Of a stretch of DNA of 64,000 nt, positions 1-64,000 are shown in pieces; position 1 is the first letter of the stretch; every line of letters starts with the position of its first letter. Made by a program: the position numbers and the translations under genes. Origin of the DNA: Clostridiales bacterium (GTDB lineage: Bacteria; Bacillota; Clostridia; Christensenellales; Borkfalkiaceae). Below the pieces are notes generated by a model that was not told where the DNA came from, did no database searches, and saw only the letters and a list, made by a program, of their open reading frames with translations. The stretch covers positions 1 to 64,000 of the forward strand of contig SVIF01000001.1 in NCBI GenBank assembly GCA_015069615.1, written 5' to 3'.

Positions 1-169
1 ACGAGGAACGCAGAACCTCCTCGCGGCCGTGCTTTGCTTTTCTTACAGCACTACCTAAGACGGCCGCGGGAACGTTTTTCTCGACGCGCAAAGCCGACGA
101 GAAAAACTTCATGGCGCGCGAGATGAAAGCAGGAAAAACGCGCGCCTGTTTAATTGTCCTCTTACCCGC
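1..169. repeat. 169-bp multi-hairpin repeat, copy 1
   Basis: The same sequence recurs at 4518-4686 with only a few mismatches, near positions 129-137 of this copy. It is a string of four stem-loops: 2-7 with 18-23, 24-30 with 60-66, 74-83 with 98-107 (10 bp), and 113-120 with 139-146. It ends in the last 14 bases of the tRNA-Leu 3' end. The window starts inside or at the edge of the repeat, so it may extend further left. The two copies bracket the WYL/AAA+ island. Short reading frames across it look like shadows. It could be a dispersed structured repeat or the tail of a mobile unit. Confidence 0.85.
156..169. other. att-like core, copy 1 (tRNA-Leu 3' end)
   Basis: GTCCTCTTACCCGC matches the T-arm/acceptor 3' strand of the tRNA-Leu remnant at 4454-4467, and matches 4673-4686 as well. 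This copy has no CCA: the sequence diverges right after it, as expected at a recombination edge. With the other two copies it marks the left border of the 4.3-kb island. Its role as an attachment site is inferred from the repeat pattern and from the common use of tRNA 3' ends by integrases. Confidence 0.6.
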
Positions 170-263
170 TTTGCGGTTATATAATATATAATAAGAATAA
201 CCTTTTTAAAGCCGTAAAGCGGCTGGCCGACGGCGAGGATTCGCAGCGGAAGGAGACTATCAC

Positions 264-294
264 AAAACCGACAACTCTTTTATCTGTCGGTTTT
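264..294. terminator. rho-independent terminator, probably bidirectional
   Basis: Arms AAAACCGACA and TGTCGGTTTT (264-273 and 285-294) enclose an 11-base loop. A T-run lies on the plus side and an A-run at the left base. It lies just past the stop codon of the minus-strand remnant at 295-453. The stretch 170-263 otherwise shows nothing recognisable. Confidence 0.7.
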
Positions 295-453
295 TTATTT
301 AATTACCCAACTCCCGTTTTTCTTGCCGCCTACGCGCTCTATGATTCCGCGTTCTCTCATTGATTTTACAGCCATTTTTACTGTGCGAGGGGATTTGCCT
401 ATTCTTTCGGCAACCTCGTCGAGCATGTCGATGCCTTCTTTCTCATCGGCAAT
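295..453 (-). pseudogene. 3' remnant of a winged-helix protein (AlbA_2/RecG-like C-terminus)
   Basis: Read on the minus strand, these 52 codons encode a compact winged-helix end. It runs MLDEVAERIGKSP, then RTVKMAVKSMRERG, then IIERVGGKKNGSWVIK and stop. That pattern, helix-turn-helix, 'RGIIERVG' wing and a final 'G-x-W-x-x-K', is typical of the last domain of AlbA_2 (Schlafen-type) ATP-binding and RecG-like regulators in Bacillota. An in-frame stop at 454-456 precedes it and no start with a ribosome site is visible. It is therefore most likely the tail of a gene cut off when the WYL gene was placed next to it. The family guess rests on pattern memory only. Confidence 0.5.
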
Positions 454-461
454 TTATTTTG

Positions 462-1454
462 TCAGTCCTTTCCGTAAATGCTCCTATATTTTTTGAGAGC
501 AAAATAGTAATAGTTACGCATAAATATACCCAGCTTTTTGGGCGAAAGAATGAGAGCCTCCGAGCCGAAACGCTCAAAATAATAAAGCACTTGATTTGCA
601 GAACAATTGAATATATAAACGTCACCGTCAATTTCCATTGGAATTGGTCTGTAAAGATAAATTTTATCGAAAAGTTCGCGTCCTTTTGCGCTTAACTGAA
701 CACGTATCGGCTCGTTATCCGTTGAATAAATTGGATATTGAGCGCCGGCCGCAATTTGACGAGCAAACATACTCTGTGATTCTTCCGGGATCTCTGCGTT
801 TTTAGCAAGAAGAGAAACCGTTTTAATTTTAGCTAGACGCAACGTTCTGTTTTTCTTATCACTAAAGCAAAGTACATAGTTGAAAAGTTCATCCTTGGCA
901 GGCTCTATTGCGTATACGGAAACATTATTATAAACATGTCCGTTATCTAGCGAAATGCAGATCTGTAATCCTTTTTTAACGCCACTAACCAGAAGCTCGT
1001 AATTATGTTTATGAATAATCTTTTCTCTCTCGTTTTTTAATTTTTTAGAGTATGCTATGAAAAGCCTTCGGTAAAATGATGAAATCGCTTCGTTTTTCAA
1101 CAAAACATTCTCTATGTATACAGTCACAGACTCTGACGATTTTGTCGGTTTGAATGAGAGCGCGACACTTTTTCCTAAATTCTCTTCCTTTTCTCTCTTG
1201 GTTATTGCATTCATAACCTCAAAGAAAGCTTCTTTTGCATATTTTTCCGGAATAACGGATAGCGCTCCTTTTATGCTTTCACGCAAACTCTCATCATCGG
1301 CAGAAAACTTTTCATAAAAATTTATTACAAGGATATTTATAAATGCGTTAAGGTTTTCTTCTCCTGATGGCTTCAATATTCTAAAATCCTTTGCGTCTTT
1401 ACGTAAAAGTTCGTATATTTTCTCCGGAACACTAACTTTTATCTTTTCTGTCAT
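462..1454 (-). CDS. RHH-WYL domain transcriptional regulator
   Basis: A 330-aa protein. The first 25 residues (KIKVSVPEKIYELLRKDAKD) look like a ribbon-helix-helix DNA-binding segment. The middle (about 150-250) fits a WYL ligand-sensing barrel. The end (VLYYFERFGSEALILSPKK, about 285-305) fits the WYL C-terminal extension, which pairs with an 'RFG-x-A-x-x-LSP' motif. WYL proteins are usually regulators that sense nucleotide or nucleic-acid ligands and often control defence genes. The start is set by AGAGGTG seven bases upstream. It is divergent from the AAA+ gene, and its own promoter spacer carries a copy of a repeated 10-mer, so autoregulation and control of the facing operon are likely. 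Product class fairly sure; ligand unknown. Confidence 0.75.
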   Translation of the reverse strand: MTEKIKVSVPEKIYELLRKDAKDFRILKPSGEENLNAFINILVINFYEKFSADDESLRESIKGALSVIPEKYAKEAFFEVMNAITKREKEENLGKSVALSFKPTKSSESVTVYIENVLLKNEAISSFYRRLFIAYSKKLKNEREKIIHKHNYELLVSGVKKGLQICISLDNGHVYNNVSVYAIEPAKDELFNYVLCFSDKKNRTLRLAKIKTVSLLAKNAEIPEESQSMFARQIAAGAQYPIYSTDNEPIRVQLSAKGRELFDKIYLYRPIPMEIDGDVYIFNCSANQVLYYFERFGSEALILSPKKLGIFMRNYYYFALKKYRSIYGKD

Positions 1455-1476
1455 TTTTAATCACCTCTTCTATATT

Positions 1477-1505
1477 ATGGTACACTAAAAGTGGTCATAT
1501 GTCAA
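1477..1505 (-). promoter_or_regulatory. promoter of the WYL regulator
   Basis: On the minus strand TTGACA (1500-1505) is followed by a 17-bp spacer and TACCAT (1477-1482), 23 bp ahead of the start codon. The operator-like 10-mer AGTGGTCATA (1490-1499) sits entirely in the spacer, so a bound repressor would block polymerase. Confidence 0.7.
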
Positions 1506-1555
1506 GGAAAATATTGTATTTTTCTTTTGATTTCATTATATTTTTAGTGGTCATA
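1490..1555. promoter_or_regulatory. paired operator-like direct repeats
   Basis: AGTGGTCATA occurs at 1490-1499 and again at 1546-1555 in the same orientation, with similar flanks (CTAAA or TTTTT before it). One lies in the WYL promoter spacer. The other lies 20 bp upstream of the -35 box of the AAA+ promoter. That layout suits one regulator controlling both directions, most simply the RHH-WYL protein. Confidence 0.6.
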
Positions 1556-1575
1556 AATTTTCTGCAAACTGTCAA

Positions 1576-1604
1576 TTGAAGATACTCAAATTTTGCGGTA
1601 TAAT
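1576..1604 (+). promoter_or_regulatory. promoter of the AAA+ operon
   Basis: TTGAAG (1576-1581), a 17-bp spacer and a perfect TATAAT (1599-1604) lie 31 bp before the chosen ATG of the AAA+ gene. The longer reading frame that opens at 1576 starts inside this -35 box, which argues against it as the real start. Confidence 0.8.
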
Positions 1605-1635
1605 GTTGGTGACAAAATACAAGGAGGTCACTGAA

Positions 1636-3000
1636 ATGAGTGCATTTGACAGAATAGCGGGTTATAAGAAGGAAAAAGAAGAGCTTATGGCTCTTGCCGA
1701 AATTTTCAAGAACAGAAAAAAATATGAACTGAAAGGAGCTACACTACCAAAAGGAATTATCCTTTACGGTCCTGCCGGAACAGGGAAAACGCTTTTTTCA
1801 GAAGTTTTGGCACAGGAATGCTCCCTCAAGAAAATTAACATAAGCCTCTCGGATTCCGCATCAGAAGGCAATATTTGCCGCAGAATAAGAAAAGCTTTTC
1901 TGCAAGGAGCGAAAGGTAGAACCCCAACTATGATATTCTTTGATGAATTAGATAAGGTTTTGCCCAACGAAAGAGAGGAATATTATACCGATAGGTCTAA
2001 AACAATTCTTGCTCAGTTGCTTACGCTTATCGATGGGATGGAAAAGATAAACAACATAGTATTTGTAGCAACGTGCAACGATTACTACGCACTCCCCGAA
2101 AGCATAACAAGGCCGGGAAGGTTTGATAAGAAGATTTGTTTGGATCTGCCCGATTACGCGGCAAGAGCAGCTATACTCGATATGTACATGAAGGCATCGC
2201 CTACCAAGTTTGAGATGTCTGCCGATAGTATTGCGAAGTTGACCGGAGAATTCTCTCCTGCCGCCCTTAAGACTTTAGTAAACGATTGCATTCTCGTATC
2301 TGACGAAAACAACTACATATCCGAGGATATAATACGTGAGAAAATAATCGAAATCAAAGAAGAGGATTTGCCTACCGAAAGAAGCGAGCAATCCTACAAC
2401 ATTGACGCAGTCAGGAACATCGGAGCCTTCGTAGTCGCAAGAACTTACAGTAATAGCGATTATGTCCTTACGGTAGAAGAAAACAAAGTTTGCAACGGAT
2501 TCTTGGATGCTATTATAAACAGTGTGGACTACGATTATGATGATGACGATGACTACTACGATGAAGATGACGACGATGACAAAGAAACAAGCACTTCATA
2601 CTCACTTTGCTCAAAAAACGATTTACTCGCTGCGATAACGGCACTTCTCGGAGGATTAGCCGCAGAGGAGCTTATATTCAACAAAATATATGACAATTTA
2701 AAGGACAGCTTAGATGCCGTAGACGATATAGTTTTTAAGATGGCTGCTTGCGGAATGCTTGGGTTAAAGCTTCACTACAACGAATACCGTGAATATAAAT
2801 ATTCAGAAAAGCTCCGCGAGCGATTGGAGGAAGCCTTCTTAAGGATAAAAGAAGAGTGCTACGAAAAAGCCAAGGAAATCGTCAATAAAAACGAAGTGTT
2901 AATTAAAAAACTCGTTCCTATTCTTATTAAGCGCAAGTCCATAGAAAAGAACGAGTGCGAGGCACTGATAGAAGAGCTCGGCGGCATAGTATCTAATTAA
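1636..3000 (+). CDS. soluble FtsH-like AAA+ ATPase with a degenerate peptidase domain
   Basis: A 454-aa protein. The ATG at 1636 has AAGGAGG eight bases upstream. The AAA+ module is complete: Walker A GPAGTGKT (about 45-52), Walker B IFFDELDK (about 99-106), sensor-1 ATCND (about 145), and RPGRFD arginine finger (about 159-164). The C-terminal part keeps the FtsH M41 helical landmark LGGLAAEELIF (about 338). However, the zinc motif HExxH of FtsH is replaced by RNIGA (about 259-263), so proteolysis is unlikely. There is no N-terminal transmembrane hairpin. An acidic run of Asp, Glu and Tyr (about 300-315) is inserted in the peptidase-like half. It is probably a cytosolic remodelling ATPase, cotranscribed with the next two genes and opposed to a WYL regulator. 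Partner and substrate unknown. Confidence 0.8.
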   Translation: MSAFDRIAGYKKEKEELMALAEIFKNRKKYELKGATLPKGIILYGPAGTGKTLFSEVLAQECSLKKINISLSDSASEGNICRRIRKAFLQGAKGRTPTMIFFDELDKVLPNEREEYYTDRSKTILAQLLTLIDGMEKINNIVFVATCNDYYALPESITRPGRFDKKICLDLPDYAARAAILDMYMKASPTKFEMSADSIAKLTGEFSPAALKTLVNDCILVSDENNYISEDIIREKIIEIKEEDLPTERSEQSYNIDAVRNIGAFVVARTYSNSDYVLTVEENKVCNGFLDAIINSVDYDYDDDDDYYDEDDDDDKETSTSYSLCSKNDLLAAITALLGGLAAEELIFNKIYDNLKDSLDAVDDIVFKMAACGMLGLKLHYNEYREYKYSEKLRERLEEAFLRIKEECYEKAKEIVNKNEVLIKKLVPILIKRKSIEKNECEALIEELGGIVSN

Positions 3001-3037
3001 AACAATAAAATTTTTCACGCAGACAAAGGAGAAAATT

Positions 3038-3298
3038 ATGTTTTTAGCAAAAGATTGGGAAATGTTTTATACCGACTCACATAAATCATCCATGGAGGAG
3101 TATTTGGTTGATCAAATCTCTATTAATAAAGTCAACAAAAGATATATTTTGGATATAGATGCCAACGATTTAGTCACAGACGGATATGATGGCGAAATGA
3201 ACGAGGTAAACTCCATGTATGTTAGCAGATTCATTTTCGATATAATAGTGCAAGGAATTAAAGAACGCGGATTTAAGGAGGCAAAATATGTACGATAA
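3038..3298 (+). CDS. small acidic hypothetical protein
   Basis: 86 aa, start preceded by AAAGGAGAAAATT. No family recognised. It is acidic, with aromatic residues near the start (DWEMFYTD) and no signal peptide or membrane segment. The last codons overlap the start of the next gene by 11 bp (ATG at 3288), and the AAA+ gene ends 37 bp upstream, so the three genes are almost certainly one transcript. It may be an adaptor or substrate-recognition partner of the AAA+ protein. That idea rests on position alone. Confidence 0.7.
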   Translation: MFLAKDWEMFYTDSHKSSMEEYLVDQISINKVNKRYILDIDANDLVTDGYDGEMNEVNSMYVSRFIFDIIVQGIKERGFKEAKYVR

Positions 3299-4208
3299 AG
3301 ATCTCGAGAAGCAAAGTTTTTCGGCGCTTGCAGAGGATGCAATTTACTTTATAAGTTACGTGGCAAATGAAGCGAAAATTCACTTCGATTTAAGCGAGGA
3401 AAGCGAGCTTGAAAAAACGTTTGACAGCTTTGAAAAACGCTTGCGAGAAAAATCAAAATTCAATAGTGAGCTTATGCAGCTTTTATACAAAGTTCAAAAA
3501 TCTCGAAAGCTTCTAAAAAAGCTACACGAAACATGGGAAAGCGGAGAGGCGCGAGAGGACGTTATTCGCGCTATCAGAGGAGAAGCAAGCTATGAAGAGC
3601 TTGAAGCAATTCTCGAAACAACAAACAAGATAGGCACATACTATAACTATCAAGAAATTCGCGGTGTTTTGCTAAGAAAAAAGAAAGGTGAATTCGGCGA
3701 TGAATATTTCAAGTCCTGGCTCATACTTCTTGCCAGTTCCCTAAGTTGCGAGAAATACGAATTTCTTTCCAATTACTTTGACGCGTGCTCGTTTTACGAT
3801 AACTACAACGATAAAACACTTTCGGAAATGCTGGCAACACTCAAGGATTTTGATTACAAGCTGGCACACGAGAATTTTATCGACGCACACAAGCGCGACA
3901 AGCTTCAAGTGATTTATCTTCGCCATATTTTATTCAACGACACCTTGGATTCAAAAATTTTTAAGGCTTATTTCGTGGACTATAAAAAGAAACGCTTCGA
4001 CGTACGAATTATTGACGATGCTCTGTTTGATTACAAAGATGAGATTATGTATTGCGATATACTGTCTCATCACTTGGACGAAGACGGAGATTATATCGAC
4101 CCGAACGATGAATATTCTTTCGAACCTGCTGAATTACCCGAGGAAGCACGGCTTCATAACATATTTTACGTTGAAGAGTGGACCTGCGATCATAGCTTAT
4201 TACTATAA
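3288..4208 (+). CDS. hypothetical alpha-helical protein of the AAA+ cassette
   Basis: 306 aa, starting inside the end of the previous gene, with GGAGG just upstream. The first 110 residues are charged and probably helical (Lys/Glu-rich, heptad-like leucines around 65-80). The rest is rich in Tyr, Phe and Asp with no motif I recognise. There is no membrane segment. It is the last gene of the WYL/AAA+ cassette. The stop at 4206 may come from a frameshift, because coding-like sequence continues in another frame to 4390. Function unknown. Translational coupling suggests a fixed stoichiometry with the 86-aa protein. Confidence 0.7.
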   Translation: MYDKDLEKQSFSALAEDAIYFISYVANEAKIHFDLSEESELEKTFDSFEKRLREKSKFNSELMQLLYKVQKSRKLLKKLHETWESGEAREDVIRAIRGEASYEELEAILETTNKIGTYYNYQEIRGVLLRKKKGEFGDEYFKSWLILLASSLSCEKYEFLSNYFDACSFYDNYNDKTLSEMLATLKDFDYKLAHENFIDAHKRDKLQVIYLRHILFNDTLDSKIFKAYFVDYKKKRFDVRIIDDALFDYKDEIMYCDILSHHLDEDGDYIDPNDEYSFEPAELPEEARLHNIFYVEEWTCDHSLLL

Positions 4209-4390
4209 TCAGCGATTTATATTTACTTTTTTTGCAAACAATGCTAGGGCCACACGGAAAGGCCGTTCAAGTATATGGTTATGGAGAGGTACTTGGTGAT
4301 TATGATAGTTTTGATGACTTGCTTCTTAATTACAAAATTGACGGTAAACCTTTGAGCGAACTTATAAAAGACCTTGAATACGGAGATTAA
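4196..4390 (+). pseudogene. coding-like tail in another frame after the 306-aa gene
   Basis: Past the stop of the 306-aa gene another frame stays open for 65 codons. It reads like real protein: GPHGKAVQVYGYGEVLGDYD, then SFDDLLLNYKIDGKPLSELI, then KDLEYGD and stop. No ribosome site or start belongs to it, and a TAG at 4193-4195 precedes it in frame. Either a one-base indel near 4196 split a gene of about 370 codons, or this is the 3' remnant of a second gene. It stops 18 bp before the tRNA-like segment. Confidence 0.5.
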
Positions 4391-4408
4391 TAACTTCCAC
4401 CGAGGTGT

Positions 4409-4471
4409 CGTTACCATCAGGTTCTAGTGGAGGGCAACTCCGTGGAGGTTCAAGTCCTCTTACCCGCACCA
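4409..4471 (+). pseudogene. 3' part of tRNA-Leu(CAG), 5' half missing
   Basis: Anticodon loop ATCAGGT with CAG at 4418-4420, a class-II variable arm (GGAG-GGCAA-CTCC), a T-arm (GGAGG-TTCAAGT-CCTCT), acceptor strand TACCCGC, discriminator A and encoded CCA (4469-4471) are all present. The matching 5' acceptor strand (GCGGGTA) and a D-arm are not found upstream, and the anticodon stem has mismatches. This is therefore a truncated copy left at an integration boundary. An intact tRNA-Leu is expected just left of the window. Confidence 0.75.
4454..4471. other. att-like core, copy 2
   Basis: GTCCTCTTACCCGCACCA is identical to 4673-4690, and its first 14 bases are identical to 156-169. It is the 3' end of the tRNA remnant. 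It defines the right border of the 4.3-kb island and the left border of a second, 200-bp interval that carries only a terminator and the hairpin repeat. Confidence 0.65.
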
Positions 4472-4475
4472 AAAA

Positions 4476-4506
4476 ACACGGTCACCGAAAGGTGGCCGTG
4501 TTTTTT
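4476..4506 (+). terminator. rho-independent terminator after the tRNA-Leu remnant
   Basis: An 11-bp stem, ACACGGTCACC with GGTGGCCGTGT, closed by a GAAA tetraloop and followed by a T-run. This is a classic tRNA terminator. It presumably also precedes copy 1 of the repeat, outside the window. Confidence 0.9.
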
Positions 4507-4517
4507 GCGTTCGGGTC

Positions 4518-4686
4518 ACGAGGAACGCAGAACCTCCTCGCGGCCGTGCTTTGCTTTTCTTACAGCACTACCTAAGACGGCCGCGGGAACGTTTTTCTCG
4601 ACGCGCAAAGCCGACGAGAAAAACTTCATGGCGCGCGAGATGAACGCACAGGAAACGCGCGCCTGTTTAATTGTCCTCTTACCCGC
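4518..4686. repeat. 169-bp multi-hairpin repeat, copy 2
   Basis: Nearly identical to 1-169, with the same four stem-loops and the same ending in the tRNA 3' sequence. Here it follows the tRNA terminator directly, suggesting the repeat normally sits between tRNA-Leu and the next att core. Reading frames across it have no ribosome site. Confidence 0.85.
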
Positions 4687-4690
4687 ACCA
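4673..4690. other. att-like core, copy 3
   Basis: An exact 18-bp copy of 4454-4471, including CCA, but not preceded by tRNA sequence. It is the expected product of an older integration at the same tRNA end. Whether the genes at 4.8-5.9 kb belong to another element cannot be decided from this window. Confidence 0.6.
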
Positions 4691-4749
4691 ATATGAGCAT
4701 AAGTTGAACCGAAAGGTTTTGACTTGTGTTTTTGTTTTATGCATACAGA

Positions 4750-4775
4750 AAGGCGAGCTTTTTACGGCTCGCCTT
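4750..4775. terminator. hairpin, likely terminator for the minus-strand gene
   Basis: A nine-bp stem AAGGCGAGC/GCTCGCCTT with an 8-base loop, 38 bp past the stop of the minus-strand membrane-protein gene. Flanking T/A content is modest. Confidence 0.5.
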
Positions 4776-4812
4776 AATTTCCTATGGATACTATCAAGTT
4801 AAAAAAGCACTT

Positions 4813-5472
4813 TTAATTAAATCTTTTGTCCGTAATAATTCCAAATACATACGAGGGTCCTCTGACTTCTCTTATTTGACGCAATTCAGTTGGACTAATT
4901 TCTACTGCTCTTGCAAAATTCGATAAATGGATGGTGTAATTTGCTCTGCTCGGCTTTATGTTGTTTTCACCTACAAATTCATAAGTATAGGACTTTCCCG
5001 TGACGGTATAAAAAGTTTCACCCTCCAATTCTTTTAATTTGCTCTTAATATCAACCTTCATTTTCGATTTCTCCGTTTCTATATTGATTTGATAATTAAT
5101 TCCCGTTTTTATATGCGTTCCGTCTGTCGTAAAACCATATCTTTTCAGTCTTTTGATCCAATGACTATCACTTTCACCGTTGCGTTTGTTTTTTATAGTG
5201 TTCCAAAGGCTTTTCCTTGTTTGCTGTAGTTTCTCCAAGCTACGCTGCTGACCTTCTTTTAATCTTTCGATAAGAGGTTTATGATTTGAAAATCTCTTTT
5301 GTTCTTTTATCTTACGTGCAATTAAAAAAGGAGAAGCAAATAAAATGCCAAGCAAGAAAAGGCCGAATGCGCTATCACCGCTATTATATGAATATGTTCG
5401 TTTTAATACTTGACCGCCGTTACCATTACTGACCCATCGCTGCTTTTTTGATGTGTATTTATGACCGTACAT
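4813..5472 (-). CDS. hypothetical membrane-anchored protein
   Basis: 219 aa, family not recognised. One hydrophobic segment (FGLFLLGILFASPFLIA, about 36-52) follows a short basic N-terminus with a Gly/Ser/Tyr-rich stretch. Next comes a Lys/Arg/Gln-rich, probably coiled-coil segment (about 57-100), then a mixed C-terminal domain with several beta-like stretches (TFYTVTGKSYTYEFVGENN). It is likely a cytoplasmic domain held at the membrane by a single pass. It lies 17 bp behind the DUF7662-like gene and is probably cotranscribed. No function can be assigned. Confidence 0.65.
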   Translation of the reverse strand: MYGHKYTSKKQRWVSNGNGGQVLKRTYSYNSGDSAFGLFLLGILFASPFLIARKIKEQKRFSNHKPLIERLKEGQQRSLEKLQQTRKSLWNTIKNKRNGESDSHWIKRLKRYGFTTDGTHIKTGINYQINIETEKSKMKVDIKSKLKELEGETFYTVTGKSYTYEFVGENNIKPSRANYTIHLSNFARAVEISPTELRQIREVRGPSYVFGIITDKRFN

Positions 5473-5489
5473 CTCTAATCTCCGTAAGA

Positions 5490-5876
5490 TTATATCTGTA
5501 AGTTCTTTTCGAAAATCACAGTACTTTCTTCTATATCAACCCTTGTTCGATATCCAATTGAAAGCCAACTCAAAGCGTATGAATGTGTTTCAGAGTTTGA
5601 CCAATATGCTCTCATATGCTTATGTGCCGACTCCGGGAGTGTAAAACCTAATATTTTCTCTATTTCGGGATATGTTAAGATTATTCTGTCAGCCTTCGAT
5701 TTCAATAGGTACTCAGTCAACCTTCGGTATTTGGACGTAATATTTTTATGTGATATTTCTGTTGTATCAGATAAATTAGTACATACTGAACTTGATTGGG
5801 TTTCTAACTTCGCAACTTTTGTTTCTAAAACTTGTATTCGTTCGAGTAATTCCAAAATTATACGTTCGTAATTCAT
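5490..5876 (-). CDS. coiled-coil plus DUF7662-like winged-helix protein
   Basis: 128 aa. Residues 5-27 form a leucine-zipper-like heptad run (ILELLERIQVLETKVAKLE). The remainder, starting at KYRRLTEYLLKSK (about 49), matches my memory of the DUF7662 winged-helix fold. That fold has 'Y-x-x-L-x-x-YL', 'TYPEIEKILGFTLPESAHKH', 'W-S-N' and 'W-L-x-x-G', and often occurs in phage or restriction-associated proteins. A perfect promoter and AGGAGG precede it. It could bind DNA as a dimer through the zipper. Fold assignment moderate, role unknown. Confidence 0.65.
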   Translation of the reverse strand: MNYERIILELLERIQVLETKVAKLETQSSSVCTNLSDTTEISHKNITSKYRRLTEYLLKSKADRIILTYPEIEKILGFTLPESAHKHMRAYWSNSETHSYALSWLSIGYRTRVDIEESTVIFEKNLQI

Positions 5877-5897
5877 GCCAATCCTCCTTTTGATTTT

Positions 5898-5926
5898 ATT
5901 ATATCACAAATATCTTTAATTGTCAA
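5898..5926 (-). promoter_or_regulatory. promoter of the DUF7662-like operon
   Basis: Minus strand: TTGACA (5921-5926), 17-bp spacer, TATAAT (5898-5903), all consensus, 21 bp before the start codon with AGGAGG in between. Confidence 0.85.
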
Positions 5927-5986
5927 TAATTTAATGTAATAATCTTTAATTTTCTTTAACAATGCAACTGATTTTGAATTTTGGCA

Positions 5987-6094
5987 CCGTGGCGTGTGCT
6001 TGTCCCCCCTACAAGTCGGCTCGCTTGCCCCCAAAACTTGCATTGCTCGTTTCGGGGATCCTTGTCTGCTCACTGAGCCAAGCACACGCCACGG
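5987..6094. repeat. long-armed inverted repeat
   Basis: Arms CCGTGGCGTGTGCTTG (5987-6002) and its exact complement (6079-6094) enclose 76 bases. The interior is GC-richer than the AT-rich flank to the left. No supported gene crosses it. It could be a dispersed intergenic repeat or a non-coding RNA. Otherwise the stretch 5930-6150 holds nothing recognisable. Confidence 0.7.
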
Positions 6095-6150
6095 CACAAC
6101 AAAACGAAAAAAGAAAATCCAAAGCCGAGCAACGCGGTGCTGTCCGCTAA

Positions 6151-6252
6151 ATTTCTTTTGCCCAAAATGCTTCTGCCGTAGACAAGCTCAAGCACATCGC
6201 CGACGAGATCGTCGAGCTTGCAAAAGAAACAGAAAACCGACAGACGGTGTGA
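6151..6252 (+). pseudogene. possible 3' gene remnant
   Basis: 34 open codons without a start read NASAVDKLKHIADEIVELAK, then ETENRQTV and stop. The result is an amphipathic helix with codon use like the genes to its right, ending immediately before a strong terminator. It looks like the end of a lost gene. The family cannot be named. Confidence 0.35.
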
Positions 6253-6290
6253 TTTCTCCGTTAAGGACAAATTGCACTGTCTGTCGGTTT
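6234..6290. terminator. bidirectional terminator
   Basis: Perfect arms AAACCGACAGAC (6234-6245) and GTCTGTCGGTTT (6279-6290), with inner pairing GGTG/CACT-like, followed by T's on the plus side. It separates the remnant from the end of the minus-strand Nudix gene. Confidence 0.75.
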
Positions 6291-6312
6291 TTTATATAGC
6301 ATTTTAAACATG

Positions 6313-6768
6313 CTATCTGTTTTGTTCTACCCATGCTTTCAACGCCTTGCGAATGGGCTGTGATATGTTTTCGGGAATTTCGTTTGGGGCAAAGAAGCGC
6401 AGCTCGTCCACCTCGTCCGCTTGGGGCTTCAGCGTTCCGTGATACCGTCTGCATATATACACGATATCGACGTTGGATACCTCGTCGCCGTTCGGATAAA
6501 TATAATGGGTGTCTGCTCCCGAAAACACACCAAACAGCTCTAATTTGTCAGCGATCAGGCCGGTTTCTTCCAACAGCTCCCGCTTGGCGGCATCTTCCAC
6601 GACCTCGTCGAGTTCCACCGAGCCTCCGGCATATCCCCAACAGTGGTTGTCGCTTCGCAACTGCAGAAGCACGCGGTTTTGTGCATCGACAACAATAACG
6701 CTGGCACCCACTTGCAGCAAGGGGCGATGCCCAACGAGCTTTCTTAGATCCATAATATAACTTGACAC
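6313..6768 (-). CDS. Nudix hydrolase
   Basis: 151 aa. The Nudix box is clear: GGSVELDEVVEDAAKRELLE then ETG (about 47-69), fitting G-x5-E-x7-REUxEExGU. These enzymes hydrolyse nucleoside diphosphates linked to another group, using Mg2+ held by the box glutamates. The 'Y-x-x-YPNGDE' segment and the C-terminal 'EIPENISQPIRKALKAW' resemble the ADP-ribose/MutT-like group common in Bacillota. The start is GTG, with AGAGGTG four bases before it; an ATG five codons later is possible but has no ribosome site. It is monocistronic. Confidence 0.85.
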   Translation of the reverse strand: MSSYIMDLRKLVGHRPLLQVGASVIVVDAQNRVLLQLRSDNHCWGYAGGSVELDEVVEDAAKRELLEETGLIADKLELFGVFSGADTHYIYPNGDEVSNVDIVYICRRYHGTLKPQADEVDELRFFAPNEIPENISQPIRKALKAWVEQNR

Positions 6769-6916
6769 GGTACACCTCTGAAATGCGTATTCTCGACCGG
6801 TGCGTTTTTTTGCGATCGTTTATCAAAAGTATATCATTTATTCCGAAAAAAAGCAATAGGCAAGCGCGTGCTTTCGACGGTGCTTGAAAATTTTACAAGA
6901 AAATTCTGTTTTTCAC

Positions 6917-6964
6917 TTGACAACGTAACAATGTTATGGTATTATGTAAGCGTAACAATGTTAC
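6917..6964 (+). promoter_or_regulatory. yhbD promoter with two palindromic operators
   Basis: TTGACA (6917-6922), 17-bp spacer, TATTAT (6940-6945). The perfect palindrome GTAACAATGTTAC lies at 6952-6964 just after the expected start of transcription. A near-perfect copy (6925-6937, last base T) fills the spacer. The centres are 27 bp apart. This is a textbook layout for repression, most simply by the YhbD-like DNA-binding protein encoded directly downstream. Confidence 0.85.
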
Positions 6965-6977
6965 GAAAGGAGAAGAC

Positions 6978-7361
6978 ATGGAGCAGGAGCTTATTTCGAA
7001 AAAGGAGCTTTTGGAAAAGTACGGTATATCCTACGGGGCGTTGTACCGTTGGAAACGAAAAGGACTGATACCCGAGGAGTGGTTTATAAAAAAAGCCACG
7101 GTGACGGGGCAGGAAACCTTTTTTCCGCGTGCGCTGATCTGCGAGCGCATGGAGTTGATTCAAAAGCAAAAGGACGATGTTTCTCTTGAGGAACTGTCAC
7201 GGCGGCTGGCGTCGGCTTCGGAGGAGCGCGAGACACTGGTGTTAGACACGGCGTTCGGGAGGAAAAGCTTTTATCTGAAGGATATAAAGCGCGTACTTCT
7301 TGATCTTGGAAACGGAAAACAAAAAGACATTACAAAGGATATTTTAGGAGGTAGCATATGA
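6978..7361 (+). CDS. yhbD: YhbD-like (DUF4004) helix-turn-helix protein
   Basis: 127 aa from the ATG at 6978, with AAAGGAG eight bases upstream; the longer frame starts inside the operator. The N-terminus ([20 protein letters not shown] then [12 protein letters not shown]) is a MerR-like winged helix. The following 'TGQETFFPR' is characteristic of the DUF4004 family of Bacillus YhbD. In Bacillus this gene precedes two bactofilin genes, as it does here, with a 4-bp overlap. It is probably the repressor binding the two GTAACAATGTTAC sites in front of it. Confidence 0.85.
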
Positions 7362-8104
7362 GTACGGATGCACGAATGGACATGAAGGTCGCGGGAAGTG
7401 GCCGAATTCCTGCGGGAGAATATAACGCAGTGTCGGTCAGCGGCAGCGGAAAACTGTTCGGACAGGTTCGCTGTGCAACCTTTTCTTCGGCAGGCTCGTG
7501 TCAGGGAGAAGCCCTTTTCTGCGAGGGGAACGCTAAAATATCGGGCAGCGCAAAATTTTCGGAAAGCGTGCGGGCGGCGTGCTTCTCAGCGGCCGGTTCG
7601 TTCTCTGTTGGCGGAGATATAACGGTCCGGGAAAAGCTGTCCTGTGCGGGTAGCGTTACGTGCGGCGGTCACGTCGCGTGTCACGAGCTGGCCGTTGCCG
7701 GCCTTTTGAAGGTGGGCGGCGATGTAGAGAGCGAAACGGTTAAGGTTAAGGGAACGCTCGTCTGCGGAGGCTTGCTGAACGCAGAACATATAGACCTTTG
7801 CTTTGACGGCGGCACGGAGCTCGACAGCGTTGGCGGCAGCCGTGTGGCGATATATCCTCGCAGCGAGGGCAAGAGGGGTGGGCGGTTTTCCCTTCGAGCC
7901 TTGTTCAAAAAAAGGAGCCATCCGCGGGCAACGGTCAATTCCTTGGTAGAGGGAGATGAAATTACCTTATCCGGGGTTATCGCACCCCGTGTCACGGGCC
8001 GCGCGGTGGTGATCGGCGACGGCTGTGAGATCGAGCTCGTACAGTACAGCGAGAGCGTGGAGGTTTCTCCCGACGCCAGCGTGCAGCGCATGGAAAAGGT
8101 GTGA
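7358..8104 (+). CDS. bactofilin-family polymer-forming protein (YhbE/YhbF-like)
   Basis: 248 aa, translationally coupled to yhbD by an ATGA overlap. It consists of many short beta-helix turns rich in Gly, Val, Ser and Cys ([39 protein letters not shown]), the signature of bactofilin right-handed beta-helices. These polymerise without nucleotide and act as cytoskeletal scaffolds at the membrane. A basic linker (about 170-190) joins a second beta segment at the end. The cysteine content is high. The Bacillus arrangement has two separate bactofilins after yhbD; here one longer protein occupies the place, possibly a fusion. Confidence 0.8.
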
Positions 8105-8124
8105 CCATACTATCGGGTATACAG

Positions 8125-8163
8125 AAAGCGCACAAGACGAACGTGTCCTGTGCGCTTTTATTC
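8125..8163. terminator. terminator shared by the bactofilin and lipoprotein genes
   Basis: Stem AAAGCGCACA/TGTGCGCTTT (8125-8134 with 8149-8158), with extra pairing around GAC/GTC, sits between two convergent stop codons. Confidence 0.8.
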
Positions 8164-8172
8164 ATAGCTGCG

Positions 8173-8661
8173 TTATGAAAACGAAATGGAGGCTGTCCAC
8201 GTGTCGATGTTCTCCTTGTGCTTATCGACGGCCGACGTGAAGCAGGCAAACTGCACCAGCCAATAGCCCTTTTCCGATTTGAAGCACTTGGCAAAGTAGG
8301 TATAATCCTTGCCGCTTACCGTTTTTTCGTAGCTGAACGCGGCATGGGTATCCTTGATCTTGACCGTGCTGTCCGTCAGTCCGTTGCCGGAGCAGACGAG
8401 AGCCGCATATTCCTCGACGGAAAGATCTCTCTGTATCAGTTCTTTTTCCTCCAGCAATACCGTAACGATCACGTCTAAGCTCTGGAACATAGCGGTCTGA
8501 CCGACGAGCTCCTTTTCCGAAAAGGCCTCCGTCAGTGTGATCCTCAGCTCGTCGGCAACCGTAAAGGTCTTGGGCTTGGGGGCAAGGCAGGAGGTGAGTG
8601 AGCAGGTCAGCAGGGCGAGGGTAATGAAAAGCAATAAGGCTTTTTTCAACTGTCGTTTCAT
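8173..8661 (-). CDS. small lipoprotein of unknown function
   Basis: 162 aa from the ATG at 8661, which has GAAAGGAG upstream. The N-terminus is MKRQLKKALLLF, then a hydrophobic stretch, then lipobox LTSC (about 21-24). The protein is thus exported and lipid-anchored to the outer face of the membrane. The rest is mixed alpha/beta with a C-terminal WLVQFACF strand, resembling small NTF2-like or DUF4878-like extracellular lipoproteins, but I cannot name the family. It is monocistronic, facing the bactofilin gene across a shared terminator. Confidence 0.75.
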   Translation of the reverse strand: MKRQLKKALLLFITLALLTCSLTSCLAPKPKTFTVADELRITLTEAFSEKELVGQTAMFQSLDVIVTVLLEEKELIQRDLSVEEYAALVCSGNGLTDSTVKIKDTHAAFSYEKTVSGKDYTYFAKCFKSEKGYWLVQFACFTSAVDKHKENIDTWTASISFS

Positions 8662-8775
8662 AATGAAACTCCTTTCAATTGTTATGTCGTTTTTTTCTTT
8701 CCTATATGGCGGTGGCAACAAAATAATTTAATAAAGACCCCAAAAACATAGACAGCGGAAGAAGTCAAGCAAGGT

Positions 8776-9627
8776 CTAAAAATCCTCTGTTTTACGGCGC
8801 GCACGGTAGGCCGTCGGGGTTTCACCGATGCGTTCCCTGAAAAGCTTGATAAAATACGTATAGGACGCAAATCCGCAGGCCTCGGCAATATCGGTCACGC
8901 GTTGCGCCGAGGTCGCGAGCAGCTCGCGCGCCATACGAAGCCGATGCGACAGAAGATATTCGTGCATGGCCACCCCCGTTTGCTTTTTTAAAAGCTGACT
9001 CAGATAGTATGGGTGATAACCGAAGCTTTCCGCAATGCTTGCATTGGACAGAGTGCTGTCGGCGGCATGGGCGCGGATAAAGGCCTGTACGGCACTGCAA
9101 AGACGGGTGTCCGTGTCGTCGGCCGTCCGTTGCGCAAGAAGCTTGACAAGCGTCAGCTTGAGTCTGCCCGACGCCGCCGCACGTGCATACGGCCCGTCAT
9201 CGGCGAACAGCTCTACGCAGGCGTGTATGTCGTCGCTGAGATACTGTGCATTCGTTCGTACAAGCACGCGCGGAAAATCCGACGGCGCATGCTGGAGGAG
9301 AACCTTTTTCTCGTCAAAGGTGCGTTCCGTTGCCGTTCCGAGTCGGCGGCTTTGCTCGCGATACTCGGCGGTAAAATCGAAATTAAGTACACAAATGTTG
9401 ACAGAATGCGGCGATTTAAACAAAAAACGGTAGGAAATGGCAGGAAATATGCAAAGCACCGTGTGGGCGCAAACGGTGTACCGTTCACCGTCAGCGATCA
9501 GAAAGCCGTCCCCCTTGCTTATGTAAAAAAGACGGCAATCGTAGGACAGGCTGCTCTCCGTTTTGGGAGCGTGGTCGGTGTGAATCTTCGCATATCGGAT
9601 AAAGGGATTGATCTCGTCAACCGTCAT
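8776..9627 (-). CDS. AraC-family transcriptional regulator
   Basis: 283 aa. The N-terminal cupin-like sensor (about 1-150) has 'G-D-G-x-x-x-D-G'. The C-terminal double helix-turn-helix (about 180-280) shows SIAESFGYHPYYLSQLLKKQ and VTDIAEACGFASYTYFIKLF, typical of AraC/XylS. It is divergent from the iron-sulfur/U32 operon, whose -10 box has no good -35, so it is the likely activator of that operon. The ligand is probably a small organic molecule. The start has GGAGGTGCGCC directly upstream. Confidence 0.85.
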   Translation of the reverse strand: MTVDEINPFIRYAKIHTDHAPKTESSLSYDCRLFYISKGDGFLIADGERYTVCAHTVLCIFPAISYRFLFKSPHSVNICVLNFDFTAEYREQSRRLGTATERTFDEKKVLLQHAPSDFPRVLVRTNAQYLSDDIHACVELFADDGPYARAAASGRLKLTLVKLLAQRTADDTDTRLCSAVQAFIRAHAADSTLSNASIAESFGYHPYYLSQLLKKQTGVAMHEYLLSHRLRMARELLATSAQRVTDIAEACGFASYTYFIKLFRERIGETPTAYRARRKTEDF

Positions 9628-9744
9628 GGCGCACCTCCTTTCCTTTTTTCAGTATAGCACGCGCCGCGTGCAAAATCAAGGGAAATCTTTGAAAAGTTAT
9701 GTATATTTGTGAAATATCCTATATCTTTTCTTGGTTTTTATTTG

Positions 9745-9750
9745 TATAAT
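9745..9750 (+). promoter_or_regulatory. -10 box of the U32/iron-sulfur operon, no clear -35
   Basis: TATAAT at 9745-9750 lies 33 bp before the first start codon. No TTGACA-like hexamer occurs 16-18 bp upstream, where the sequence is T-rich. That pattern suits an activator-dependent promoter, and the divergent AraC gene is the obvious candidate. Confidence 0.5.
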
Positions 9751-9782
9751 GAAGATAATGAAATCATCGAAGGGGGAGAAGC

Positions 9783-10778
9783 ATGCGTTTTTCGGTCGGA
9801 TATTCGACACGCGAAACAGACGCCTTTTTGTCCGAGCTTATCGTGTGCAAGGAGCACATTCACGAGGTCTATATGTCGTGGGGCGATATGCCGAGCGGTC
9901 GGAGCGAGGGCGCTCAGGCGCGGACGCTCACGGAATGGGAGCGGTACCAAAAGCAAACGGACGATCTTTGCCGTCTGTCGGCGGCCGGTGTACCCATCAA
10001 TCTGCTCTTTAATGCCAATTGCTACGGCGAGCAGACGCTGTCGCGTGACTTTTATACGCGTGTCGGCGATACGGTAGCGTACGTGGCATCGGCTTCGCAC
10101 CTTCGCTCGGTGACGACGACGTCACCCGTCATTGCGAAATTCATCAAGCAAAACTTTCCGTCGATCGACGTTCGTGCCTCGGTCAATATGGGCATCGGCT
10201 CGGTGCAGGCGATGAAATACGTGACGTCGTCCTTTGACAGCTTTTATATCAAGCGGGAGCTGAACCGAAATATTCGTGCACTTCGCGAGATCCGCGCCTT
10301 TTGCGATGAAAACGGTAAGCAGATGTATCTGCTTGCCAACAGCGGCTGTCTGGCCGAATGTCCCGCCCATACCTTCCATGATAATTTGGTCGCACACGAG
10401 CGCGCGGCCATGCGAATGGATAACGCGTATGCCTTTGAGGGTCTTTGCCGTGAATATCTCGGTCAGCCGAATCGGCGTGACGCCTTTGTGAAGGATACGA
10501 CCTTCATTCGTCCGGAGGACGTGCATTTTTACGAGGATCTCACACCGGCCATGAAGCTGGCCACGCGCGTGAGCGATTGTCCCTTGACGATTTTGCGTGC
10601 CTACGTGCGCGGTCGCTTCTCGGGAAATCTTTTGACGCTTCTCGAACCCAACCACGCCATGCTGCTTTCCCCATGGATATTGGACAACCGACGGATAAGC
10701 AGTCAAATGCAGCAAGAACAACTGACGTATTTTGCAGAGGATGCCTTTATACGGCCACAGGAGGATTGTTTATGTTAA
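9783..10778 (+). CDS. peptidase U32-like protein
   Basis: 331 aa, start preceded by AAGGGGGAG. The TIM-barrel-like sequence includes 'INLLFNANCYGE', 'FPSIDVRASVNMGIGSVQA' and the cysteine segment NSGCLAECPAHTFHDN (about 187-202), with a later DCPL, matching the cysteine pattern of U32 proteins. U32 members (UbiU/V, RlhA, TrhP) bind an iron-sulfur cluster and act in oxygen-independent hydroxylation rather than proteolysis. It is the first gene of an operon with three cobalamin/iron-sulfur-like proteins, so a redox or hydroxylation role on an unknown substrate is plausible. Family placement moderate; several classical U32 signatures are weak. Confidence 0.65.
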   Translation: MRFSVGYSTRETDAFLSELIVCKEHIHEVYMSWGDMPSGRSEGAQARTLTEWERYQKQTDDLCRLSAAGVPINLLFNANCYGEQTLSRDFYTRVGDTVAYVASASHLRSVTTTSPVIAKFIKQNFPSIDVRASVNMGIGSVQAMKYVTSSFDSFYIKRELNRNIRALREIRAFCDENGKQMYLLANSGCLAECPAHTFHDNLVAHERAAMRMDNAYAFEGLCREYLGQPNRRDAFVKDTTFIRPEDVHFYEDLTPAMKLATRVSDCPLTILRAYVRGRFSGNLLTLLEPNHAMLLSPWILDNRRISSQMQQEQLTYFAEDAFIRPQEDCLC

Positions 10779-11851
10779 CCAGCAAGCAAATCAAGGAAGC
10801 CGCCTTCGAGGCGGGCGCAGATCTTTGCGGTATTGCTCCGATCTCCCGTTTTGACGGTGCACCGCGGGAAATGAATCCCCGTTTTCTGTTTCCGAACGTA
10901 AAAAGTGTGATCGGTTTGGCCTTCCGTATTCCGCGCGGCGTTCAGCGCGGCATTGAGGAGGGCACGCAATTTTATCAATATCCGTCGATGGCCTACGGTG
11001 GTATTAACGAAATATATGCACCGGCCGTGCTGCATCACGTCGGCCGTGTTATTGAGGACGAGGGCTACGAGGCGTTCGTTTACCGCAATACCGGTGCGCG
11101 AGGCATCGTGTCGGATATGGACGGCAGCCCCGGCAACACCCTGTCCCCCGAGGAGCAGATCGCGGTCGGAAAGCACGCGAAGGGAAAGACGGCACACCAT
11201 CGCAGCGTTCAGTTTACGCGTGAGGCAGAGGAGGGAAAGGTTCCTCCGGATCTGCAGTTCCATTTCCGCTTGGCGGCGGTCGCGTGCGGCCTCGGAGAGA
11301 TCGGTTGGAGTAAGATGCTCCTGACGCCCGAGTTCGGTCCTCTGCAGCGCGTTGCGTTTATCTTTACGGATGCCGAGCTGGAGTACGATAAGATGTATGA
11401 CGGCGAGCCGCTGTGCCGCAAGTGCGGTGCGTGCGTGCGGGAATGCCCCGGCGGTTGTATTCCGCCGATCCAATCCGGCATGAGCGTGCGGACGACCATT
11501 GACGGCAAGGTCTGCGAGTGGGGCGATATCGACATGTGGCGCTGTTACGCCTTCTATACGCACGGTGGCCGTTACTATAATCCCTTCGTGCCGAAGGAGG
11601 TCTTTGATAAAAACGAGGGCGGCAAGCTGGACGTGCTCGAAAAGCGGGATGCCGTGGCCGACGAGGTCGCCGTTACGCAGGTATACACGACGCTGGAGGA
11701 ATATTTCCCCAGCTGGGTCGGCTATAACATGGCAAAATGCGGCGGCTGTATCCGTGCATGCGTCAGCATGCTGGAGAAGAAGGGCGGCTGCATGGAAGGT
11801 CGCTTCAAGCAGCCGCTGCGCACGAAAAAGGCTTGGAAAATGGATCGGTAA
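10772..11851 (+). CDS. QueG/reductive-dehalogenase-like iron-sulfur protein 1
   Basis: 359 aa from the ATG at 10772 (GGAGG upstream); it overlaps the U32-like gene by 7 bp. The N-terminal half carries the fold shared by QueG and reductive dehalogenases ('VIGLAFRIPRG', 'EEGTQFYQY', 'CGLGEIG...LTPEFGP'). A ferredoxin motif C-x2-C-x2-C-x3-C-P follows at about 215-225. The QueG-like 'DMWRC' Cys comes next, and a second shorter Cys motif C-x2-C-x3-C near 323. In QueG these hold two [4Fe-4S] clusters next to cobalamin. It is the longest of three tandem paralogues and has an extra insert of about 45 residues at 110-155 and 20 near 235. Substrate unknown; not QueG itself, because it is one of three and shorter at the C-terminus. 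Confidence 0.75.
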   Translation: MLTSKQIKEAAFEAGADLCGIAPISRFDGAPREMNPRFLFPNVKSVIGLAFRIPRGVQRGIEEGTQFYQYPSMAYGGINEIYAPAVLHHVGRVIEDEGYEAFVYRNTGARGIVSDMDGSPGNTLSPEEQIAVGKHAKGKTAHHRSVQFTREAEEGKVPPDLQFHFRLAAVACGLGEIGWSKMLLTPEFGPLQRVAFIFTDAELEYDKMYDGEPLCRKCGACVRECPGGCIPPIQSGMSVRTTIDGKVCEWGDIDMWRCYAFYTHGGRYYNPFVPKEVFDKNEGGKLDVLEKRDAVADEVAVTQVYTTLEEYFPSWVGYNMAKCGGCIRACVSMLEKKGGCMEGRFKQPLRTKKAWKMDR

Positions 11852-11863
11852 GGAGATAGGACG

Positions 11864-12766
11864 ATGACGGCTGAATACATAAAAGCACAAGCATTAAAAA
11901 ACGGAGCCGCGGTCTGCGGCATTGCGGACGCGCAAAGACTTCGTGACGAGGACGCCAAGCACAATCCTTTTTCCATACTGCCGCACGCAAAATGCGTCAT
12001 CGGCTTCGGCATTCCCGTGCCCCGCGGCCTTTACCGCGCGATGGAGGAGGGGCGGCAATTCTACAACTATACCAATCTTGGAGTAAAATACATTGACGAA
12101 ACCTTTGCGGAGATCTTTCTTCTGAAAATGGGACGTCTGATCGAGGACGAGGGATACGACGCGTGTCTGCAAAGAAGTATTCCGGGCTTCCGTGTGCAGG
12201 GGGATACCTCTACGAATCCCGAGGTGTCGCGCACCTACGAGCTGAAGCACGCCTCGGCGGTATCCGAGGACCGCGCCGTTCCCGACGTTATACTGGATAC
12301 GGGCCGTGCGGCGGCCGCGTGCGGACTCGGCCGTGTCGGTCTGCACGGCAAGGTCATCGCGCCCCGTTACGGTACGTTCCTTCGGTACGTATTTATCATT
12401 ACGGATATGCCCTTGGAGGTGGATGCACCGTTTGGCGAGAGCCTGTGCGATGCATGCGGTGCATGCCGTCGGGCTTGCCCCGGTGGCGCGATCGGCGAGG
12501 ACGGTGTTGACAGCTGGCAGTGCAGCGTATACTATCGCGGTGCGCATGAAAGCAATCCCTTTATGACGGAGGATACGCTGGCCGGACATCCCGAGCGTGA
12601 GGCGATCGTAAAGGGCAAAAAGCATTTTGACAGCGAGGAGGCGCGGGGCATTTATCCGTCGCTTTCCTTCCTTCCCAACACGCATTTCGGTTACGTGCCG
12701 TGCCTGTGTGCCAAGGCCTGTGAAACGGCATGCTATCATCATTTAAAGGAGACGGGTCGCTTATGA
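11864..12766 (+). CDS. QueG/reductive-dehalogenase-like iron-sulfur protein 2
   Basis: 300 aa, AAGGAGATAGGACG before the start, 12 bp after paralogue 1. It is a minimal version of the same architecture: 'VIGFGIPVPRG', 'EEGRQFYNY', 'CGLGRVG', then C-x2-C-x2-C-x3-C-P at about 195-205, 'DSWQC' and a final C-x-C-x3-C-x3-C (about 279-288). The four-Cys end differs from paralogue 1, so the second cluster may be ligated differently. It ends in an ATGA overlap with paralogue 3, so the two are translationally coupled. It likely transfers electrons to, or works as a complex with, its siblings. Confidence 0.75.
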   Translation: MTAEYIKAQALKNGAAVCGIADAQRLRDEDAKHNPFSILPHAKCVIGFGIPVPRGLYRAMEEGRQFYNYTNLGVKYIDETFAEIFLLKMGRLIEDEGYDACLQRSIPGFRVQGDTSTNPEVSRTYELKHASAVSEDRAVPDVILDTGRAAAACGLGRVGLHGKVIAPRYGTFLRYVFIITDMPLEVDAPFGESLCDACGACRRACPGGAIGEDGVDSWQCSVYYRGAHESNPFMTEDTLAGHPEREAIVKGKKHFDSEEARGIYPSLSFLPNTHFGYVPCLCAKACETACYHHLKETGRL

Positions 12767-13737
12767 AAGATCGGATTATAGAATGTGCCAAAGCCTGTGA
12801 CGCCGACATCGTCGGCTTTGCCTCGGCGGATCGCTTCGATCGGTCGGACGCGCTGTTTCGTATTTTTCCGGACGTAAAGACGGTGATCGGTCTTGGCTTT
12901 CGTGTGCTTCGCGGCTCTATGCGCGGAGTAGAGGAGGGAACGACCTATTATCAGTATACGACCATGGGCGTGGAAAATCTTGAGGAAACGGTCATGCCGA
13001 TGGCGCTTCTGCGCGTGTCGGCGCTGCTGGAGGCCGAGGGCTATCTCGCTCTGCCCCAACGGAGAAATCCCTTGATCCTGAATGAGGAGGGGACGACAAA
13101 TCCCGAGGTGGACTATACCGACGTCGTTCACGGCGTGAAGGCGGAGGCACAGCTGGATTTTCTGTCGTGCGCCGTTAAGTGCGGGCTCGGTGAGGAGAGC
13201 CGCATCCATACGCTTCTGACACCCGAATACGGACCGTTTGTACGGTATTGCTTCGTTCTTACCGATGCAGAGATAGAGCCGACCGAGCAGAGGATCCCGT
13301 CGCTTTGCGACGGCTGCGGCGAATGCATGCGCGCATGCCCCGGTCACGCCATTTCCGAGGACGGAACGTGCGATACGTGGCGCTGCGCGGTGTATTACAA
13401 CGGTGCGGCAGGACGCAAAAATCCGTTTATGCCGCCCGATGCGCTTCTGGATTTCGACGACCGTCTGGCCATTATCGACGGCAGCGCCGAGATGGATCCC
13501 GCTAAGGCGCGCGACATCATCGATCATTTGTATTTCTATCCTCCGGCTAAGCATTTTTACCGTACGTCCATTTGCGGACGCGCGTGCGACAGAGCCTGCT
13601 ATATCCATCTGGAGGAGAAGGGCGTGCTGACCAAGAGCTTCCGGACGAAATTCCGAGAGGGCGAGGATTGGCAGCTGTCCGATACGCAGTTTACAACTCT
13701 GACCAGAGAGAAGCCTTGGGAATTTACCAAGCAATAA
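12763..13737 (+). CDS. QueG/reductive-dehalogenase-like iron-sulfur protein 3
   Basis: 324 aa from the ATG at 12763, overlapping the stop of paralogue 2; the longer frame from 12730 lies within the previous gene and was not used. Landmarks are 'VIGLGFRVLRG', 'EEGTTYYQY', 'CGLGEES', C-x2-C-x2-C-x3-C-P at about 182-192, 'DTWRC', and C-x3-C-x3-C near 271. A C-terminal extension of about 35 residues (GEDWQLSDTQF) is shared with neither sibling. The three proteins are recognisably homologous but divergent, consistent with old duplication and specialised subunits. Confidence 0.75.
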   Translation: MKDRIIECAKACDADIVGFASADRFDRSDALFRIFPDVKTVIGLGFRVLRGSMRGVEEGTTYYQYTTMGVENLEETVMPMALLRVSALLEAEGYLALPQRRNPLILNEEGTTNPEVDYTDVVHGVKAEAQLDFLSCAVKCGLGEESRIHTLLTPEYGPFVRYCFVLTDAEIEPTEQRIPSLCDGCGECMRACPGHAISEDGTCDTWRCAVYYNGAAGRKNPFMPPDALLDFDDRLAIIDGSAEMDPAKARDIIDHLYFYPPAKHFYRTSICGRACDRACYIHLEEKGVLTKSFRTKFREGEDWQLSDTQFTTLTREKPWEFTKQ

Positions 13738-13750
13738 GGAGATCACACAT

Positions 13751-14137
13751 ATGCTTCAAGTGTCCGAGCCGACAGGCAGCGGCTTTCATCCCTTTGTCAA
13801 AACGGACAGGTTTTTGTGCGCCTTTGCCACGAGCGCACCGACGTATCCGACCGAGCGTGTTTCGACCGTCAAACGGCACGTGGAAACGGATGAGGTGTTC
13901 GTGCTGCTGCGCGGCGAAGCAAATGTTTTGACGGTCGATGACGGCGGAACGCAGGAAGAGTGTGCGCTGAAGCTTGGTACAGCGTATACCGTTACGAAAA
14001 ATACGTGGCATGCGCTCGGTCTTTCCGTGGATGCGCTCGTTGTTATCGTAGAAGGTGCGGACACCGGTACGGCCAACACGCAGACACAAATTCTGCATAA
14101 GCCTTACGTATGGAAAAGGAGATTAAGTGAATGTTGA
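13751..14137 (+). CDS. cupin-domain protein
   Basis: 128 aa, AAGGAG 8 bases before the start. The cupin core is visible: 'VKRHVETDEVFVLLRGEANV' (about 38-57) supplies the first metal-binding motif (His, Glu), and 'TAYTVTKNTWHAL' (about 78-90) the second His. Metal-binding cupins of this size are often sugar or small-acid isomerases, or sensors of unknown ligand. It lies in the iron-sulfur operon, and its stop overlaps the start of the hydrolase gene by 7 bp, so it acts in the same pathway. Confidence 0.8.
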   Translation: MLQVSEPTGSGFHPFVKTDRFLCAFATSAPTYPTERVSTVKRHVETDEVFVLLRGEANVLTVDDGGTQEECALKLGTAYTVTKNTWHALGLSVDALVVIVEGADTGTANTQTQILHKPYVWKRRLSEC

Positions 14138-15609
14138 AGAAAACAGCCAAGCGTGTTGCCGTCACACCGGAATCGGTGGGCATTCCCTCGGGGGCAATCG
14201 CACAGCTCATAGAAAATCTTGACGTATACCGCTTGCACACGCATAGCCTGCTGATCTCGCGCGGCGATACCGTCGTAGCCGAGGCGTATTATGCACCGCT
14301 GAAAAAAGATTTTCTTCACCGTATGTATTCGGTTTCCAAAAGCTTTGTCGCGGCCGCCGTGGGACTCGCGGTTACGGAGGGGCTGTTTTCCTTGGAGGAC
14401 CGTGTGGCGTCCTTTTTTCCCGAATTCCGAAGTGAGGTAAACGACTCATACACCGACCGATGCACGGTGCGCGACATGCTTATGATGCGCAGCAACGTGG
14501 ACGGCAACGTGTATTGGTGGGGACGCTTTGAGAGCCGCGTGAGAGCCTACTATACGCAGCCGAGCAACAAGCTCCCCGGCGGACATTTTAAATACGACAG
14601 CATCGGCTCGTTTCTGCTCGGCTGTATCATTGAGAAGGTAACGGGTAAGGATTTTCTTACCTATATGAAGGATCGCGCGTTGCGCGCGATCGGATTTTCC
14701 GAGGACAGCTACGTTTTGCGCGAGCCGGGCGGCTTTGCCGTGGGAGATTCGGGCGTTGTGTGTACGGCGCGTGACCTTTGGCTGTTTGCCCGCTTTCTGA
14801 TGAAGGGCGGCACGTGGGACGGCGTGCGGTATATTGACGCCGCATTTATGCAGGCTGCGACGGCACGCCTGGCACCCAACGCCTTCAGCGGCGATTATGC
14901 CCTGATGAACACCTCGGGCTACGGGTACCTCATATGGAAAAGCTACGACGGAGGCTTCTCTCTCATCGGCCTTGGCGACCAGCTTGCTTTTTGCGACACC
15001 GTACGCGACGTGTGCCTTGTTATGACCGCTGACAACCAAGCGGAGCGGCCGATGCGTCACGTGGTCTTTCATGAGTTTTACCGACATCTTCTGCCGCACG
15101 TCAGCGATGCGCCGCTATCCGAAAACCGAGAGGCAAACGAGCATCTGCAAACGGTCCTTGCATCGCGCAAGCTGACGGCTGTGCAGGGGGCGGCACATGC
15201 TCCCATAGAATCAAGGGTGTTCGGCCGACGCTACGAGAAGCGTCAGGGTGGGACGGATATATCCTCCTTCGTGCTGACAGCGGATGCGCTGCATCTGAGC
15301 TGTCAGGGGCGCGAGGCGGTGCTTCCTTACGGACTCTCGCAAAATCGAGCGACGAGCTTTTCACTCGGCACGCGGTCGCGAAAGGGCTATATGGGCTTTG
15401 ACGTCGAGGGCGTGTACGACGGCTATATATCCGCTGCATGGACGTCGGAGAATACCTTTTCTCTCATGGCACAGGTCGTGGACGAATATATGGGCTCTCT
15501 CAACGTTCATATCGCCTTTATCGGTGATGAGGCAAGCGTGCACGTTGTGGGAAGCGGACAGTACGTATTTGATAAAACACAGGGTTCTTTTATTGCAAAA
15601 CTATCATAA
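14131..15609 (+). CDS. serine hydrolase of the beta-lactamase/EstB family
   Basis: 492 aa, GGAG ahead of the start, overlapping the cupin gene. Catalytic S-x-x-K motif SVSK (about 69-72, in YSVSKSFVAAAVG) and a Y-x-S motif YDSIGSFLLG (about 151-160) define the class-C beta-lactamase/DD-peptidase fold. Many such proteins are esterases or amidases. A further C-terminal region of about 150 residues (after about 340) is beta-rich and unassigned. There is no signal peptide, so it acts in the cytoplasm. In this operon it may release the substrate of the redox enzymes from an ester or amide. Confidence 0.8.
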   Translation: MLKKTAKRVAVTPESVGIPSGAIAQLIENLDVYRLHTHSLLISRGDTVVAEAYYAPLKKDFLHRMYSVSKSFVAAAVGLAVTEGLFSLEDRVASFFPEFRSEVNDSYTDRCTVRDMLMMRSNVDGNVYWWGRFESRVRAYYTQPSNKLPGGHFKYDSIGSFLLGCIIEKVTGKDFLTYMKDRALRAIGFSEDSYVLREPGGFAVGDSGVVCTARDLWLFARFLMKGGTWDGVRYIDAAFMQAATARLAPNAFSGDYALMNTSGYGYLIWKSYDGGFSLIGLGDQLAFCDTVRDVCLVMTADNQAERPMRHVVFHEFYRHLLPHVSDAPLSENREANEHLQTVLASRKLTAVQGAAHAPIESRVFGRRYEKRQGGTDISSFVLTADALHLSCQGREAVLPYGLSQNRATSFSLGTRSRKGYMGFDVEGVYDGYISAAWTSENTFSLMAQVVDEYMGSLNVHIAFIGDEASVHVVGSGQYVFDKTQGSFIAKLS

Positions 15610-15642
15610 TGCAAAGAAATATTTACAGAAACGGAGAAAATC

Positions 15643-16902
15643 ATGAGAAAACCGATGACAATTGCCGTAATCGGCTGTGGCAGATTTGCCAAAAACTTTG
15701 TTCCACTTTTTAAGGCGCATCCTGCCGTTAAAAAGGTTTACGTATGTGACCTTATTCCCGAGCGTGCGCAGGCGTATTCGGAGAATTTCGGTGTGGAGAT
15801 CATCGATACCTTTGAGCATGCGCTGGCCTCGGAGGAAATTGATGCCATTGCGATCTTTACGCAGAGAACGAAGCACGGTCCGATGGCGATTGCCGCGTTG
15901 GAGGCGGGGAAGCACGTATACAGCGCCGTGCCTTGCGCGACCGACGTTGAGGATATTAAAAAAATCGCGGAGCTCGTCAAAAAAACGCGCCTCACCTATT
16001 CCATGGGTGAAACGGGCTTTTATCGTCCCGCGGCACTCTTTTGCCGCGAGGAGTACGCCAAGGGCACCTTTGGCACCTTTACCTACGGAGAAGCACAGTA
16101 CAATCACGATATCCGCAACATGGAGCAAAGCTTTCGCAGCTCGGGCGGTGAGGAATGGAGAAAATACGCAGGTGTTCCGCCGATGTTTTACCCGACACAC
16201 TCTACCGCGATGGTGCTCAGCGCAATGCCGGGCGTGCACGTAAAGCGTCTATGTGCCTTCGGATTTTCGGGCAGCCCCCGCACGGATATCTACGGTACGG
16301 ACGGACAAAATCTTTATAACAATCCCTTTGCGAATACCTCAATGCTTTTGTATCTCTCCAATGGCGGCATTGCCCGTATCAGTGAAAACCGCTGCATCGG
16401 CTGGCGTGCGCCGGAAACCTACATTTCGCAGTTTTACGGCAGCGAGGGCGCGTACGAATTTTCCGTTGCCAAGCATCACCTGGCAACCTATCGCACCGAC
16501 GACGCCCATAACGTCACCATGACCGACGTGACCGAGCGGCTGATGCCTGCCGAGTCTTGCCGTATGATAGAGGAAGATTATGCATCGGCTATACAAAGCT
16601 TTGCCGATGGCTTTGGCTTCGGCATGACCTCTCCCGTACAGCCGACCGACCGACTTCCGCACGCCTTTCAGGGGCTTCACAACGGACACAACGGCACGCA
16701 TCATTTCCTCATTGACGATTTTTGCCGTGCGTATGAAACGGGCAAGCTGTCGCCGTGTAACATCTGGCAGGTAGCGCGCTGGAATATACCCGGCCTTATC
16801 GCACATGAGAGTGCCTTGCAGGGCGGTGTGACCGTGGACGTGCCCGACCTTGGCGAGGCCCCTGCCGATTGGGAGGTTTTGGATTATAAAACCGGAATGT
16901 AA
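15643..16902 (+). CDS. Gfo/Idh/MocA-family oxidoreductase, atypical active site
   Basis: 419 aa, last gene of the operon. The Rossmann start IAVIGCGRFAKNFVP (about 6-20) is clear and the alpha/beta C-terminal domain has normal length. The usual catalytic 'E/D-K-P' after the NAD domain is replaced by HVYSAVPCATDVED (about 92-105), so the conserved Lys is missing. The protein may use another residue, may not be a dehydrogenase, or may be a NAD-dependent lyase-like member. C-terminal Trp/His-rich stretches (GLHNGHNGTHHF) suggest sugar binding. No terminator is visible after it; a new promoter begins 16 bp later. Confidence 0.8.
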   Translation: MRKPMTIAVIGCGRFAKNFVPLFKAHPAVKKVYVCDLIPERAQAYSENFGVEIIDTFEHALASEEIDAIAIFTQRTKHGPMAIAALEAGKHVYSAVPCATDVEDIKKIAELVKKTRLTYSMGETGFYRPAALFCREEYAKGTFGTFTYGEAQYNHDIRNMEQSFRSSGGEEWRKYAGVPPMFYPTHSTAMVLSAMPGVHVKRLCAFGFSGSPRTDIYGTDGQNLYNNPFANTSMLLYLSNGGIARISENRCIGWRAPETYISQFYGSEGAYEFSVAKHHLATYRTDDAHNVTMTDVTERLMPAESCRMIEEDYASAIQSFADGFGFGMTSPVQPTDRLPHAFQGLHNGHNGTHHFLIDDFCRAYETGKLSPCNIWQVARWNIPGLIAHESALQGGVTVDVPDLGEAPADWEVLDYKTGM

Positions 16903-16917
16903 GTGTACACCGATTGC

Positions 16918-16946
16918 TTGACATTCTTCGTTCCGTGTGCTACAAT
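16918..16946 (+). promoter_or_regulatory. promoter of the 78-aa gene
   Basis: TTGACA (16918-16923), 17-bp spacer, TACAAT (16941-16946). A leader of about 90 bases follows, AT-rich with no clear structure, then GGAGGTGGG. Confidence 0.8.
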
Positions 16947-17041
16947 AAAAAACAAATCATATGTGCAAACTCATATTTAACAGAAAATATCCTATATGAT
17001 AACATTTTTCTTTGTTTTTTACGGTTTTGGAGGTGGGTAGC

Positions 17042-17278
17042 ATGCGCGCAGTTACAGTCAAGGGACAAGACGATACGTTGGCGGCGGAACTCCGAGCGGA
17101 CGTATCGTTGATCGCGGACGTCATGGAGCGCGGTCGGTACGTCGGTGAGCTGACCTATGAGCTTGACGTAACAGGCGAGGAGCTCGTCTCACTGATCGCT
17201 CGGTATGAGCCGAACGCCCCGTGTGTATCGCAGATCACGCCACATCACCGCTATACGGTGCGGGCGTACGATTGGTAA
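17042..17278 (+). CDS. small hypothetical protein
   Basis: 78 aa from the ATG at 17042 with GGAGG before it. It has its own consensus promoter and a strong terminator downstream, so it is a real monocistronic gene. The sequence is acidic and soluble-looking (TLAAELRADVSLIADVMERG, LTYELDVTGEELVSLIARYE), with a C-terminal 'HHRYTVRAYDW'. I recognise no family. Confidence 0.65.
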   Translation: MRAVTVKGQDDTLAAELRADVSLIADVMERGRYVGELTYELDVTGEELVSLIARYEPNAPCVSQITPHHRYTVRAYDW

Positions 17279-17315
17279 TGCACTCCCCGTCAAAAGAAGG
17301 TTACAGGGATTTTTA

Positions 17316-17366
17316 CGCAAAAGAGGATACAGCCCTCCGATGAGGCCGTATCCTCTTTTGCGTTTT
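17316..17366. terminator. bidirectional terminator
   Basis: Near-perfect 13-bp arms CGCAAAAGAGGATAC/GTATCCTCTTTTGCG (17316 to 17362) are followed by T's. It serves the 78-aa gene and the convergent dehydrogenase gene. Confidence 0.85.
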
Positions 17367-17377
17367 GTATGTCCGTT

Positions 17378-18190
17378 TCAGGCTTCCTTTTTTCGCGAGC
17401 GACGGTTCAGCAGTAAGCGAATGACGGTGCATTGCAGACGCGCGGGGAGAATACCGAGCAGCACAAGCCCGAGATTGCGGTGCTTATGGTAAGCGTGTCT
17501 CGGATGGCGGCACGTGGCGGCGCGAAAGACGACGCTTGCCAAGCACTCGGGCGGCATGGGACGTCCCATAAAGCGCTTCGTCAGCGTGAGGAAGTGCGCG
17601 GCCTGCGTTCGGTACAGCACCGTTTCGGCAGCTAAGCGCTCCGTCGCCTCCAGCGACGCGTGGCACAGAGGTGTTTCGACTGCACCGGGGCGCACGGTAA
17701 TAACGCGCTGTCCAATCAGCTGCACCTCTTGACGCAAGGCCTGTGCGTAGGCGTCGAGTGCGTGCTTGGATACCGAATACAGTCCGTTGAAGGGCAAGGG
17801 TGCCAGCGTGGCGACCTCGCTCGTTATAATGAGGATGCGGCCGTTCATCGCGAGGAGGGGGTGAAGCGTGCGGTTGACGAGCATAGCCCCCAACACGTTG
17901 ACGCGCATCAGCCGCTCCATGCGGTCGGCATCTCCCTCTACAAGAGATAGCATGGTGTGTACGCCGGCCGCGTGCACGAGGACGTCAAAGACGCATGCCT
18001 GCTGTACCAGCTGCTCGCGCAGCGCGTCAAGCTCGGCACGGCAGGTGATGTCGGCCCGTATGGGCGTATACCCTTGCTGCGGCGTATCCTCTTTTATATC
18101 GATGCCGTATACCGTGTGGCCGTTTTTTAAAAATATGCGTGCAATTTCTTTTCCGATTCCGGAGGCCGAGCCTGTAATTAAAATGCGCAT
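17378..18190 (-). CDS. short-chain dehydrogenase/reductase
   Basis: 270 aa. Cofactor motif TGSASGIG (about 6-13) and catalytic Y-x-x-x-K in YSVSKHALDAYAQAL (about 137-151) mark a classical SDR. Asp after beta-2 ('GIDIKED') favours NAD(H). The C-terminus ends in basic residues (LLLNRRSRKKEA), with a hydrophobic LGLVLLGILPARL segment that may touch the membrane. It lies 45 bp behind lysA and ends at the operon terminator, so it is probably transcribed with the lysine genes, though no lysine-pathway role is known for it. Substrate unknown. Confidence 0.8.
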   Translation of the reverse strand: MRILITGSASGIGKEIARIFLKNGHTVYGIDIKEDTPQQGYTPIRADITCRAELDALREQLVQQACVFDVLVHAAGVHTMLSLVEGDADRMERLMRVNVLGAMLVNRTLHPLLAMNGRILIITSEVATLAPLPFNGLYSVSKHALDAYAQALRQEVQLIGQRVITVRPGAVETPLCHASLEATERLAAETVLYRTQAAHFLTLTKRFMGRPMPPECLASVVFRAATCRHPRHAYHKHRNLGLVLLGILPARLQCTVIRLLLNRRSRKKEA

Positions 18191-18234
18191 ATTCCTTAAT
18201 CGATCCTTTAAAATGAAAATAATTCTTTACAAAA

Positions 18235-19554
18235 TCACACTTCTAAGTGCAGAAGATCCTCGACGGTTTCTCTTCGAATGACGAGCTGTGCCGTCTTGTT
18301 TTTGATCATGACGACCGGCGGACGCGGAATGCGATTGTAATTGGATGCCATGGAATAATGGTAGGCACCCGTGGTCAGACAGGCCAGAAGATCGCCGCGG
18401 CGCATGGGAGGAAGAGGCACGTTTTCCTGAAGAATATCGCCGCTTTCGCAGCAGCGTCCGACAACGGAGCAGGGCGTCGCGCCGTCGCCTGCCTCTGCTG
18501 CGACGGGCAAAATGGTATACGGCGCACCGTACAGCGCAAAGCGCGGATTATCGGTCATGCCGCCGTCAACGGATACGTAGGTCTTATAGCCCGGGATATG
18601 CTTTACCGTGCCTACCGTATACAGGGTAAGGCCGGCATCGGCAACGAGGCTCCGTCCGGGCTCAAGGAGTATCGTGGGGAGGGGAAGGGAAAGCTCGTGG
18701 GCGCGTTCCTTTATATATGCACCGATCTCGGCAATGCAGGCAGCAATGTCGGGCGTCGGCTGCTCCTTGGTATACCGCACGCCGATTCCGCCGCCGATAT
18801 CCAGCTGCGTGGCAAGATAACCGCGCGTTTGATATATATGGGCTACGAAGGTGAGCATGACGTTGGCTGTGCGAAGGAAAACGTCGGCCTCAAATACCTG
18901 TGAGCCAACGTGGCAGTGGAAGCCGCAAAGGTTGACGTTCGCCAAGGAAAGTGCCACGTCGGTGATCGCCTCCGCCTGCCCCGTTTCGATGGCCGAGCCG
19001 AATTTGGAATCGACCTTTCCCGTGGCGACGGCTGCGTACGTGTGCGGATCAATGCCGGGGGTGAGGCGCAGGAGCACCTTCTGACGGATTCCGCGCTCAC
19101 CGCCGATGCGGTCGATCGCGTACAGCTCCTCCTCGTTATCCACGACAAAATATCCGACGCCGTGCTCCATGGCATAGACGATGTCCGCGTCGGTCTTGTT
19201 GTTGGAATGGAAGTAGGCGTTTTCTAAGGGAAAGCCTGCGGCGTTTGCCGTGCAGATCTCTCCGCACGATACGACGTCCACGCCCAGGTCTTCCTCCCGC
19301 ATGATTTCATACAAGCGGCGGAAGCTGGCTGCCTTGGATGCGTACAGAACGCGGCCGCCGTCGCCAAAGGCCTTTTGCATAGCCTCGCGATAGGTGCGGC
19401 AGCGCTCGCGAATACGGTCCTCGTCATACAGATACAGCGGTGTGCCGTAGGTGCGTGCCAAGGGAGAAAGCGGCAGCCCGGCAAAGCAGAGCTCGCCCGT
19501 CTCATCGCGAGTTATATTTTCACATATGTATTCTCGGCTAATCGTGTTGATCAA
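18235..19554 (-). CDS. lysA: diaminopimelate decarboxylase
   Basis: 439 aa. A PLP-dependent fold-III enzyme converting meso-diaminopimelate to L-lysine and CO2. Visible marks: YASKAASF (PLP Lys, about 53-60), 'GFHCHVGSQV' (about 212-221), 'DIGGGIGVRY' (about 250-259), 'EPGRSLVADAG' and 'CESGDIL' with the catalytic Cys. Length is normal. It is the last lysine-specific gene of the riboswitch-controlled dapA-dapB-ddh-lysA operon, 23 bp behind ddh. Confidence 0.95.
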   Translation of the reverse strand: MINTISREYICENITRDETGELCFAGLPLSPLARTYGTPLYLYDEDRIRERCRTYREAMQKAFGDGGRVLYASKAASFRRLYEIMREEDLGVDVVSCGEICTANAAGFPLENAYFHSNNKTDADIVYAMEHGVGYFVVDNEEELYAIDRIGGERGIRQKVLLRLTPGIDPHTYAAVATGKVDSKFGSAIETGQAEAITDVALSLANVNLCGFHCHVGSQVFEADVFLRTANVMLTFVAHIYQTRGYLATQLDIGGGIGVRYTKEQPTPDIAACIAEIGAYIKERAHELSLPLPTILLEPGRSLVADAGLTLYTVGTVKHIPGYKTYVSVDGGMTDNPRFALYGAPYTILPVAAEAGDGATPCSVVGRCCESGDILQENVPLPPMRRGDLLACLTTGAYHYSMASNYNRIPRPPVVMIKNKTAQLVIRRETVEDLLHLEV

Positions 19555-19577
19555 TGTTGCAACCTCTTTTATAAATA

Positions 19578-20558
19578 TCAGATCAGATGCGCACGCAGCT
19601 CCTCTGCGGATTCCATGAGAAGATCGCCCGGGGCGATATCCAGCACGGTCTTGCAGCCGCAGACGCCGCGCTTGGCCATACGGTCAACGGCACGCGCATA
19701 GGCAACCAGCACGCTGCCGGTAAATTCGGGATTGGAATCTAAGCTCAGGCGGAACTCGACGGTGTGACCGTGTTCGCTTTCCTTGCCCGTGCGACCGTTA
19801 TAGATGACGCTGCCTCCGTGGGGCATGCCACCGTGCTCGCGTCGGAGCTCCTCCTCTGTAAGGAAGGTCACCGTCGTGTCGTAGTCGGCAAAATAGTTGG
19901 GCATTTCCTTGATGGTTTTTTCGATGTAGGCGGTATCGGCACCGTCCTCAACGACAACGTAGCATTCACGCAGATGCTTTTCTCGCGTGGTGAGCGCGGG
20001 CGTCTGTCCGCTGCGTACCGCCGCAAGTGCTTCCTCGCGCGGAACGGTATACTGACGGGCGTCCTTTACACCCGCGATGCGACGGATCGCGTCGGAGTGA
20101 CCTTGGCTGATGCCGCGTCCCCAGAAGGTGTAGGCGGCACCGCCGGGCAAAACCGCCGACGCATAGGCACGCGCAATGGAAAACAGACCGGGATCCCATC
20201 CGCACGAAATCAGTGCTATGCGGCCACCTGCCTTTGCCGCTGCGTCGCAACGGTCAAAGTGCTTGGAAATGGTGGCGTGCGTATCAAAGCTGTCCACCAC
20301 GTGGAAGTGCTCCGCAAGGGCGGGCGTCATTTCGGGCAGATCGGTAGCACTGCCGCCGCAAAGAATAAGAACGTCAATGCTCTCCTTGTGTGCGAGAAGC
20401 TCGTTTGCAGAATAGACGGGCGTGCTTTCATACAAGGGACGGACGGTCTTGGGGTCGCGTCTTGTAAAGATGCCGACAAGCGTCGCATCGCTGTTTTTGT
20501 GAATGGCGCACTCGACGCCGCGGCCGAGATTGCCGTATCCGTAGATAGCCAGCTTCAT
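19578..20558 (-). CDS. ddh: meso-diaminopimelate D-dehydrogenase
   Basis: 326 aa. The N-terminal motif YGYGNLGRGVE (about 6-16) and 'GIFTRRDP' match NADP-dependent diaminopimelate dehydrogenase. 'SCGWDPGLFSIARAYA' and 'FWGRGISQGHSDAIRRI' are signature segments of this family. It makes meso-diaminopimelate from tetrahydrodipicolinate and ammonia in one step, bypassing the acylated route. The operon holds no dapH, dapL or dapE, consistent with the dehydrogenase route here. Lies between dapB and lysA. Confidence 0.95.
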   Translation of the reverse strand: MKLAIYGYGNLGRGVECAIHKNSDATLVGIFTRRDPKTVRPLYESTPVYSANELLAHKESIDVLILCGGSATDLPEMTPALAEHFHVVDSFDTHATISKHFDRCDAAAKAGGRIALISCGWDPGLFSIARAYASAVLPGGAAYTFWGRGISQGHSDAIRRIAGVKDARQYTVPREEALAAVRSGQTPALTTREKHLRECYVVVEDGADTAYIEKTIKEMPNYFADYDTTVTFLTEEELRREHGGMPHGGSVIYNGRTGKESEHGHTVEFRLSLDSNPEFTGSVLVAYARAVDRMAKRGVCGCKTVLDIAPGDLLMESAEELRAHLI

Positions 20559-20623
20559 ATCGCGCTATCGCTTCCTTTCTTGCTTTCAAACGTAAATGAT
20601 CGGTAAAAAACGTGCGTCGCTTG

Positions 20624-21385
20624 TTATGCGTGACGTCCCTTGACAAGACTGTTCATATCGTACAGTCCGCAGGGGGCTTTTACAATATGTGCCGCCGCGG
20701 CAAGCGCGCCCTCGGCGAACAGCGCACGGCTGTGTGCCTCGTGCTTGAGCGTGATGGTCTGATTGTTCGTGGCAAGCATGACCTCGTGCTCTCCAACAAT
20801 GTTGCCCATGCGAACGGCATGAATGCCGATTTCGTTGACGTCGCGCTTTCCGTAGCCGCTTCTGCCAACATTTGTGTGCAATTCGGGGCGAACCTCGGTC
20901 AACGCATGCGCCAGCATCAGTGCAGTACCGCTCGGTGCATCGACCTTTCGGTTGTGATGCTTTTCGATAATTTCGATCTGCGCATCGGGCATAGCGGCCG
21001 CTGCACACTTGGCTAACTCAACGAGAAGGGCAACGCCGAGGGACATATTGGCACTGAAAAAGACGGGGATGTGCTTAGCGGCCTCGCGTATGGCGGCGAG
21101 CTCCTCGTCGGTATGTCCCGTGGTGGCGATGACGGTGGGAATACCGTGCTCCTTGGCGTAGGCAAGAAGCGCGGGCGTTGCCGTGTGATGGGAAAAATCA
21201 ACGATGCAATCCACCTCAATGCCGCGCGGAATGTCGCTTGGCAAGCGGTATACGGGAATGCCCTCGCAAAGAACGTCAGTCGGATCGATGCCGACGGATG
21301 CTACCGCGCCGCGATAGCCCTCCTCGCACAGACGCTTGACCTCGCGGCCCATATGGCCCGCAATTCCGTAAATACAAATATTCAT
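20624..21385 (-). CDS. dapB: 4-hydroxy-tetrahydrodipicolinate reductase
   Basis: 253 aa. N-terminal GIAGHMGREVKRL (NAD(P)-binding, about 8-20), 'VIATTGHTDEE', and catalytic 'EKHHNRKVDAPSGTALML' (about 139-156) with the conserved HH and K. Converts hydroxytetrahydrodipicolinate to tetrahydrodipicolinate. 15 bp behind dapA and cotranscribed. Confidence 0.95.
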   Translation of the reverse strand: MNICIYGIAGHMGREVKRLCEEGYRGAVASVGIDPTDVLCEGIPVYRLPSDIPRGIEVDCIVDFSHHTATPALLAYAKEHGIPTVIATTGHTDEELAAIREAAKHIPVFFSANMSLGVALLVELAKCAAAAMPDAQIEIIEKHHNRKVDAPSGTALMLAHALTEVRPELHTNVGRSGYGKRDVNEIGIHAVRMGNIVGEHEVMLATNNQTITLKHEAHSRALFAEGALAAAAHIVKAPCGLYDMNSLVKGRHA

Positions 21386-21400
21386 AGGTGCTTCCTTCGT

Positions 21401-22288
21401 TTAATCGATAAGACCTTGCTCACGCATGAGAGTGAGCAGCTGTGCCTCGTGTGCGGCTTCCATGGGGGTCAAGGGCAAGCGCAGATAGTTTTCGCAGTAG
21501 CCCATGGCGTGCATCGCCGCCTTGACGGGAATGGGGTTGACCTCGCAGAAAAGTGCCTTGACGAGCGGAAGAAGCTTCAGCTGCATCTCGCGTGCCTGCA
21601 CGAGGTGGCCGGCATCAAAGAGCGCGCACATATCGTGCGTTGCCTTGGGCATGAGATTGGAAAGCACGGAAATAACGCCCTTGGCACCGAGGGACATCAT
21701 AGAAACGATCTGATCGTCGTTGCCCGAATAGATGTCGAAGGTGTCACCGACGAGCGCGGCAAGCTCGGCGATTTGCGAAATATCGCCCGAAGCCTCCTTG
21801 ATACCGACGATATTGGGGTGCTTGGCCAGCTTGGCGACGGTGGCAGGCAGGAGATTGCAGCCGGTACGGCTCGGAACATTATATAAAATACACGGCTTGT
21901 CTGATGCATCGGCAATGGCAGTAAAGAAGGCAATGAGACCGTTTTGCGTCGCCTTGTTGTAGTACGGCGTGACGAGCAGCATGGCGTCCGCGCCGACCTC
22001 GCAGGCGTATTTTGTCAGTTCAATGGCGTAGGCGGCGTCGTTGGAGCCTGTGCCGGCGATGACGGGGACGCGTCCTGCAACGTGCTCGACGCAGAAGCGA
22101 ATGGCCTCCTTGTGCTCCTCGTCGGTGAGCGTGGAGCCCTCGCCCGTCGTTCCGACGGCGACGATCGCATCAATGCCCTCCTCGATCTGCCAGTCGATCA
22201 GACGCGCGAACTGCTCGTAGTCGATGCCGTCCTTTGTTAAGGGCGTGACAATGGCGGTGGCTGCACCTGTAAATACAGTTTTTTTCAT
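21401..22288 (-). CDS. dapA: 4-hydroxy-tetrahydrodipicolinate synthase
   Basis: 295 aa aldolase-type TIM barrel condensing pyruvate with aspartate semialdehyde. Visible marks: 'GTTGEGSTLTDEEH' (about 46-59), 'LYNVPSRTGCNL' with the catalytic Tyr, and 'GIKEASGD' with the Schiff-base Lys (about 162). First gene of the operon, directly downstream of a lysine riboswitch and its terminator, so lysine should shut it off. AGGAGG-like GGAGGAAAT precedes the ATG. Confidence 0.95.
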   Translation of the reverse strand: MKKTVFTGAATAIVTPLTKDGIDYEQFARLIDWQIEEGIDAIVAVGTTGEGSTLTDEEHKEAIRFCVEHVAGRVPVIAGTGSNDAAYAIELTKYACEVGADAMLLVTPYYNKATQNGLIAFFTAIADASDKPCILYNVPSRTGCNLLPATVAKLAKHPNIVGIKEASGDISQIAELAALVGDTFDIYSGNDDQIVSMMSLGAKGVISVLSNLMPKATHDMCALFDAGHLVQAREMQLKLLPLVKALFCEVNPIPVKAAMHAMGYCENYLRLPLTPMEAAHEAQLLTLMREQGLID

Positions 22289-22319
22289 GATATTTCCTCC
22301 GAAATTTCTCGTTTTTTAC

Positions 22320-22347
22320 AAAAATAAAAAAATAGCCGACAGGCTAT
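22320..22347 (-). terminator. riboswitch-controlled terminator of the lysine operon
   Basis: On the minus strand ATAGCC-TGTC-GGCTAT is followed by a run of T's. Its 5' arm includes GATAG, the same bases that pair with CTATC in the P1 helix of the upstream aptamer, so the two structures can exchange. It sits 32 bp before dapA. Confidence 0.8.
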
Positions 22348-22409
22348 CTCACAAAATCCGTTGCCGCACAGGTCGCACGGGCGACCGTATAAGGCGTATG
22401 GCATTTGTT

Positions 22410-22575
22410 GATAGCTCTCCGCAAATATGCGACAACAGGGCGGATATTCTCCGAGCTGCCAGCCGAATGCGTTCCACGGCATTCGCTTCGGCACTGACGC
22501 CTTTCCCGCACGGCCTTGGAGCCATCTTAGGTGCGGTACTCATCGTGCAATGCGCCTCTATCCTTTGTGTCCCCG
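22410..22575 (-). ncRNA. lysine riboswitch (L-box)
   Basis: Read on the minus strand, the leader contains the conserved L-box pieces in order: GGATAGAGGCGC (22552-22563), then AGTA, GGGAAAGG, GCCGAAGC, a hairpin, CTGG-like GGCTGGCAG, and GAGAGCTATC closing P1 (22410-22417). P1 pairs GATAG with CTATC. It lies between a consensus promoter and a terminator ahead of dapA. Binding of lysine should stabilise P1 and let the terminator form. Confidence 0.9.
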
Positions 22576-22589
22576 TATGAGGACAGTTT

Positions 22590-22618
22590 ATTGTAGCACA
22601 GGATACGTCGGTTGTCAA
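22590..22618 (-). promoter_or_regulatory. promoter of the lysine operon
   Basis: Minus strand: TTGACA (22613-22618), 17-bp spacer, TACAAT (22590-22595). Transcription would start near 22583, just ahead of the aptamer. Confidence 0.85.
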
Positions 22619-22696
22619 GCCTTTTTTGAAAAACTCTTGCTTTGGGCAAGGAAAAAGAGAAGGGCTTTGCCCGTTCTTGTGGGCAAAACCCGTTTC

Positions 22697-22912
22697 CTAT
22701 CTCTTTTTATCGGTCAGACCAAGTATATAATCCGCGCTGACGCGGTAGTACTGACATAGCTTGAACAAATGCCGCAGGGGCATCTCGTTCGCACCGCGCT
22801 CGTAGCGTGCGTACATGGTTTGTGACGTGCCGAGATAATCGGCAATTTCCTGCTGCGTTTTATCGTTGTCCTCACGCAAGTCCCGAATACGCTTAACGTA
22901 CTGCACGGCCAT
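22697..22912 (-). CDS. XRE-family helix-turn-helix regulator
   Basis: 71 aa from the ATG at 22912, which has AAAGGAGAA directly before it; the longer frame lacks a ribosome site. A single HTH_3 domain: 'IRDLREDNDKTQQEIADYLG' then 'TSQTMYARYERGANEMPLRH', ending 'YYRVSADYILGLTDKKR', the usual end of short XRE repressors. It is divergent from the small membrane protein and lipoprotein genes and may repress them; a TATAAT at about 22932-22937 probably drives it. Confidence 0.85.
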   Translation of the reverse strand: MAVQYVKRIRDLREDNDKTQQEIADYLGTSQTMYARYERGANEMPLRHLFKLCQYYRVSADYILGLTDKKR

Positions 22913-22956
22913 TTCTCCTTTTTTTCTATTATTATACCAATAGGAGAAAAAATTCC

Positions 22957-22985
22957 TTGACATTAGTAAATATTTGTACTACAAT
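22957..22985 (+). promoter_or_regulatory. promoter of the membrane protein/lipoprotein pair
   Basis: TTGACA (22957-22962), 17-bp spacer, TACAAT (22980-22985). A leader of about 55 bases with an imperfect GAAGGATTTTCTTC palindrome precedes AAAGGAG. Confidence 0.8.
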
Positions 22986-23048
22986 GATATTGTTTGAAGG
23001 ATTTTCTTCAAAACATTTTTTACTTTCATTTTAAAGGAGAACAGCATT

Positions 23049-23537
23049 ATGTCCAATCAAAATCAATCTTGCAAAGCATCCCGTTGGAACGACGAGGCTT
23101 GGGTAAGACGCTTTTGGTCTTACATCGCCGGAGGTCTTACCGCTGCTGCATTTATCGTCTTGGGTATTCTTTTCTTCCAGTCGACCGCGGATACGACGTC
23201 CTTGATCGCCAATCTTGTATTGGCTGTTCTTGGTTATTCGCTTGTAAGCTGCCTCATTCTTAACAACAACTTTATTTGGGCCATGATCGCGACCGTGTCT
23301 ACGTGGGGTTGTATCAAGCTTCCCATGTTGATCATCGAGCTGGATCTTGACGGTATCCTTTGGTTTTTAGCCGTTAAGCTGATCTGTTTTATTCTCTCCG
23401 CCTTGCTTTCTATTTTCCTTTTCTTCCTGGCACTGACTCTCGGCCTTGCACTTTCCATCTTTGTTCTTCCGTACGCACTGTATCAGAACATCGTCAACGG
23501 TAAGGTGGAAAGCGATTGCGAAGTTGATTTTGATTAA
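23049..23537 (+). CDS. small multi-pass membrane protein
   Basis: 162 aa with AAAGGAG upstream. Four hydrophobic segments are visible, roughly 25-45, 50-70, 75-97 and 105-140, between a polar N-terminus and an acidic tail (ESDCEVDFD). No family recognised. It lies 40 bp ahead of a surface lipoprotein and likely shares its transcript, suggesting a cell-envelope function. Confidence 0.7.
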   Translation: MSNQNQSCKASRWNDEAWVRRFWSYIAGGLTAAAFIVLGILFFQSTADTTSLIANLVLAVLGYSLVSCLILNNNFIWAMIATVSTWGCIKLPMLIIELDLDGILWFLAVKLICFILSALLSIFLFFLALTLGLALSIFVLPYALYQNIVNGKVESDCEVDFD

Positions 23538-23577
23538 TTGCCAGATGTGGTAGAAATTGTACAAAAGGGAACTTTTT

Positions 23578-25434
23578 ATGAAAAACAAAAAGATACTTGC
23601 TCTGCTGGTGTTTGCCGTTTTCTTGTTGTGTGCGGTGCTTTGCATGTTCGGTTGCGGAGGAACACCTTCTACACCCGATCCTACACCCGATCCTACGCCT
23701 GATCCTACACCCGAAACCTATACCGTTACGTGGGTGAATGAAAACGGTGAGAAAATAGGAGAGACACAGGTTACCGAAGGTCAAAATCCGTCGCGGGCGT
23801 ATGCGGTTACCGACACAGAACAGTGGGACTACACGTTTAAAGGCTGGAGTGCTACTCAGGGCGGTACGCCTCTTTCGACGCTCCCCAAGGTGTCTGAGGA
23901 CGTGACGTATTATGCCGTCGTCACAAAAGAGCTGCGTTCTTATACGGTGCATTTTGTTTGTGACGCTGATACGCCCGTGAACGATCAGACGGTCTTCTAT
24001 GGCAATACCGCGGAAGAACCCGCAACGCCGGAAAAGGACGGCTATCGCTTCCTTGGCTGGTATAAGGATGCGAACAACCAGCAGGCTGCCGATTTTTCCG
24101 CGCCTGTGACCGGCAACGTTACGTATTACGCAGCATGGCAGGAGCGTGTCAAAACGGGCGAATACCTTAAAGCTCTTTTGAACGGATACAAAATGAATCC
24201 GTACGATTTCATTCCCGAAACTATGCGTCCGGGCTTCGAGGAAACGCTTGTGGATCCCTCCGACATCGTTACCGATTATTCTTCGTTCGTCAACATCAAA
24301 AATATTCCCTCGCACGGCTTCGGTGAGCAGTGGGATATGATCCTTACCAATCTTCAGCAGTCTATGCTGTTCTTTAACGTCCTGACTGTGGTAGAGGGCT
24401 TGACAACGACGTCAGTGACGGCCTTCAACAACTATCTTGACAAGAATCCCTCTGAGACGGCACACTATGAATTCAAGCACGGTCAGTATGATGTCACCAT
24501 TTCATACGGCGAGGATGGGATTTTGTTCTACGTGCTCAATTATGATGTCGATATTCCGTTGCTTGACGGAAAACAAAGAGCGCAAATCGCTTTAGCTATG
24601 GACGTCAAAAGCGGTGAAAAGACCGTTCGTGTTCAGCTCGGCGATGCGAATGCGCTTACCTATACCATGACCGAAAACGCGTATACCTTTGCGATTCGTT
24701 ATCTTGGTGTCCGCCGTGCCTTCTTCACCATTTCCCGCGATCAGGACGGTGCCGTGCAAGGACATATATATGAATACCTGACGGTCAAAAATGTTGAAAT
24801 CGCCAGTGCCGCAGACTTCATCATTACCGATACATACGTAACAGCGGTGGGCAATAAGGCGGACGGTATGGTTGGGTTTACCGGCTATATTTGTGAGCTG
24901 TACGACGTGGAAAACGGTCGTATGATTGCCTACGAGGTGCGCGAAACGCTGAAGTCCATTGTGTATAATACTCTCTGGTTCGATCTTGATACCTTTGAAG
25001 GATTTGAAACTATTCGCTATCGTGAAAAGACCGAAACCGAGGATGCGGCGTTTTTCTTAAATGGAAAAACAGCGGAGTGGAAGAATAAGAAGGTCGGCGG
25101 TATTGGCAGCAAAATGCTTTCCCGTCGCTTCGATATTGAGTTCCGCACACAGTATTTCTACGCCTACGATGAGGCAAATGACGAATACGTCAAGATTGCT
25201 GCGCAGGTGCCTATGCTGTTTATTCAAGAGGAAAATTACGATACAGCTGTAGCCGACATCCAATCGACCAACAGCATTACCGTATCGCTCCTTCTTTCGG
25301 AAAGCGCTCTTGAACAGCTGATGGAAAATTACGACACCTATGTGGACGTATTTATTGAAAACAAGGAAGCGGTAACGGTTGACGCCATTCTTGCGTTTAT
25401 CGGAACGGCAGTCACCTTCCCCCAATCCGAATAA
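23578..25434 (+). CDS. surface lipoprotein with InlB-type (flg_new) repeats
   Basis: 618 aa from the ATG at 23578. Signal peptide MKNKKILALLVFAVFLL and lipobox-like MFGC (Cys about 26) give lipid anchoring. A PTPDPTPDPTP spacer follows, reflected in a 12-bp DNA repeat. Then come two Listeria-Bacteroides repeat units, each beta-strands ending 'FKGWSA' or 'FLGWYKD' and 'VTYYAxW' (about 45-200). The remaining 420 residues look like a large beta-rich extracellular domain that I do not recognise. Such proteins usually bind host or polymer ligands. A terminator follows within 10 bp. Two-gene unit with the membrane protein. Confidence 0.8.
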   Translation: MKNKKILALLVFAVFLLCAVLCMFGCGGTPSTPDPTPDPTPDPTPETYTVTWVNENGEKIGETQVTEGQNPSRAYAVTDTEQWDYTFKGWSATQGGTPLSTLPKVSEDVTYYAVVTKELRSYTVHFVCDADTPVNDQTVFYGNTAEEPATPEKDGYRFLGWYKDANNQQAADFSAPVTGNVTYYAAWQERVKTGEYLKALLNGYKMNPYDFIPETMRPGFEETLVDPSDIVTDYSSFVNIKNIPSHGFGEQWDMILTNLQQSMLFFNVLTVVEGLTTTSVTAFNNYLDKNPSETAHYEFKHGQYDVTISYGEDGILFYVLNYDVDIPLLDGKQRAQIALAMDVKSGEKTVRVQLGDANALTYTMTENAYTFAIRYLGVRRAFFTISRDQDGAVQGHIYEYLTVKNVEIASAADFIITDTYVTAVGNKADGMVGFTGYICELYDVENGRMIAYEVRETLKSIVYNTLWFDLDTFEGFETIRYREKTETEDAAFFLNGKTAEWKNKKVGGIGSKMLSRRFDIEFRTQYFYAYDEANDEYVKIAAQVPMLFIQEENYDTAVADIQSTNSITVSLLLSESALEQLMENYDTYVDVFIENKEAVTVDAILAFIGTAVTFPQSE

Positions 25435-25441
25435 AGGAATT

Positions 25442-25475
25442 CGGCAGAAGCTTGGCCTTCTGCCGTTTTTCTTTG
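25442..25475 (+). terminator. terminator of the lipoprotein gene
   Basis: CGGCAGAAG-CTTGG-CCTTCTGCCG followed by TTTTTCTTT. Confidence 0.85.
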
Positions 25476-25489
25476 CTACTGTAAGTATA

Positions 25490-25528
25490 AAAAAGAGAAC
25501 GGATCAAAAATATCCGTTCTCTTTTTTT
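25490..25528. terminator. terminator of the amino-sugar operon
   Basis: AAAAGAGAACGGAT and ATCCGTTCTCTTTT around a CAAAAAT-like loop with a long T-run on the plus side and A's on the other. It overlaps the nagA stop. Confidence 0.8.
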
Positions 25529-26702
25529 ATTTCTTGACGACCTTACCGCCGCAGATGACCGTCTGCACACGAATGCTGTCATCAAACAGACAAACGTCGG
25601 CGTCGTAGCCTGCGGCAAGCGTGCCCTTTTTAAGATCGGGGCGCATCATGCGCACGGGGAATTCGGTCATCATCTGTACGGCGTGGGGAAGCGGTGTTCC
25701 GTTTTGTACCATGGTACGCACGAGACGGTCACAGGTGGCTATGCTGCCTGCGAAGGCGGTGCGGTCGCACAGCTTGGCAACGCCGTCCTCAATAATAACG
25801 GGAAGGGGATCGTCGTGGCTGCCGAGAAAGCTTTCCGTCACGTCCTCGCCTGCGGCGCGCATAGCGTCGGTCACAAGGGCAATATGCTCGCGTTCCTTGA
25901 ACGAGGTCACGTAGGTAAGCAGGTCGGGCGGCAGATGACACCCGTCCGCAATGATTTCGACGTCCATCGGACGGATAAGATAGCCTGCCTCAAGAAGCCC
26001 TGCGACACGGAAGCCTCCGCGACGGGTAATGGTGCTCATGCAGGAATAAAAATGCGTGATATGGCGGAAGCCCATGTCATAGGCGTGACGTACCGTGTCG
26101 ATATCGGCGTTCGAATGGGCAATGCTTAATGCAATACCTTGCTCCGCGGCAAATGCGGCAAAGGCATCGGCACCCGCAACCTCGGGAGCGGTGCTCCAAC
26201 GCTTGATATGCCCATCGGCAGCCTTGACGATGGCACGGTATTCATCCTCTTGATAATCACGGATATGCTCGGGCTTTTGTGCGCCTGCCTGGGAGGGCGA
26301 AATATACGGCCCCTCAATATGCAGACCGATGAGGTTTACACGGATCGCAGGATCGGCTGCGGCTTGCTTGTACGCTTCGATCGCACGGAGCAAGGCGTCC
26401 GTATCCGCGGAAAGCAGCGTGGGCATAACGGAGGTCATGCCGTGCGCAAGGTGCGCCTCGGTCGCGCGGCGATACGTGTCCGTGTCGGCATCCATGTAAT
26501 CGGCACCGCCGCCGCCGTGCTGGTGAATATCCACGAAGCCGGGGCTGACGTAAAGACCGTGCGCGTCGATCACCGTGTACGAGGGTGCGTGCGGCGCGTC
26601 CGAGGCAAGGATGCCCTCGATCTTGTCGCCGTTTATCAGAAGATCCGCCTTCAGAATGCGGTCACCAACGATCAGTTGACCGCCTGCAATACGGTACTTC
26701 AT
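25527..26702 (-). CDS. nagA: N-acetylglucosamine-6-phosphate deacetylase
   Basis: 391 aa amidohydrolase. Metal and substrate motifs: 'DIHQHGGGGADYMD' (about 58-71), 'GLHIEGPYISPSQAGAQKPE' (about 125-144), 'IAHSNAD', 'HITHFYSCMS' and 'LVTDAMRAAG' (about 277-286, catalytic Asp). Produces glucosamine-6-phosphate and acetate for NagB. Last gene of the operon; its start overlaps the preceding Gfo/Idh gene by 4 bp. Confidence 0.93.
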   Translation of the reverse strand: MKYRIAGGQLIVGDRILKADLLINGDKIEGILASDAPHAPSYTVIDAHGLYVSPGFVDIHQHGGGGADYMDADTDTYRRATEAHLAHGMTSVMPTLLSADTDALLRAIEAYKQAAADPAIRVNLIGLHIEGPYISPSQAGAQKPEHIRDYQEDEYRAIVKAADGHIKRWSTAPEVAGADAFAAFAAEQGIALSIAHSNADIDTVRHAYDMGFRHITHFYSCMSTITRRGGFRVAGLLEAGYLIRPMDVEIIADGCHLPPDLLTYVTSFKEREHIALVTDAMRAAGEDVTESFLGSHDDPLPVIIEDGVAKLCDRTAFAGSIATCDRLVRTMVQNGTPLPHAVQMMTEFPVRMMRPDLKKGTLAAGYDADVCLFDDSIRVQTVICGGKVVKK

Positions 26703-27688
26703 ACGTTCACCTCTGCGTCTGCGGCCTCTTGCAGCGTCAAGGCTGCCGCCGTGGAGGCAACCACGTTCTCAAGCATGGAGAGATCGCCCGTTTCGACCGC
26801 TTCCATAAACTCATCCAGGTAATCACCGCCCGCAATGCCGTCGAAGACCTGCGACTCGGCAACGCCTTCTTCGTATACGGTCACGGTGCTGTCGGTATAA
26901 TGGAAGGTCACGAGTGCCTTGTCGCAGAAGATACGGAATTCCCAATACGTGGGCATGGAGAAGACCTGTGAAGGTGCGGAATACGAAACGTCAGCCAGTA
27001 CACCGACACCGCCGTCCAGCCGTGCCATAAACATGGCGCAATCCTTAAAATGCAAATGCTTGTTGGCAAAAGCATTCCACGTGCGTGCGGCATCGACCTT
27101 GGTAAATTCCTTTTTTGTCAGCATGCGTGTCAGATCGACACCGTGAATGGCAAGATCGTTGATCGTGCCACCGTGCATGCCCTCCTCGAAATACCACGTG
27201 GGACGGTGTGCGTAGTCGATGCAGTGCTGTCCGTTAAAGAGAACGCTTTGCACCTTGCCGTAGCGACCGTCCAGCAGCTCGGCAGCGCGGCGCGTTTGCG
27301 GAAGATAACGAAGGTCGAGCATACAGCCGACGTTCAGGCTTCTTTCACGTGCGGTACGCGCAATTTCCTCCAGCTGCTCGCGTGAGGTGCAGATCGGCTT
27401 GTCGGCGAGCACGTGCTTGCCGGCGCGCAGAGCGCGCAGGATGATATCGGCACGATCGCCGTAGGCACAGCCAACGGCAACGACGTCGACCTCGTCCGAG
27501 GCGAGAAACGCGTCGTAGGGAATATCGGACATGGTGATGCCGAGGGCGGCCTCTGCGGCCGCACGTGCTTCGGCGTTTGGTTCAATGCAGGCAACAATGC
27601 GGCAGTCGGTCGTGGCGGCAACGCGCTTGTAGAGCGCATGGATATGCCCGTGGCGGAAGCCGCAGAAAAGGATACGAAGGGGCTTCAT
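26699..27688 (-). CDS. Gfo/Idh/MocA-family oxidoreductase
   Basis: 329 aa from the ATG at 27688, just past the nagB stop (TGACATG); the longer frame runs inside nagB. Has 'ILFCGFRHGHIHALY' at the NAD-binding start, catalytic 'LADKPICTS' (D-K-P, about 94-102), and 'INDLAIHGVDLTRM' in the sugar-binding half. Located between nagB and nagA, so a role on an N-acetylated or uronic sugar derivative is likely. Exact substrate unknown. Confidence 0.85.
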   Translation of the reverse strand: MKPLRILFCGFRHGHIHALYKRVAATTDCRIVACIEPNAEARAAAEAALGITMSDIPYDAFLASDEVDVVAVGCAYGDRADIILRALRAGKHVLADKPICTSREQLEEIARTARERSLNVGCMLDLRYLPQTRRAAELLDGRYGKVQSVLFNGQHCIDYAHRPTWYFEEGMHGGTINDLAIHGVDLTRMLTKKEFTKVDAARTWNAFANKHLHFKDCAMFMARLDGGVGVLADVSYSAPSQVFSMPTYWEFRIFCDKALVTFHYTDSTVTVYEEGVAESQVFDGIAGGDYLDEFMEAVETGDLSMLENVVASTAAALTLQEAADAEVNV

Positions 27689-27689
27689 G

Positions 27690-28451
27690 TCAAAGCACCC
27701 GTGCCGCGCTGTCGCGGTCAAGAAACATTTGCGCACTCTCGTGGGTGCGAAGAGCCGTTGCGGGGCACACCTCGCCGTACGGACCGTTCAGCATGGCGAA
27801 AACAGCATTCGCCTTAGTGGGGGCGGGCACGGTGCAGATAAGGTGCTTGGCCGACATCAGGGCAGGCACCGTCAGCGTCAGCGCATGCGTGGGGACGTCC
27901 TCCAACGTAGGGAAGCAGCCGTCGTGCACCTGCTGCATGCGGCAGACGGCGTCAAGCTCTACGCGCTTGATGAGCTTGCTGTCGCAAAAATCGGCAACGG
28001 GCGGATCGTTGAAGGCGATATGGCCGTTTTCGCCAATGCCCATCAGCACGACGTCGGGGGGATTGTCGCGAAGGAGCTTGGTGTATTTTTCACAGGCACA
28101 CGCGGCGTCCTCCGTGGCGGGAATATAGTGGATCTCGGCAAAGGGTGCGCGGGAGAACACGTGATCGAAAAGATACCGTGCAAAGGACTGCTCACGCTCA
28201 ATGGAAAGTCCCACGTACTCGTCCATGTGGAACGCGCGAATACGGGTAAAGTCCACGTCCTCGGAAAGAAGTGCCTCCAGCGTTTCGTTCTGCGAGGGCG
28301 CTGCTGCAAAAATCACGTTTGCATACGGCTTGGCAGCCAGCACCTCGCGAATGGCGCGCGCGGCGGCCGCTGCTGCTGCTTTGCCCATGTTTGCGCGCGA
28401 ATCGTAAACAAAAGTGTTCAGTTTTTGTGTTTGAATGGTTTTTAACAGCAT
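27690..28451 (-). CDS. nagB: glucosamine-6-phosphate deaminase
   Basis: 253 aa from the ATG at 28451, preceded by AAGGAG. Motifs 'FAAAPSQNETLEALLSE', 'HMDEYVGL' (about 79-86, catalytic Asp), 'LMGIGENGHIAFNDPP' (about 136-151) with active His/Glu, and 'ALTLTVPALMSAKHLICTVP'. Converts glucosamine-6-phosphate to fructose-6-phosphate and ammonia, feeding glycolysis. Confidence 0.93.
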   Translation of the reverse strand: MLLKTIQTQKLNTFVYDSRANMGKAAAAAAARAIREVLAAKPYANVIFAAAPSQNETLEALLSEDVDFTRIRAFHMDEYVGLSIEREQSFARYLFDHVFSRAPFAEIHYIPATEDAACACEKYTKLLRDNPPDVVLMGIGENGHIAFNDPPVADFCDSKLIKRVELDAVCRMQQVHDGCFPTLEDVPTHALTLTVPALMSAKHLICTVPAPTKANAVFAMLNGPYGEVCPATALRTHESAQMFLDRDSAARVL

Positions 28452-28461
28452 GTGTTTCTCC

Positions 28462-29328
28462 TTATTTCGAAAACGTATGCACGCTCTCCCATGCGCCGCT
28501 TTCAAGCGAGCGAACGGTAGCGTTCAGAAGATATACGGGAAGCAGGAAGCTTTCGTAGCTCTTGGTCATCTCGGCACCGTGCAAAAGCTCGAGCAGGTCG
28601 TCCACCTCGCGGCGGAAGCACTCGGCGGTGATATTCAGACACTTGGTATCGGTGGCCTTTTCGCCGTAGACGCTGATGCTGTAAAAGGGCTGAGCCTCGC
28701 CGTACGTGCCGCTGACACAGTAGCCGTCGTAGCGGGCGGTCAGATGCACGCCGCCCTCTGTGCGCTCAGCACGGATCGCGCGGACGTCCTCGCCGAACAC
28801 AGCCGTCATAATATCGACCAGATGCTGCGCGTAGAAGAAGAAGCCGCCGTAGGGCGAATCCATATAAATGGGGCAGGATACGGCACCGCCGCGCAGAGCA
28901 CCGACCGTTCCGTCCTTAACGGCAGCCGCCAGCGCCTGCGTTTCGGGAAGAAGCGCACAGATGCTGCCGCCGCACAGCTTGACGCCGTTTGCCTTTGCCT
29001 CGCGCATTAGCGCCTCTCCGTCCTCCTCAAGGCAGGTAAAGGGCTTGTCGATGAACATGGGGATACCGCTTGCCAGGTACGGCTTGGCGTAGCGGTAGTG
29101 ATTGTCGCCGTGGCGGGCGGTAACGATCAGGCCGTCCAGCTGTCCGACCAGCTCGTCGTAGCGTTCCATGACGTGCACGCCGAATTCCTCGTGAATGGCG
29201 GCCGCCGCTTCGGGCTCGTTGCTGTATACGCCGACCACCTCAAGCTCGGGATAGAGTCCGTCGCGAATGGGGGCGAGAAAGCTCTTGGCGTGGGAATTTT
29301 CACAACCGAGAATGGCAATTTTAAACAT
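28462..29328 (-). CDS. Gfo/Idh/MocA-family oxidoreductase
   Basis: 288 aa, shorter than usual (about 330-380). Starts 'FKIAILGCENSHAKSF' with an NAD-binding loop lacking the typical third Gly; the catalytic motif is 'MFIDKPFTC' (about 91-99). The His/Tyr segment 'GGFFFYAQHLVDIM' replaces the usual 'G-x-H-x-x-D'. 10 bp ahead of nagB. Probably acts on an amino-sugar derivative together with the other two family members in this operon. Confidence 0.85.
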   Translation of the reverse strand: MFKIAILGCENSHAKSFLAPIRDGLYPELEVVGVYSNEPEAAAAIHEEFGVHVMERYDELVGQLDGLIVTARHGDNHYRYAKPYLASGIPMFIDKPFTCLEEDGEALMREAKANGVKLCGGSICALLPETQALAAAVKDGTVGALRGGAVSCPIYMDSPYGGFFFYAQHLVDIMTAVFGEDVRAIRAERTEGGVHLTARYDGYCVSGTYGEAQPFYSISVYGEKATDTKCLNITAECFRREVDDLLELLHGAEMTKSYESFLLPVYLLNATVRSLESGAWESVHTFSK

Positions 29329-29343
29329 AGCGCACCTCTTTTA

Positions 29344-30420
29344 TTAAAGGAACTTAACGGGAAGGGGATTTTCCGCGTGGCAGGCTTCAATGACCGAGAT
29401 CGCCTGTGCGGCGTATTCGGGCGTGATGGTGAGCGGCGCGCCCTCCAGAATGGTGTTGTACATCATGCGGTAGAAATCCTTGACGGCCACGTCAAAGGAG
29501 GAGCCTTGAATGTCATCGCTCTCCTCGGTGAAGGTCAGCTTTTCGGTACAGTAGATGGGCTCGCGGTTTTCGTCCTCCAGGAAGTTGCGCTTGACAGGAC
29601 GCTCGGGATACTTGGAGAAATCGTCGATGTACTTGACGGTGTAATGCTCGTTGGTTGACATCAGCGTACCCTTCGAGCCGAAGATCTTAAAGACGTAGTC
29701 GGAGGCATAGGCGTCGTGCGAGATGACCTCGATATCCACAACGGGCTTGCCGGGAGCGGTCAGAATGACCTTAGCGTAGTCATCGCTGTCGCCGCTGGTG
29801 AGGATCGAACGGAGCGAGGAGAAGGCAACCTTGGCGTCCTTATCCCAGCCGAGCAGGTCGAGAGCCTGTGCTACGGGGTGAGGACCGGTGTTGTAAAGGC
29901 CACCGGCTACGCGCACCTGCAGCGTCTGCCAGTCCCAGCGTCTCTGGAAGCCCGAGTATTTGAGGCTGACCTGCTGAATGTCGCCCAGCTTGCCGCTTTC
30001 GATGACCGACTTTACGTTAAGGAAGGCGGGAGCGAAGAGCGACTGATGGAAGGCGGCGATCACGACACCCTTTTCGCGTGCGGTGAGGATGAGATCCATG
30101 CACTCGTGATAGGTGCGGCCGAAGGGCTTTTCGGACAGCACGTTGAAGCCGTGCGCGAGAAGATCCTTGGAGATAGCGTAGTGCATATCGGAATAGGATG
30201 CGTTGACGACAAGATCGATATCCTTGCGTGCGAACAGCTCGGTGTAGTCACACACGGTGTCACAGCCGTATTCCTCGGCGGCACGCGCGCGGCGGAAATC
30301 GTCGGCCTCGACGACGCAAACGACCTTGCAGAAATCGTTGTCCGCGCTCTTGAAGAATTTGCCGTGGATGTTACGGCCGCTTCGACCTTGGCCGATGACG
30401 GCAATGCGAAGTTGTTTCAT
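29344..30420 (-). CDS. Gfo/Idh/MocA-family oxidoreductase
   Basis: 358 aa, first gene of the operon. Canonical 'IAVIGQGRSGRNIHG' (about 6-20), catalytic 'LSEKPFGRTYHECM' (about 96-109) and 'GLYNTGPHPVAQALDLLG' (about 173-190) with the conserved His. Closest in feel to the myo-inositol/scyllo-inositol dehydrogenase branch (IolW/YvaA-like). Strong promoter upstream; divergent AraC regulator is the likely controller. Confidence 0.88.
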   Translation of the reverse strand: MKQLRIAVIGQGRSGRNIHGKFFKSADNDFCKVVCVVEADDFRRARAAEEYGCDTVCDYTELFARKDIDLVVNASYSDMHYAISKDLLAHGFNVLSEKPFGRTYHECMDLILTAREKGVVIAAFHQSLFAPAFLNVKSVIESGKLGDIQQVSLKYSGFQRRWDWQTLQVRVAGGLYNTGPHPVAQALDLLGWDKDAKVAFSSLRSILTSGDSDDYAKVILTAPGKPVVDIEVISHDAYASDYVFKIFGSKGTLMSTNEHYTVKYIDDFSKYPERPVKRNFLEDENREPIYCTEKLTFTEESDDIQGSSFDVAVKDFYRMMYNTILEGAPLTITPEYAAQAISVIEACHAENPLPVKFL

Positions 30421-30466
30421 AAGGAATCCTCCATGAAATAAATAATTTTTTATTAATCTTAGCTTT

Positions 30467-30495
30467 ATTATATACCATAGGTTTCTCTACGACAA
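30467..30495 (-). promoter_or_regulatory. promoter of the amino-sugar operon
   Basis: Minus strand: TTGTCG (30490-30495), 17-bp spacer, TATAAT (30467-30472), with GGAGG seven bases before the first start codon. Confidence 0.75.
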
Positions 30496-30544
30496 GTATA
30501 GCACAATAAAAAAATGTTTTAAATTGCTTTCTTTATGATTATGA

Positions 30545-30573
30545 TTGCATTTTCTACTTTTTTGTGATAGAAT
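30545..30573 (+). promoter_or_regulatory. promoter of the second AraC-type regulator
   Basis: TTGCAT (30545-30550), 17-bp spacer, TAGAAT (30568-30573), 33 bp before the start codon. Confidence 0.6.
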
Positions 30574-30605
30574 ATGTGTATGGAAAAAGACGAAAGGAGT
30601 TCGCG

Positions 30606-31394
30606 ATGTTTTTTGAGCGAATTTCGACAGAGCTGCCGGAGCTTTCCCATAAGCGCATCGAGCTGCCCGACAAGAGCGTATATTTTAACCATATACACCG
30701 TCATTGCGAGCTGCTGTTTTTTATCAGCGGCGTGGCGGAATACAGCATTGACGGACGCGTTTTCCGTCCGTCCCCGTACGACCTTTTGTTTATTCCCTCG
30801 GCGACCTATCACTATTTGATCCCCTCCCCCAACGTGCCGTATGAGAATTACGTCGTTGGCATCGATCCCGATCGCCTGCGCCCCGAGGTGTATCAGAAGC
30901 TGTTTTCTCCGCCGTACATGATCAGCGTGGGAGACGATGCCGAGATGCGTGCCTTTTTTACGCGTCTTGACCGCTATCACGCAGCGTACTCGCATGAGGA
31001 TTTTTGCTCCTGCGCCGAGGCGATAACCGTAGAGCTGTTCACGTATCTCTCGTATCGGAAGGATACGCTTCACTCGGTGCATAGCCGCGGTGTGACCTAT
31101 ATTGACGGCATCGTTCGTTTTATTGCGGAGCATCTGCACGAGCCGCTGGATGCGGAGATCATTTCCCGTCATTTTCTTTTGTCCAAATCCTACGTGCAGA
31201 ATATGTTCTCGGAGCGCATGCACATCGGACTGAAAAAATATATCATGCAAAAGAAGATTTATGCCGCGCATCGGGACATCGTCTGCGGTATGAGCCCCAA
31301 GGAGGTGTGCGAGGCGTATAGCTTTGGCGACTATTCGGGCTTTTACCGACTGTATCGGCAGACCTTTTCCGTTTCTCCCGGAGCCAAGCGATGA
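30606..31394 (+). CDS. AraC-family transcriptional regulator
   Basis: 262 aa from the ATG at 30606 with GAAAGGAG upstream. The N-terminal cupin sensor has 'YFNHIHRHCELLFFISGVAE' (about 20-39) and 'YDLLFIPSATYHYLI'. The C-terminal AraC domain (about 165-260) has 'ISRHFLLSKSYVQNMFSE' and 'VCEAYSFGDYSGFYRLYRQ'. Divergent from the nag/Gfo operon and upstream of a sugar isomerase, so it probably senses the sugar those genes degrade. Confidence 0.88.
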   Translation: MFFERISTELPELSHKRIELPDKSVYFNHIHRHCELLFFISGVAEYSIDGRVFRPSPYDLLFIPSATYHYLIPSPNVPYENYVVGIDPDRLRPEVYQKLFSPPYMISVGDDAEMRAFFTRLDRYHAAYSHEDFCSCAEAITVELFTYLSYRKDTLHSVHSRGVTYIDGIVRFIAEHLHEPLDAEIISRHFLLSKSYVQNMFSERMHIGLKKYIMQKKIYAAHRDIVCGMSPKEVCEAYSFGDYSGFYRLYRQTFSVSPGAKR

Positions 31395-31429
31395 AGCAAC
31401 ATTCTTTTACGGAAGCGCAAAAAAGGTAC

Positions 31430-31458
31430 TTGCGCGGTGCGGCGTTCCGTGCTATACT
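31430..31458 (+). promoter_or_regulatory. promoter of the TIM-barrel isomerase gene
   Basis: TTGCGC (31430-31435), 17-bp spacer, TATACT (31453-31458). It starts after the AraC stop, so the isomerase can be expressed on its own. Confidence 0.65.
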
Positions 31459-31488
31459 GAAAAAAACACCTACATAAAGGAGATCGCC

Positions 31489-32352
31489 ATGAAGCTTTGT
31501 GTCAGCTCGTATTCCTTTCATCAATATCTGTCGGACGGTCGCATGACGCAGCTTGACTGCATACAAAAGGCATACGATATGGGCTTTGACGCCATTGAAT
31601 TTACCGATATTCTGCCGACGGACGATTACGAAGCGCAAAAGCTCGCCGCCGCGGCCATTCGCCGCGAGGCAGACCGCCTCGGTATGTCCATCCCCGCCTA
31701 CGCCATCGCTGCATCGCTGTATCAGGAAACGGAGGAGGCGCAGGAGGCTGAGGTCGAGCGCTTGAAGGGACAGCTTGCGATCGCGGCGATCCTCGGTGCA
31801 AAGATCATGCGCCACGACGTGTGCGGGGCACTCGGCGCGCATGGCTGCGCCCGTAGCTTTGACGGCATGCTGCCCACCGTTGCCGACGCGGCTCGCCGCG
31901 TGAGCGCCTACGCCGAAACGCTCGGTATTCGCACCTGTACCGAAAACCACGGCTTCGTTGCACAGGACAGCGACCGTATGGAACGGCTCTTCTGTGCCGT
32001 CGCGCACGATAATTACGGACTTCTTGTTGACGTGGGAAATTTCCTTTGTGTGGACGAGGCCCCCACGCATGCCGTATCCCGCGTGGCCCCTTACGCGATC
32101 CACGCTCACGTCAAGGATTTCTATTTTGCGCAGCAGCCGCTGGAGGGCGGCTTTATGACGCGCGGTGCCAATTATCTCGTCGGTGCCGTCGCGGGAGAAG
32201 GCGCCGTTCCCGTTCGTCAGTGCCTTGCTATCTTAAAACAAGCCGGGTACGACGGCTTCCTTACCGTGGAGTACGAGGCGCTGGAGGACTGTATGACAGG
32301 TATTCCGCGCAGCCTTAAAAACGTTCGCGCCATGCTTGCGGAGCTGGCGTAA
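31489..32352 (+). CDS. sugar phosphate isomerase/epimerase (xylose-isomerase-like TIM barrel)
   Basis: 287 aa from the ATG at 31489, AAAGGAG upstream; the longer frame is inside the AraC gene. AP-endonuclease-2-type barrel: 'GFDAIEFTDILPTDDYE' (about 31-47), 'RHDVCGA', 'ENHGF' (metal Glu, about 154), 'LLVDVGNFLCVDE' (about 178), 'HAHVKDFYF' (about 206) and 'TVEYEA' (final Glu). Metal-dependent isomerases or epimerases of this type act on inositol, sialic or uronic sugars. Substrate unknown, but context is carbohydrate use. Confidence 0.85.
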   Translation: MKLCVSSYSFHQYLSDGRMTQLDCIQKAYDMGFDAIEFTDILPTDDYEAQKLAAAAIRREADRLGMSIPAYAIAASLYQETEEAQEAEVERLKGQLAIAAILGAKIMRHDVCGALGAHGCARSFDGMLPTVADAARRVSAYAETLGIRTCTENHGFVAQDSDRMERLFCAVAHDNYGLLVDVGNFLCVDEAPTHAVSRVAPYAIHAHVKDFYFAQQPLEGGFMTRGANYLVGAVAGEGAVPVRQCLAILKQAGYDGFLTVEYEALEDCMTGIPRSLKNVRAMLAELA

Positions 32353-32382
32353 GCCTGCACCGGCAGCGTATCGAATAAGAGA

Positions 32383-32418
32383 AAAGACCGTCCTGCGAAG
32401 CAAGACGGTCTTTTTTAA
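32383..32418. terminator. bidirectional terminator
   Basis: AAAGACCGTC and GACGGTCTTT around CTGCGAAGCAA, followed by T's; between the convergent isomerase and glycosyltransferase genes. Confidence 0.85.
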
Positions 32419-32421
32419 CGC

Positions 32422-33606
32422 TTACGTGCGTTTTTCGTTGCCTGCGTGCCTTGCAATGATCTGCTCGTAATCGGAGATCAAGTGACGCACGCAGTCGTCC
32501 CATGTGGTGTACAGCTCTTTTTGCGCATTTTTGCTAACAGTTGTGTACAATTCTTGGTTTTTAAAGATGTCAATAATCTTTTCTGCATAGGCTTTCGGGT
32601 CGTTGTCGCTCATAAAGGCGTTTTGATCCTCCGTGCAGGAGCTGGCGGTTTTTGCCTCGCGAATGAAGAGCGTCGGAAGCCCTTGGCTGGCAGCCTCGAT
32701 CTGGACGAGGGAGTTGGCGTCGTACAGGGAGGGGAAGAGAAACAGGTCGCTTGCGGCATACAATTTTTCAAGCTCGTGTCGCTCGCTGATCGCACCCGCC
32801 AGTATGACATCGTCCGTCAGCCCCAGCTCCTCGATGCGTTTTTTCAAGGGCTCGGTATCCGAGCCGCTGCCCACAAAGACCATTTTGAAGGCGAAGCCAT
32901 TCGCCTTGAGATGTGCAAGCGCTTCCAGAATAAAGGGAAGATTTTTGATGAAATTGATACGCCCGACGAACAGGAAAAGCCGTTCGCCCTCGGCTACGCC
33001 GAAGCGTTGCCGCATTTCCTCGCGTGCGGCAGCCTTGTCCTCTATGGGGAGAAAGTCGCTTGCGTTGCACTGTACGCGGTTGGGAGCGGTCAGCCCGTAC
33101 TCGTTGACGTAGAGCGTACGCATGCCCTCGTTGACAGCCCAGCACTCGTCGCAACGGTTGAAGGTTTTCATCAGATGCCCGAGGATCAGCTTCGACAGCC
33201 AGCCGAGCTTGACGGTTTTTTGAATATCCTGCTTGTACTGCGAGTGCAGCGTTGCTACCGTGGGAATGCCCATGCGCCTCGCATGACGCACGCCCATGGA
33301 GGATATGCCGAAGGGTGAATGAATATGTATGATATCGAAGCGCTGTTCCTTCAGATACCGCTTGAATTTGCGGTCCAGACGCGGCGTCGGCGCGACGTAA
33401 TCGAGGAAAAAGGGCTTAAAGGATTTGCAGCGCACGACCTTATAGTTAAACTCGTCGCGGAAGCCTTTATCGACCGTAGGACAGAACACCGTCACGTCGG
33501 CAAACTCCTGCAGACGTTTGGCGTAGTTGTCAACGACCATAACGACGCCGTCGATCATAGGAAAATAGGTGTCAATAAACAACGCGATGCGTAGACGCTT
33601 TTCCAT
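32422..33606 (-). CDS. glycosyltransferase family 4
   Basis: 394 aa from the ATG at 33606 (AAAGGAG upstream). GT-B fold: N-terminal 'LFIDTYFPMIDGVV' (about 8-21), 'HIHSPFGISSMG', 'VATLHSQYKQD', and the donor half with 'LFVGRINFIKNLPFILEAL' (about 220) and 'LFPSLYDANSLVQIEAASQG' (about 295-314, E-x7-E-like nucleotide-sugar site). It resembles diacylglycerol glucosyltransferases that make membrane glycolipids. Monocistronic with its own promoter and terminator. Confidence 0.88.
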   Translation of the reverse strand: MEKRLRIALFIDTYFPMIDGVVMVVDNYAKRLQEFADVTVFCPTVDKGFRDEFNYKVVRCKSFKPFFLDYVAPTPRLDRKFKRYLKEQRFDIIHIHSPFGISSMGVRHARRMGIPTVATLHSQYKQDIQKTVKLGWLSKLILGHLMKTFNRCDECWAVNEGMRTLYVNEYGLTAPNRVQCNASDFLPIEDKAAAREEMRQRFGVAEGERLFLFVGRINFIKNLPFILEALAHLKANGFAFKMVFVGSGSDTEPLKKRIEELGLTDDVILAGAISERHELEKLYAASDLFLFPSLYDANSLVQIEAASQGLPTLFIREAKTASSCTEDQNAFMSDNDPKAYAEKIIDIFKNQELYTTVSKNAQKELYTTWDDCVRHLISDYEQIIARHAGNEKRT

Positions 33607-33647
33607 ATCGTTCTCCTTTGGATGCATCCCTTGACGCTCCGCCGATC

Positions 33648-33676
33648 AGTATACCACATATGAGAGAAAAAGTCAA
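33648..33676 (-). promoter_or_regulatory. promoter of the glycosyltransferase gene
   Basis: Minus strand: TTGACT (33671-33676), 17-bp spacer, TATACT (33648-33653). Confidence 0.75.
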
Positions 33677-33728
33677 GACGAGAGGCGAAGACTCCCATTG
33701 GCTCGCGCCCCCCGTCGACCCCTCACAG

Positions 33729-33760
33729 AAAAAAAGCACCCACACGGGGTGCTTTTTTCT
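33729..33760. terminator. isolated terminator-like hairpin
   Basis: AAAAAAGCACCC-ACAC-GGGGTGCTTTTTT. No gene ends here on the plus strand; on the minus strand it lies 100 bp past the TfoX-like stop. It probably terminates that gene. The remainder of 33680-33858 shows nothing else. Confidence 0.7.
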
Positions 33761-33858
33761 GTGCCTTAAACGTGATAAAAGGTGTCCGAACAGAGGTAAA
33801 AACGAACAAAAGGTGTCTGCTTTTCTTCCATACCACCGTTCGATAAATTGGAATTTGT

Positions 33859-34164
33859 TTATTTCTTTTTCTTCGGTTCCGGCAGTTCCTCGTACATTGC
33901 CTCGAATAGTTTGCCTAAGAAATCTCTATCTTCAACATCTTCCACAAGGAGCATTTCTTTTGCTCCGTCGTAAGGTAACTGATACTCTGCATTAGGCATA
34001 AGTGCTTTTGCAGACTTCGTTGGCTTTACGAGTAGACGGTTATCATATACACCGCCTACTACCTTGCCACCATAATATAACACATATTCGCCCATCATAG
34101 CACGGGCTGAAAGTCCGTTACATTGATCTAAGACGAATTCTATATATTCCTTGCTACTTGCCAT
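33859..34164 (-). CDS. TfoX/Sxy N-terminal-domain protein
   Basis: 101 aa from the ATG at 34164 (CGGAG nearby). 'RAMMGEYVLYYGGKVVGGVY' and 'LPYDGAKEMLLVEDVED' are diagnostic of the stand-alone TfoX N-terminal domain in Bacillota, followed by a Lys-rich tail (PEPKKKK). In gamma-proteobacteria TfoX activates competence; the role of single-domain versions is unknown. Codon use is AT-rich compared with the gene to the left. Own promoter TTGATT-17-TATAAT. Confidence 0.85.
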   Translation of the reverse strand: MASSKEYIEFVLDQCNGLSARAMMGEYVLYYGGKVVGGVYDNRLLVKPTKSAKALMPNAEYQLPYDGAKEMLLVEDVEDRDFLGKLFEAMYEELPEPKKKK

Positions 34165-34201
34165 AGTTATCTCCGTCAAATTCTTATTTGTCGATGAGTT
34201 T

Positions 34202-34230
34202 ATTATACCACACTATCGTAAATAAATCAA
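34202..34230 (-). promoter_or_regulatory. promoter of the TfoX-like gene
   Basis: Minus strand: TTGATT (34225-34230), 17-bp spacer, TATAAT (34202-34207). Its -35 box touches the first hairpin of the array to the right. Confidence 0.75.
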
Positions 34231-34394
34231 GGCGTAAGCCTTGTATATCATCCGCAACTTGTTGCGGTATATCATCAAAACGCAGTTTTGTATATCATCC
34301 TTGCGAAAGCGATACAACCTGCGGTTGATGATATACGCCTGCGGCGATGATATACACGCTAAAGCGTGATGATATGCCATCGCTTTCGCAATGG
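34229..34394. repeat. array of short hairpins linked by GTATATCATC
   Basis: Three direct copies of GTATATCATC (34243, 34267, 34290) are followed by two inverted copies GATGATATAC (34327, 34346) and a near copy (34368). Each gap holds a different tiny hairpin: AAGGC/GCCTT, CCGCAAC/GTTGCGG, AAAAC/GTTTT, AACC/GGTT, GCC/GGC, ACGCT/AGCGT. A 13-bp arm TTGCGAAAGCGAT (34301) pairs with 34379-34391. The whole block can fold into one large symmetrical structure. Not coding and not CRISPR-like (spacers are themselves palindromic, 9-16 bp). Confidence 0.9.
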
Positions 34395-34401
34395 ATAAAA
34401 A

Positions 34402-34440
34402 AAGAAGTAACTTTTGGTAGACAAAAGTTACTTCTTTTTT
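34402..34440. terminator. strong bidirectional terminator
   Basis: Perfect 15-bp arms AAGAAGTAACTTTTG and CAAAAGTTACTTCTT (34402-34416 with 34422-34436), A-run before and T-run after. It lies between the hairpin array and tmRNA. 34441-34600 holds only a small CCGTTGC/GCAACGG hairpin (34558-34576), possibly the tmRNA processing or termination site. Confidence 0.85.
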
Positions 34441-34601
34441 GGTGGACTTGGGCGTGTGAAATACGCACCGAGGACACCAAGTATTATTAGGGCTCCCGAA
34501 AAGATTTTGCATAGCAAAAGATTTTTGGGAAAAAGGAAGGGCAGGCTCATAGGTCAAGCCGTTGCAGTAGCAACGGTGGACGAAATAGCCTAGCCCTGAC
34601 G

Positions 34602-34948
34602 TGGTGGAGCAGTGGGGACTTGCACCCCAGTCTTACACGGATAACCACTGCTTTCTACATACTTATTTTACCTTTTATCCCTTGCGGCGGACTTCGGTAA
34701 ACGGAATTCCCCCGCCGTGAAAAGTGTAAGTGCCGCTAGCCTTCCGCTTTTAAAAAGGCTTCGCCGTTCCCCGCCGTTTTTCTGATGCCCGACATCCTAC
34801 CTGCGGGTAGCAGGAGCGGGCAACGCAGTTAAGCTGCGTATGCTAATTCGTTAGAATTTGCGTTTAAATTTAATGCCCTTTTTAACGAAGCAGGGCGCTT
34901 CGGTATGCTTACAGGGGCGCACCGTGCAATCGAATCTGCAACTGCCCC
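34602..34948 (-). ncRNA. ssrA: transfer-messenger RNA
   Basis: 347 nt. The 5' GGGGCAG (34942-34948) pairs with 3' CTGCTCC, followed by A-CCA (34602-34605). The T-arm is TGGGG-TGCAAGT-CCCCA. An internal reading frame encodes the proteolysis tag ANSNELAYAA followed by TAA. tmRNA with SmpB rescues stalled ribosomes and tags the nascent chain. smpB and rnr, its partners, lie 2.8-5 kb upstream on the same strand. Confidence 0.95.
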
Positions 34949-34977
34949 ATAAATTTCCGCTTGCGCGGAATATTTAT

Positions 34978-37707
34978 TTATAGGATGCGAAGCAAAGGCG
35001 GGAATACGAAGAGAGCCGCCGCCGTTACCGCGCCAATCGCGATAAGCGCGATATACGAAATATCTGCCACGCGTTTGGTATTATACTTGATTTTAAAGAA
35101 AAATGCAAGTAAAATGCCCACTAAGGTGAAAATCGTAACCGTTAAACCCAGTTCCATACCGGGCGGAGTATACTTGATACTGATACGGTTTTCCCCTTGC
35201 ATTAAGGGAATTGCCATAAAGCCGTCTAACGCTTCTACCACTTTTACGTTTTTGCCGTTAACCTTTGCGGTGTACCCCTTTTGGTAAGGCACCGCAACGA
35301 AAAGATAATCTCCGTTTTCCGCATGTACCTTACCCGAATAGGTATTGCCCTTTAAGGCTAAATCAGCGCTTTCCGTATTTTGACACAGTTCCTGCATGGC
35401 GGCATCCGAAATACCGAACACCGAATAATTTGTTAAGTACGCATTGTTCTTTAAACGCAATTCTACGGTTACGGTACAATTTTCATACACGCCCAAGGTT
35501 AAAAACCCGTTATGCAGGTTATAGGGGAACCCCCTGCCGTCCGCAACTAACGCGCCGTTTACGTATACGTCTGCTAAATTATTCGGCCATACGTCCGTAC
35601 TGGTAAAGATACCCTTGTCAAACAGCTCTAAATATAAGGTTTGCTTTTCGGTTACCGTAAAGGTGAAAAATACGGTTGGGTTTGCACCGCCCGTAGAACC
35701 GATAATATATCCTTCCCCATCGGGGTTAGGAACGATAACCGCGTTTTCCCCTTGCCATTCCTTCCATTCGGTAATCAAGGGTTGCCCTTGGGGGCAAAGT
35801 GCAGCGTAAGTTTGCTTTAAGTACGCTACGCGGTCGTGCGCAAAAACATTCGTTGTACCGCTTAAATTCGCGCTTGTTACAAGCCCTAACGGCAAGCAAT
35901 ACGGCGTATCCGCCAAATAGTAATAACTTTCTTGTTTATTCCAGTCGTAGCCGTACACCGTTTTGTAGCGCATGGCAAATAGCGCATCCGTAAATACCGT
36001 ACCCGTATGCGAACCCACTTCCATCCAAGCCGATTCGTAACCCAGTTGTTTTAGTAGGCGCATGGTATCCTGATCCGTCATAGACGTATAATGCGAAAGG
36101 GAGTTGTATCCCGCAGCGCCCGTGTAATTTACCAAGTAATTATAGCGGCTTTCCTTTACGCGGTAAAAGGATTGCCCCGCGTTTTGGTCCGCCTTGGTTT
36201 TTTCCTTTTCCAAAGCTAAAACAATTTCGTTAGCACTTTTTTGCACGGCGTTTTCCGCCATATAAATACGGGTAGAAAAGGCACATTCGGTAATAGCAAG
36301 GGAAAGAACAACGGCAATTAGCGCCGCCCTTTTTAAAAGCTTATAGCGGTACAGCACCGCAACGCCAAGGCTAAACAAGAGTATCCAACCGTAATAGGAT
36401 AAAAACGCTTGATACGATGCGGTGGAGCCCATTAACGAATTTACGAATGCCGTAAACAATTTTACGTTTTTTGTGGACTGCGTTACCGAATAGCTAATTA
36501 GCCCGCCCAGCGCCGCCAGCACGCAAACCGCAGTTAAAATATGCACTGCAAGTTTGGTTTTTGCGGAAAGATTGTAGCTATCAATCCCCGTTTCCTTCTT
36601 ATCAATAGAAACAAAGCCCAAGGGTTTAGGCGTTAAGCGTGCGCCCGCAATGGCAAGAGGTAAAAAGCAAGGAATAAAGGCGTATCTTGCAGGGAACATC
36701 ATATACGCGCCCAAATGCCATAAGCGATTCGTGGGTTCGTAAATCACCGAAAATACGGTGAAAATGAAACACGCGTATAGGGGAATATCCTTTCTATTCG
36801 CTTTACCAAAGAAAGCAAACGGCAACACAGCAAGGGTGGATAAAAGCAAGGGGAAGGACGTGTTGATATCCGAAGTAATCCCCGACGATTTGATAGAGGT
36901 TAAAAAATCGGTTAATTGCCGCGCGGAAGAACCGTATGCCGAAAGCAAGGGCAAAATTCCTGCCAAGGAAAGCAAAACACCCAACACCGAACACACCAAA
37001 AAGCGCGCGGAAATTTCCTTCTTTTTCGGGTGCTGCGTACTAACAGCCCACACGCCCGCGTAGAGAAGAATAAACAGCGCAACCATAAAGGTTAAGTAAA
37101 AACAGATATACGCAAACGCCACCAACGCGCATACGTAAAGATAAGGTTTACCCCCGTTAAGCAGTTTAGTAAGCCCCAAAAAAAGCAAGGGGAACAAATA
37201 TACCGCGTCCATCCATAAAAGGATTTGGTAATACGCCATAGCGTACCCACAGCACCCGTAAAATACCGAAAGTGCAACCGCAAATCCCCTAGAAAGAGTG
37301 GGATGCGCGTGGCGAAAATATACGAATGCGGTAAAGGCTGCCGCACACAGTTTTAACAGAACAAGGACGTTGGCAAAATTTGGTATTGCCGTTTTGGGAA
37401 CGAAAACAACAAGAAGATGAAAGGGGCTGGAAACGTAATAATAGAATACCCCCAAAAAGTTCATACCGCCTGCGTTTTGCGCGCTGTAAAGAAGGCTGGT
37501 TTTTCCCGAAAGCACGTCCTTTAAATTACATAGCATGGGGATAACTTGCGAATCCATATCGCACCACGCAATGCTTTTATTTCCAAACGGATACACGCCC
37601 TTATTCTTGAACACCCATAAAATAACGGTTGCCAAAATTACGGGCGGAAGCATATAAAAAAGCACGTTGAAAATTTGCTTTGTTTTTTCTTTTGAAACCT
37701 TCATCAT
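34978..37707 (-). CDS. YfhO-family large membrane protein
   Basis: 909 aa. Many transmembrane segments lie in the first 500 residues, beginning with FYMLPPVILATVILWVF. Family marks are 'GVYPFGNKSIAWCDMDSQVI' (about 33-52) and 'SAQNAGGMNFLG'. A large extracytoplasmic beta-rich domain follows (about 500-880, 'YLKQTYAALCPQG', 'VPYQKGYTAKVNGKNVKVVE'), then a last membrane segment. YfhO proteins are GT-C-like and are linked to glycosylation of lipoteichoic acid or cell-surface polymers. The start overlaps the smpB stop, so it is in the smpB operon, which is unusual company. Confidence 0.88.
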   Translation of the reverse strand: MMKVSKEKTKQIFNVLFYMLPPVILATVILWVFKNKGVYPFGNKSIAWCDMDSQVIPMLCNLKDVLSGKTSLLYSAQNAGGMNFLGVFYYYVSSPFHLLVVFVPKTAIPNFANVLVLLKLCAAAFTAFVYFRHAHPTLSRGFAVALSVFYGCCGYAMAYYQILLWMDAVYLFPLLFLGLTKLLNGGKPYLYVCALVAFAYICFYLTFMVALFILLYAGVWAVSTQHPKKKEISARFLVCSVLGVLLSLAGILPLLSAYGSSARQLTDFLTSIKSSGITSDINTSFPLLLSTLAVLPFAFFGKANRKDIPLYACFIFTVFSVIYEPTNRLWHLGAYMMFPARYAFIPCFLPLAIAGARLTPKPLGFVSIDKKETGIDSYNLSAKTKLAVHILTAVCVLAALGGLISYSVTQSTKNVKLFTAFVNSLMGSTASYQAFLSYYGWILLFSLGVAVLYRYKLLKRAALIAVVLSLAITECAFSTRIYMAENAVQKSANEIVLALEKEKTKADQNAGQSFYRVKESRYNYLVNYTGAAGYNSLSHYTSMTDQDTMRLLKQLGYESAWMEVGSHTGTVFTDALFAMRYKTVYGYDWNKQESYYYLADTPYCLPLGLVTSANLSGTTNVFAHDRVAYLKQTYAALCPQGQPLITEWKEWQGENAVIVPNPDGEGYIIGSTGGANPTVFFTFTVTEKQTLYLELFDKGIFTSTDVWPNNLADVYVNGALVADGRGFPYNLHNGFLTLGVYENCTVTVELRLKNNAYLTNYSVFGISDAAMQELCQNTESADLALKGNTYSGKVHAENGDYLFVAVPYQKGYTAKVNGKNVKVVEALDGFMAIPLMQGENRISIKYTPPGMELGLTVTIFTLVGILLAFFFKIKYNTKRVADISYIALIAIGAVTAAALFVFPPLLRIL

Positions 37708-38159
37708 CTGCCGTATTCCTTAATTTGGCGGCGGGTATCCCGATCTATATCCCGTTCTTTTATACTTTTTTTCTTATCCACTACGTTTTTACCGCGACAA
37801 AGGGCGACTTCCACTTTTACAAGCGCATCCTTAAAATATAGGCGCAAAGGTACTAAGGTAAAGCCCTTTTCCCCGATTTTACCCACGATTTTATGAATTT
37901 CCCGTTTATGCAATAACAGTTTTCTATCCCGTTTTGCATCTTTACTGTTATACGCGCCCGATTTATCGTAAACGGCAATATGCGCGTTTTTTAAGGTAAC
38001 TTCCCCACCCCGAACGAAACAAAACGAATCCTTAATATTCGCGTTGCCCATACGAAGGGATTTTACTTCCGCACCTTCTAAAACGATACCCGCTTCAAAG
38101 GTATCTTCCACAAAATATTCAAAGCGCGCTTGCTTATTGTAAGAAATTTCCTTTTCCAT
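37704..38159 (-). CDS. smpB: SsrA-binding protein
   Basis: 151 aa, full length. 'NKQARFEYFVEDTFEAGIVL' then 'EGAEVKSLR' (about 7-36) and 'LLLHKREIHKIVGKIGEKGF' (about 82-101) are SmpB hallmarks; the tail 'KKSIKERDIDRDTRRQIKEY' is the basic C-terminal helix that enters the mRNA channel. Delivers tmRNA to stalled ribosomes. Three bp after rnr and upstream of ssrA on the same strand. Confidence 0.95.
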   Translation of the reverse strand: MEKEISYNKQARFEYFVEDTFEAGIVLEGAEVKSLRMGNANIKDSFCFVRGGEVTLKNAHIAVYDKSGAYNSKDAKRDRKLLLHKREIHKIVGKIGEKGFTLVPLRLYFKDALVKVEVALCRGKNVVDKKKSIKERDIDRDTRRQIKEYGR

Positions 38160-38161
38160 TT

Positions 38162-40417
38162 TTAACCTTGCCGTTTATACTTTCTTTTTTTGCCTTTTGG
38201 GGCGTGCGAGCTTTTTTTGTGCTTGCCCTTAGCCCCTTTGGGGGCTAAAACGCGTTTTTCTTCTCTTTTTTCTTTGGGCGCGGGGGCGAATTCCTTATGA
38301 ATTTTACCACCCGTTTCTTCTTGGGTAACTAACGCAAAATCTACCTTTCTTGCGGTTAAATCCGCGCGAAGAACGCGAATAGTAATTTCATCCCCCAAAC
38401 GGAATTCGTGCTTTTTGCCAAGTAAGGCAAAAGTGTTTTCTTGATATTCGTAAATATCTTTGGGCAGTTCTTCGGGGCGTATCAACCCTTCGCAAGAATC
38501 CGCCGTTTCGGCAAACACGCCAAAGGATGTAACCCCCGAAATTATTGCGGGCATTTCTTTGCCGATAAAGCCCGACATATAATAGGTTTTATATAAATCG
38601 TCTACGTCCCGTTCGGTTTCGTCCGCCAAGCGTTCGCGCACGTTGGACTGTGCCGCTGCTAAAATGCACGCTTCCTTTAAATGATAAGCCTTTGCTATCC
38701 CACCGCGTAGTACCGTTTTTAACACGCGGTGTACCATTAAATCGGGATAGCGACGGATGGGGGAAGTAAAGTGACAGTAACATTCGCTGGCAAGCCCAAA
38801 ATGCCCTACGTTTTCGGATTGATATCTTGCCTTTTGCATACTGCGTAGCATTACGCTGTTAAGTACGCGGAAATACGGTTGCCCTTCCGCCGAATCCAAC
38901 AAATCGCGGAATTCTGCGGGAGAAACGTCTGTACCAAACGAAGCGCGCAATCCAAGCGCGGATGCAAACGAAGAAAAAGTAAACAATTTTTCGGGCGCAG
39001 GCGATTCGTGCACGCGGTAAACGAAAGGAATTTCAGATTTTTCAGCAAACGTTGCCACCGCTTCGTTTGCTGCAATCATAAATTCTTCAATTAGTTTTTC
39101 TCCGTCCCCACGTTTTCTTTCACACACGGTAACAACGCCGTCATTATAATAGATGCCCGATTCCTTGACTTCTAAGTTTATCGAGCCCCGCTCGTACCGG
39201 TTTTTAGCCAACGCTTTTGCTAAAGCGTTCATTTTCGTAAGCGTTTCATCCGTAAGTTGACAACCCGTAGACCTGCCTTCCATTAGCCATTCGTTTACTT
39301 GGCCGTAAGTTAAACGGCGGTTAGAACGGATTACACTTTCGGTAAGTTCACTTTTGATAGGGGCCCCGCTTGCGGTGAACAAAATTTTACAAGAAAGCGC
39401 AAGGCGGTTTTCCCCTTCGTTTAGCGAGCACGCCCCGTTAGAAAGTGCGGGGGGCAACATAGGCAGTACCCGATCGGGAAAATATACGCTGGTTCCACGC
39501 GTAAACGCTTCCCTATCTAATGCGCTACCCTGCTTTACGTAATGGGTTACGTCTGCAATATGCACGTAAAGCGCTAAGTTTTGCCCTTCGGTTTCCAAGG
39601 AAATGGCGTCGTCAATATCCCTGGTATCCGCACCGTCTATGGTAAACGTATATAAATTTGTAAAATCCGCACGCGTTTGCAAATACGGAGTGATATCCTC
39701 TTTTGCGTTTTTATCCGCTTCCTTAAGAACCGTTTCGGGAAAGGATAACGGTAAATCCGCTTCGCGCAAAATACTTTCTTCTTCTATTAAAAGCGCGTTT
39801 TCTGCAGTTAAAATTTCGGTAACATCCCCTTCTGCACCTTGACCACGAACGGGATATTCGGTGATATGCACAACCACGGTATCCCCCGTTTTTGCACCCG
39901 CCGTTTTACCAAAGGGAATATATACGTCCCCGAAAAAAGGGTGTGATTTGGGGGTTACAAAACCCGTTTTTCCAGCGTTTACCCCTTCAAAAACGCCCGT
40001 AAGCGTTTTTAATTTGCGGTCTAATAAGGTTAAAACCTCCCCTTCGTCCGCCGAAGCCGAAGATTTTACACTTTTGCGCGCCAAAACGATATCCCCGTCC
40101 ATGGCACCGTGAAGGGCTTTCCCCGGAATAAATAAATCGGGAAGGGTTCCGTTTTCGGGGATGAAAAACGCAAAACCTTTATCCCCACCTTGAATTCTGC
40201 CACGCATTGCGCCGGCACGTTCGGAAGAAAGGTATTTTTTGTTTGCATCCAATACGATTTCGCCCTGCTTAACAAGTTCGCGCAAGGCTAAATGCAATTC
40301 TTCCTTTTCGTATTCTTTATACATCCCCGTAAGCCGACACAGTTCCTTTTCACTGCGGAACTGATATTCCTTTTCCCTAAAACAAGCGCGGAGTTTTTTA
40401 AGTAAGCGTTCGTTCAT
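38162..40417 (-). CDS. rnr: ribonuclease R
   Basis: 751 aa. N-terminal winged helix, cold-shock domain ('GGDKGFAFFIPENGTLPDLF', about 75), RNB catalytic domain with 'DGADTRDIDDAISLE' (about 259-273), 'RRYPDLMVHRVL' (about 556), a C-terminal S1 domain ('ISGVTSFGVFAETADSCEGL') and a Lys-rich tail (KGKHKKSSHAPKGKKRKYKR). A 3'-5' exonuclease that degrades structured and tmRNA-tagged messages; fits its place next to smpB. Confidence 0.95.
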   Translation of the reverse strand: MNERLLKKLRACFREKEYQFRSEKELCRLTGMYKEYEKEELHLALRELVKQGEIVLDANKKYLSSERAGAMRGRIQGGDKGFAFFIPENGTLPDLFIPGKALHGAMDGDIVLARKSVKSSASADEGEVLTLLDRKLKTLTGVFEGVNAGKTGFVTPKSHPFFGDVYIPFGKTAGAKTGDTVVVHITEYPVRGQGAEGDVTEILTAENALLIEEESILREADLPLSFPETVLKEADKNAKEDITPYLQTRADFTNLYTFTIDGADTRDIDDAISLETEGQNLALYVHIADVTHYVKQGSALDREAFTRGTSVYFPDRVLPMLPPALSNGACSLNEGENRLALSCKILFTASGAPIKSELTESVIRSNRRLTYGQVNEWLMEGRSTGCQLTDETLTKMNALAKALAKNRYERGSINLEVKESGIYYNDGVVTVCERKRGDGEKLIEEFMIAANEAVATFAEKSEIPFVYRVHESPAPEKLFTFSSFASALGLRASFGTDVSPAEFRDLLDSAEGQPYFRVLNSVMLRSMQKARYQSENVGHFGLASECYCHFTSPIRRYPDLMVHRVLKTVLRGGIAKAYHLKEACILAAAQSNVRERLADETERDVDDLYKTYYMSGFIGKEMPAIISGVTSFGVFAETADSCEGLIRPEELPKDIYEYQENTFALLGKKHEFRLGDEITIRVLRADLTARKVDFALVTQEETGGKIHKEFAPAPKEKREEKRVLAPKGAKGKHKKSSHAPKGKKRKYKRQG

Positions 40418-40452
40418 AAACCGTCCTTAAAATAAGTGTATTAGAAAGAAAA

Positions 40453-40474
40453 GAGGCGGTTACAAAACCGCCTC
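40453..40474 (-). terminator. hairpin between secG and rnr
   Basis: On the minus strand GAGGCGGTT-TTG-TAACCGCCTC is followed by TTTTCTTT. It would end or attenuate the glycolysis-secG transcript before rnr. Confidence 0.75.
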
Positions 40475-40492
40475 CCCATTTCGTCTTTCGGA

Positions 40493-40789
40493 TTACGCAA
40501 GCAATTCTAATAAATAGAACCCGATGCAGCATACACCAATGCCGATTAAGCATACAACCGTAATAATTTTTAATACGGATTCCTTAGATCGACCTTTGTT
40601 TTTACTGTAAAAGGTTTCACTGCTGCCACTGATTGCATCAATCCCGTTGCTGTTACCGTTTTGCATAATCACGCAAACGATTGCAGCCAAAGAAAAGAGT
40701 ACGATTAACCCAACAAATACGATGCGGCTAACATACCACAAATCACGATATTTCATCGGCTCTAACATAGCCTGTACAAAATTCATCAT
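40493..40789 (-). CDS. secG: preprotein translocase subunit SecG
   Basis: 98 aa from the ATG at 40789; an ATG four codons earlier sits directly on the ribosome site and was not used. Two transmembrane segments (about 18-40 and 75-95) flank the family loop 'VIMQNGNSNGIDAISGSSET' then 'FYSKNKGRSKE'. Auxiliary part of the SecYEG channel. The order gpmI-secG-rnr-smpB is common in Bacillota. Confidence 0.92.
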   Translation of the reverse strand: MMNFVQAMLEPMKYRDLWYVSRIVFVGLIVLFSLAAIVCVIMQNGNSNGIDAISGSSETFYSKNKGRSKESVLKIITVVCLIGIGVCCIGFYLLELLA

Positions 40790-40922
40790 TTTTATAACCA
40801 TCCTTTTCGTTACTTAAATTCGCAACACTTAAGAGTATATCATATCTTTTGTGGAAAAACAAGTATTTTCTTCCACAATTTTACGGGAAAACCCCTTTTT
40901 TTGCGAATTTTATCCTGTTTTT

Positions 40923-42452
40923 TTAGGAAAGAAGGTTTTTCCCGGTCATTTCTTCGGGGGGATTGATCCCCATAGAAACTAAAAGCGTGGGGGCAATATC
41001 CGCCAAAATACCGTTTTCCAAAGTTTTACCCTTAAAGCCTTCCCCTACCGCAATAAAGGGAACGGGGTTGGTGGTGTGGGCGGTGAAAGGCGAACCGTCT
41101 TCCGCAAGCATGGTATCCGCGTTGCCGTGGTCTGCCGTAATGAACAAATGACCGCCGCGCGCCAAAATTGCATCCACAACCTTTTGCACGCAAGTATCCA
41201 CAGCGTATACCGCGCTTTCCGCAGCGCTCAAAATACCCGTATGCCCTACCATATCACAGTTAGCGAAGTTCAAAATAATTACGTCGTGCACGTCCTTTTC
41301 AATTTCGCTAAGAACGGCGTCCGTAACTTCGTACGCACTCATTTCGGGTTTTAAATCGTAAGTGGCTACCTTGGGGGAAGGAATTAATACGCGTTCTTCA
41401 TTTGCGTTGGGGGCTTCTACCCCGCCGTTGAAGAAGAAGGTTACGTGCGCGTATTTTTCGGTTTCCGCAATTCTAAGTTGCTTTTTGCCTTGCGAAGCAA
41501 GGAATTCGCCCAACGTATTTTTCAAGCTTTGGGGACGGAACGCAACGGTTACGTTTTTAAACGTAGCGTCGTACTGCGTCATGCATACCCAAGTTAAGTT
41601 CAGTTTTTCACGCGCAAAGCCCGTAAATCCGTCTTCCGCAAACGCGCGGGAAAGTTGACGTGCGCGGTCGGGACGGAAGTTAAAGAAGATAACTGCGTCG
41701 CCATCTTGCACCGTGGCAACGGGCTTGCCGTTTTCCACGATAACGGTGGGAAGAACGAATTCGTCCGTAACGCCTGCCGCGTAGCTTGCACGAACGGCTT
41801 CACCCGCATTTGTTGCGGTTGCACCTACCCCTTCGGTAAGCATACGGTACGCTTTTTCTACGCGATCCCAGTTGGTATCGCGGTCCATTGCGTAATATCT
41901 ACCGCAAACCGAAGCGATTTTACCCGTGCCGATAGCCGCCATTTCCTTTTCCATTGCGTCCAAGAAATCTGCGCCCGAGGTGGGGGAAACGTCCCTTCCA
42001 TCCATAAATGCGTGCAAATATACGTTATCTAAACCTTGGCGTTTTGCAAATTCCACAAGGGCGGTAATGTGCGTAAAGTGGCTATGAACGCCCCCATCCG
42101 AAACAAGCCCCATAAGGTGCAATTTGCCGCCGTTTGCCTTAGCAAACGAAACTGCTTTTAAGAAAGATTCGTTGGTGAAGAAGTCTCCGTCCTGAATGGA
42201 TTTCGTAATACGGGTAAGTTCTTGATAAACGATTCTGCCTGCGCCGATATTTAAGTGCCCAACTTCAGAGTTGCCCATTTGCCCTTCGGGAAGCCCTACG
42301 GACATACCGCTGGCACCTAACTGCGAGGTGGGATATTCGCGCATTAGCGCGTTTACATTTTTACTGCCCGAATTGGTGATTGCGTTGCCTTTATCGGGGC
42401 TTGCAATGCCGTAGCCATCCATAATTACCAGTGCTACCGGTTTTTTAGCCAT
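40923..42452 (-). CDS. gpmI: 2,3-bisphosphoglycerate-independent phosphoglycerate mutase
   Basis: 509 aa, normal length. 'LVIMDGYGIA' (about 8-17, first metal Asp), 'GLPEGQMGNSEVGHLNIGAG' (about 53-72, catalytic Ser), 'SDGGVHSH' and 'ADHGNADTML' (about 441). Alkaline-phosphatase-fold enzyme with two Mn ions interconverting 3- and 2-phosphoglycerate. 10 bp behind tpiA. Confidence 0.96.
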   Translation of the reverse strand: MAKKPVALVIMDGYGIASPDKGNAITNSGSKNVNALMREYPTSQLGASGMSVGLPEGQMGNSEVGHLNIGAGRIVYQELTRITKSIQDGDFFTNESFLKAVSFAKANGGKLHLMGLVSDGGVHSHFTHITALVEFAKRQGLDNVYLHAFMDGRDVSPTSGADFLDAMEKEMAAIGTGKIASVCGRYYAMDRDTNWDRVEKAYRMLTEGVGATATNAGEAVRASYAAGVTDEFVLPTVIVENGKPVATVQDGDAVIFFNFRPDRARQLSRAFAEDGFTGFAREKLNLTWVCMTQYDATFKNVTVAFRPQSLKNTLGEFLASQGKKQLRIAETEKYAHVTFFFNGGVEAPNANEERVLIPSPKVATYDLKPEMSAYEVTDAVLSEIEKDVHDVIILNFANCDMVGHTGILSAAESAVYAVDTCVQKVVDAILARGGHLFITADHGNADTMLAEDGSPFTAHTTNPVPFIAVGEGFKGKTLENGILADIAPTLLVSMGINPPEEMTGKNLLS

Positions 42453-42462
42453 GATATTCCCC

Positions 42463-43212
42463 TTAGTAGTTTACTACCTTGCTGAAATCTTCTGCCTTTA
42501 AGGAAGCGCCGCCGATTAAACCGCCGTCGATTTCAGGCATAGACATAAGTTCGCTTGCATTTTTTGCGTTCATGCTGCCGCCGTATTGAATACGGATATC
42601 CGCACCGCATTTCGCACAAACTTTTTCAACCAACGTTTTACGGATAAACGCGATGGTTTCGTTTGCTTGTTCCTTGGTTGCGGTTCTACCCGTACCGATT
42701 GCCCAAACGGGTTCGTAAGCAACAACGATATTTGCAGGCATATCAAATGCAGTTAAGTTTTGGAAAGCACCCAAAATTTGACGTTCCAACACTTCTTCGG
42801 TTTTTCCCGTTTCGCGTTCTTCTAAGGTTTCGCCAACGCAAATGATGGGCTTTAAGCCGTTCTTAAGCGCTTGTTCTGCGCGTTTGTTTACGGTTTCGTC
42901 CGTTTCTGCAAAATATTGTCTTCTTTCGCTATGGCCGATAATTACGTATTCAACGCCGATTTCTTTTAGCATTTCTGCAGAAATTTCGCCCGTGAACGCG
43001 CCTTTATCCGCAAAGTGTACGTTTTCTGCGCCAAGTTTAATATTGGTGCCCTTTACAAGTTCTGCCGCTGCGGGAAGAAGGGTGAAAGGTACGCAAATTG
43101 CTACTTCGCATTGCGCGTCCTTAACAAGGGGAATTAATTCCTTAATTAAAGCGCTGCCAGATGCGATAGTGTTGTTCATTTTCCAGTTGCCTGCAATAAT
43201 AGGTTTTCTCAT
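42463..43212 (-). CDS. tpiA: triosephosphate isomerase
   Basis: 249 aa from the ATG at 43212 (TAGGAGAACGAAA upstream); the nine extra codons of the longer frame lie before this ribosome site. 'AGNWKMNN' (Lys about 11), 'YVIIGHSERRQYF' (catalytic His), 'VVAYEPVWAIGTGRTA' (catalytic Glu) and 'YGGSMN'. In the pgk-tpiA-gpmI operon. Confidence 0.96.
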   Translation of the reverse strand: MRKPIIAGNWKMNNTIASGSALIKELIPLVKDAQCEVAICVPFTLLPAAAELVKGTNIKLGAENVHFADKGAFTGEISAEMLKEIGVEYVIIGHSERRQYFAETDETVNKRAEQALKNGLKPIICVGETLEERETGKTEEVLERQILGAFQNLTAFDMPANIVVAYEPVWAIGTGRTATKEQANETIAFIRKTLVEKVCAKCGADIRIQYGGSMNAKNASELMSMPEIDGGLIGGASLKAEDFSKVVNY

Positions 43213-43287
43213 TTTCGTTCTCCTAAAATTTTTATTCAAAGCAGGGGAAAAGCGAGAACCTCGTTCCCGCCTACCCTTATTTTATTT

Positions 43288-44601
43288 TTAGTTCTTATCG
43301 TTTAAGCATTCAATGCCGGGAAGTTTTTTGCCTTCAAACAGTTCCAAAGATGCGCCGCCGCCCGTGGAGATATGGCTCATCTTATCCGCAAAGCCAAGGT
43401 TTGCAACTGCCGCAGCGCTATCCCCACCGCCGATAATGGTGGTTGCGCCTTGTGCGTTTGCAAGAGCTTGTGCTACTGCGATAGTACCATTAGCAAAACT
43501 GGGGTTTTCAAATACGCCCATGGGGCCGTTCCAAATAACCGTTTTAGCCGAAGCAACTGCGTCTGCGTACAGTTTGCAGGTTTTAGGACCGATATCCATA
43601 CTTTCCTTATCTTCGGGAATTGCAGTTAAATCCACAACCGTTGCTTCTACGGGTTTATCAATAGGATCGGGGAAATTACCAACTACCGCGTCAATGGGCA
43701 GAAGTAATTTTTTGCCTAAAGTTTCCGCCTTTTTCATCATATCCAAGCAGTAGTCGATTTTGCTTTCGTCAACCAAAGATTGACCAACCGAATAGCCTTG
43801 CGCCTTTAAGAAGGTGTAAGCCATACCGCCGCCGATAATCAAGGTATCGCATTTTTCAAGCAAGTTGTTGATAACGTTCAGTTTATCCGCAATTTTCGCG
43901 CCACCGAGAATCGCAACGAAGGGAGATACGGGGTTTTCTAAAGCGTTTGCCATAACCGAAAGTTCTTTTTCGATTAAGAAACCGCAAACTGCCGTTTTAA
44001 CGAAGCCGTATTCTACGATTGCAGCGGTAGAAGCGTGCGAACGGTGTGCGGTACCGAACGCGTCGTTTACGTAAATTTCAGCAAATGCTGCAAGTTCTTT
44101 GCAGAATTCTTCCTTTCTGCCTTCTTCACCAGCATCAAAGCGAAGGTTTTCCAAAAGAACGCATTCGCCTTCTTTTAAAGCGGCAACCTTAGCTTTTGCA
44201 TCTTCCCCAACAATGTCCGTTGCAAAAGAAACTTTGCCATCAAGCAGTTCGTTTAAACGGTCCGCAACGGGCTTTAAAGAATACTTTTCGCGGTCCTTTA
44301 ACGCCTTTTTCAAGTATTCTGCCTTTGCTGCTTCGCGTTCGCCTTCGGGAAGTTTTTCAACGGCTTTCTTTTCCTTCTTAGAAAGACCAAACCCTTCGGT
44401 AAATACGTTGTGGGGTTTCCCCATGTGAGAGCAAAGAATTACTTTTGCTCCGTGTTCCATCAAATATTGGATGGTGGGAAGCGCACCGTTGATACGGTTT
44501 TCATCCGTAATTTTCCCATCCTTCATGGGAACGTTGAAGTCTACGCGTACCAGACATTTTTTGCCCTTTACGTCTACGTCTTTAATGGACATCTTGTTCA
44601 T
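43288..44601 (-). CDS. pgk: phosphoglycerate kinase
   Basis: 437 aa, about 40 longer than the usual 395-400. '[20 protein letters not shown]' (about 20-39) and '[20 protein letters not shown]' then '[10 protein letters not shown]' (about 393-422) are standard. The extra length is a Lys/Glu-rich helical insertion after 'HMGKP' (about 70-95, [20 protein letters not shown]), a form seen in some Clostridia. First gene of the glycolytic operon; gap is not adjacent. A GAGAACC/GGTTCTC-like hairpin (43252-43270) separates it from tpiA. Confidence 0.95.
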
Positions 44602-44654
44602 TGCTGTTTCTCCTTATATAAGTTTTATTATTAACAAAATTTTTGTTTTTTAAG

Positions 44655-46334
44655 TTAAGCGTTATTTCTTGCAACGCTGTTAGCCACGTTTACCATGTGG
44701 TCCGCAATCCGTTCCATATTGTTGGCGGTAGAAAGGTACATAGCGCCCGTAACGGGGGTACACAAACCTTGGTTTAAACGGTCGATATGGGCGTCGCCCA
44801 TGCGTTCCTTTGCGCCGTCCACCCGATCTTCAATTTCGATAATTGCGGGCATACGGTCAAGGCTACGCGTTTCGAAGGTGTACATTACGTCCAAATACAA
44901 AGCGCGGGAATCTTCAAACACTTGCATAATTTCCTTTTTCGCGTTGTCCGAGAATTGCAAGTTTTCTTCGCGCATACGGTCGCCGTATTCCATTAAGTTT
45001 TCGGCGTAGTCCCCAATACGTTCGATATCACTGATTACGCGATAGTAGGTAGAAAGGGTTTTCTTATCCTGCGTGTTGATATCCGAGGCGATAATTTTTA
45101 CGAGGTACGAAGAAATTTCACGGTTTAAGAAGTTGATTTCTTCTTCCGTTTTGTTAAATTCTTCCGCCACGTCGTCCTCCGATTCCACCAAGGTGTTTAC
45201 CGCGCGTTCGTAGTTCTTAAACGCAAGGCCCGCCATATGGATAATTTCGCTTTTCACCTGGCCAACCGCAACCATGGGGGTTTCCAAAATCAGGGGATCC
45301 AAATATTGCAAACGGTTTTCGCCCGTAGCGGTTGTGCCACCCTTTTTATCCCGAACGATTTTGGTTGCAAGGAACACAAGTCCGTTGGTAAAGGGCAATA
45401 AGCAAAGGGTTACCACCACGTTGAAAATGGTGTGGAAGTTTGCAATTTGCCGTTGAATATTCTTACCGCTTAACGAAACCATCGCCTTTGCAATTTCGTT
45501 TTCCCAAATCAGCAAGGGAATCAGCACGATGCAGCAACCGATTACGTTAAACAGTAAGTGGATTACCGCGGTTCTTCTTGCATTTACGTCCGTTCCCATA
45601 GCGGATAACATTGCGGTAATACACGTACCGATATTAGAACCCAGCGTAATATACATTGCTTGTACCAAGCCAAGTACGGGAACGTCCATAGCCGAAGTAG
45701 TACCCGCCAAAACGATGACGATACTAGTAACGGTGGAAGAACTTTGAATTAATGCAGTAAACACGATACCGATTAACAATAACAGTATGGGATTTTTTAC
45801 CGCAGAGAACACTTTGGTAATGGAAGGAACTTTGTCAATCAGCACTTTTACCGAAGCGCTCATAAATTCTAGCCCCAAGAAAATCATACCAAGGCCCATA
45901 AAAATGCGCCCGACTACGCGAACCATTTTCTTTTTTGCAACTAGCGAGCAAAGGAAGCCCACCCCTGCAAGAAGAGAAAAAATCGCGGTTACGTCAAATA
46001 AATTTACGCTTTCCAGCGCAACGATTTGCGCGGTAATGGTGGTACCGATGTTCGCCCCCATAATTACCGTTGCCGCTTGCGCCATGGTTAGCATGCCGAT
46101 ATTTACGAAACCAACCAGCATTACGGTGGTTGCCGCGCTACTTTGAATCAGCGCCGTTACCCCCATACCGATCCCAACGCCCGCGATTCGGTTGTTGGTT
46201 ACCTTGTTTAGCCATTTTTTAATTTTTCCGCCCGCGGCCTTTTGTAAGTTGGCGCCCATGAAGTTCATCCCGAACATCAAAAGCATTAAGCCGCCGCACA
46301 TTAAGAAAACTTGCTCCAAAACAGTCTGTACCAT
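44655..46334 (-). CDS. Na/phosphate cotransporter with PhoU-like domain
   Basis: 559 aa. Two inverted Na/Pi repeats with the QSS signature: 'GVTALIQSSAATTVMLVGFV' (about 58-77) and 'FTALIQSSSTVTSIVIVLAG' (about 196-215), about eight membrane segments, then a cytoplasmic PhoU-type helical tail (about 350-559). The family (YjbB/NptA-like) exports or imports phosphate with sodium. Own promoter upstream; monocistronic. Confidence 0.93.
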   Translation of the reverse strand: MVQTVLEQVFLMCGGLMLLMFGMNFMGANLQKAAGGKIKKWLNKVTNNRIAGVGIGMGVTALIQSSAATTVMLVGFVNIGMLTMAQAATVIMGANIGTTITAQIVALESVNLFDVTAIFSLLAGVGFLCSLVAKKKMVRVVGRIFMGLGMIFLGLEFMSASVKVLIDKVPSITKVFSAVKNPILLLLIGIVFTALIQSSSTVTSIVIVLAGTTSAMDVPVLGLVQAMYITLGSNIGTCITAMLSAMGTDVNARRTAVIHLLFNVIGCCIVLIPLLIWENEIAKAMVSLSGKNIQRQIANFHTIFNVVVTLCLLPFTNGLVFLATKIVRDKKGGTTATGENRLQYLDPLILETPMVAVGQVKSEIIHMAGLAFKNYERAVNTLVESEDDVAEEFNKTEEEINFLNREISSYLVKIIASDINTQDKKTLSTYYRVISDIERIGDYAENLMEYGDRMREENLQFSDNAKKEIMQVFEDSRALYLDVMYTFETRSLDRMPAIIEIEDRVDGAKERMGDAHIDRLNQGLCTPVTGAMYLSTANNMERIADHMVNVANSVARNNA

Positions 46335-46374
46335 TTCGTTTTCTCCTATCTTACACTTAAACTCAATCTATTAG

Positions 46375-46404
46375 ATTGTACCTTATTTCCTTTTCCTTTG
46401 TCAA
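46375..46404 (-). promoter_or_regulatory. promoter of the Na/phosphate transporter gene
   Basis: Minus strand: TTGACA (46399-46404), 18-bp spacer, TACAAT (46375-46380). Confidence 0.75.
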
Positions 46405-46443
46405 ACGTTTTAAGCCAAATTGCCGTTTTTTAACAATAAAAAT

Positions 46444-46472
46444 ACGCGCATGCGTGAAGAACGCGTGCGCGT
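46444..46472. terminator. GC-rich hairpin after the LUD gene
   Basis: ACGCGCATGCGT and ACGCGTGCGCGT pair with one wobble. T-runs are weak, so it may be a processing or pause hairpin, not a full terminator. A second small CTGTTTT/AAAACAG hairpin lies closer to the gene. Confidence 0.4.
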
Positions 46473-46541
46473 GTGGGATTTTACGGTAACGTTTTTCCTG
46501 TTTTGCCTTAAAAACAGTACGAAAAAAAATGATTTCTAAAA

Positions 46542-47213
46542 TTAGAACCCTAAAGGTTCGGCAACTAAAATCACCTTAATTCTACCAGGATGTCGTTGGT
46601 ATGCGGAAATTAGGTATTGACAACAAATACGGCTTTCAGATAAACACCCGTCGCAAGGGTAAGCGGTGCGGGATAAGGAAACGCATTCTCCCTTTTCCTT
46701 GCAGTAAGTTTGCATAGAAAGGCGCTTAGTGTTAGCGGGGGCGGCAATTTCCTTAACGCGTTTTACTGCGGCGGGAATATCCCTTACGATTTTATTCACC
46801 CCTGCCACAACGATGACGCTTTTTGGCCCGAACGCAATGGCCGCCACGCGGTTGCCGTTGCCATCTACGTTATACAATTCCCCGTTTTCGGTAATGGCGT
46901 TAGTCCCAGTTAAAAATACGTCCGCAGAAAGCGCTTCCACCTGTTTTTGCAAGGCTTGTTCACGGGTTAAACCGGGGGCGTAACGATCTATCAAGCGGTA
47001 ATCTTCGCTTTTAATTAAGGGGAATATATTACATTCGTTCAAGGTTTCGCTACCGCCAAGCCCAATGCTTGCGCCAAGGGGAAGTAATCCTTTTATAATT
47101 TCCGCAACTTCTTCCTTGCTATCCGCGGCGTATACTTCCATACGGTTTTTTCTAAGGGCTGCGGAAACCCGTTCTATTTGATTTTTCCAAACGGATTTTA
47201 CGTGTTCATTCAT
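46542..47213 (-). CDS. LUD-domain (DUF162, LutC-like) protein
   Basis: 223 aa. 'GLLPLGASIGLGGSETLNEC' (about 47-66), 'VFLTGTNAITENGELYNVDG' then 'NGNRVAA' (about 98-124) and 'GPKSVIVVAGVNKIVRD' are standard LUD marks. The C-terminus carries a Cys-rich stretch (PCDGCLSESRICCQY, about 185-199) typical of the stand-alone Bacillota form, likely an iron-sulfur or metal site. LutC relatives work in lactate oxidation; the function of this subgroup is unsettled. Confidence 0.88.
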   Translation of the reverse strand: MNEHVKSVWKNQIERVSAALRKNRMEVYAADSKEEVAEIIKGLLPLGASIGLGGSETLNECNIFPLIKSEDYRLIDRYAPGLTREQALQKQVEALSADVFLTGTNAITENGELYNVDGNGNRVAAIAFGPKSVIVVAGVNKIVRDIPAAVKRVKEIAAPANTKRLSMQTYCKEKGECVSLSRTAYPCDGCLSESRICCQYLISAYQRHPGRIKVILVAEPLGF

Positions 47214-47229
47214 TCTTTTATCTCCCTGA

Positions 47230-47874
47230 TTAGTTATCGTCGCAACGTTCTACCGAAAGGATAAACGGGCAAGTTCTAAGCGCCCTTGCAAGGTGTGCCG
47301 AATCAAATTCCCTATCCGTATTTAAGGTAGCGTGAATTAAAATTTTATCCCCTTCGGTTTTCATAAACAAACGGGTAAAACGGTCAATTTCAAACATTTC
47401 TTTTACCCGTTCGCGCTCGTCCGAAGATTCTTCAAACACGATTTTCAGCATAAAGCCTTTTTTCATCTTAAACGCTTTGACGGGAAGGTGTAAAATCACT
47501 TGTACCAAAATTAAGATAAGGGATGCGCCGATTGCCAAGATATACAATCCGCCCCCGCAAGCCATACCTACGCCCGCGCTTGCCCAAATGCCCGCCGCGG
47601 TGGTTAAACCGTGTACAGCGTGTTTACGGTAAACGATAATGCCCGCACCAAGGAAACCGATACCCGTTACGATTTGCGCCGCTACACGCGCTGCATCCGC
47701 TTCCCCACCAAAGGCGTATTTGGATACAGCCATCATCAGTGCAGAGCCCACACTTACGATTGCGTGCGTACGAATCCCTGCTTCCTTAGAGCGCAATTTT
47801 CTTTCAAACCCGATAACAAAGCCGAGCGCAGCGGCAAGTAAAATGTTTAAAAGTGAAATCCATTGTTCTTTCAT
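47230..47874 (-). CDS. MgtC/SapB-family membrane protein
   Basis: 214 aa. 'LAAALGFVIGFERKLRSKEA' then 'GIRTHAIVSVGSALMM' (about 13-48) and 'IGFLGAGIIVYRKHAVHGLT' then 'TAAGIWASAGVG' (about 71-102) define the family. Four to five membrane segments, then a cytoplasmic ACT-like domain (about 140-214). Linked to Mg2+ homeostasis and ATP synthase control in other bacteria. 16 bp ahead of the LUD gene. Confidence 0.92.
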   Translation of the reverse strand: MKEQWISLLNILLAAALGFVIGFERKLRSKEAGIRTHAIVSVGSALMMAVSKYAFGGEADAARVAAQIVTGIGFLGAGIIVYRKHAVHGLTTAAGIWASAGVGMACGGGLYILAIGASLILILVQVILHLPVKAFKMKKGFMLKIVFEESSDERERVKEMFEIDRFTRLFMKTEGDKILIHATLNTDREFDSAHLARALRTCPFILSVERCDDN

Positions 47875-47888
47875 TGTTTATCTCCCCT

Positions 47889-48164
47889 TTATAGTTGTAT
47901 CACGCCGCTATATATTAAGTACAGCAACGCAATTTGCCACGCGATACCCAAAAAATTTATCGCGTAAAAATACCAGTGTTTCGTTTTATGGCGCACCGTT
48001 TGCATGGCAATAAGCGCACCCACCGCGCCCCCGAAAAACCCCAAAGATAACAGAATTTTTTCGGAAATACGCCACGCACCACGTTTTGCCTTTGCCTTAT
48101 CCACCGCGTAAACGAAAAAAGTGATTAGCGAAAGGGTTGCAAGGTAAATTAAATAAATTTTCAT
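47889..48164 (-). CDS. DUF1294 family small membrane protein
   Basis: 91 aa. 'YAVDKAKAKRGAWRISEKIL' (about 19-38), 'LGFFGGAVGALIAMQTVRHK' then 'TKHWYF' (about 42-67) are the DUF1294 signature; three to four membrane segments. Function unknown. 14 bp ahead of mgtC-like, immediately behind trmL. Confidence 0.9.
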   Translation of the reverse strand: MKIYLIYLATLSLITFFVYAVDKAKAKRGAWRISEKILLSLGFFGGAVGALIAMQTVRHKTKHWYFYAINFLGIAWQIALLYLIYSGVIQL

Positions 48165-48166
48165 AT

Positions 48167-48664
48167 TTAATCTCCCCTACCCGTAAGTTCGCCTTCGGTT
48201 TTTAAGTGTTCGGTTCCGCGTTGGCGCAAACATTCGTACACCGCGATTGCCACCGAATTGGATAAATTCAGCGAACGCGCTTCCGCACGCATGGGAATCC
48301 GCACCGTTTTATCGTAACGGGCGGCGAGCAAGGATTCGGGAAGCCCGCGCGTTTCGGGGCCGAACATCAAAAATACGTCCTCTTCCTTAGTATAATCCAC
48401 GTCCGAATACACGTGCTTTGCCTTTGTGGAAAAACAATACGGCGCGGCGTTTGGAAAAGCAGAAAGAAAATCGTTAAAACTTTCATGTACGTGAATTTCA
48501 AGTAAGTGCCAGTAGTCAAGCCCCGCCCGTTTGACCTGCTTGTCCGAAATATCAAAACCAAGGGGCTTGATTAAGTGCAAAACCGCACCCGTTGCCGCGC
48601 ACGTTCTTGAAATGTTGCCCGTGTTTTGCGGAATTTCGGGCTGATATAAAACGATATGTAACAA
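48167..48664 (-). CDS. trmL: tRNA (cytidine/uridine-34 2'-O)-methyltransferase
   Basis: 165 aa, minimal SPOUT methyltransferase. 'VLYQPEIPQNTGNISRTCAA' then 'TGA' (about 5-27), 'LIKPLGF', 'FLMFGPETRGLPESLL' (about 98-113) and 'IPMRAEARSLNLSNSVAIAV' (about 123-142) form the trefoil-knot AdoMet site. Methylates the wobble base of tRNA-Leu isoacceptors. Confidence 0.94.
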   Translation of the reverse strand: MLHIVLYQPEIPQNTGNISRTCAATGAVLHLIKPLGFDISDKQVKRAGLDYWHLLEIHVHESFNDFLSAFPNAAPYCFSTKAKHVYSDVDYTKEEDVFLMFGPETRGLPESLLAARYDKTVRIPMRAEARSLNLSNSVAIAVYECLRQRGTEHLKTEGELTGRGD

Positions 48665-48697
48665 AACATCTCCTTATGCCGAATTTTTATTTTTCGG

Positions 48698-49294
48698 CTA
48701 AAATTTTTCTTTTTTGGGGGTAACGGTAAGGGTTGTTCCGTTTACGGGGGAAGCGTAAACCAGTTCCCCGTTTTCCGCGTAAAGCGCGGCAACGCCCGCC
48801 GATACCGATAGTACGGGAACACGGTTAAAATATGCAAGCGCACCGCCCACGATATCCGCTTGGGGCTTACGAAAGGTTGCAAGGTGTACGATAAACGTAG
48901 CGCCACACGCTGTTAAAATGCGCGTAGGTTCGTAAGCGTAGAAATCCGCACCCGAAAGCACGCCGATTTCCCCCGCCGAAGTGTGATACACCCTTATGTT
49001 TTTAGATAAACGAAAGGCGGATTGATTAGCCGAAAGTTCGTCCGTAATCCCCAACAGTTTTCCACCTTCTGCAACCAGTACCGAACGCTTTGGCGCGCCC
49101 CCCGCCGTAGTATCCGCAAGGGCAAGAATAAGCCCAAGGGTTTTACTTGCCGAACACACGTGGTAAAGGACGGACGCGGGATTTTTTTCATCCTCCCCGT
49201 AACGCACCTTGCCAAGGTGTTTGCCAAATACCGTAATATCTACTTTTTTTGCGCGGGAATTCGGTTCGCCCGCCGGATAAACTGCAATTTCCAT
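48698..49294 (-). CDS. nitrilase-fold protein with a lost catalytic Cys
   Basis: 198 aa from the ATG at 49294 (GAGGGCGAAAAT upstream); the longer frame runs into dusB. The sequence has nitrilase-superfamily strands: 'RSVLVAEGGKLLGITDEL', then 'VYHTSAGEIGVLSGADFYAY' where active enzymes have 'IGVLICxDxxFPE'. Here the Cys position is Gly/Ser. 'ILTACGATFIVHL' and 'LAYFNRVPVLSVSAG' follow as in the family. It is shorter than the usual 260-280 aa and lacks a clear N-terminal Glu motif. Probably catalytically dead or repurposed. Follows dusB. Confidence 0.6.
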   Translation of the reverse strand: MEIAVYPAGEPNSRAKKVDITVFGKHLGKVRYGEDEKNPASVLYHVCSASKTLGLILALADTTAGGAPKRSVLVAEGGKLLGITDELSANQSAFRLSKNIRVYHTSAGEIGVLSGADFYAYEPTRILTACGATFIVHLATFRKPQADIVGGALAYFNRVPVLSVSAGVAALYAENGELVYASPVNGTTLTVTPKKEKF

Positions 49295-49361
49295 ATTTTC
49301 GCCCTCTATCAGTATATGAAAGGGAAAAACGGATTGCCAAGCAAAAAGGTTTTGCGTTTCG

Positions 49362-50351
49362 TTAAAAATCCAAAGCGGTTGAAATAGACTCCGTTTTATC
49401 CTCAAAATCCACTTCTTTGGCTAAGGTTAAAAGTTCTTGTTTCGTAACCGCGCGGAAAAGCCGTTCGCGGATGCGCCTTGCCCCCTTTACTCCGTGAAGA
49501 TACGCGCTGAACTGCTTGCGGAAATACGCCGCGGCAAACCCTTCGGGATACACCGCGAATAAATCGTTGATTTGCTTGGTGATAAGGGGCAAAAAAGCGG
49601 GGCGTGGAACACCCGAAAAATCGCAAAACAAACGGGGATCCATCATGCCGCCGCGCGCAATCATAATGCCCGCAGCACCCGTTTCGTTCATCATTTTTTT
49701 GCCTTGTTCTACCGTAAAAATACCACCGTTGGCGATAACGGGAATTTTTACGGCGGATACCGCTGCCGCAATTTCCGCGCAGTTCGGTTCGCCCGCGTAG
49801 TACGCATCCCTAACCCTGCCGTGTACGGTAATCATTTTTGCGCCCGCGCCTTCCATACGCTTTGCAAATTCACGGGTTACGTATGCGTTTTCAGTAACGC
49901 CAATTCGCATTTTTACGGTAATGGGCTTACCGCTTTTTGATAGCGTTTGTACGATTTTTTCAGCAAGCTTAGGCTGATTTAGTAAGGCGCTCCCTTCCCC
50001 GTTTTTATATAGTTTAGGAACGGGGCATCCCATATTTACGTCGATAATATCAAATTTTTGAAGGGCAGGCAAAAGTGCCGCGCGTAACATAATCTCGGGG
50101 TCGTTGCCGAAAATTTGCGCGCACGAAGGGGTTTCGCCCGAAGTGATAGACAGCAGTTCTTCGGTTTTTTCACTGCCGTAGCAAAGCCCTTTGCAAGAAA
50201 CCATTTCTGTTACGGTAAGCCCCGCGCCAAGGCTTACCACCATAGCGCGGAAGGGCGCGTCCGTATAGCCTGCAAGGGGTGCCATAAACACGTTGTTTCG
50301 GGTAGTTACCCCACCGATATCAATCTTTTTTTGAAAGATTCCAGTATCCAT
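49362..50351 (-). CDS. dusB: tRNA-dihydrouridine synthase
   Basis: 329 aa FMN-binding TIM barrel. 'VFMAPLAGYTDAPFRAMV' (about 21-38), 'DVNMGCPVPKLYKNGEGSAL' (about 99-118, catalytic Cys), 'ITVHGRVRDAYYAG' (about 167-180) and 'ANGGIFTVE' are all present. Reduces uridines in tRNA. Its start lies 32 bp inside the MazG gene. Confidence 0.94.
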   Translation of the reverse strand: MDTGIFQKKIDIGGVTTRNNVFMAPLAGYTDAPFRAMVVSLGAGLTVTEMVSCKGLCYGSEKTEELLSITSGETPSCAQIFGNDPEIMLRAALLPALQKFDIIDVNMGCPVPKLYKNGEGSALLNQPKLAEKIVQTLSKSGKPITVKMRIGVTENAYVTREFAKRMEGAGAKMITVHGRVRDAYYAGEPNCAEIAAAVSAVKIPVIANGGIFTVEQGKKMMNETGAAGIMIARGGMMDPRLFCDFSGVPRPAFLPLITKQINDLFAVYPEGFAAAYFRKQFSAYLHGVKGARRIRERLFRAVTKQELLTLAKEVDFEDKTESISTALDF

Positions 50352-51723
50352 CGTATTCCTCTACGGATAGTTCGTTTAAGGCTTTTCCGTCCTTTTCGGC
50401 AAGCGCTGCCACTTTACGGAAGCGGTTTTGGAATTTATCCACCCCTTCCTTTAAGGCAAGTTCGGGGCTTAATCCGTAGTGCGCAACCGCGCAAGCCGCG
50501 GCAAGTAAAAAGTCCCCGCACTCTTCGCGGATTCTATCCCCGCTGGGGCTTTCGCCAAGTTCTTCTATTTCCCTAATTTCTTCTAATACCTTATCCCAAA
50601 CTTCCTTTTGAGTGGTCCAGTCAAACCCCACTTTACGGCAACGCTTTTTGGTTTTTTCCGCGCGGGTGAGTTGGGGCAGCCCCGCGGCAAAGCGGAACAT
50701 TTCGTCCACCGCCTTTTCCCCGTGTTCAATTTTCTTGTTTTTGTTCCACACGGCAAGTGCTTCTTCCTTAGAAGCCGCCTTATCTTCCCCAAACACGTGC
50801 GAATGACGGAAAATGAGTTTTTTGCAAAGGCGGGTGGTTACGTCGTCCACCGTAAATTCCCCTTCTTCGGTGCCGATTTGCGCGTGGAAGGCGGCTTGCA
50901 GTAGTACGTCCCCCGTTTCTTCTTCCATATTGTCTACGTCCCGATTATCAATCGCGTCAATCAGTTCGTAGCATTCTTCAATTAAATCCCCGCGAATACT
51001 TTCGTGCGTTTGCACGCGGTCCCACGGGCAACCGTTTTCCCCGCGAAGCAGGGTTAATATGTACGTTAAGTCGTAAAAATCGTAGCGGTCTTTTTGGAAA
51101 AAATCCACCCTGTTTACGAAAACGACTGCCCCCGTTGGGGGAATTTTTTGGCGGTCTAATTCATACAGTGGAATCTGCTTTTTTTTGCCGTTGGCGTAAT
51201 AGGTAACTGTAATTTCTTCCCCAAAACGGGAAGAAAGCAACAGTTTTACTTCGCTTGCCAAAAACCCGTCGTCAATATCGTAAACCGCCAAGGGGGTGAT
51301 ATAGCGTTCGCTTTCACTTAAATCGTACGCCGAAACCGTTTGATAGGAAAGCGTTTCGTCTGGCGTAAAAACTGCGCACGCCTTACTTACGCCGTATTCC
51401 GCATTGACAGATCTATGGCGTTTTAGAATATACTGCGCGGCGCGGTCCTCCCTTAAGCACCCATCCACCAAGTAGCAAACCGATTGTGTTTTTGCAGCGG
51501 CAAGTACTTCCTTTGCAATATTTTTATACAGCGTATCAAAGTTGCGGCTTTTTAAGTACACCGCGGTAAGCGTTTCGTACGCCACGCCTTGTTCCTTTAA
51601 AAAACGAACGATATGGGGTGTTTCCGCGCGAACATACACCTTTTGTGCAGTACGAATAGCCGAAAACGCAGAAAGGGTGCAATCCCCTTCCTTATTCCCC
51701 ATACCGATAAGCGTTAAATTCAT
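50320..51723 (-). CDS. YabN-type fusion: tetrapyrrole methylase plus MazG pyrophosphohydrolase
   Basis: 467 aa. N-terminal TP-methylase fold (about 1-215; 'LIGMGNKEGDCTLSAFSAIR', 'YVRAETPHIVRFLKEQGV'). It is followed by a MazG domain (about 230-460) starting 'LRGENGCPWDRVQTHESIRG' then 'DLIEECYELIDAID' and 'EEETGDVLLQAAFHAQIG', with metal Glu residues. A second partial MazG copy ('EECGDFLLAAACAV') follows as in YabN. MazG hydrolyses non-canonical NTPs. In Bacillus yabN sits next to spoVT-yabM as here (flippase and spoVT directly upstream). Confidence 0.92.
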   Translation of the reverse strand: MNLTLIGMGNKEGDCTLSAFSAIRTAQKVYVRAETPHIVRFLKEQGVAYETLTAVYLKSRNFDTLYKNIAKEVLAAAKTQSVCYLVDGCLREDRAAQYILKRHRSVNAEYGVSKACAVFTPDETLSYQTVSAYDLSESERYITPLAVYDIDDGFLASEVKLLLSSRFGEEITVTYYANGKKKQIPLYELDRQKIPPTGAVVFVNRVDFFQKDRYDFYDLTYILTLLRGENGCPWDRVQTHESIRGDLIEECYELIDAIDNRDVDNMEEETGDVLLQAAFHAQIGTEEGEFTVDDVTTRLCKKLIFRHSHVFGEDKAASKEEALAVWNKNKKIEHGEKAVDEMFRFAAGLPQLTRAEKTKKRCRKVGFDWTTQKEVWDKVLEEIREIEELGESPSGDRIREECGDFLLAAACAVAHYGLSPELALKEGVDKFQNRFRKVAALAEKDGKALNELSVEEYDGYWNLSKKD

Positions 51724-51725
51724 AG

Positions 51726-53237
51726 CTACAATCTCCTTTTTCGGATACGAACGAAATATAATGCAACACCCAGCCCTATAAGGTACACGGTTAGCATGAT
51801 TCCGCCCCCGCTGAAGATGCGAAGAAGGGGCCCGCCCACCCCGGCTTTACGCCCAAGGATACCCGCCAAAAGGGTAAAAGCAATTAAAGGAAAAATTAGA
51901 AATTTTTCTTTTGCGTGTTCGTTTGCTTTTCTAGTATACAACAAATTTAGAAAAGTTGCAATAGAATCCCCGAAAATTCCTGAAATTGCTAAAGAAATTA
52001 TACCGTACCCTAGGTAAAGGAGTAAAAAGGAAAGAATTAAATTGACCGCGCAACCTATCGCATAGTTTTTGGCAGAACGTACCGCTCTTCCGCTACCGAT
52101 TAAAACCGCACTTGCCGTTTGCCCTACCGACAACATGAAAATAGAGATAGAAGAAACCCCAAGTAATTGTGCGCCAAGCACCCGTTCGCCGGCGGTTAAG
52201 GCGGGGAATAACACCGCAATAATTTCCCTACGAAATAGATATGTTGCAACGGTAGCGGGCAAGGCAAGAAGTAAAGTGTATAAATAGGCTGTGGATTCCG
52301 CCCTTTTCCCTTTGGGAAAAGAATTGCCACTTTCTTCGCTTTTTTGCCGTTTGCTGATTAAGGGAATTAACGCAACTGCAATCCCGTAACAAAGGGCCAC
52401 TGGCATGGCGGTAACCGCCGTAACTCCCCCAAAAAACAACCCGTACTGGCGGGTTGCAAACGGAGTGGTTCTAGATAAAAGCGGTATGGTAAAAAAGCCG
52501 ATAATCACACCCGTCAAGGGGGGTAAAATACCGATCAGCGTCATGGGAAACACCTGTTTCACCACCCGCTTAAAAAGCGCGCGCTTTTCCCCTTCCACAA
52601 AAGATATTTTGTTTTGCGGTTTCCCCTTGCGGTATTTTGCGTATAAATAAAAATATGCAAGCAATTCGCTAACCGTAACCCCCAAACACGCCCCGCCCGC
52701 CGCCAACGGAATATTAGGAAGCAGGGCGCTTGCAAACAGCAAACCAAACAACAGTTTTGCGGTTTGCTCTACGATTTGGGATAAAACGGTGGGTAACATG
52801 TTTCCCTTACCTTGAAAGTATCCGCGATACACCGAAAACGCAGTTACAAAAAAGATAGAAGGGGATAAAAATAGGTAAGCATAACTTGCGTTTTTATTCC
52901 CTTGTAACCGCGCAAGCGGAAGGGAAAATAGCGCAACGGCAAGCGAAAAAACACCCCCGAAAAGGCGTAATCCTTTGGTGGCAATTAGCAGTTTTTCCCC
53001 TTCTTCTTCCCCACTTTCGGCAATCAGTTTAGAAAGCGCGGAAGGAACGCTTGCCCCAGACAAGGTTAAGAGCATTGCGTAAACGGGAAACACCATCTGA
53101 TAAAGCCCTAACCCGTAACCGCCAAGCAGATTACCCAAAGGGATGCGGTAAACTGCCCCGAGTAGTTTGGCAAGAAAGCCCCCAACAGCCACCACCAAAG
53201 CGTTTTTTACAAGTAAGGCGTTTTCTTTGTTTTTCAA
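51726..53237 (-). CDS. MOP-family lipid/polysaccharide flippase (SpoVB/YabM-like)
   Basis: 503 aa, about 14 transmembrane segments. N-terminal 'GGFLAKLLGAVYRIPLGNLL' then 'GGYGLGLYQMVFPVYAM' (about 18-54) is diagnostic of the SpoVB/YabM/MurJ-like group. Translocates lipid-linked cell-wall precursors. Lies between spoVT and the MazG fusion, the gene order spoVT-yabM-yabN of Bacillus. Confidence 0.92.
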   Translation of the reverse strand: MKNKENALLVKNALVVAVGGFLAKLLGAVYRIPLGNLLGGYGLGLYQMVFPVYAMLLTLSGASVPSALSKLIAESGEEEGEKLLIATKGLRLFGGVFSLAVALFSLPLARLQGNKNASYAYLFLSPSIFFVTAFSVYRGYFQGKGNMLPTVLSQIVEQTAKLLFGLLFASALLPNIPLAAGGACLGVTVSELLAYFYLYAKYRKGKPQNKISFVEGEKRALFKRVVKQVFPMTLIGILPPLTGVIIGFFTIPLLSRTTPFATRQYGLFFGGVTAVTAMPVALCYGIAVALIPLISKRQKSEESGNSFPKGKRAESTAYLYTLLLALPATVATYLFRREIIAVLFPALTAGERVLGAQLLGVSSISIFMLSVGQTASAVLIGSGRAVRSAKNYAIGCAVNLILSFLLLYLGYGIISLAISGIFGDSIATFLNLLYTRKANEHAKEKFLIFPLIAFTLLAGILGRKAGVGGPLLRIFSGGGIMLTVYLIGLGVALYFVRIRKRRL

Positions 53238-53783
53238 TTAGGAAAAGCGTTTACTTAAATACGCCGCCGCGCATTTAGCCGCGTATACTTCACGTTCGCC
53301 AAACGCATCCCCTTCCTTTGACGAAAGCAAACACACCGCGCCCAGCAAATCCCCGTTCGCTATCACAGGTACGATAACTTGTGCTTCGGTTTTTACCACC
53401 GCGTGCCGAAAAAGGGGTATGATAACTTCCCCTGCCCTTCTTGCCGCGCGTTTTACGGTACGTTGGTTTAAAAGGGTGCTAAGTTCTTCACTTGCACATT
53501 CGCCCACGTATTCTTTCGCACCCTTTCCCGAAGCGGCAAGCACACCTTCGTTATCAAAGACAAGCGCAAGGCATTCACCCACTTCCGCAAGTGCTTCGGT
53601 AATTGCGGTGGATTCCGCGGGCATGCCCCCCAAAGGGGAATATTTACGAAACAAAACTTCTTCCTTATCCGTATAAATTTCTAAAGGGTCCCCTTCTTTA
53701 ATGCGCAAAGTTTTTCGGATTTCCTTGGGGATAACCACCCTACCAAGCTCGTCAATTCTTCTTACAATTCCCGTTGCTTTCAT
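53238..53783 (-). CDS. spoVT: AbrB-type transition regulator SpoVT
   Basis: 181 aa. N-terminal swapped-hairpin AbrB domain 'MKATGIVRRIDELGRVVIPK' then 'EIRKTLRIKEGDPLEIY' (1-37), followed by a GAF-like C-terminal domain (about 55-180). In Bacillus SpoVT controls forespore genes, so an endospore-forming ancestry is likely. One base ahead of the flippase gene. The leader has a TTAGGC/GCCTAA hairpin. Confidence 0.93.
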   Translation of the reverse strand: MKATGIVRRIDELGRVVIPKEIRKTLRIKEGDPLEIYTDKEEVLFRKYSPLGGMPAESTAITEALAEVGECLALVFDNEGVLAASGKGAKEYVGECASEELSTLLNQRTVKRAARRAGEVIIPLFRHAVVKTEAQVIVPVIANGDLLGAVCLLSSKEGDAFGEREVYAAKCAAAYLSKRFS

Positions 53784-53865
53784 GTCTTTCTCCTTTCTTA
53801 GGCTATGTAAAAGCCTAATACTATTTTGGCGAAAGCAAAGCGGTTTATACTTTCAAAAAAAGAAA

Positions 53866-53905
53866 AACCCACCCGTTTCAAAAAAGAAAGGGTGGGGGTT
53901 TCGTG
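53866..53905 (-). terminator. terminator after efp
   Basis: On the minus strand an AACCCCCACCC arm pairs with GGGTGGGTT and is followed by TTTCTTTTTTT. It ends the peptidase-efp transcript. Confidence 0.8.
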
Positions 53906-53931
53906 TGAAATGTAACAAAAACTGGTTGCTA

Positions 53932-54489
53932 TTATTTTACGCGTTCCATATATTCGCCCGTACGGGTATCAATACGGATGGTTTCACCTTCGTTTACGAA
54001 GATGGGAACTTGTACGGTTGCGCCCGTTTCCAAAACTGCCGCTTTGGTTACGTTGGTTGCAGTATCACCGCGAACGCCGGGTTCAGCCGAAACAATTTTC
54101 AATTCCACGAAGTTTTCACATTCTACCGAGAACGCGTTGCCCTTGTAGAAACGAACGGTTACGGGATCGTTTTCCTTGATGTACATAAGTGCATCTTCCA
54201 CTTGGTCGTGGTTTAAGGGGGTAAGGTTGAATTCTTCGTCCATGAAGTAGTACAGTTCGCCATCATTGTAAGAATAGGTCATTCTCTTGGTTTCAATGTG
54301 CGCGTTTTCTACCTTTTCGTTGGGGTTGAAGGTTCTTTCCAAAGCGGAGCCCGTGATGATGTTTTTCAGTCTGGTACGAACAAACGCCGAGCCTTTGCCG
54401 GGTTTAACGTGCTGAAATTCCACGATTACGTAGATGTTTCCTTCATATTCAATGGTGGTGCCTTTTCTGAATTCGCCTGCAGAAATCAT
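53932..54489 (-). CDS. efp: elongation factor P
   Basis: 185 aa, three-domain length. '[20 protein letters not shown]' (about 22-41) has the loop Lys modified in other species; '[16 protein letters not shown]' and C-terminal '[18 protein letters not shown]' complete it. Relieves stalling at polyproline. No modification enzyme (EpmA, or the Bacillus YmfI-type) is nearby. 32 bp after the Xaa-Pro peptidase. Confidence 0.96.
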
Positions 54490-54521
54490 AATTTTCTCCT
54501 TAAAAATTTTCTTTACGTTAT

Positions 54522-55586
54522 TTATTTATCCGCTTGCGGTGTGATTACCGTAAGCTTTAGATCCGTTTTCATAAAGGTGTGATACACGCCTTTTTCTAAG
54601 TATGCGGTGTTTTCAATACGAATACCGAATTTACCTGCGAAATATACGCCTGGCTCGTTAGAAAAGACCATGCCGTCCGAAAGCGTTTCCTGTGAAGATG
54701 GGGAAAGGCGGGGGTACTCGTGAATATTTACGCCGATTCCGTGGCCAAGGGAGTGAGTGAACGCTTCCCCGTAGCCTTGCGAAGCCAAAAAGCTGCGCGC
54801 AATTAAATCTGCATCTTTGCCATGCGTTCCGCTTGTTAAGGTGCTTGCAACTAAGTTATGCGCACCCAGCACCGCGTTGTATGCGGCAATAAATTCGGCG
54901 GTGGGCGTTCCATAAAACACAGTGCGCGTGATATCCGAAGCGTAGCCTTGGTACAGCGCGCCGAAATCCATTAAAACGGGTTCGTTTTCTTTTAACGTTC
55001 TTTCCCCCGGTACGTGGTGGGGAACAGCGGAATTTTCACCGAAAGCAACTATCGTGGAAAAGGAAGTCCCTTCCGCGCCCAGCATTTGCATTTCGTAATC
55101 TAAGCGCGCCGCCAAATTTCGTTCTGTAATGCCTGCGGTGATTTGAGGAAGGATGTTTTGGTATGCGCCTTCCGCAATTTCACATGCCTTTTTGATATAC
55201 GAAAGTTCTTTTTCGGTTTTTACCATAGAAAGGGCGTAAACGCCGTTATCTACCGCAACGAACTCTTTTTTTAAGCTTTGTAAATCTTGATAATCCTGAA
55301 CGGTTGTCCGTTCGGCTTGAAAGCCCACGCGCTTTGCGTTTTTTAGCAAGTTTTCCAACGTGGGATATAAGGTTTGCCCGTTTACCGTTAGCACGGTAAC
55401 TTCCCCTTCCGTTTGCTTTTTTGCGCCTTCCGCATACCTTGCGTCCGTCAACAAAAAAGTTTCGCTTGGGGTGAGCAACGCGTATCCGAACGAGCTTTTG
55501 AATCGCGTGAAATACCACATCGTGTTTTCATCCGCGGTTAAAAACGCGTCTATCTTTTGCTTTGCCAAAAAATCCGTATAGCGCAT
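54522..55586 (-). CDS. Xaa-Pro peptidase (M24 family)
   Basis: 354 aa. Creatinase-like N-domain (1-120) and pita-bread domain with metal ligands in '[20 protein letters not shown]' (about 200-219, both Asp), '[14 protein letters not shown]' (about 281-294), 'FSNEPGVYF' and '[10 protein letters not shown]'. Removes the residue before proline. The pair peptidase-efp is conserved in Bacillota. Own promoter upstream. Confidence 0.94.
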
Positions 55587-55617
55587 AGTTACCCTTATAT
55601 TTTCGGTTTCTTTCCCT

Positions 55618-55647
55618 ATTTTACCACATTTTGTATACGGTTGTCAA
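55618..55647 (-). promoter_or_regulatory. promoter of the peptidase-efp operon
   Basis: Minus strand: TTGACA (55642-55647), 18-bp spacer, TAAAAT (55618-55623). It overlaps the stop codon of the endonuclease IV gene. Confidence 0.8.
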
Positions 55648-56489
55648 TTACCCGCATAGATATCTTGCATAATTTTTGCTTCTTCCGCCTGTTTTCCATC
55701 CGATTCGGATATGATTACGGGGGTTAAGCCGTGCGTTTTTAGCGCTTGCGCTAAGGGGGCGAATTCGGGGCCGTAAGTTTCGTCCTCAAAAGTAAGGTGC
55801 TTAATTTCCCCTTTTGCCCCGTACATAATTTTACTGAAATGTACGTGGAAGTTTTGCACGCGGTCTTTTCCAAGCCCGTCAATTAAAGCTTGCAATATGC
55901 GGGAAAAATCTTCGGCGGTTTTCAGCGAACCTTGCTGACGCGCGTTGACGTGGCCGAAGTCCACGCAAGGCACGAATAAGTTACTGATTTGGCAAAATTC
56001 AATAATTTCTTCTACCGTACCGATTTGCCCAAGTTTCCCCATAGTTTCGGGGCAAAAAATAACGTCGTCTATTCCCGTTTCCGTAGCGATTTCCACGAAT
56101 TTAGAAAGGTTTTCCTTGGTTCTGTTTACCGCTTCTTCACGGGTGGCTTTGCCTTGGGTGGCGGGATGAAATATTACGCGGTTTGCCCCCATCGCCTTTG
56201 CCGCTTGGGCGGACGCGATTAAGTACCCAAAGGATTTTTGCACCATTTCGGGATCGGGATTTGCAAAGTTGATATAATAGGGCGCGTGCACGCTAAACGC
56301 GATATCATAGGGCGCGAACGCTTCCTTTAAGGACTGCGCCTTTTCAGGGGTAATTCTAACCCCTTTACCAAACGAATATTCGTAAGCGGTAAGTCCCATA
56401 TCCGAAATATACTTTGCCGCTTGTTCGGTTTTTTTGTTTCCGCGTTCGTAGAACGCGAGTTCGTTGCCGCTGGGGCCGAAACGTATCAT
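55644..56489 (-). CDS. nfo: endonuclease IV
   Basis: 281 aa AP-endonuclease TIM barrel. 'FSVHAPYYINFANPDPE' (about 65-81), 'NRVIFHPATQGKATREEAVN' (about 98-117, Zn His), 'FCPETMGKLGQIGTVEEI' (Zn Glu), 'PCVDFGHVNARQQG' and 'NFHVHFSK' are standard, with final 'ISES'. Cleaves abasic sites with three Zn ions. ATGA overlap with ribF. Confidence 0.93.
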   Translation of the reverse strand: MIRFGPSGNELAFYERGNKKTEQAAKYISDMGLTAYEYSFGKGVRITPEKAQSLKEAFAPYDIAFSVHAPYYINFANPDPEMVQKSFGYLIASAQAAKAMGANRVIFHPATQGKATREEAVNRTKENLSKFVEIATETGIDDVIFCPETMGKLGQIGTVEEIIEFCQISNLFVPCVDFGHVNARQQGSLKTAEDFSRILQALIDGLGKDRVQNFHVHFSKIMYGAKGEIKHLTFEDETYGPEFAPLAQALKTHGLTPVIISESDGKQAEEAKIMQDIYAGN

Positions 56490-57406
56490 TGTTCTATCTC
56501 CAAAACACGCGCTTTTACCCCTTCCAAAGCATGGGTTTGCGCCGTGATTTTATCCTGATCAATTTGTTTTTTCAGTTCTTCTACCGAAGAAAAAGTTTTA
56601 ATTTCGCGCAAGAAATCTATAAAATATACGCGCAAATTTTTGCCGTATAAATCCCCCGAAAACCCTTGAATATACGTTTCAATTAAGGTTTTTTCACACC
56701 CAAAGGTGGGGGCGGTGCCCACGTTGGTTATCGCCGGATAAAAACTGCCGTTTATCACGCATGCGGTGGCGTAAACCCCGGGTTTTAAAAAGGTTTGTTC
56801 ACTTACCGAAAGGTTTGCGGTGGGAAAACCCATGGTTCTGCCCACGTGCCTGCCTTCCATTACCTTTCCCATAACCGAATAAGGCCGGCCAAGCAAGGTA
56901 TTTGCCGTACGAATTTCCCCGTTTAATAGGATTTTTTTTATTCTACCCGTGGAAATCTTTTCCCCGCCGTAAAGCACGTCGGGCAAAACATCTACCGCGA
57001 TTCCGCGCGCTTTGGCAAATTTGTTTAAGTGGGTTACGTTCCACGCTGCGTTTTTGCCGTAGCGATAATCTTCCCCAATGATAAAGGCGCGGGCAGAATG
57101 GTTGTTTACAAGGATATTTAAAAATTCTTCCCCCGAAAGGGATTGCAGCTTCTGGCTAAACGGCGCGGTGATACAAGACGAAACACCCGTGTTTTGTATG
57201 AAACGGAAGCGTTCTTCTTCCGCATACACGTTACCTCCCTTTACGTTACCTGTAAGGGTGAAACACGCGGGGATAATTCCCATACGGCTTGCCAAAGAAA
57301 GGGTATGCGAAAAGACGGCGAGATGTCCTTGGTGCATGCTATCAAATAGCCCAAGGCATATCGCCTTTTCCCCGTTACTTTTTTCGTTTAGCCGTAAAAT
57401 TTCCAT
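56486..57406 (-). CDS. ribF: bifunctional riboflavin kinase/FAD synthetase
   Basis: 306 aa. N-terminal FAD synthetase with 'CLGLFDSMHQGHLAVFSHTL' (about 17-36) and 'FIIGEDYRYGKNAAWNV'; C-terminal kinase with 'GRPYSVMGKVMEGRHVGRTM' then 'GFPTANL' (about 175-201). Makes FMN and FAD. Follows truB as in many Bacillota. Confidence 0.95.
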   Translation of the reverse strand: MEILRLNEKSNGEKAICLGLFDSMHQGHLAVFSHTLSLASRMGIIPACFTLTGNVKGGNVYAEEERFRFIQNTGVSSCITAPFSQKLQSLSGEEFLNILVNNHSARAFIIGEDYRYGKNAAWNVTHLNKFAKARGIAVDVLPDVLYGGEKISTGRIKKILLNGEIRTANTLLGRPYSVMGKVMEGRHVGRTMGFPTANLSVSEQTFLKPGVYATACVINGSFYPAITNVGTAPTFGCEKTLIETYIQGFSGDLYGKNLRVYFIDFLREIKTFSSVEELKKQIDQDKITAQTHALEGVKARVLEIEQ

Positions 57407-57446
57407 ATCTTTTTCGTCCGTTTTCTTCTCTATGAGAAGAAAGAGT

Positions 57447-58301
57447 TTATTCGTCTTCCCTTAAATAGGCTTTAATTTTTAATTTGGTTTGGGTAATTTC
57501 CCCCACCCCTAAAATGCGATCTTCCCCAAAAACCGTATAAATCCCGTCCCCGTAGGGAAGGTTTACGGGAAGCCCGTCAATCACCCTTTTGGTGAATTTT
57601 GCGTTTAGCGTAATGACAGGGAAAGAAAGTGCTTTTTCGGGTGGAATCATTGCCGCTGCAATATTATTCGCAGTCAATTCTTCCATTTTTACACCGTTTT
57701 CCAAGGTGAAAACACCGCTTTGCGTACGGCAAAGGGCGGTCATTGTGGCAAGCGAACCCGTTTCGTAACCGATATCCCGAATGAGCGAGCGAATATACGT
57801 TCCACCCCCGCAAACAATGCGAATGCGGTGCTTATTTTCTTCCGTTTGCCCTAAATAGCTAATATCTTCAATATGTACGGTTTTTGCCGCTAAGGTAAAT
57901 TCTACCCCCTTTCTTGCAAGCGCGTAACCACGTTTTCCGTTGACGAAGCACGCCGAATATGCGGGGGGAACTTGGGAAATATCCCCGATAAATTTGGGAA
58001 TTGCCGAAAGTAAGGCTTCTTTGCCGGGTATTGTTTCGGTGGTTTTTACTATCTGCCCCGTGGCGTCTAACGTATCCCGTTCTTCCCCAAACATCAATTC
58101 CGCTTCGTACACCTTTTGCTTTTCGGTTAAAAAGGGGAATAAGCGGGTGGCTTTACCCACGGCAATGGGAAGAACGCCCGAAGCCATAGGGTCTAACGTG
58201 CCCATATGCCCCGTAGCAAGCCCCGTGATACGGCGAACCGCCGATACCGCGCGGGTGGAATTGCAATTTTCGGGCTTAATTACCGAAAGAATGCCTTGCA
58301 T
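57447..58301 (-). CDS. truB: tRNA pseudouridine-55 synthase
   Basis: 284 aa. 'GHMGTLDPMASGVLPIAVGK' (about 32-51) holds the catalytic Asp; 'PPAYSACFVNGKRGYALARK' and 'CGGGTYIRSLIRDIG' follow; short PUA-like C-terminus. Isomerises U55 in tRNA. Two bp after nrnA. Confidence 0.96.
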   Translation of the reverse strand: MQGILSVIKPENCNSTRAVSAVRRITGLATGHMGTLDPMASGVLPIAVGKATRLFPFLTEKQKVYEAELMFGEERDTLDATGQIVKTTETIPGKEALLSAIPKFIGDISQVPPAYSACFVNGKRGYALARKGVEFTLAAKTVHIEDISYLGQTEENKHRIRIVCGGGTYIRSLIRDIGYETGSLATMTALCRTQSGVFTLENGVKMEELTANNIAAAMIPPEKALSFPVITLNAKFTKRVIDGLPVNLPYGDGIYTVFGEDRILGVGEITQTKLKIKAYLREDE

Positions 58302-58303
58302 AC

Positions 58304-59257
58304 TTAGTCCTCCAAATAATTCCCTGCTTGGAATACGAGTTTATCCCACACGTCTTCTTGATAGCCGTTTAGCATACAGCCCGAAGCCATAACGTGCCCA
58401 CCGCCACCGAATACGCCTGCCAAACGGTTTACGTCTGACTTGCCCTTACTGCGGAAACTAACCTTGAAGGATTTTGCCCCCACTTGCATGGTGGAAATGG
58501 CAATTTCCACCCCATCTACCGAAAGGGGGAAATCAATAAAACCTTCGGTAATATCCTGTTTCGCTTGATAGCGGTTTAACTGTTCGGTGGAAACGGAAAT
58601 CAGCGCTACCTTCCCATCGTGGAAAAAGCGCATTTGCCCCATCACTTCGGCAAACAGTTTTGCGCGCGTGGGCGACTGACTTTTGAACATTTTCCGCGCA
58701 ATGCGGTGGACTTCCCCGCCCGCGTTTACCAGTTCTCCCGCAATTTTTAGGGTGCGGTCGGTTACGTTGTTGTGAGCAAAATGCCCCGTATCCGTGGAAA
58801 TACCCATAAGCAGTGCGTTGGCAATATCCTTGGTGATTGTTACGCCTAACGCTTGCGCTAACAAGAATATCAGTTCGCAGGTGGCGGCGCAATCTTCCAC
58901 GTAAGATAGTTTGCCAAAACGGGTGTTGGAAACGTGATGGTCAATGACCACCGTATCATTTTTCGCGTTAAACAGATAAGAAAGCGCACCCAAACGGCTT
59001 TCATCCGCGCAGTCTACCGCAAGGTAGATATCGTAGGCTTTCTTACAAACCGAAGAAAAAGCGGCAATATCCCCGAATTCCCCGAATTTTGCGGGGATTT
59101 CCCCATCACAAAATAAGGAAACCTTTTTCCCTAACGCTTCTAATACCAGTTTCACCCCAAGGGCGCTACCCACGGTATCCCCATCCGGGCGAATATGACT
59201 GAAAACGGCAATAGATTTGCCGTTTTCCAGTTTTTTTGCGATTTGTTCAATATTCAC
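58304..59257 (-). CDS. nrnA: DHH-DHHA1 phosphoesterase (NrnA-like)
   Basis: 317 aa, GTG start at 59257 overlapping the rbfA stop (TAGTG); the longer frame runs through rbfA. 'VFSHIRPDGDTVGSALGVKL' (about 19-38), 'VDCADESRLG', 'VIDHHVSNTRFG' (about 108-119, DHH), 'GISTDTGHF' and C-terminal 'GGGGHVMASGCML' (about 288-300). Degrades nanoRNA and pAp. Standard rbfA-nrnA-truB order. Confidence 0.93.
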   Translation of the reverse strand: MNIEQIAKKLENGKSIAVFSHIRPDGDTVGSALGVKLVLEALGKKVSLFCDGEIPAKFGEFGDIAAFSSVCKKAYDIYLAVDCADESRLGALSYLFNAKNDTVVIDHHVSNTRFGKLSYVEDCAATCELIFLLAQALGVTITKDIANALLMGISTDTGHFAHNNVTDRTLKIAGELVNAGGEVHRIARKMFKSQSPTRAKLFAEVMGQMRFFHDGKVALISVSTEQLNRYQAKQDITEGFIDFPLSVDGVEIAISTMQVGAKSFKVSFRSKGKSDVNRLAGVFGGGGHVMASGCMLNGYQEDVWDKLVFQAGNYLED

Positions 59258-59622
59258 TAATCTTCTTCCCTTTCGCCCGTGGGCGCAATGGTTTGTAAAA
59301 TACGATTGATTTTTTCGCTGTAAGACATAGAATCGTCTTCTAAAAAAGTGAGTTCGGGAACGGTACGTTGCGTCATTCGGCGGGAAAGTTCGCGGCGAAT
59401 GGTTTTTGCGTTGTTCACAATGGTTTGAAAGCACAATTCGCGCTTTTCTATATCAGGTTGGAACACGCTAACGTAAACTTTTGCGTGCTTTAAGTCGGGA
59501 GATACGTCCACCGACATAATGCTAACAAGCCCCGAAATACCGTCCGTTTTTAAGTTAGAAATGATATCCGCAATTTCCTTGCGGTATTCTTGTTGCAGTT
59601 GGTCTATACGCTTACTTGCCAT
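59257..59622 (-). CDS. rbfA: ribosome-binding factor A
   Basis: 121 aa KH-fold protein. 'RIDQLQQEYRKEIADIISNL' (about 5-24), 'VDVSPDLKHAKVYVSVF', 'RRELSRRMTQRTVPELTFLE' then 'DDSMSYSEKI' (about 76-105) fit the family. Matures the 30S subunit. Between infB and nrnA. Confidence 0.94.
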   Translation of the reverse strand: MASKRIDQLQQEYRKEIADIISNLKTDGISGLVSIMSVDVSPDLKHAKVYVSVFQPDIEKRELCFQTIVNNAKTIRRELSRRMTQRTVPELTFLEDDSMSYSEKINRILQTIAPTGEREED

Positions 59623-59631
59623 ACAGCCACC

Positions 59632-62295
59632 TTATTCCTTTTCCTTTACGATATAACATTCAATGATATCGTCGTTTTTGATATCGTTAAAGTTTTCAAT
59701 GGAAATACCGCATTCGTAACCCGTTGCAACTTCCTTTACGTCGTCCTTAAAGCGTTTTAACTGACGAACGGCGCCTTCGCAAATCATTACGTCGTTACGA
59801 TAAATGCGAAGTTTCCCTTCGCGAACCATTTTCCCTTCAATAACGTAGCATCCTGCAACCGTGCCAACGCCCGTAATACGGAAGGTATCGCGTACTTCCG
59901 CTTTCCCCGTAAGTACGTCCTCCATCTTGGGTGCAAGCATACCTTTCAGTGCTTTTTCTACGTCCTCAATCGCTTCGTAGATCACGCGGTACAGTTTTAC
60001 GTCCACACCACTTCTTTCCGCCATAACCTTTGCCTTGCTATCCGGACGCACGTTAAATCCGATAATAACCGCTTTGGAAGATTGTGCAAGCATTACGTCC
60101 GATTCGGTGATTGCGCCTGCCGCGGCGTGAATTACCGAAATTTTCACTTCGTCGGTGGAAAGTTTTACCAAGGATTGTTTTACGGCTTCTACCGAACCTT
60201 GTACGTCCGCTTTCACAATTAAGTTCAAGCTCTTGATATCTTGCTTAAATACGTCTTCCAAGGTTACTTTGGAAGCGTTGTGAATCATGGCTTCGCGTTC
60301 TTTATTGCGGCGTTCTTCCGCAACGAGTTTGGTCAGTTTTTCTTCTTCAACCGCAATTAAGCTATCCCCCGTATTGGGTACGTCTTCAAGCCCAAGAACG
60401 GATACGGCTGCGGAAGGGCCTGCTTCCTTCACCGTTCTGCCTTTATCGTCAATCATCGCGCGAACGCGACCAACCACGGTGCCCGCAACGATGTTATCCC
60501 CCGTGCGAAGCGTACCATTTTGTACGAGCACGGTAGCAACGGGGCCTTTGCCCTTATCCAGTTTCGCTTCAATAATAACGCCGCGCGCTTTTCTATCCGG
60601 GTTACACTTTAATTCTTTTACTTCTGCAAGTAAAATCAAGTTTTCTAACAGAACGTCTACGTTTTCTCCCGTTTTCGCGGATACGGGAACCATCATTACG
60701 TCCCCACCCCATTCTTCAATTAAAATACCATGTTCGGTAAGTTCTTGCTTCACGCGGTCAATATTCGCGGTGGGCTTATCAATTTTGTTGCAAGCGATTA
60801 CGATGGAAACGCCCGCCGCTTTCGCGTGGTTGATGGCTTCTACCGTTTGGGGCATGATGCCGTCGTCCGCAGCAATTACGATAACCGCGATATCCGTAGC
60901 TTGCGCGCCGCGCATACGCATTGCGGTGAACGCTTCGTGCCCCGGGGTATCCAAGAAGGTTACGGTTTCCCCCTTTACCGAAACGCTGTAAGCGCCGATA
61001 TGTTGGGTAATACCGCCCGCTTCCCCTTCGGTTACGTTGGTATGGCGGATACGGTCCAAAAGCGAAGTTTTACCGTGGTCAACGTGCCCCATAACCGCAA
61101 TAACGGGGGGACGTTTTACCGCAGCAATTTCATCCGTTTCGGTATCACGACTTGCTTCGTTCAAGATATCTTCCGCAGTTTTATCTAATTGTAATTCCAG
61201 TTCAATGCCTAAATCTGCCGCAATAAAGCCTGCCGTATCGTAATCTACGGTATCGTTAATCGTCTTCATAATCCCTTCTTTAAACAGGCGCTTGGTGATT
61301 TCCGCTGCAGTAATGCCAAGTTTTTCCGAAAGGACTTTAATTGCGATAATTTCGGTGTTGATCACCGCTTTTTCAATTTTGATTTGAGGTGCTTGTTGTT
61401 TTGTTTTCGCTTTCTTTACGCGAAGTTTACGATAGCCGCTTTCCTTATCTTCAAAATCTTCAATTCTAAGCTCACGCGAAATTAAAGCACGTTTGCTAAC
61501 GGTTGCCTTTTTATCGTCATAACTTTTGCCGTCCGCTTTCTTTTTCGCGGGGCCGAAGGACTTGGAAGATTCTTTGGGGAAGGCAGGCATATCCATTTTG
61601 GGCGCACCACCCATGGGTCTAGGCATTCTGGGTGCACCCGCACCGCCTTGCGGTCTATCCCCGAAAGGACGTGCACCTTGGGGCTTATCACCAAAGGGTT
61701 TTCTTTCCCCTTGGGGGCGATCACCATAAGGACGGCGTTCGCCTTGCGGTCTATCGCCAAAGGGTTTTCTTTCCCCTTGGGGACGATCGCCAAAGGGACG
61801 GCGTTCGCCTTGGCCGGGGGTAAATTCCCTGCGGTTTTGACCTTGCGCGGGGCGGAATTCCTGGCGTTGCGCCACTTGTGCCGCTTGTGCCGCCTTTTTC
61901 GCTTCCATTTCCGCCTTCAAACGTTCGCGTTCTTCCGCCCTTGCCTTAGCTTCGGCTTCTTCTTGCGCCTTAGCGCGGGCAAGTTCTTCAGCTTTCGCGC
62001 GTTCTTCCGCTTCTTTTTTCGCGTTTTCCGCGGCAACACGTTCAGCTTCTAATCTGGCCGCTTCGTTTGCCTTGGCGTTTTCCTTTTCTTCGGCAAGGCG
62101 CTTTTCTTCCGCTTCTTCACGTTCTTTCTTGATACGAACGTAATCCTTGCCCTTTTCATCTAATCTTTTCAGTACGTCCCCAATGTTACGTTTTAAATCC
62201 GAAAAGCCTTTTTTCAAGCCTTCAATTTCATTGGCCTTAAAGTCCTTGATTTTATCTAAGGTTAGGGTTTCTTTTTGAATTTCTTTATCTGCCAT
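59632..62295 (-). CDS. infB: translation initiation factor IF-2
   Basis: 887 aa. N-terminal helical, highly charged region (Glu/Lys/Ala-rich, about 40-140), then a tandem low-complexity linker of 'RPFGDRPQGE'-type units (about 160-225), then IF2-N ('VLSEKLGITAAEITKRLFKE', about 313-332), G domain with 'GHVDHGKTSLLD' (about 398-409), 'DTPGHEAFTAMR' and 'NKID', followed by domains II-IV. Delivers initiator tRNA. Two bp after ylxQ. Confidence 0.97.
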   Translation of the reverse strand: MADKEIQKETLTLDKIKDFKANEIEGLKKGFSDLKRNIGDVLKRLDEKGKDYVRIKKEREEAEEKRLAEEKENAKANEAARLEAERVAAENAKKEAEERAKAEELARAKAQEEAEAKARAEERERLKAEMEAKKAAQAAQVAQRQEFRPAQGQNRREFTPGQGERRPFGDRPQGERKPFGDRPQGERRPYGDRPQGERKPFGDKPQGARPFGDRPQGGAGAPRMPRPMGGAPKMDMPAFPKESSKSFGPAKKKADGKSYDDKKATVSKRALISRELRIEDFEDKESGYRKLRVKKAKTKQQAPQIKIEKAVINTEIIAIKVLSEKLGITAAEITKRLFKEGIMKTINDTVDYDTAGFIAADLGIELELQLDKTAEDILNEASRDTETDEIAAVKRPPVIAVMGHVDHGKTSLLDRIRHTNVTEGEAGGITQHIGAYSVSVKGETVTFLDTPGHEAFTAMRMRGAQATDIAVIVIAADDGIMPQTVEAINHAKAAGVSIVIACNKIDKPTANIDRVKQELTEHGILIEEWGGDVMMVPVSAKTGENVDVLLENLILLAEVKELKCNPDRKARGVIIEAKLDKGKGPVATVLVQNGTLRTGDNIVAGTVVGRVRAMIDDKGRTVKEAGPSAAVSVLGLEDVPNTGDSLIAVEEEKLTKLVAEERRNKEREAMIHNASKVTLEDVFKQDIKSLNLIVKADVQGSVEAVKQSLVKLSTDEVKISVIHAAAGAITESDVMLAQSSKAVIIGFNVRPDSKAKVMAERSGVDVKLYRVIYEAIEDVEKALKGMLAPKMEDVLTGKAEVRDTFRITGVGTVAGCYVIEGKMVREGKLRIYRNDVMICEGAVRQLKRFKDDVKEVATGYECGISIENFNDIKNDDIIECYIVKEKE

Positions 62296-62296
62296 T

Positions 62297-62611
62297 TCAG
62301 TTCTCCGATTCTTCTAAAATGCTAAACGTTTCGCCCACGTTTTCCAGTATGGCACGCGCCAAGTTCATATCCGTTACCGCTATTAACTTGCAGTTTTCTT
62401 TGTGGACCAAATTTTCCACGGGCTCATTACTTACAAGTAGCGGTGCGTGAAGTTTTTTAGAAAGCGACTTTGCAGCCTTAACCGTGTTTTCCTTTGCCGT
62501 ACTACACAGAATAAGAAGGCTCGCTTTTTTTTGGTAAGACACGGCGTTTACGCCCTTTACCACCGCGCGTTTTCTTTGCGCGAATCCCAAAAAAGTGATT
62601 GCCTTATCCAA
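62297..62611 (-). CDS. L7Ae-family RNA-binding protein (YlxQ-like)
   Basis: 104 aa. 'ITFLGFAQRKRAVVKGVNAV' (about 5-24), 'LLILCSTAKENTVKAAKSLS' and 'KKLHAPLLVSNEPVENL' match the K-turn-binding L7Ae/YlxQ proteins found between ylxR and infB. Overlaps ylxR by 8 bp. Confidence 0.88.
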   Translation of the reverse strand: MDKAITFLGFAQRKRAVVKGVNAVSYQKKASLLILCSTAKENTVKAAKSLSKKLHAPLLVSNEPVENLVHKENCKLIAVTDMNLARAILENVGETFSILEESEN

Positions 62612-62864
62612 GGAGTACCTCCTTTAGATAAGCGTACACCTCATCAGGAATTTCTACACCGAAAATTTTATTTAAGAACTTTGCTTTCAGCATACGATTT
62701 GCGCAAGAAGGTTCTTTGCATAAATACGCGCCCCTGCCGTTCATTTTTCCCGATTCGTCCACCTTCACTTCCCCTTCGGGGGTACGAACGATACGGATTA
62801 ACTGTTGCTTAGGGTAGGAAGTTCTGCAACAAACGCAAGTTCTTAAGGGAATTTTTTTCTCCAT
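62604..62864 (-). CDS. ylxR: YlxR/RnpM-like RNA-binding protein
   Basis: 86 aa. 'PLRTCVCCRTSYPKQQLIRI' (about 6-25), 'DESGKMNGRGAYLCKEPSC' (about 36-54) are diagnostic, with the Cys pairs kept. Recent work on the family links it to RNase P control. Located between nusA and ylxQ. Confidence 0.93.
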   Translation of the reverse strand: MEKKIPLRTCVCCRTSYPKQQLIRIVRTPEGEVKVDESGKMNGRGAYLCKEPSCANRMLKAKFLNKIFGVEIPDEVYAYLKEVLLG

Positions 62865-62888
62865 ACCGAAAAATCCTTTCTCCGTTTT

Positions 62889-64000
62889 TTAGATCTCCAA
62901 GTTACCTTCTTCCACGGGAACTTCAATATCCACGCCGTACTTTTCCAAATCCTTTTCGGCAAGTTCGGCTTCGTGTTCTAACATGTAGCTTTCGCTTTTC
63001 ACGTCAATCTTCCAGCCCGTAAGGCGAGCTGCAAGACGCGCGTTTTGACCGTTTCTACCGATAGCAAGCGAAAGTACGTCGTCCGCAACCACTACGCGCG
63101 CTGCTTTTTGTTGTTCGGAAAGCATAATTACGCGTTGTACTTTTGCAGGGGAAAGCGCTTTTGCAATAAATTCCAAGGGGTTTTCGTTCCAAAGAATAAT
63201 ATCAATTTTTTCACGGCCGAGTTCCGCAACTACCGCGTTTACGCGCGCGCCTTTATTACCAACGCACGCGCCTACGGGATCAATACGGGAATCTTCCGCG
63301 TAAATAGCGATTTTGGTTCTTTCGCCCGCTTCACGTGCAACTGCCTTTACTTCTACGTAGCCTTGGCGAATTTCGGGCACTTCGTTTTCGAACAAACGCT
63401 TCACAAGACCTGCGCAAGAACGGGATACCAAAACTTGCGCGTTTCTGCCCATGCTTTTTACACGCTTTACGTATACTTTCAGTTTATCGTTCACGTGATA
63501 TTCTTCCCCGCGGGTTTGGTCTTGGGGAAGCATAACGCCTTCCATTTCGCCTTGACCTAAATCCACGTAAACGTTGCCGTTTTCAATGCGGCGAACCAAA
63601 CAGGTCATCAATTCGTCTTCCTTATCCGAGAAAGCGGAAAGGGTGTTATCGCGTTCTGCTTCACGCAATTTTTGCATAATTACTTGCTTTGCGGTTTGCG
63701 CGGCGATACGTCCGAAATCCTTGGGGATAAATTCTTTGGTGATTACGTCCCCGATTTGGGCGTTGGGATTTTCTTCCTGCGCGTCCAAAATCCACATTTC
63801 GTTTTCTTCATCCTCTACGTCTTCCACCACCGTTTTTACACTGAAAAAGCGGATACTTCCCTTTTCAGGATCCGTTTCCATTACGATTTTAGAAGCAAGC
63901 CCCGTTTGGCGTTTATAAGCGAATACCAGTGCATTTTTTAAGGTTTCCAAAAACACTTCACTGCTGATGCCCTTTTCGCGTTCTAAATCTTCCAGCGCGG
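62889..64000 (-). CDS. nusA: transcription factor NusA, 5' end outside the window
   Basis: Open on the minus strand to the window edge; about 370 codons visible. The reading continues past the internal GTG at 63956 into 'ALEDLEREKGISSEVFLETL', the normal NusA N-terminus, so only about the first 10 codons are missing. S1 domain ('NGNVYVDLGQGEMEGVMLPQ'), KH1 ('ACVGNKGARVNAVVAELGRE') and KH2 ('LAIGRNGQNARLAARLTGWK') follow, ending in an acidic tail. Controls pausing, termination and antitermination. Start of the infB operon; rimP expected just upstream. Confidence 0.95.
   Translation of the reverse strand, partial: ALEDLEREKGISSEVFLETLKNALVFAYKRQTGLASKIVMETDPEKGSIRFFSVKTVVEDVEDEENEMWILDAQEENPNAQIGDVITKEFIPKDFGRIAAQTAKQVIMQKLREAERDNTLSAFSDKEDELMTCLVRRIENGNVYVDLGQGEMEGVMLPQDQTRGEEYHVNDKLKVYVKRVKSMGRNAQVLVSRSCAGLVKRLFENEVPEIRQGYVEVKAVAREAGERTKIAIYAEDSRIDPVGACVGNKGARVNAVVAELGREKIDIILWNENPLEFIAKALSPAKVQRVIMLSEQQKAARVVVADDVLSLAIGRNGQNARLAARLTGWKIDVKSESYMLEHEAELAEKDLEKYGVDIEVPVEEGNLEI

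Follow-up and report, generated by a model that had tools for sequence, protein, structure and literature searches.

The closest solved relative of the regulator described here is RspWYL1 (PDB 6oaw), an accessory protein of type VI-D CRISPR-Cas13d systems that binds single-stranded RNA and prefers it to double-stranded DNA (PMC6547453). Chloroplasts contain pseudo-proteases of the FtsHi type, known from the Ycf2-FtsHi motor, which derive from FtsH, keep an intact nucleotide site and have lost the HExxH motif (PMC11266112, PMC8197885). A third point of comparison is the Salmonella RtcB/Rsr (TROVE) operon, controlled by the CARF-domain sigma-54 activator RtcR (PMC7790460). The locus reported here sets a WYL regulator against a soluble pseudo-FtsH, and our results support this pair as a real, recurrent and co-regulated unit; as the initial annotation had claimed of the cassette, the pair corresponds to no catalogued system.

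The cassette lies at the beginning of the stretch of DNA that was analysed (64,000 nt, hereafter the window), whose start is the contig start and falls within a 169-bp direct repeat:

1–169, no strand: upstream copy of the direct repeat, 169 bp, with the contig start inside the repeat
462–1454, minus strand: P0001, WYL1-like regulator, 330 aa, with a putative RHH-type N-terminus, a WYL domain and a C-terminal dimerisation-type domain
1636–3000, plus strand: P0002, soluble FtsH-like AAA+ ATPase with an inactivated M41 domain, 454 aa (Pfam AAA 8e-26, M41 1.5e-11)
3038–3298, plus strand: P0003, small domain and optional partner, 86 aa, with a DGYD...SRxxFDII motif
3288–4208, plus strand: P0004, helical protein, 306 aa, whose residues ~89–174 are similar to the N-terminal domain found in the fused c16 proteins at loci L083/L084
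4417–4474, plus strand: 3' remnant of a tRNA-Leu, 58 nt, 91% to the tRNA-Leu(CAG) of the same genome
4518–4686, no strand: downstream copy of the direct repeat, 169 bp, 97% identical to the copy at 1–169

All four open reading frames proposed at the outset were found again at these positions, with P0001 facing P0002; a further frame at 4232–4390 (~50 aa) matched no family and was left out of the gene count. Translational linkage had been suggested for the whole operon and holds for P0003 and P0004, whose reading frames overlap by 11 bp, but not for P0002 and P0003, which are 37 bp apart and have separate ribosome-binding sites. The cassette stands out beyond chance because its GC content is 38%, compared with 50% for the remaining window, where the lowest 3.9-kb stretch is at 44%. 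Its description as part of a tRNA-associated island could not be upheld as a general rule: the window contains the tRNA-Leu remnant and no intact tRNA, and only 10/34 relative loci have a tRNA within 3 kb. At the DNA level, a plasmid search gave no match to the cassette, and P0004 matched nothing on either plasmids or phages. The plasmid and phage matches to P0002 were rejected as relatives, as these were only FtsH-type and other AAA ATPases aligned over half of P0002 length.

We examined the ATPase at three positions where it departs from FtsH:

1852–1875, plus strand: FtsH pore-loop position, here the SDSASEGN region; the motif is absent in 26/26 aligned orthologs
2413–2427, plus strand: RNIGA, replacing the zinc-binding HEAGH of FtsH in the alignment
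2533–2601, plus strand: acidic, probably disordered loop in the pseudo-M41 domain (residues 300–322, pLDDT under 50)

Both Pfam domains score above cut-off in P0002, and its structure model (pLDDT 84.7) aligns with FtsH 3kds over 403 residues (Z 27.9, rmsd 4.3), so that the modelled fold is that of the whole cytosolic part of FtsH. P0002 has the AAA+ fold and the M41 helical domain of FtsH, and lacks HExxH, the catalytic Glu, the membrane anchor and the pore loop. All zinc ligands, the third included, have been lost along with that Glu, and HExxH occurs in no WYL-linked ortholog; among related proteins the protease motif was lost stepwise, from HExxH through HQVGH/HMLGH (genomes G313, G314 and G207) to RNxG. 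The aromatic-hydrophobic pore loop (F/Y-V-G) is missing, whereas the FtsH of the same genome has ELYVGVGA. What is kept is the ATPase machinery, namely Walker A/B, sensor 1 and the arginine fingers, with K51, T52, D103, E104, N148 and R162 invariant across 26 aligned orthologs (an alignment that excludes L050, which has lost Walker A and B). P0002 has no transmembrane segment and starts at the AAA domain; the FtsH of its own genome is ~160 residues longer and has two hydrophobic segments. These results bear out the initial view of a soluble AAA+ protein with an inactivated protease half. The loop in the pseudo-M41 domain is acidic in every ortholog (33–57% D/E). Purifying selection on the protein is strong, with pN 0.094 against a saturated pS of 0.80 for P0002 and its L048 counterpart, and dN/dS is 0.125 for the L082/L077 ATPase pair. 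Strong selection on an FtsH relative that has neither protease nor pore loop makes one ask what an AAA+ ring can do when it does not thread.

The assignment of P0001 as a WYL regulator was confirmed by PADLOC (WYL, E 2.8e-6) and by the alignment of its family profile (A1) with WYL1 (6oaw) at E 2e-8, over profile positions 123–317 and 6oaw residues 160–381. The protein contains the WYL domain and WYL1-type C-terminal domain that are features of the RspWYL1 family; its N-terminus has a sequence pattern that fits tandem RHH, but the significant alignment to 6oaw starts only in the second RHH region. In one clade of these regulators, the ATPase is divergent from the regulator in 31/34 readable loci with differing gene surroundings, and the pair, which is under purifying selection, is patchy, occurring in 6/396 genomes of the order. 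Matches to P0001 in Fusobacteriaceae have no adjacent ATPase where annotation exists. A pair of TGMCCMC boxes, with a spacing of 45 or 56 bp, lies in the regulator's own promoter and at -61 of the ATPase promoter; in the present locus boxes and predicted promoters are arranged as follows:

1477–1505, minus strand: predicted regulator promoter, TTGACA-17-TACCAT
1491–1497, minus strand: operator box 2 (TGACCAC), located within the 17-nt promoter spacer of the regulator gene
1547–1553, minus strand: operator box 1 (TGACCAC), 56 bp from box 2 and at about -61 from the predicted P0002 transcription start
1576–1604, plus strand: predicted promoter of the P0002 operon, TTGAAG-17-TATAAT

The box pair, with fixed spacing and position, was present in 27/33 intergenic regions of the clade and in 11/30 other WYL loci, against 0 in 100 shuffles; these counts overstate the number of independent cases because relatives are not independent samples. 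A genome-wide regulon was considered and rejected, as the genome itself contains only one exact operator match and weaker matches were at the level of a reversed control.

In a more distant group of these regulators, RtcB, DUF2828/DUF7788 or TROVE genes are found in 23/30 readable loci, and the same paired boxes precede the RtcB, DUF2828 or TROVE operons of related regulators. The same type of regulator, acting at a common landing site, would lead either to RNA repair or to a P0002-type ATPase, so that a shared signal is expected to elicit the two outputs. A single locus, L063, combines regulator, pseudo-FtsH, DUF2828 and RtcB. RtcB is absent from the genome studied here (86% complete) and from 4/6 other genomes carrying the pseudo-FtsH, and the RtcB copies elsewhere in G297 and G161 have no operator pair; the link to RNA in the Clostridia is therefore indirect and rests on regulator homology, operator identity and the one combined locus. 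Several divergent gaps of the RNA-repair-type WYL loci also hold ROOL RNA or tRNA-like elements. To our knowledge, ROOL RNA is a large structured RNA of unknown function, and among the literature matches listed, no paper joined it with RtcB; its position in related loci, with the regulator on one side and RtcB on the other, is a possible handle on its role.

The evidence points more towards an RNA-damage or RNA-repair stress circuit than towards a demonstrated defence system. We infer a switch for RNA damage or stress, with a remodeller powered by ATP, and not a protease, as its output at this locus. A dimer of P0001 would bind both boxes, repressing its own gene and controlling, probably activating, the ATPase operon. 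The WYL/C-terminal half may sense RNA or RNA fragments, given that RspWYL1 binds single-stranded RNA and that related regulators run RtcB, DUF2828 and TROVE from the same boxes; the trigger would most likely be RNA damage or a translation insult, for example from phage or ribonuclease toxins. Once induced, the pseudo-FtsH could assemble in the cytosol into a ring, driven by ATP, whose task would be to remodel or scaffold complexes of protein or RNP in place of threading and degrading proteins. P0003 and P0004 would be adaptors for substrates, or effectors, open to addition, fusion or exchange. For the cassette as a whole, we give slightly less than even credence to the reading that it is horizontally acquired, of stress-response type and built on a WYL1-type nucleic-acid-sensing switch. 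The fuller account is offered tentatively, as possible rather than probable: a new class of bacterial stress or immune module, triggered by RNA damage, in which a WYL1-like RNA sensor deploys a soluble, doubly degenerate FtsH ring with P0003/P0004 adaptors on damaged RNPs or stalled complexes, in the role filled elsewhere by RtcB, DUF2828, TROVE and ROOL RNA. If the signal is broken RNA, gut Clostridia, among them some that have no RtcB, would gain a further known response to RNA damage.

A dedicated anti-phage system, in which the WYL protein holds the module off in uninfected cells and, upon infection, the ATPase together with P0003/P0004 stops phage growth or kills the cell, is also conceivable and somewhat doubtful. 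WYL regulators often guard defence genes (PMC4012209, PMC9122601), the AAA domain of P0002 resembles IetA (PADLOC 2e-22), and the patchiness of the pair, the foreign GC content of the cassette and the variable partners are in keeping with such a role. On the other hand, the 34 loci are flanked mainly by housekeeping genes with scattered defence matches, so that location in defence islands does not stand as a rule; close-relative scans of IMG/VR with P0004, P0002 and the regulator profile A1 returned no relatives; and the cassette has no recognised nuclease, NADase or membrane effector.

The four-gene module of the initial annotation survives in part: the regulator/ATPase pair recurs, but the set is not fixed, as P0003 and P0004 are missing from most loci, including the closest relative L048. 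This absence would fit a situation in which the pair is the whole functional unit and P0003 and P0004 are passengers, as would the findings that P0004 has no full-length relative elsewhere and that its domain also occurs by itself in G226, where neither the regulator nor the ATPase accompanies it. We consider this improbable, since the P0003 family, found in just 2/396 genomes of the order, nevertheless adjoins the regulator in 8/35 clade loci (its own and seven others), and since P0004-like and P0003-like domains are fused in one protein (c16) directly 3' of the ATPase at L083/L084, with gaps of 11–12 bp. P0003-type domains also stand in place of the ATPase in three loci. P0003 and P0004 are an optional module; both, as first described, match no known family, and each falls into a domain family seen repeatedly at loci of this kind. 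The fused protein was modelled confidently (pLDDT 87.7), and because Foldseek gave no significant match, a second look yielding only common four-helix bundles, we propose no family for the fold. Weak P0004 matches in L006 and L007 were discarded, either having no tblastn support or lying inside a methionyl-tRNA-synthetase-like frame.

It is unlikely that P0002 modulates FtsH, with protease-dead subunits joining or competing with real FtsH rings and so dampening proteolysis under stress. The fold spanning the entire FtsH cytosolic part (Z 27.9), the single active FtsH encoded in the genome and the precedent of inactive chloroplast FtsHi subunits, which build heteromeric complexes (PMC11266112) and whose Ycf2-FtsHi structures are among the matches of P0002 (8xku, 8xqw), speak for this idea, but P0002 is only ~26–35% identical to the genome's FtsH, has a large acidic insert in addition to lacking anchor and pore loop, and belongs to a family separated by a long branch from the FtsH proteins of the order. 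A selfish unit of toxin-antitoxin type, in which P0004 (or fused c16) would be the poison that the ATPase neutralises, would suit a small, mobile-looking cassette with overlapping P0003/P0004 frames and swappable partners, but is very improbable given that the ATPase has no recognisable partner at most loci and that no toxin fold was found.

Compared with known systems, P0001 shows a profile match to RspWYL1 that runs through the second RHH region, the WYL domain and the C-terminal domain, and its N-terminus is RHH-like by sequence pattern; it is shorter by ~60 residues, faces a pseudo-FtsH in a cassette whose genes include no Cas13d and, unlike a protein that prefers RNA, may be used as a DNA-binding regulator, as its conserved operator boxes suggest. 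Relatives of P0001 govern RtcB, DUF2828 or TROVE via shared boxes much as RtcR governs the Salmonella operon, but P0001 is WYL1-like and the window has no RtcB. The MoxR-vWA-FtsH ternary systems (PMC7159879) are predicted to act in conflicts and also include an ATPase of FtsH type that is degenerate in parts; there, however, one protein carries two such ATPase domains and is accompanied by MoxR and vWA proteins. The cassette has none of these, vWA-like DUF2828/DUF7788 occurring just in relatives such as L063. The anti-phage system IetAS also employs an AAA+ ATPase, and PADLOC IetA models match that domain of P0002; its NCBIfam IteA score, however, is 67 against a cut-off of 510, and neither P0003 nor P0004 supplies the protease partner. 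The FtsHi proteins resemble P0002 in their retained ATPase motifs and lost protease motifs, and REAAV in FtsHi4 is similar in kind to RNIGA. They are membrane-anchored and organellar, whereas P0002 is a soluble bacterial protein, encoded by a single gene under a WYL regulator, which has also lost its pore loop and carries an acidic insert; the two are presumed to be independent in origin.

The initial annotation described a WYL regulator facing an FtsH-like pseudoprotease with two partners, and all four of its reading frames were recovered with unchanged coordinates in the window, the opening 64 kb of contig C14 in an assembly of 1.43 Mb (41 contigs, 86% complete):

462-1454, minus strand: P0001, WYL1-like regulator
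1636-3000, plus strand: P0002, soluble FtsH-like AAA+ protein (pseudo-FtsH)
3038-3298, plus strand: P0003, first partner gene
3288-4208, plus strand: P0004, second partner gene
1-169 and 4518-4686: direct repeat of 169 bp flanking both sides, copies 97% identical
4417-4474: tRNA-Leu 3' remnant, 58 nt

P0001 and P0002 diverge, with 181 bp between their starts; a 37-bp gap separates P0002 from P0003, whose end overlaps the start of P0004 by 11 bp. GC content is 38% in the cassette versus 50% for the remainder of the window, where every tested 3.9-kb stretch was higher. The proposed tRNA-associated island held up in part—the 3' remnant is 91% identical to tRNA-Leu(CAG) genes of the same genome, but an intact tRNA is absent throughout the window—and the cassette looks like an inserted element adjoining a tRNA-Leu end. 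The genes examined include no recognised integrase. The three tRNA-Leu(CAG) genes stand in tandem, ~205 bp apart, on another contig (G000:C33:24610-25036). Past the repeat, two more minus-strand genes (4813-5876) encode a protein of 219 aa weakly matching Csx1 (1e-5) and one of 128 aa matching DUF7662 (1.5e-14).

A profile of the P0001 family matched the structure of RspWYL1 (6oaw, E 2e-8), an ssRNA-binding protein that combines RHH motifs, a WYL domain, and a dimerising C-terminal domain (PMC6547453). Scanning GTDB genomes for this family yielded 68 loci, and a maximum-likelihood tree placed 35 rows, including the window, in one clade (100/99). Within it, a pseudo-FtsH lies divergent to the regulator in 31 of 35 rows (in L051 only the ATPase start is present, at a contig edge), and one row, at a contig end, could not be judged. 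In the other three (L055, L057, and L059), a P0003-type protein and a ~330-aa protein with an acidic tail face the regulator in place of the pseudo-FtsH, as a different output under the same operator. Three loci (L050, L052, and L073) carry an extra small gene between regulator and ATPase, and in two others (L060 and L074) a tRNA-Lys gene lies between the two divergent genes, immediately before the ATPase gene. Flanking genes vary among loci and are mostly housekeeping; the close regulator/ATPase pair occurs in 6 of 396 genomes of the order.

Outside the clade, among the 30 loci with a regulator called, the regulator faces RtcB, DUF2828/DUF7788 (vWA-like), or TROVE in 23. In L079-L081 it faces a 721-aa protein without a family. 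One locus, L063, joins the pseudo-FtsH and RNA-repair groups: regulator, pseudo-FtsH, DUF2828, and RtcB occur together, the last three on one strand. Several of these loci also carry RNA features. ROOL RNA (RF03087, 192-228 bits) lies in the regulator-RtcB gap in Solobacterium (L103:4576-5145, L105:7187-7758, and L115:4153-4723) and recurs between the RtcB and DUF2828 genes at L106:3887-4406, a large structured RNA inside an apparent RNA-repair transcription unit. Partial tRNA matches (RF00005) in the regulator-DUF2828 gap (L095:7704-7769 and L097:7736-7801) are possibly Y-RNA-like tRNA mimics.

Intergenic regions of both regulator groups share a pair of boxes, TG(A/C)CC(A/C)C, spaced 44-46 or 54-57 bp apart (a difference of one helical turn), with the second box 36-52 bp upstream of the regulator start. 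Within the pseudo-FtsH clade, 27 of 33 regions show this arrangement, as do 11 of 30 at the other loci, and 100 dinucleotide shuffles produced no instance. These counts are not independent, the loci being related, but regulators of the two groups are only 29-43% identical in protein sequence to P0001. The boxes in the window are:

1491-1497: box 2, within the 17-nt spacer of the predicted P0001 promoter
1547-1553: box 1, centred near -61 of the predicted P0002 start

Since box 2 falls inside the regulator's own predicted promoter, its placement suggests that P0001 represses its own gene. Positions about -61 are typical of activators, and box 1 would thus occupy an activator-type position at the P0002 promoter. 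The genome holds only one exact copy of the predicted operator, which argues for a local switch.

P0002 matches Pfam AAA (8e-26) and Peptidase_M41 (1.5e-11), scoring 182 bits against the NCBI FtsH family versus the 600 required. It aligns RNIGA to the position where the genome's active FtsH carries its zinc motif, HEAGH; all WYL-linked orthologs that were aligned lack HExxH, and sequence around the third zinc ligand is unconserved among orthologs. All 26 aligned sequences lack the F/Y-V-G pore loop and share without exception the Walker A Lys and Thr, Walker B DE, sensor-1 Asn, and second arginine finger. The L050 ortholog (5586-6950), left out of this alignment, lacks Walker A and B as well (GEKGVGKQ, MILLKGLD) and, judging by these motifs, is probably neither ATPase nor protease. 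An AlphaFold2 model built from 26 orthologs (pLDDT 84.7; acidic loop at residues 300-322 disordered) matched FtsH structures 3kds over nearly its full length (Z 27.9, rmsd 4.3, 403 residues) and 2ce7 (E 5.6e-25). At L054:6268-7839, the C-terminal part of a 523-aa pseudo-FtsH runs into hydrophobic transporter-like segments, possibly through fusion, deletion, or an assembly join.

In three more distant relatives the histidines are retained and the Glu is lost (HQVGH, HMLGH), with no such WYL regulator adjoining, and true FtsH lies at the opposite end of the family tree; the pattern fits a stepwise protease loss of which the WYL-linked clade would be the fully inactivated end. Because pN relative to the L048 ortholog is low (0.094) against saturated synonymous change, and a closer ortholog pair has a dN/dS of 0.125, P0002 is retained by selection despite its dead protease.

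Our best reading, which we hold tentatively, is that a WYL1-type switch would sense nucleic acid and control expression of P0002, a putative cytosolic ATP-driven remodelling ring, with optional adaptors that would pick the ring's target or act on it. A role in RNA damage is suggested by homology and the shared operator. Two observations weaken it: RtcB is missing from the window's own genome (an 86% complete assembly) and from 4 of 6 other genomes with pseudo-FtsH, and RtcB copies found elsewhere in pseudo-FtsH genomes lack the operator. That the cassette is instead a dedicated defence system seems to us fairly unlikely.

As for the candidate adaptors, P0003 relatives adjoin the regulator at L050, L055, L057, L059, and L073, and at L083 and L084 form the C-terminal domain of a 214-221-aa protein that follows the ATPase; with the window, a P0003-type domain lies by the regulator in 8 of 35 clade loci, whereas only 2 of 396 genomes from the order gave a profile hit to the family. 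P0004 in turn resembles the N-terminal domain of the fused protein (hhalign probability 94.8, E 5e-8), and a joint function is argued by the P0003 and P0004 types being adjacent genes here and one fused gene elsewhere. The fused protein is confidently modelled (pLDDT 87.7), with no significant structural match; P0004 has no full-length relative that we could find, and its domain also occurs on its own elsewhere. It is unlikely that P0003 and P0004 are mere passengers, a view compatible with the best reading for the regulator/ATPase pair, and quite improbable that the cassette modulates the cell's own FtsH.

Among the papers searched, none describes a WYL1-like regulator that is paired with a soluble pseudo-FtsH and shares its operator with RtcB/DUF2828/TROVE loci; the association of RtcB with WYL may already be known in part. 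The components have precedents: WYL1 is known from Cas13d loci, MoxR-vWA systems include FtsH-type ATPases (PMC7159879), and chloroplasts contain pseudo-FtsH proteins (PMC11266112).
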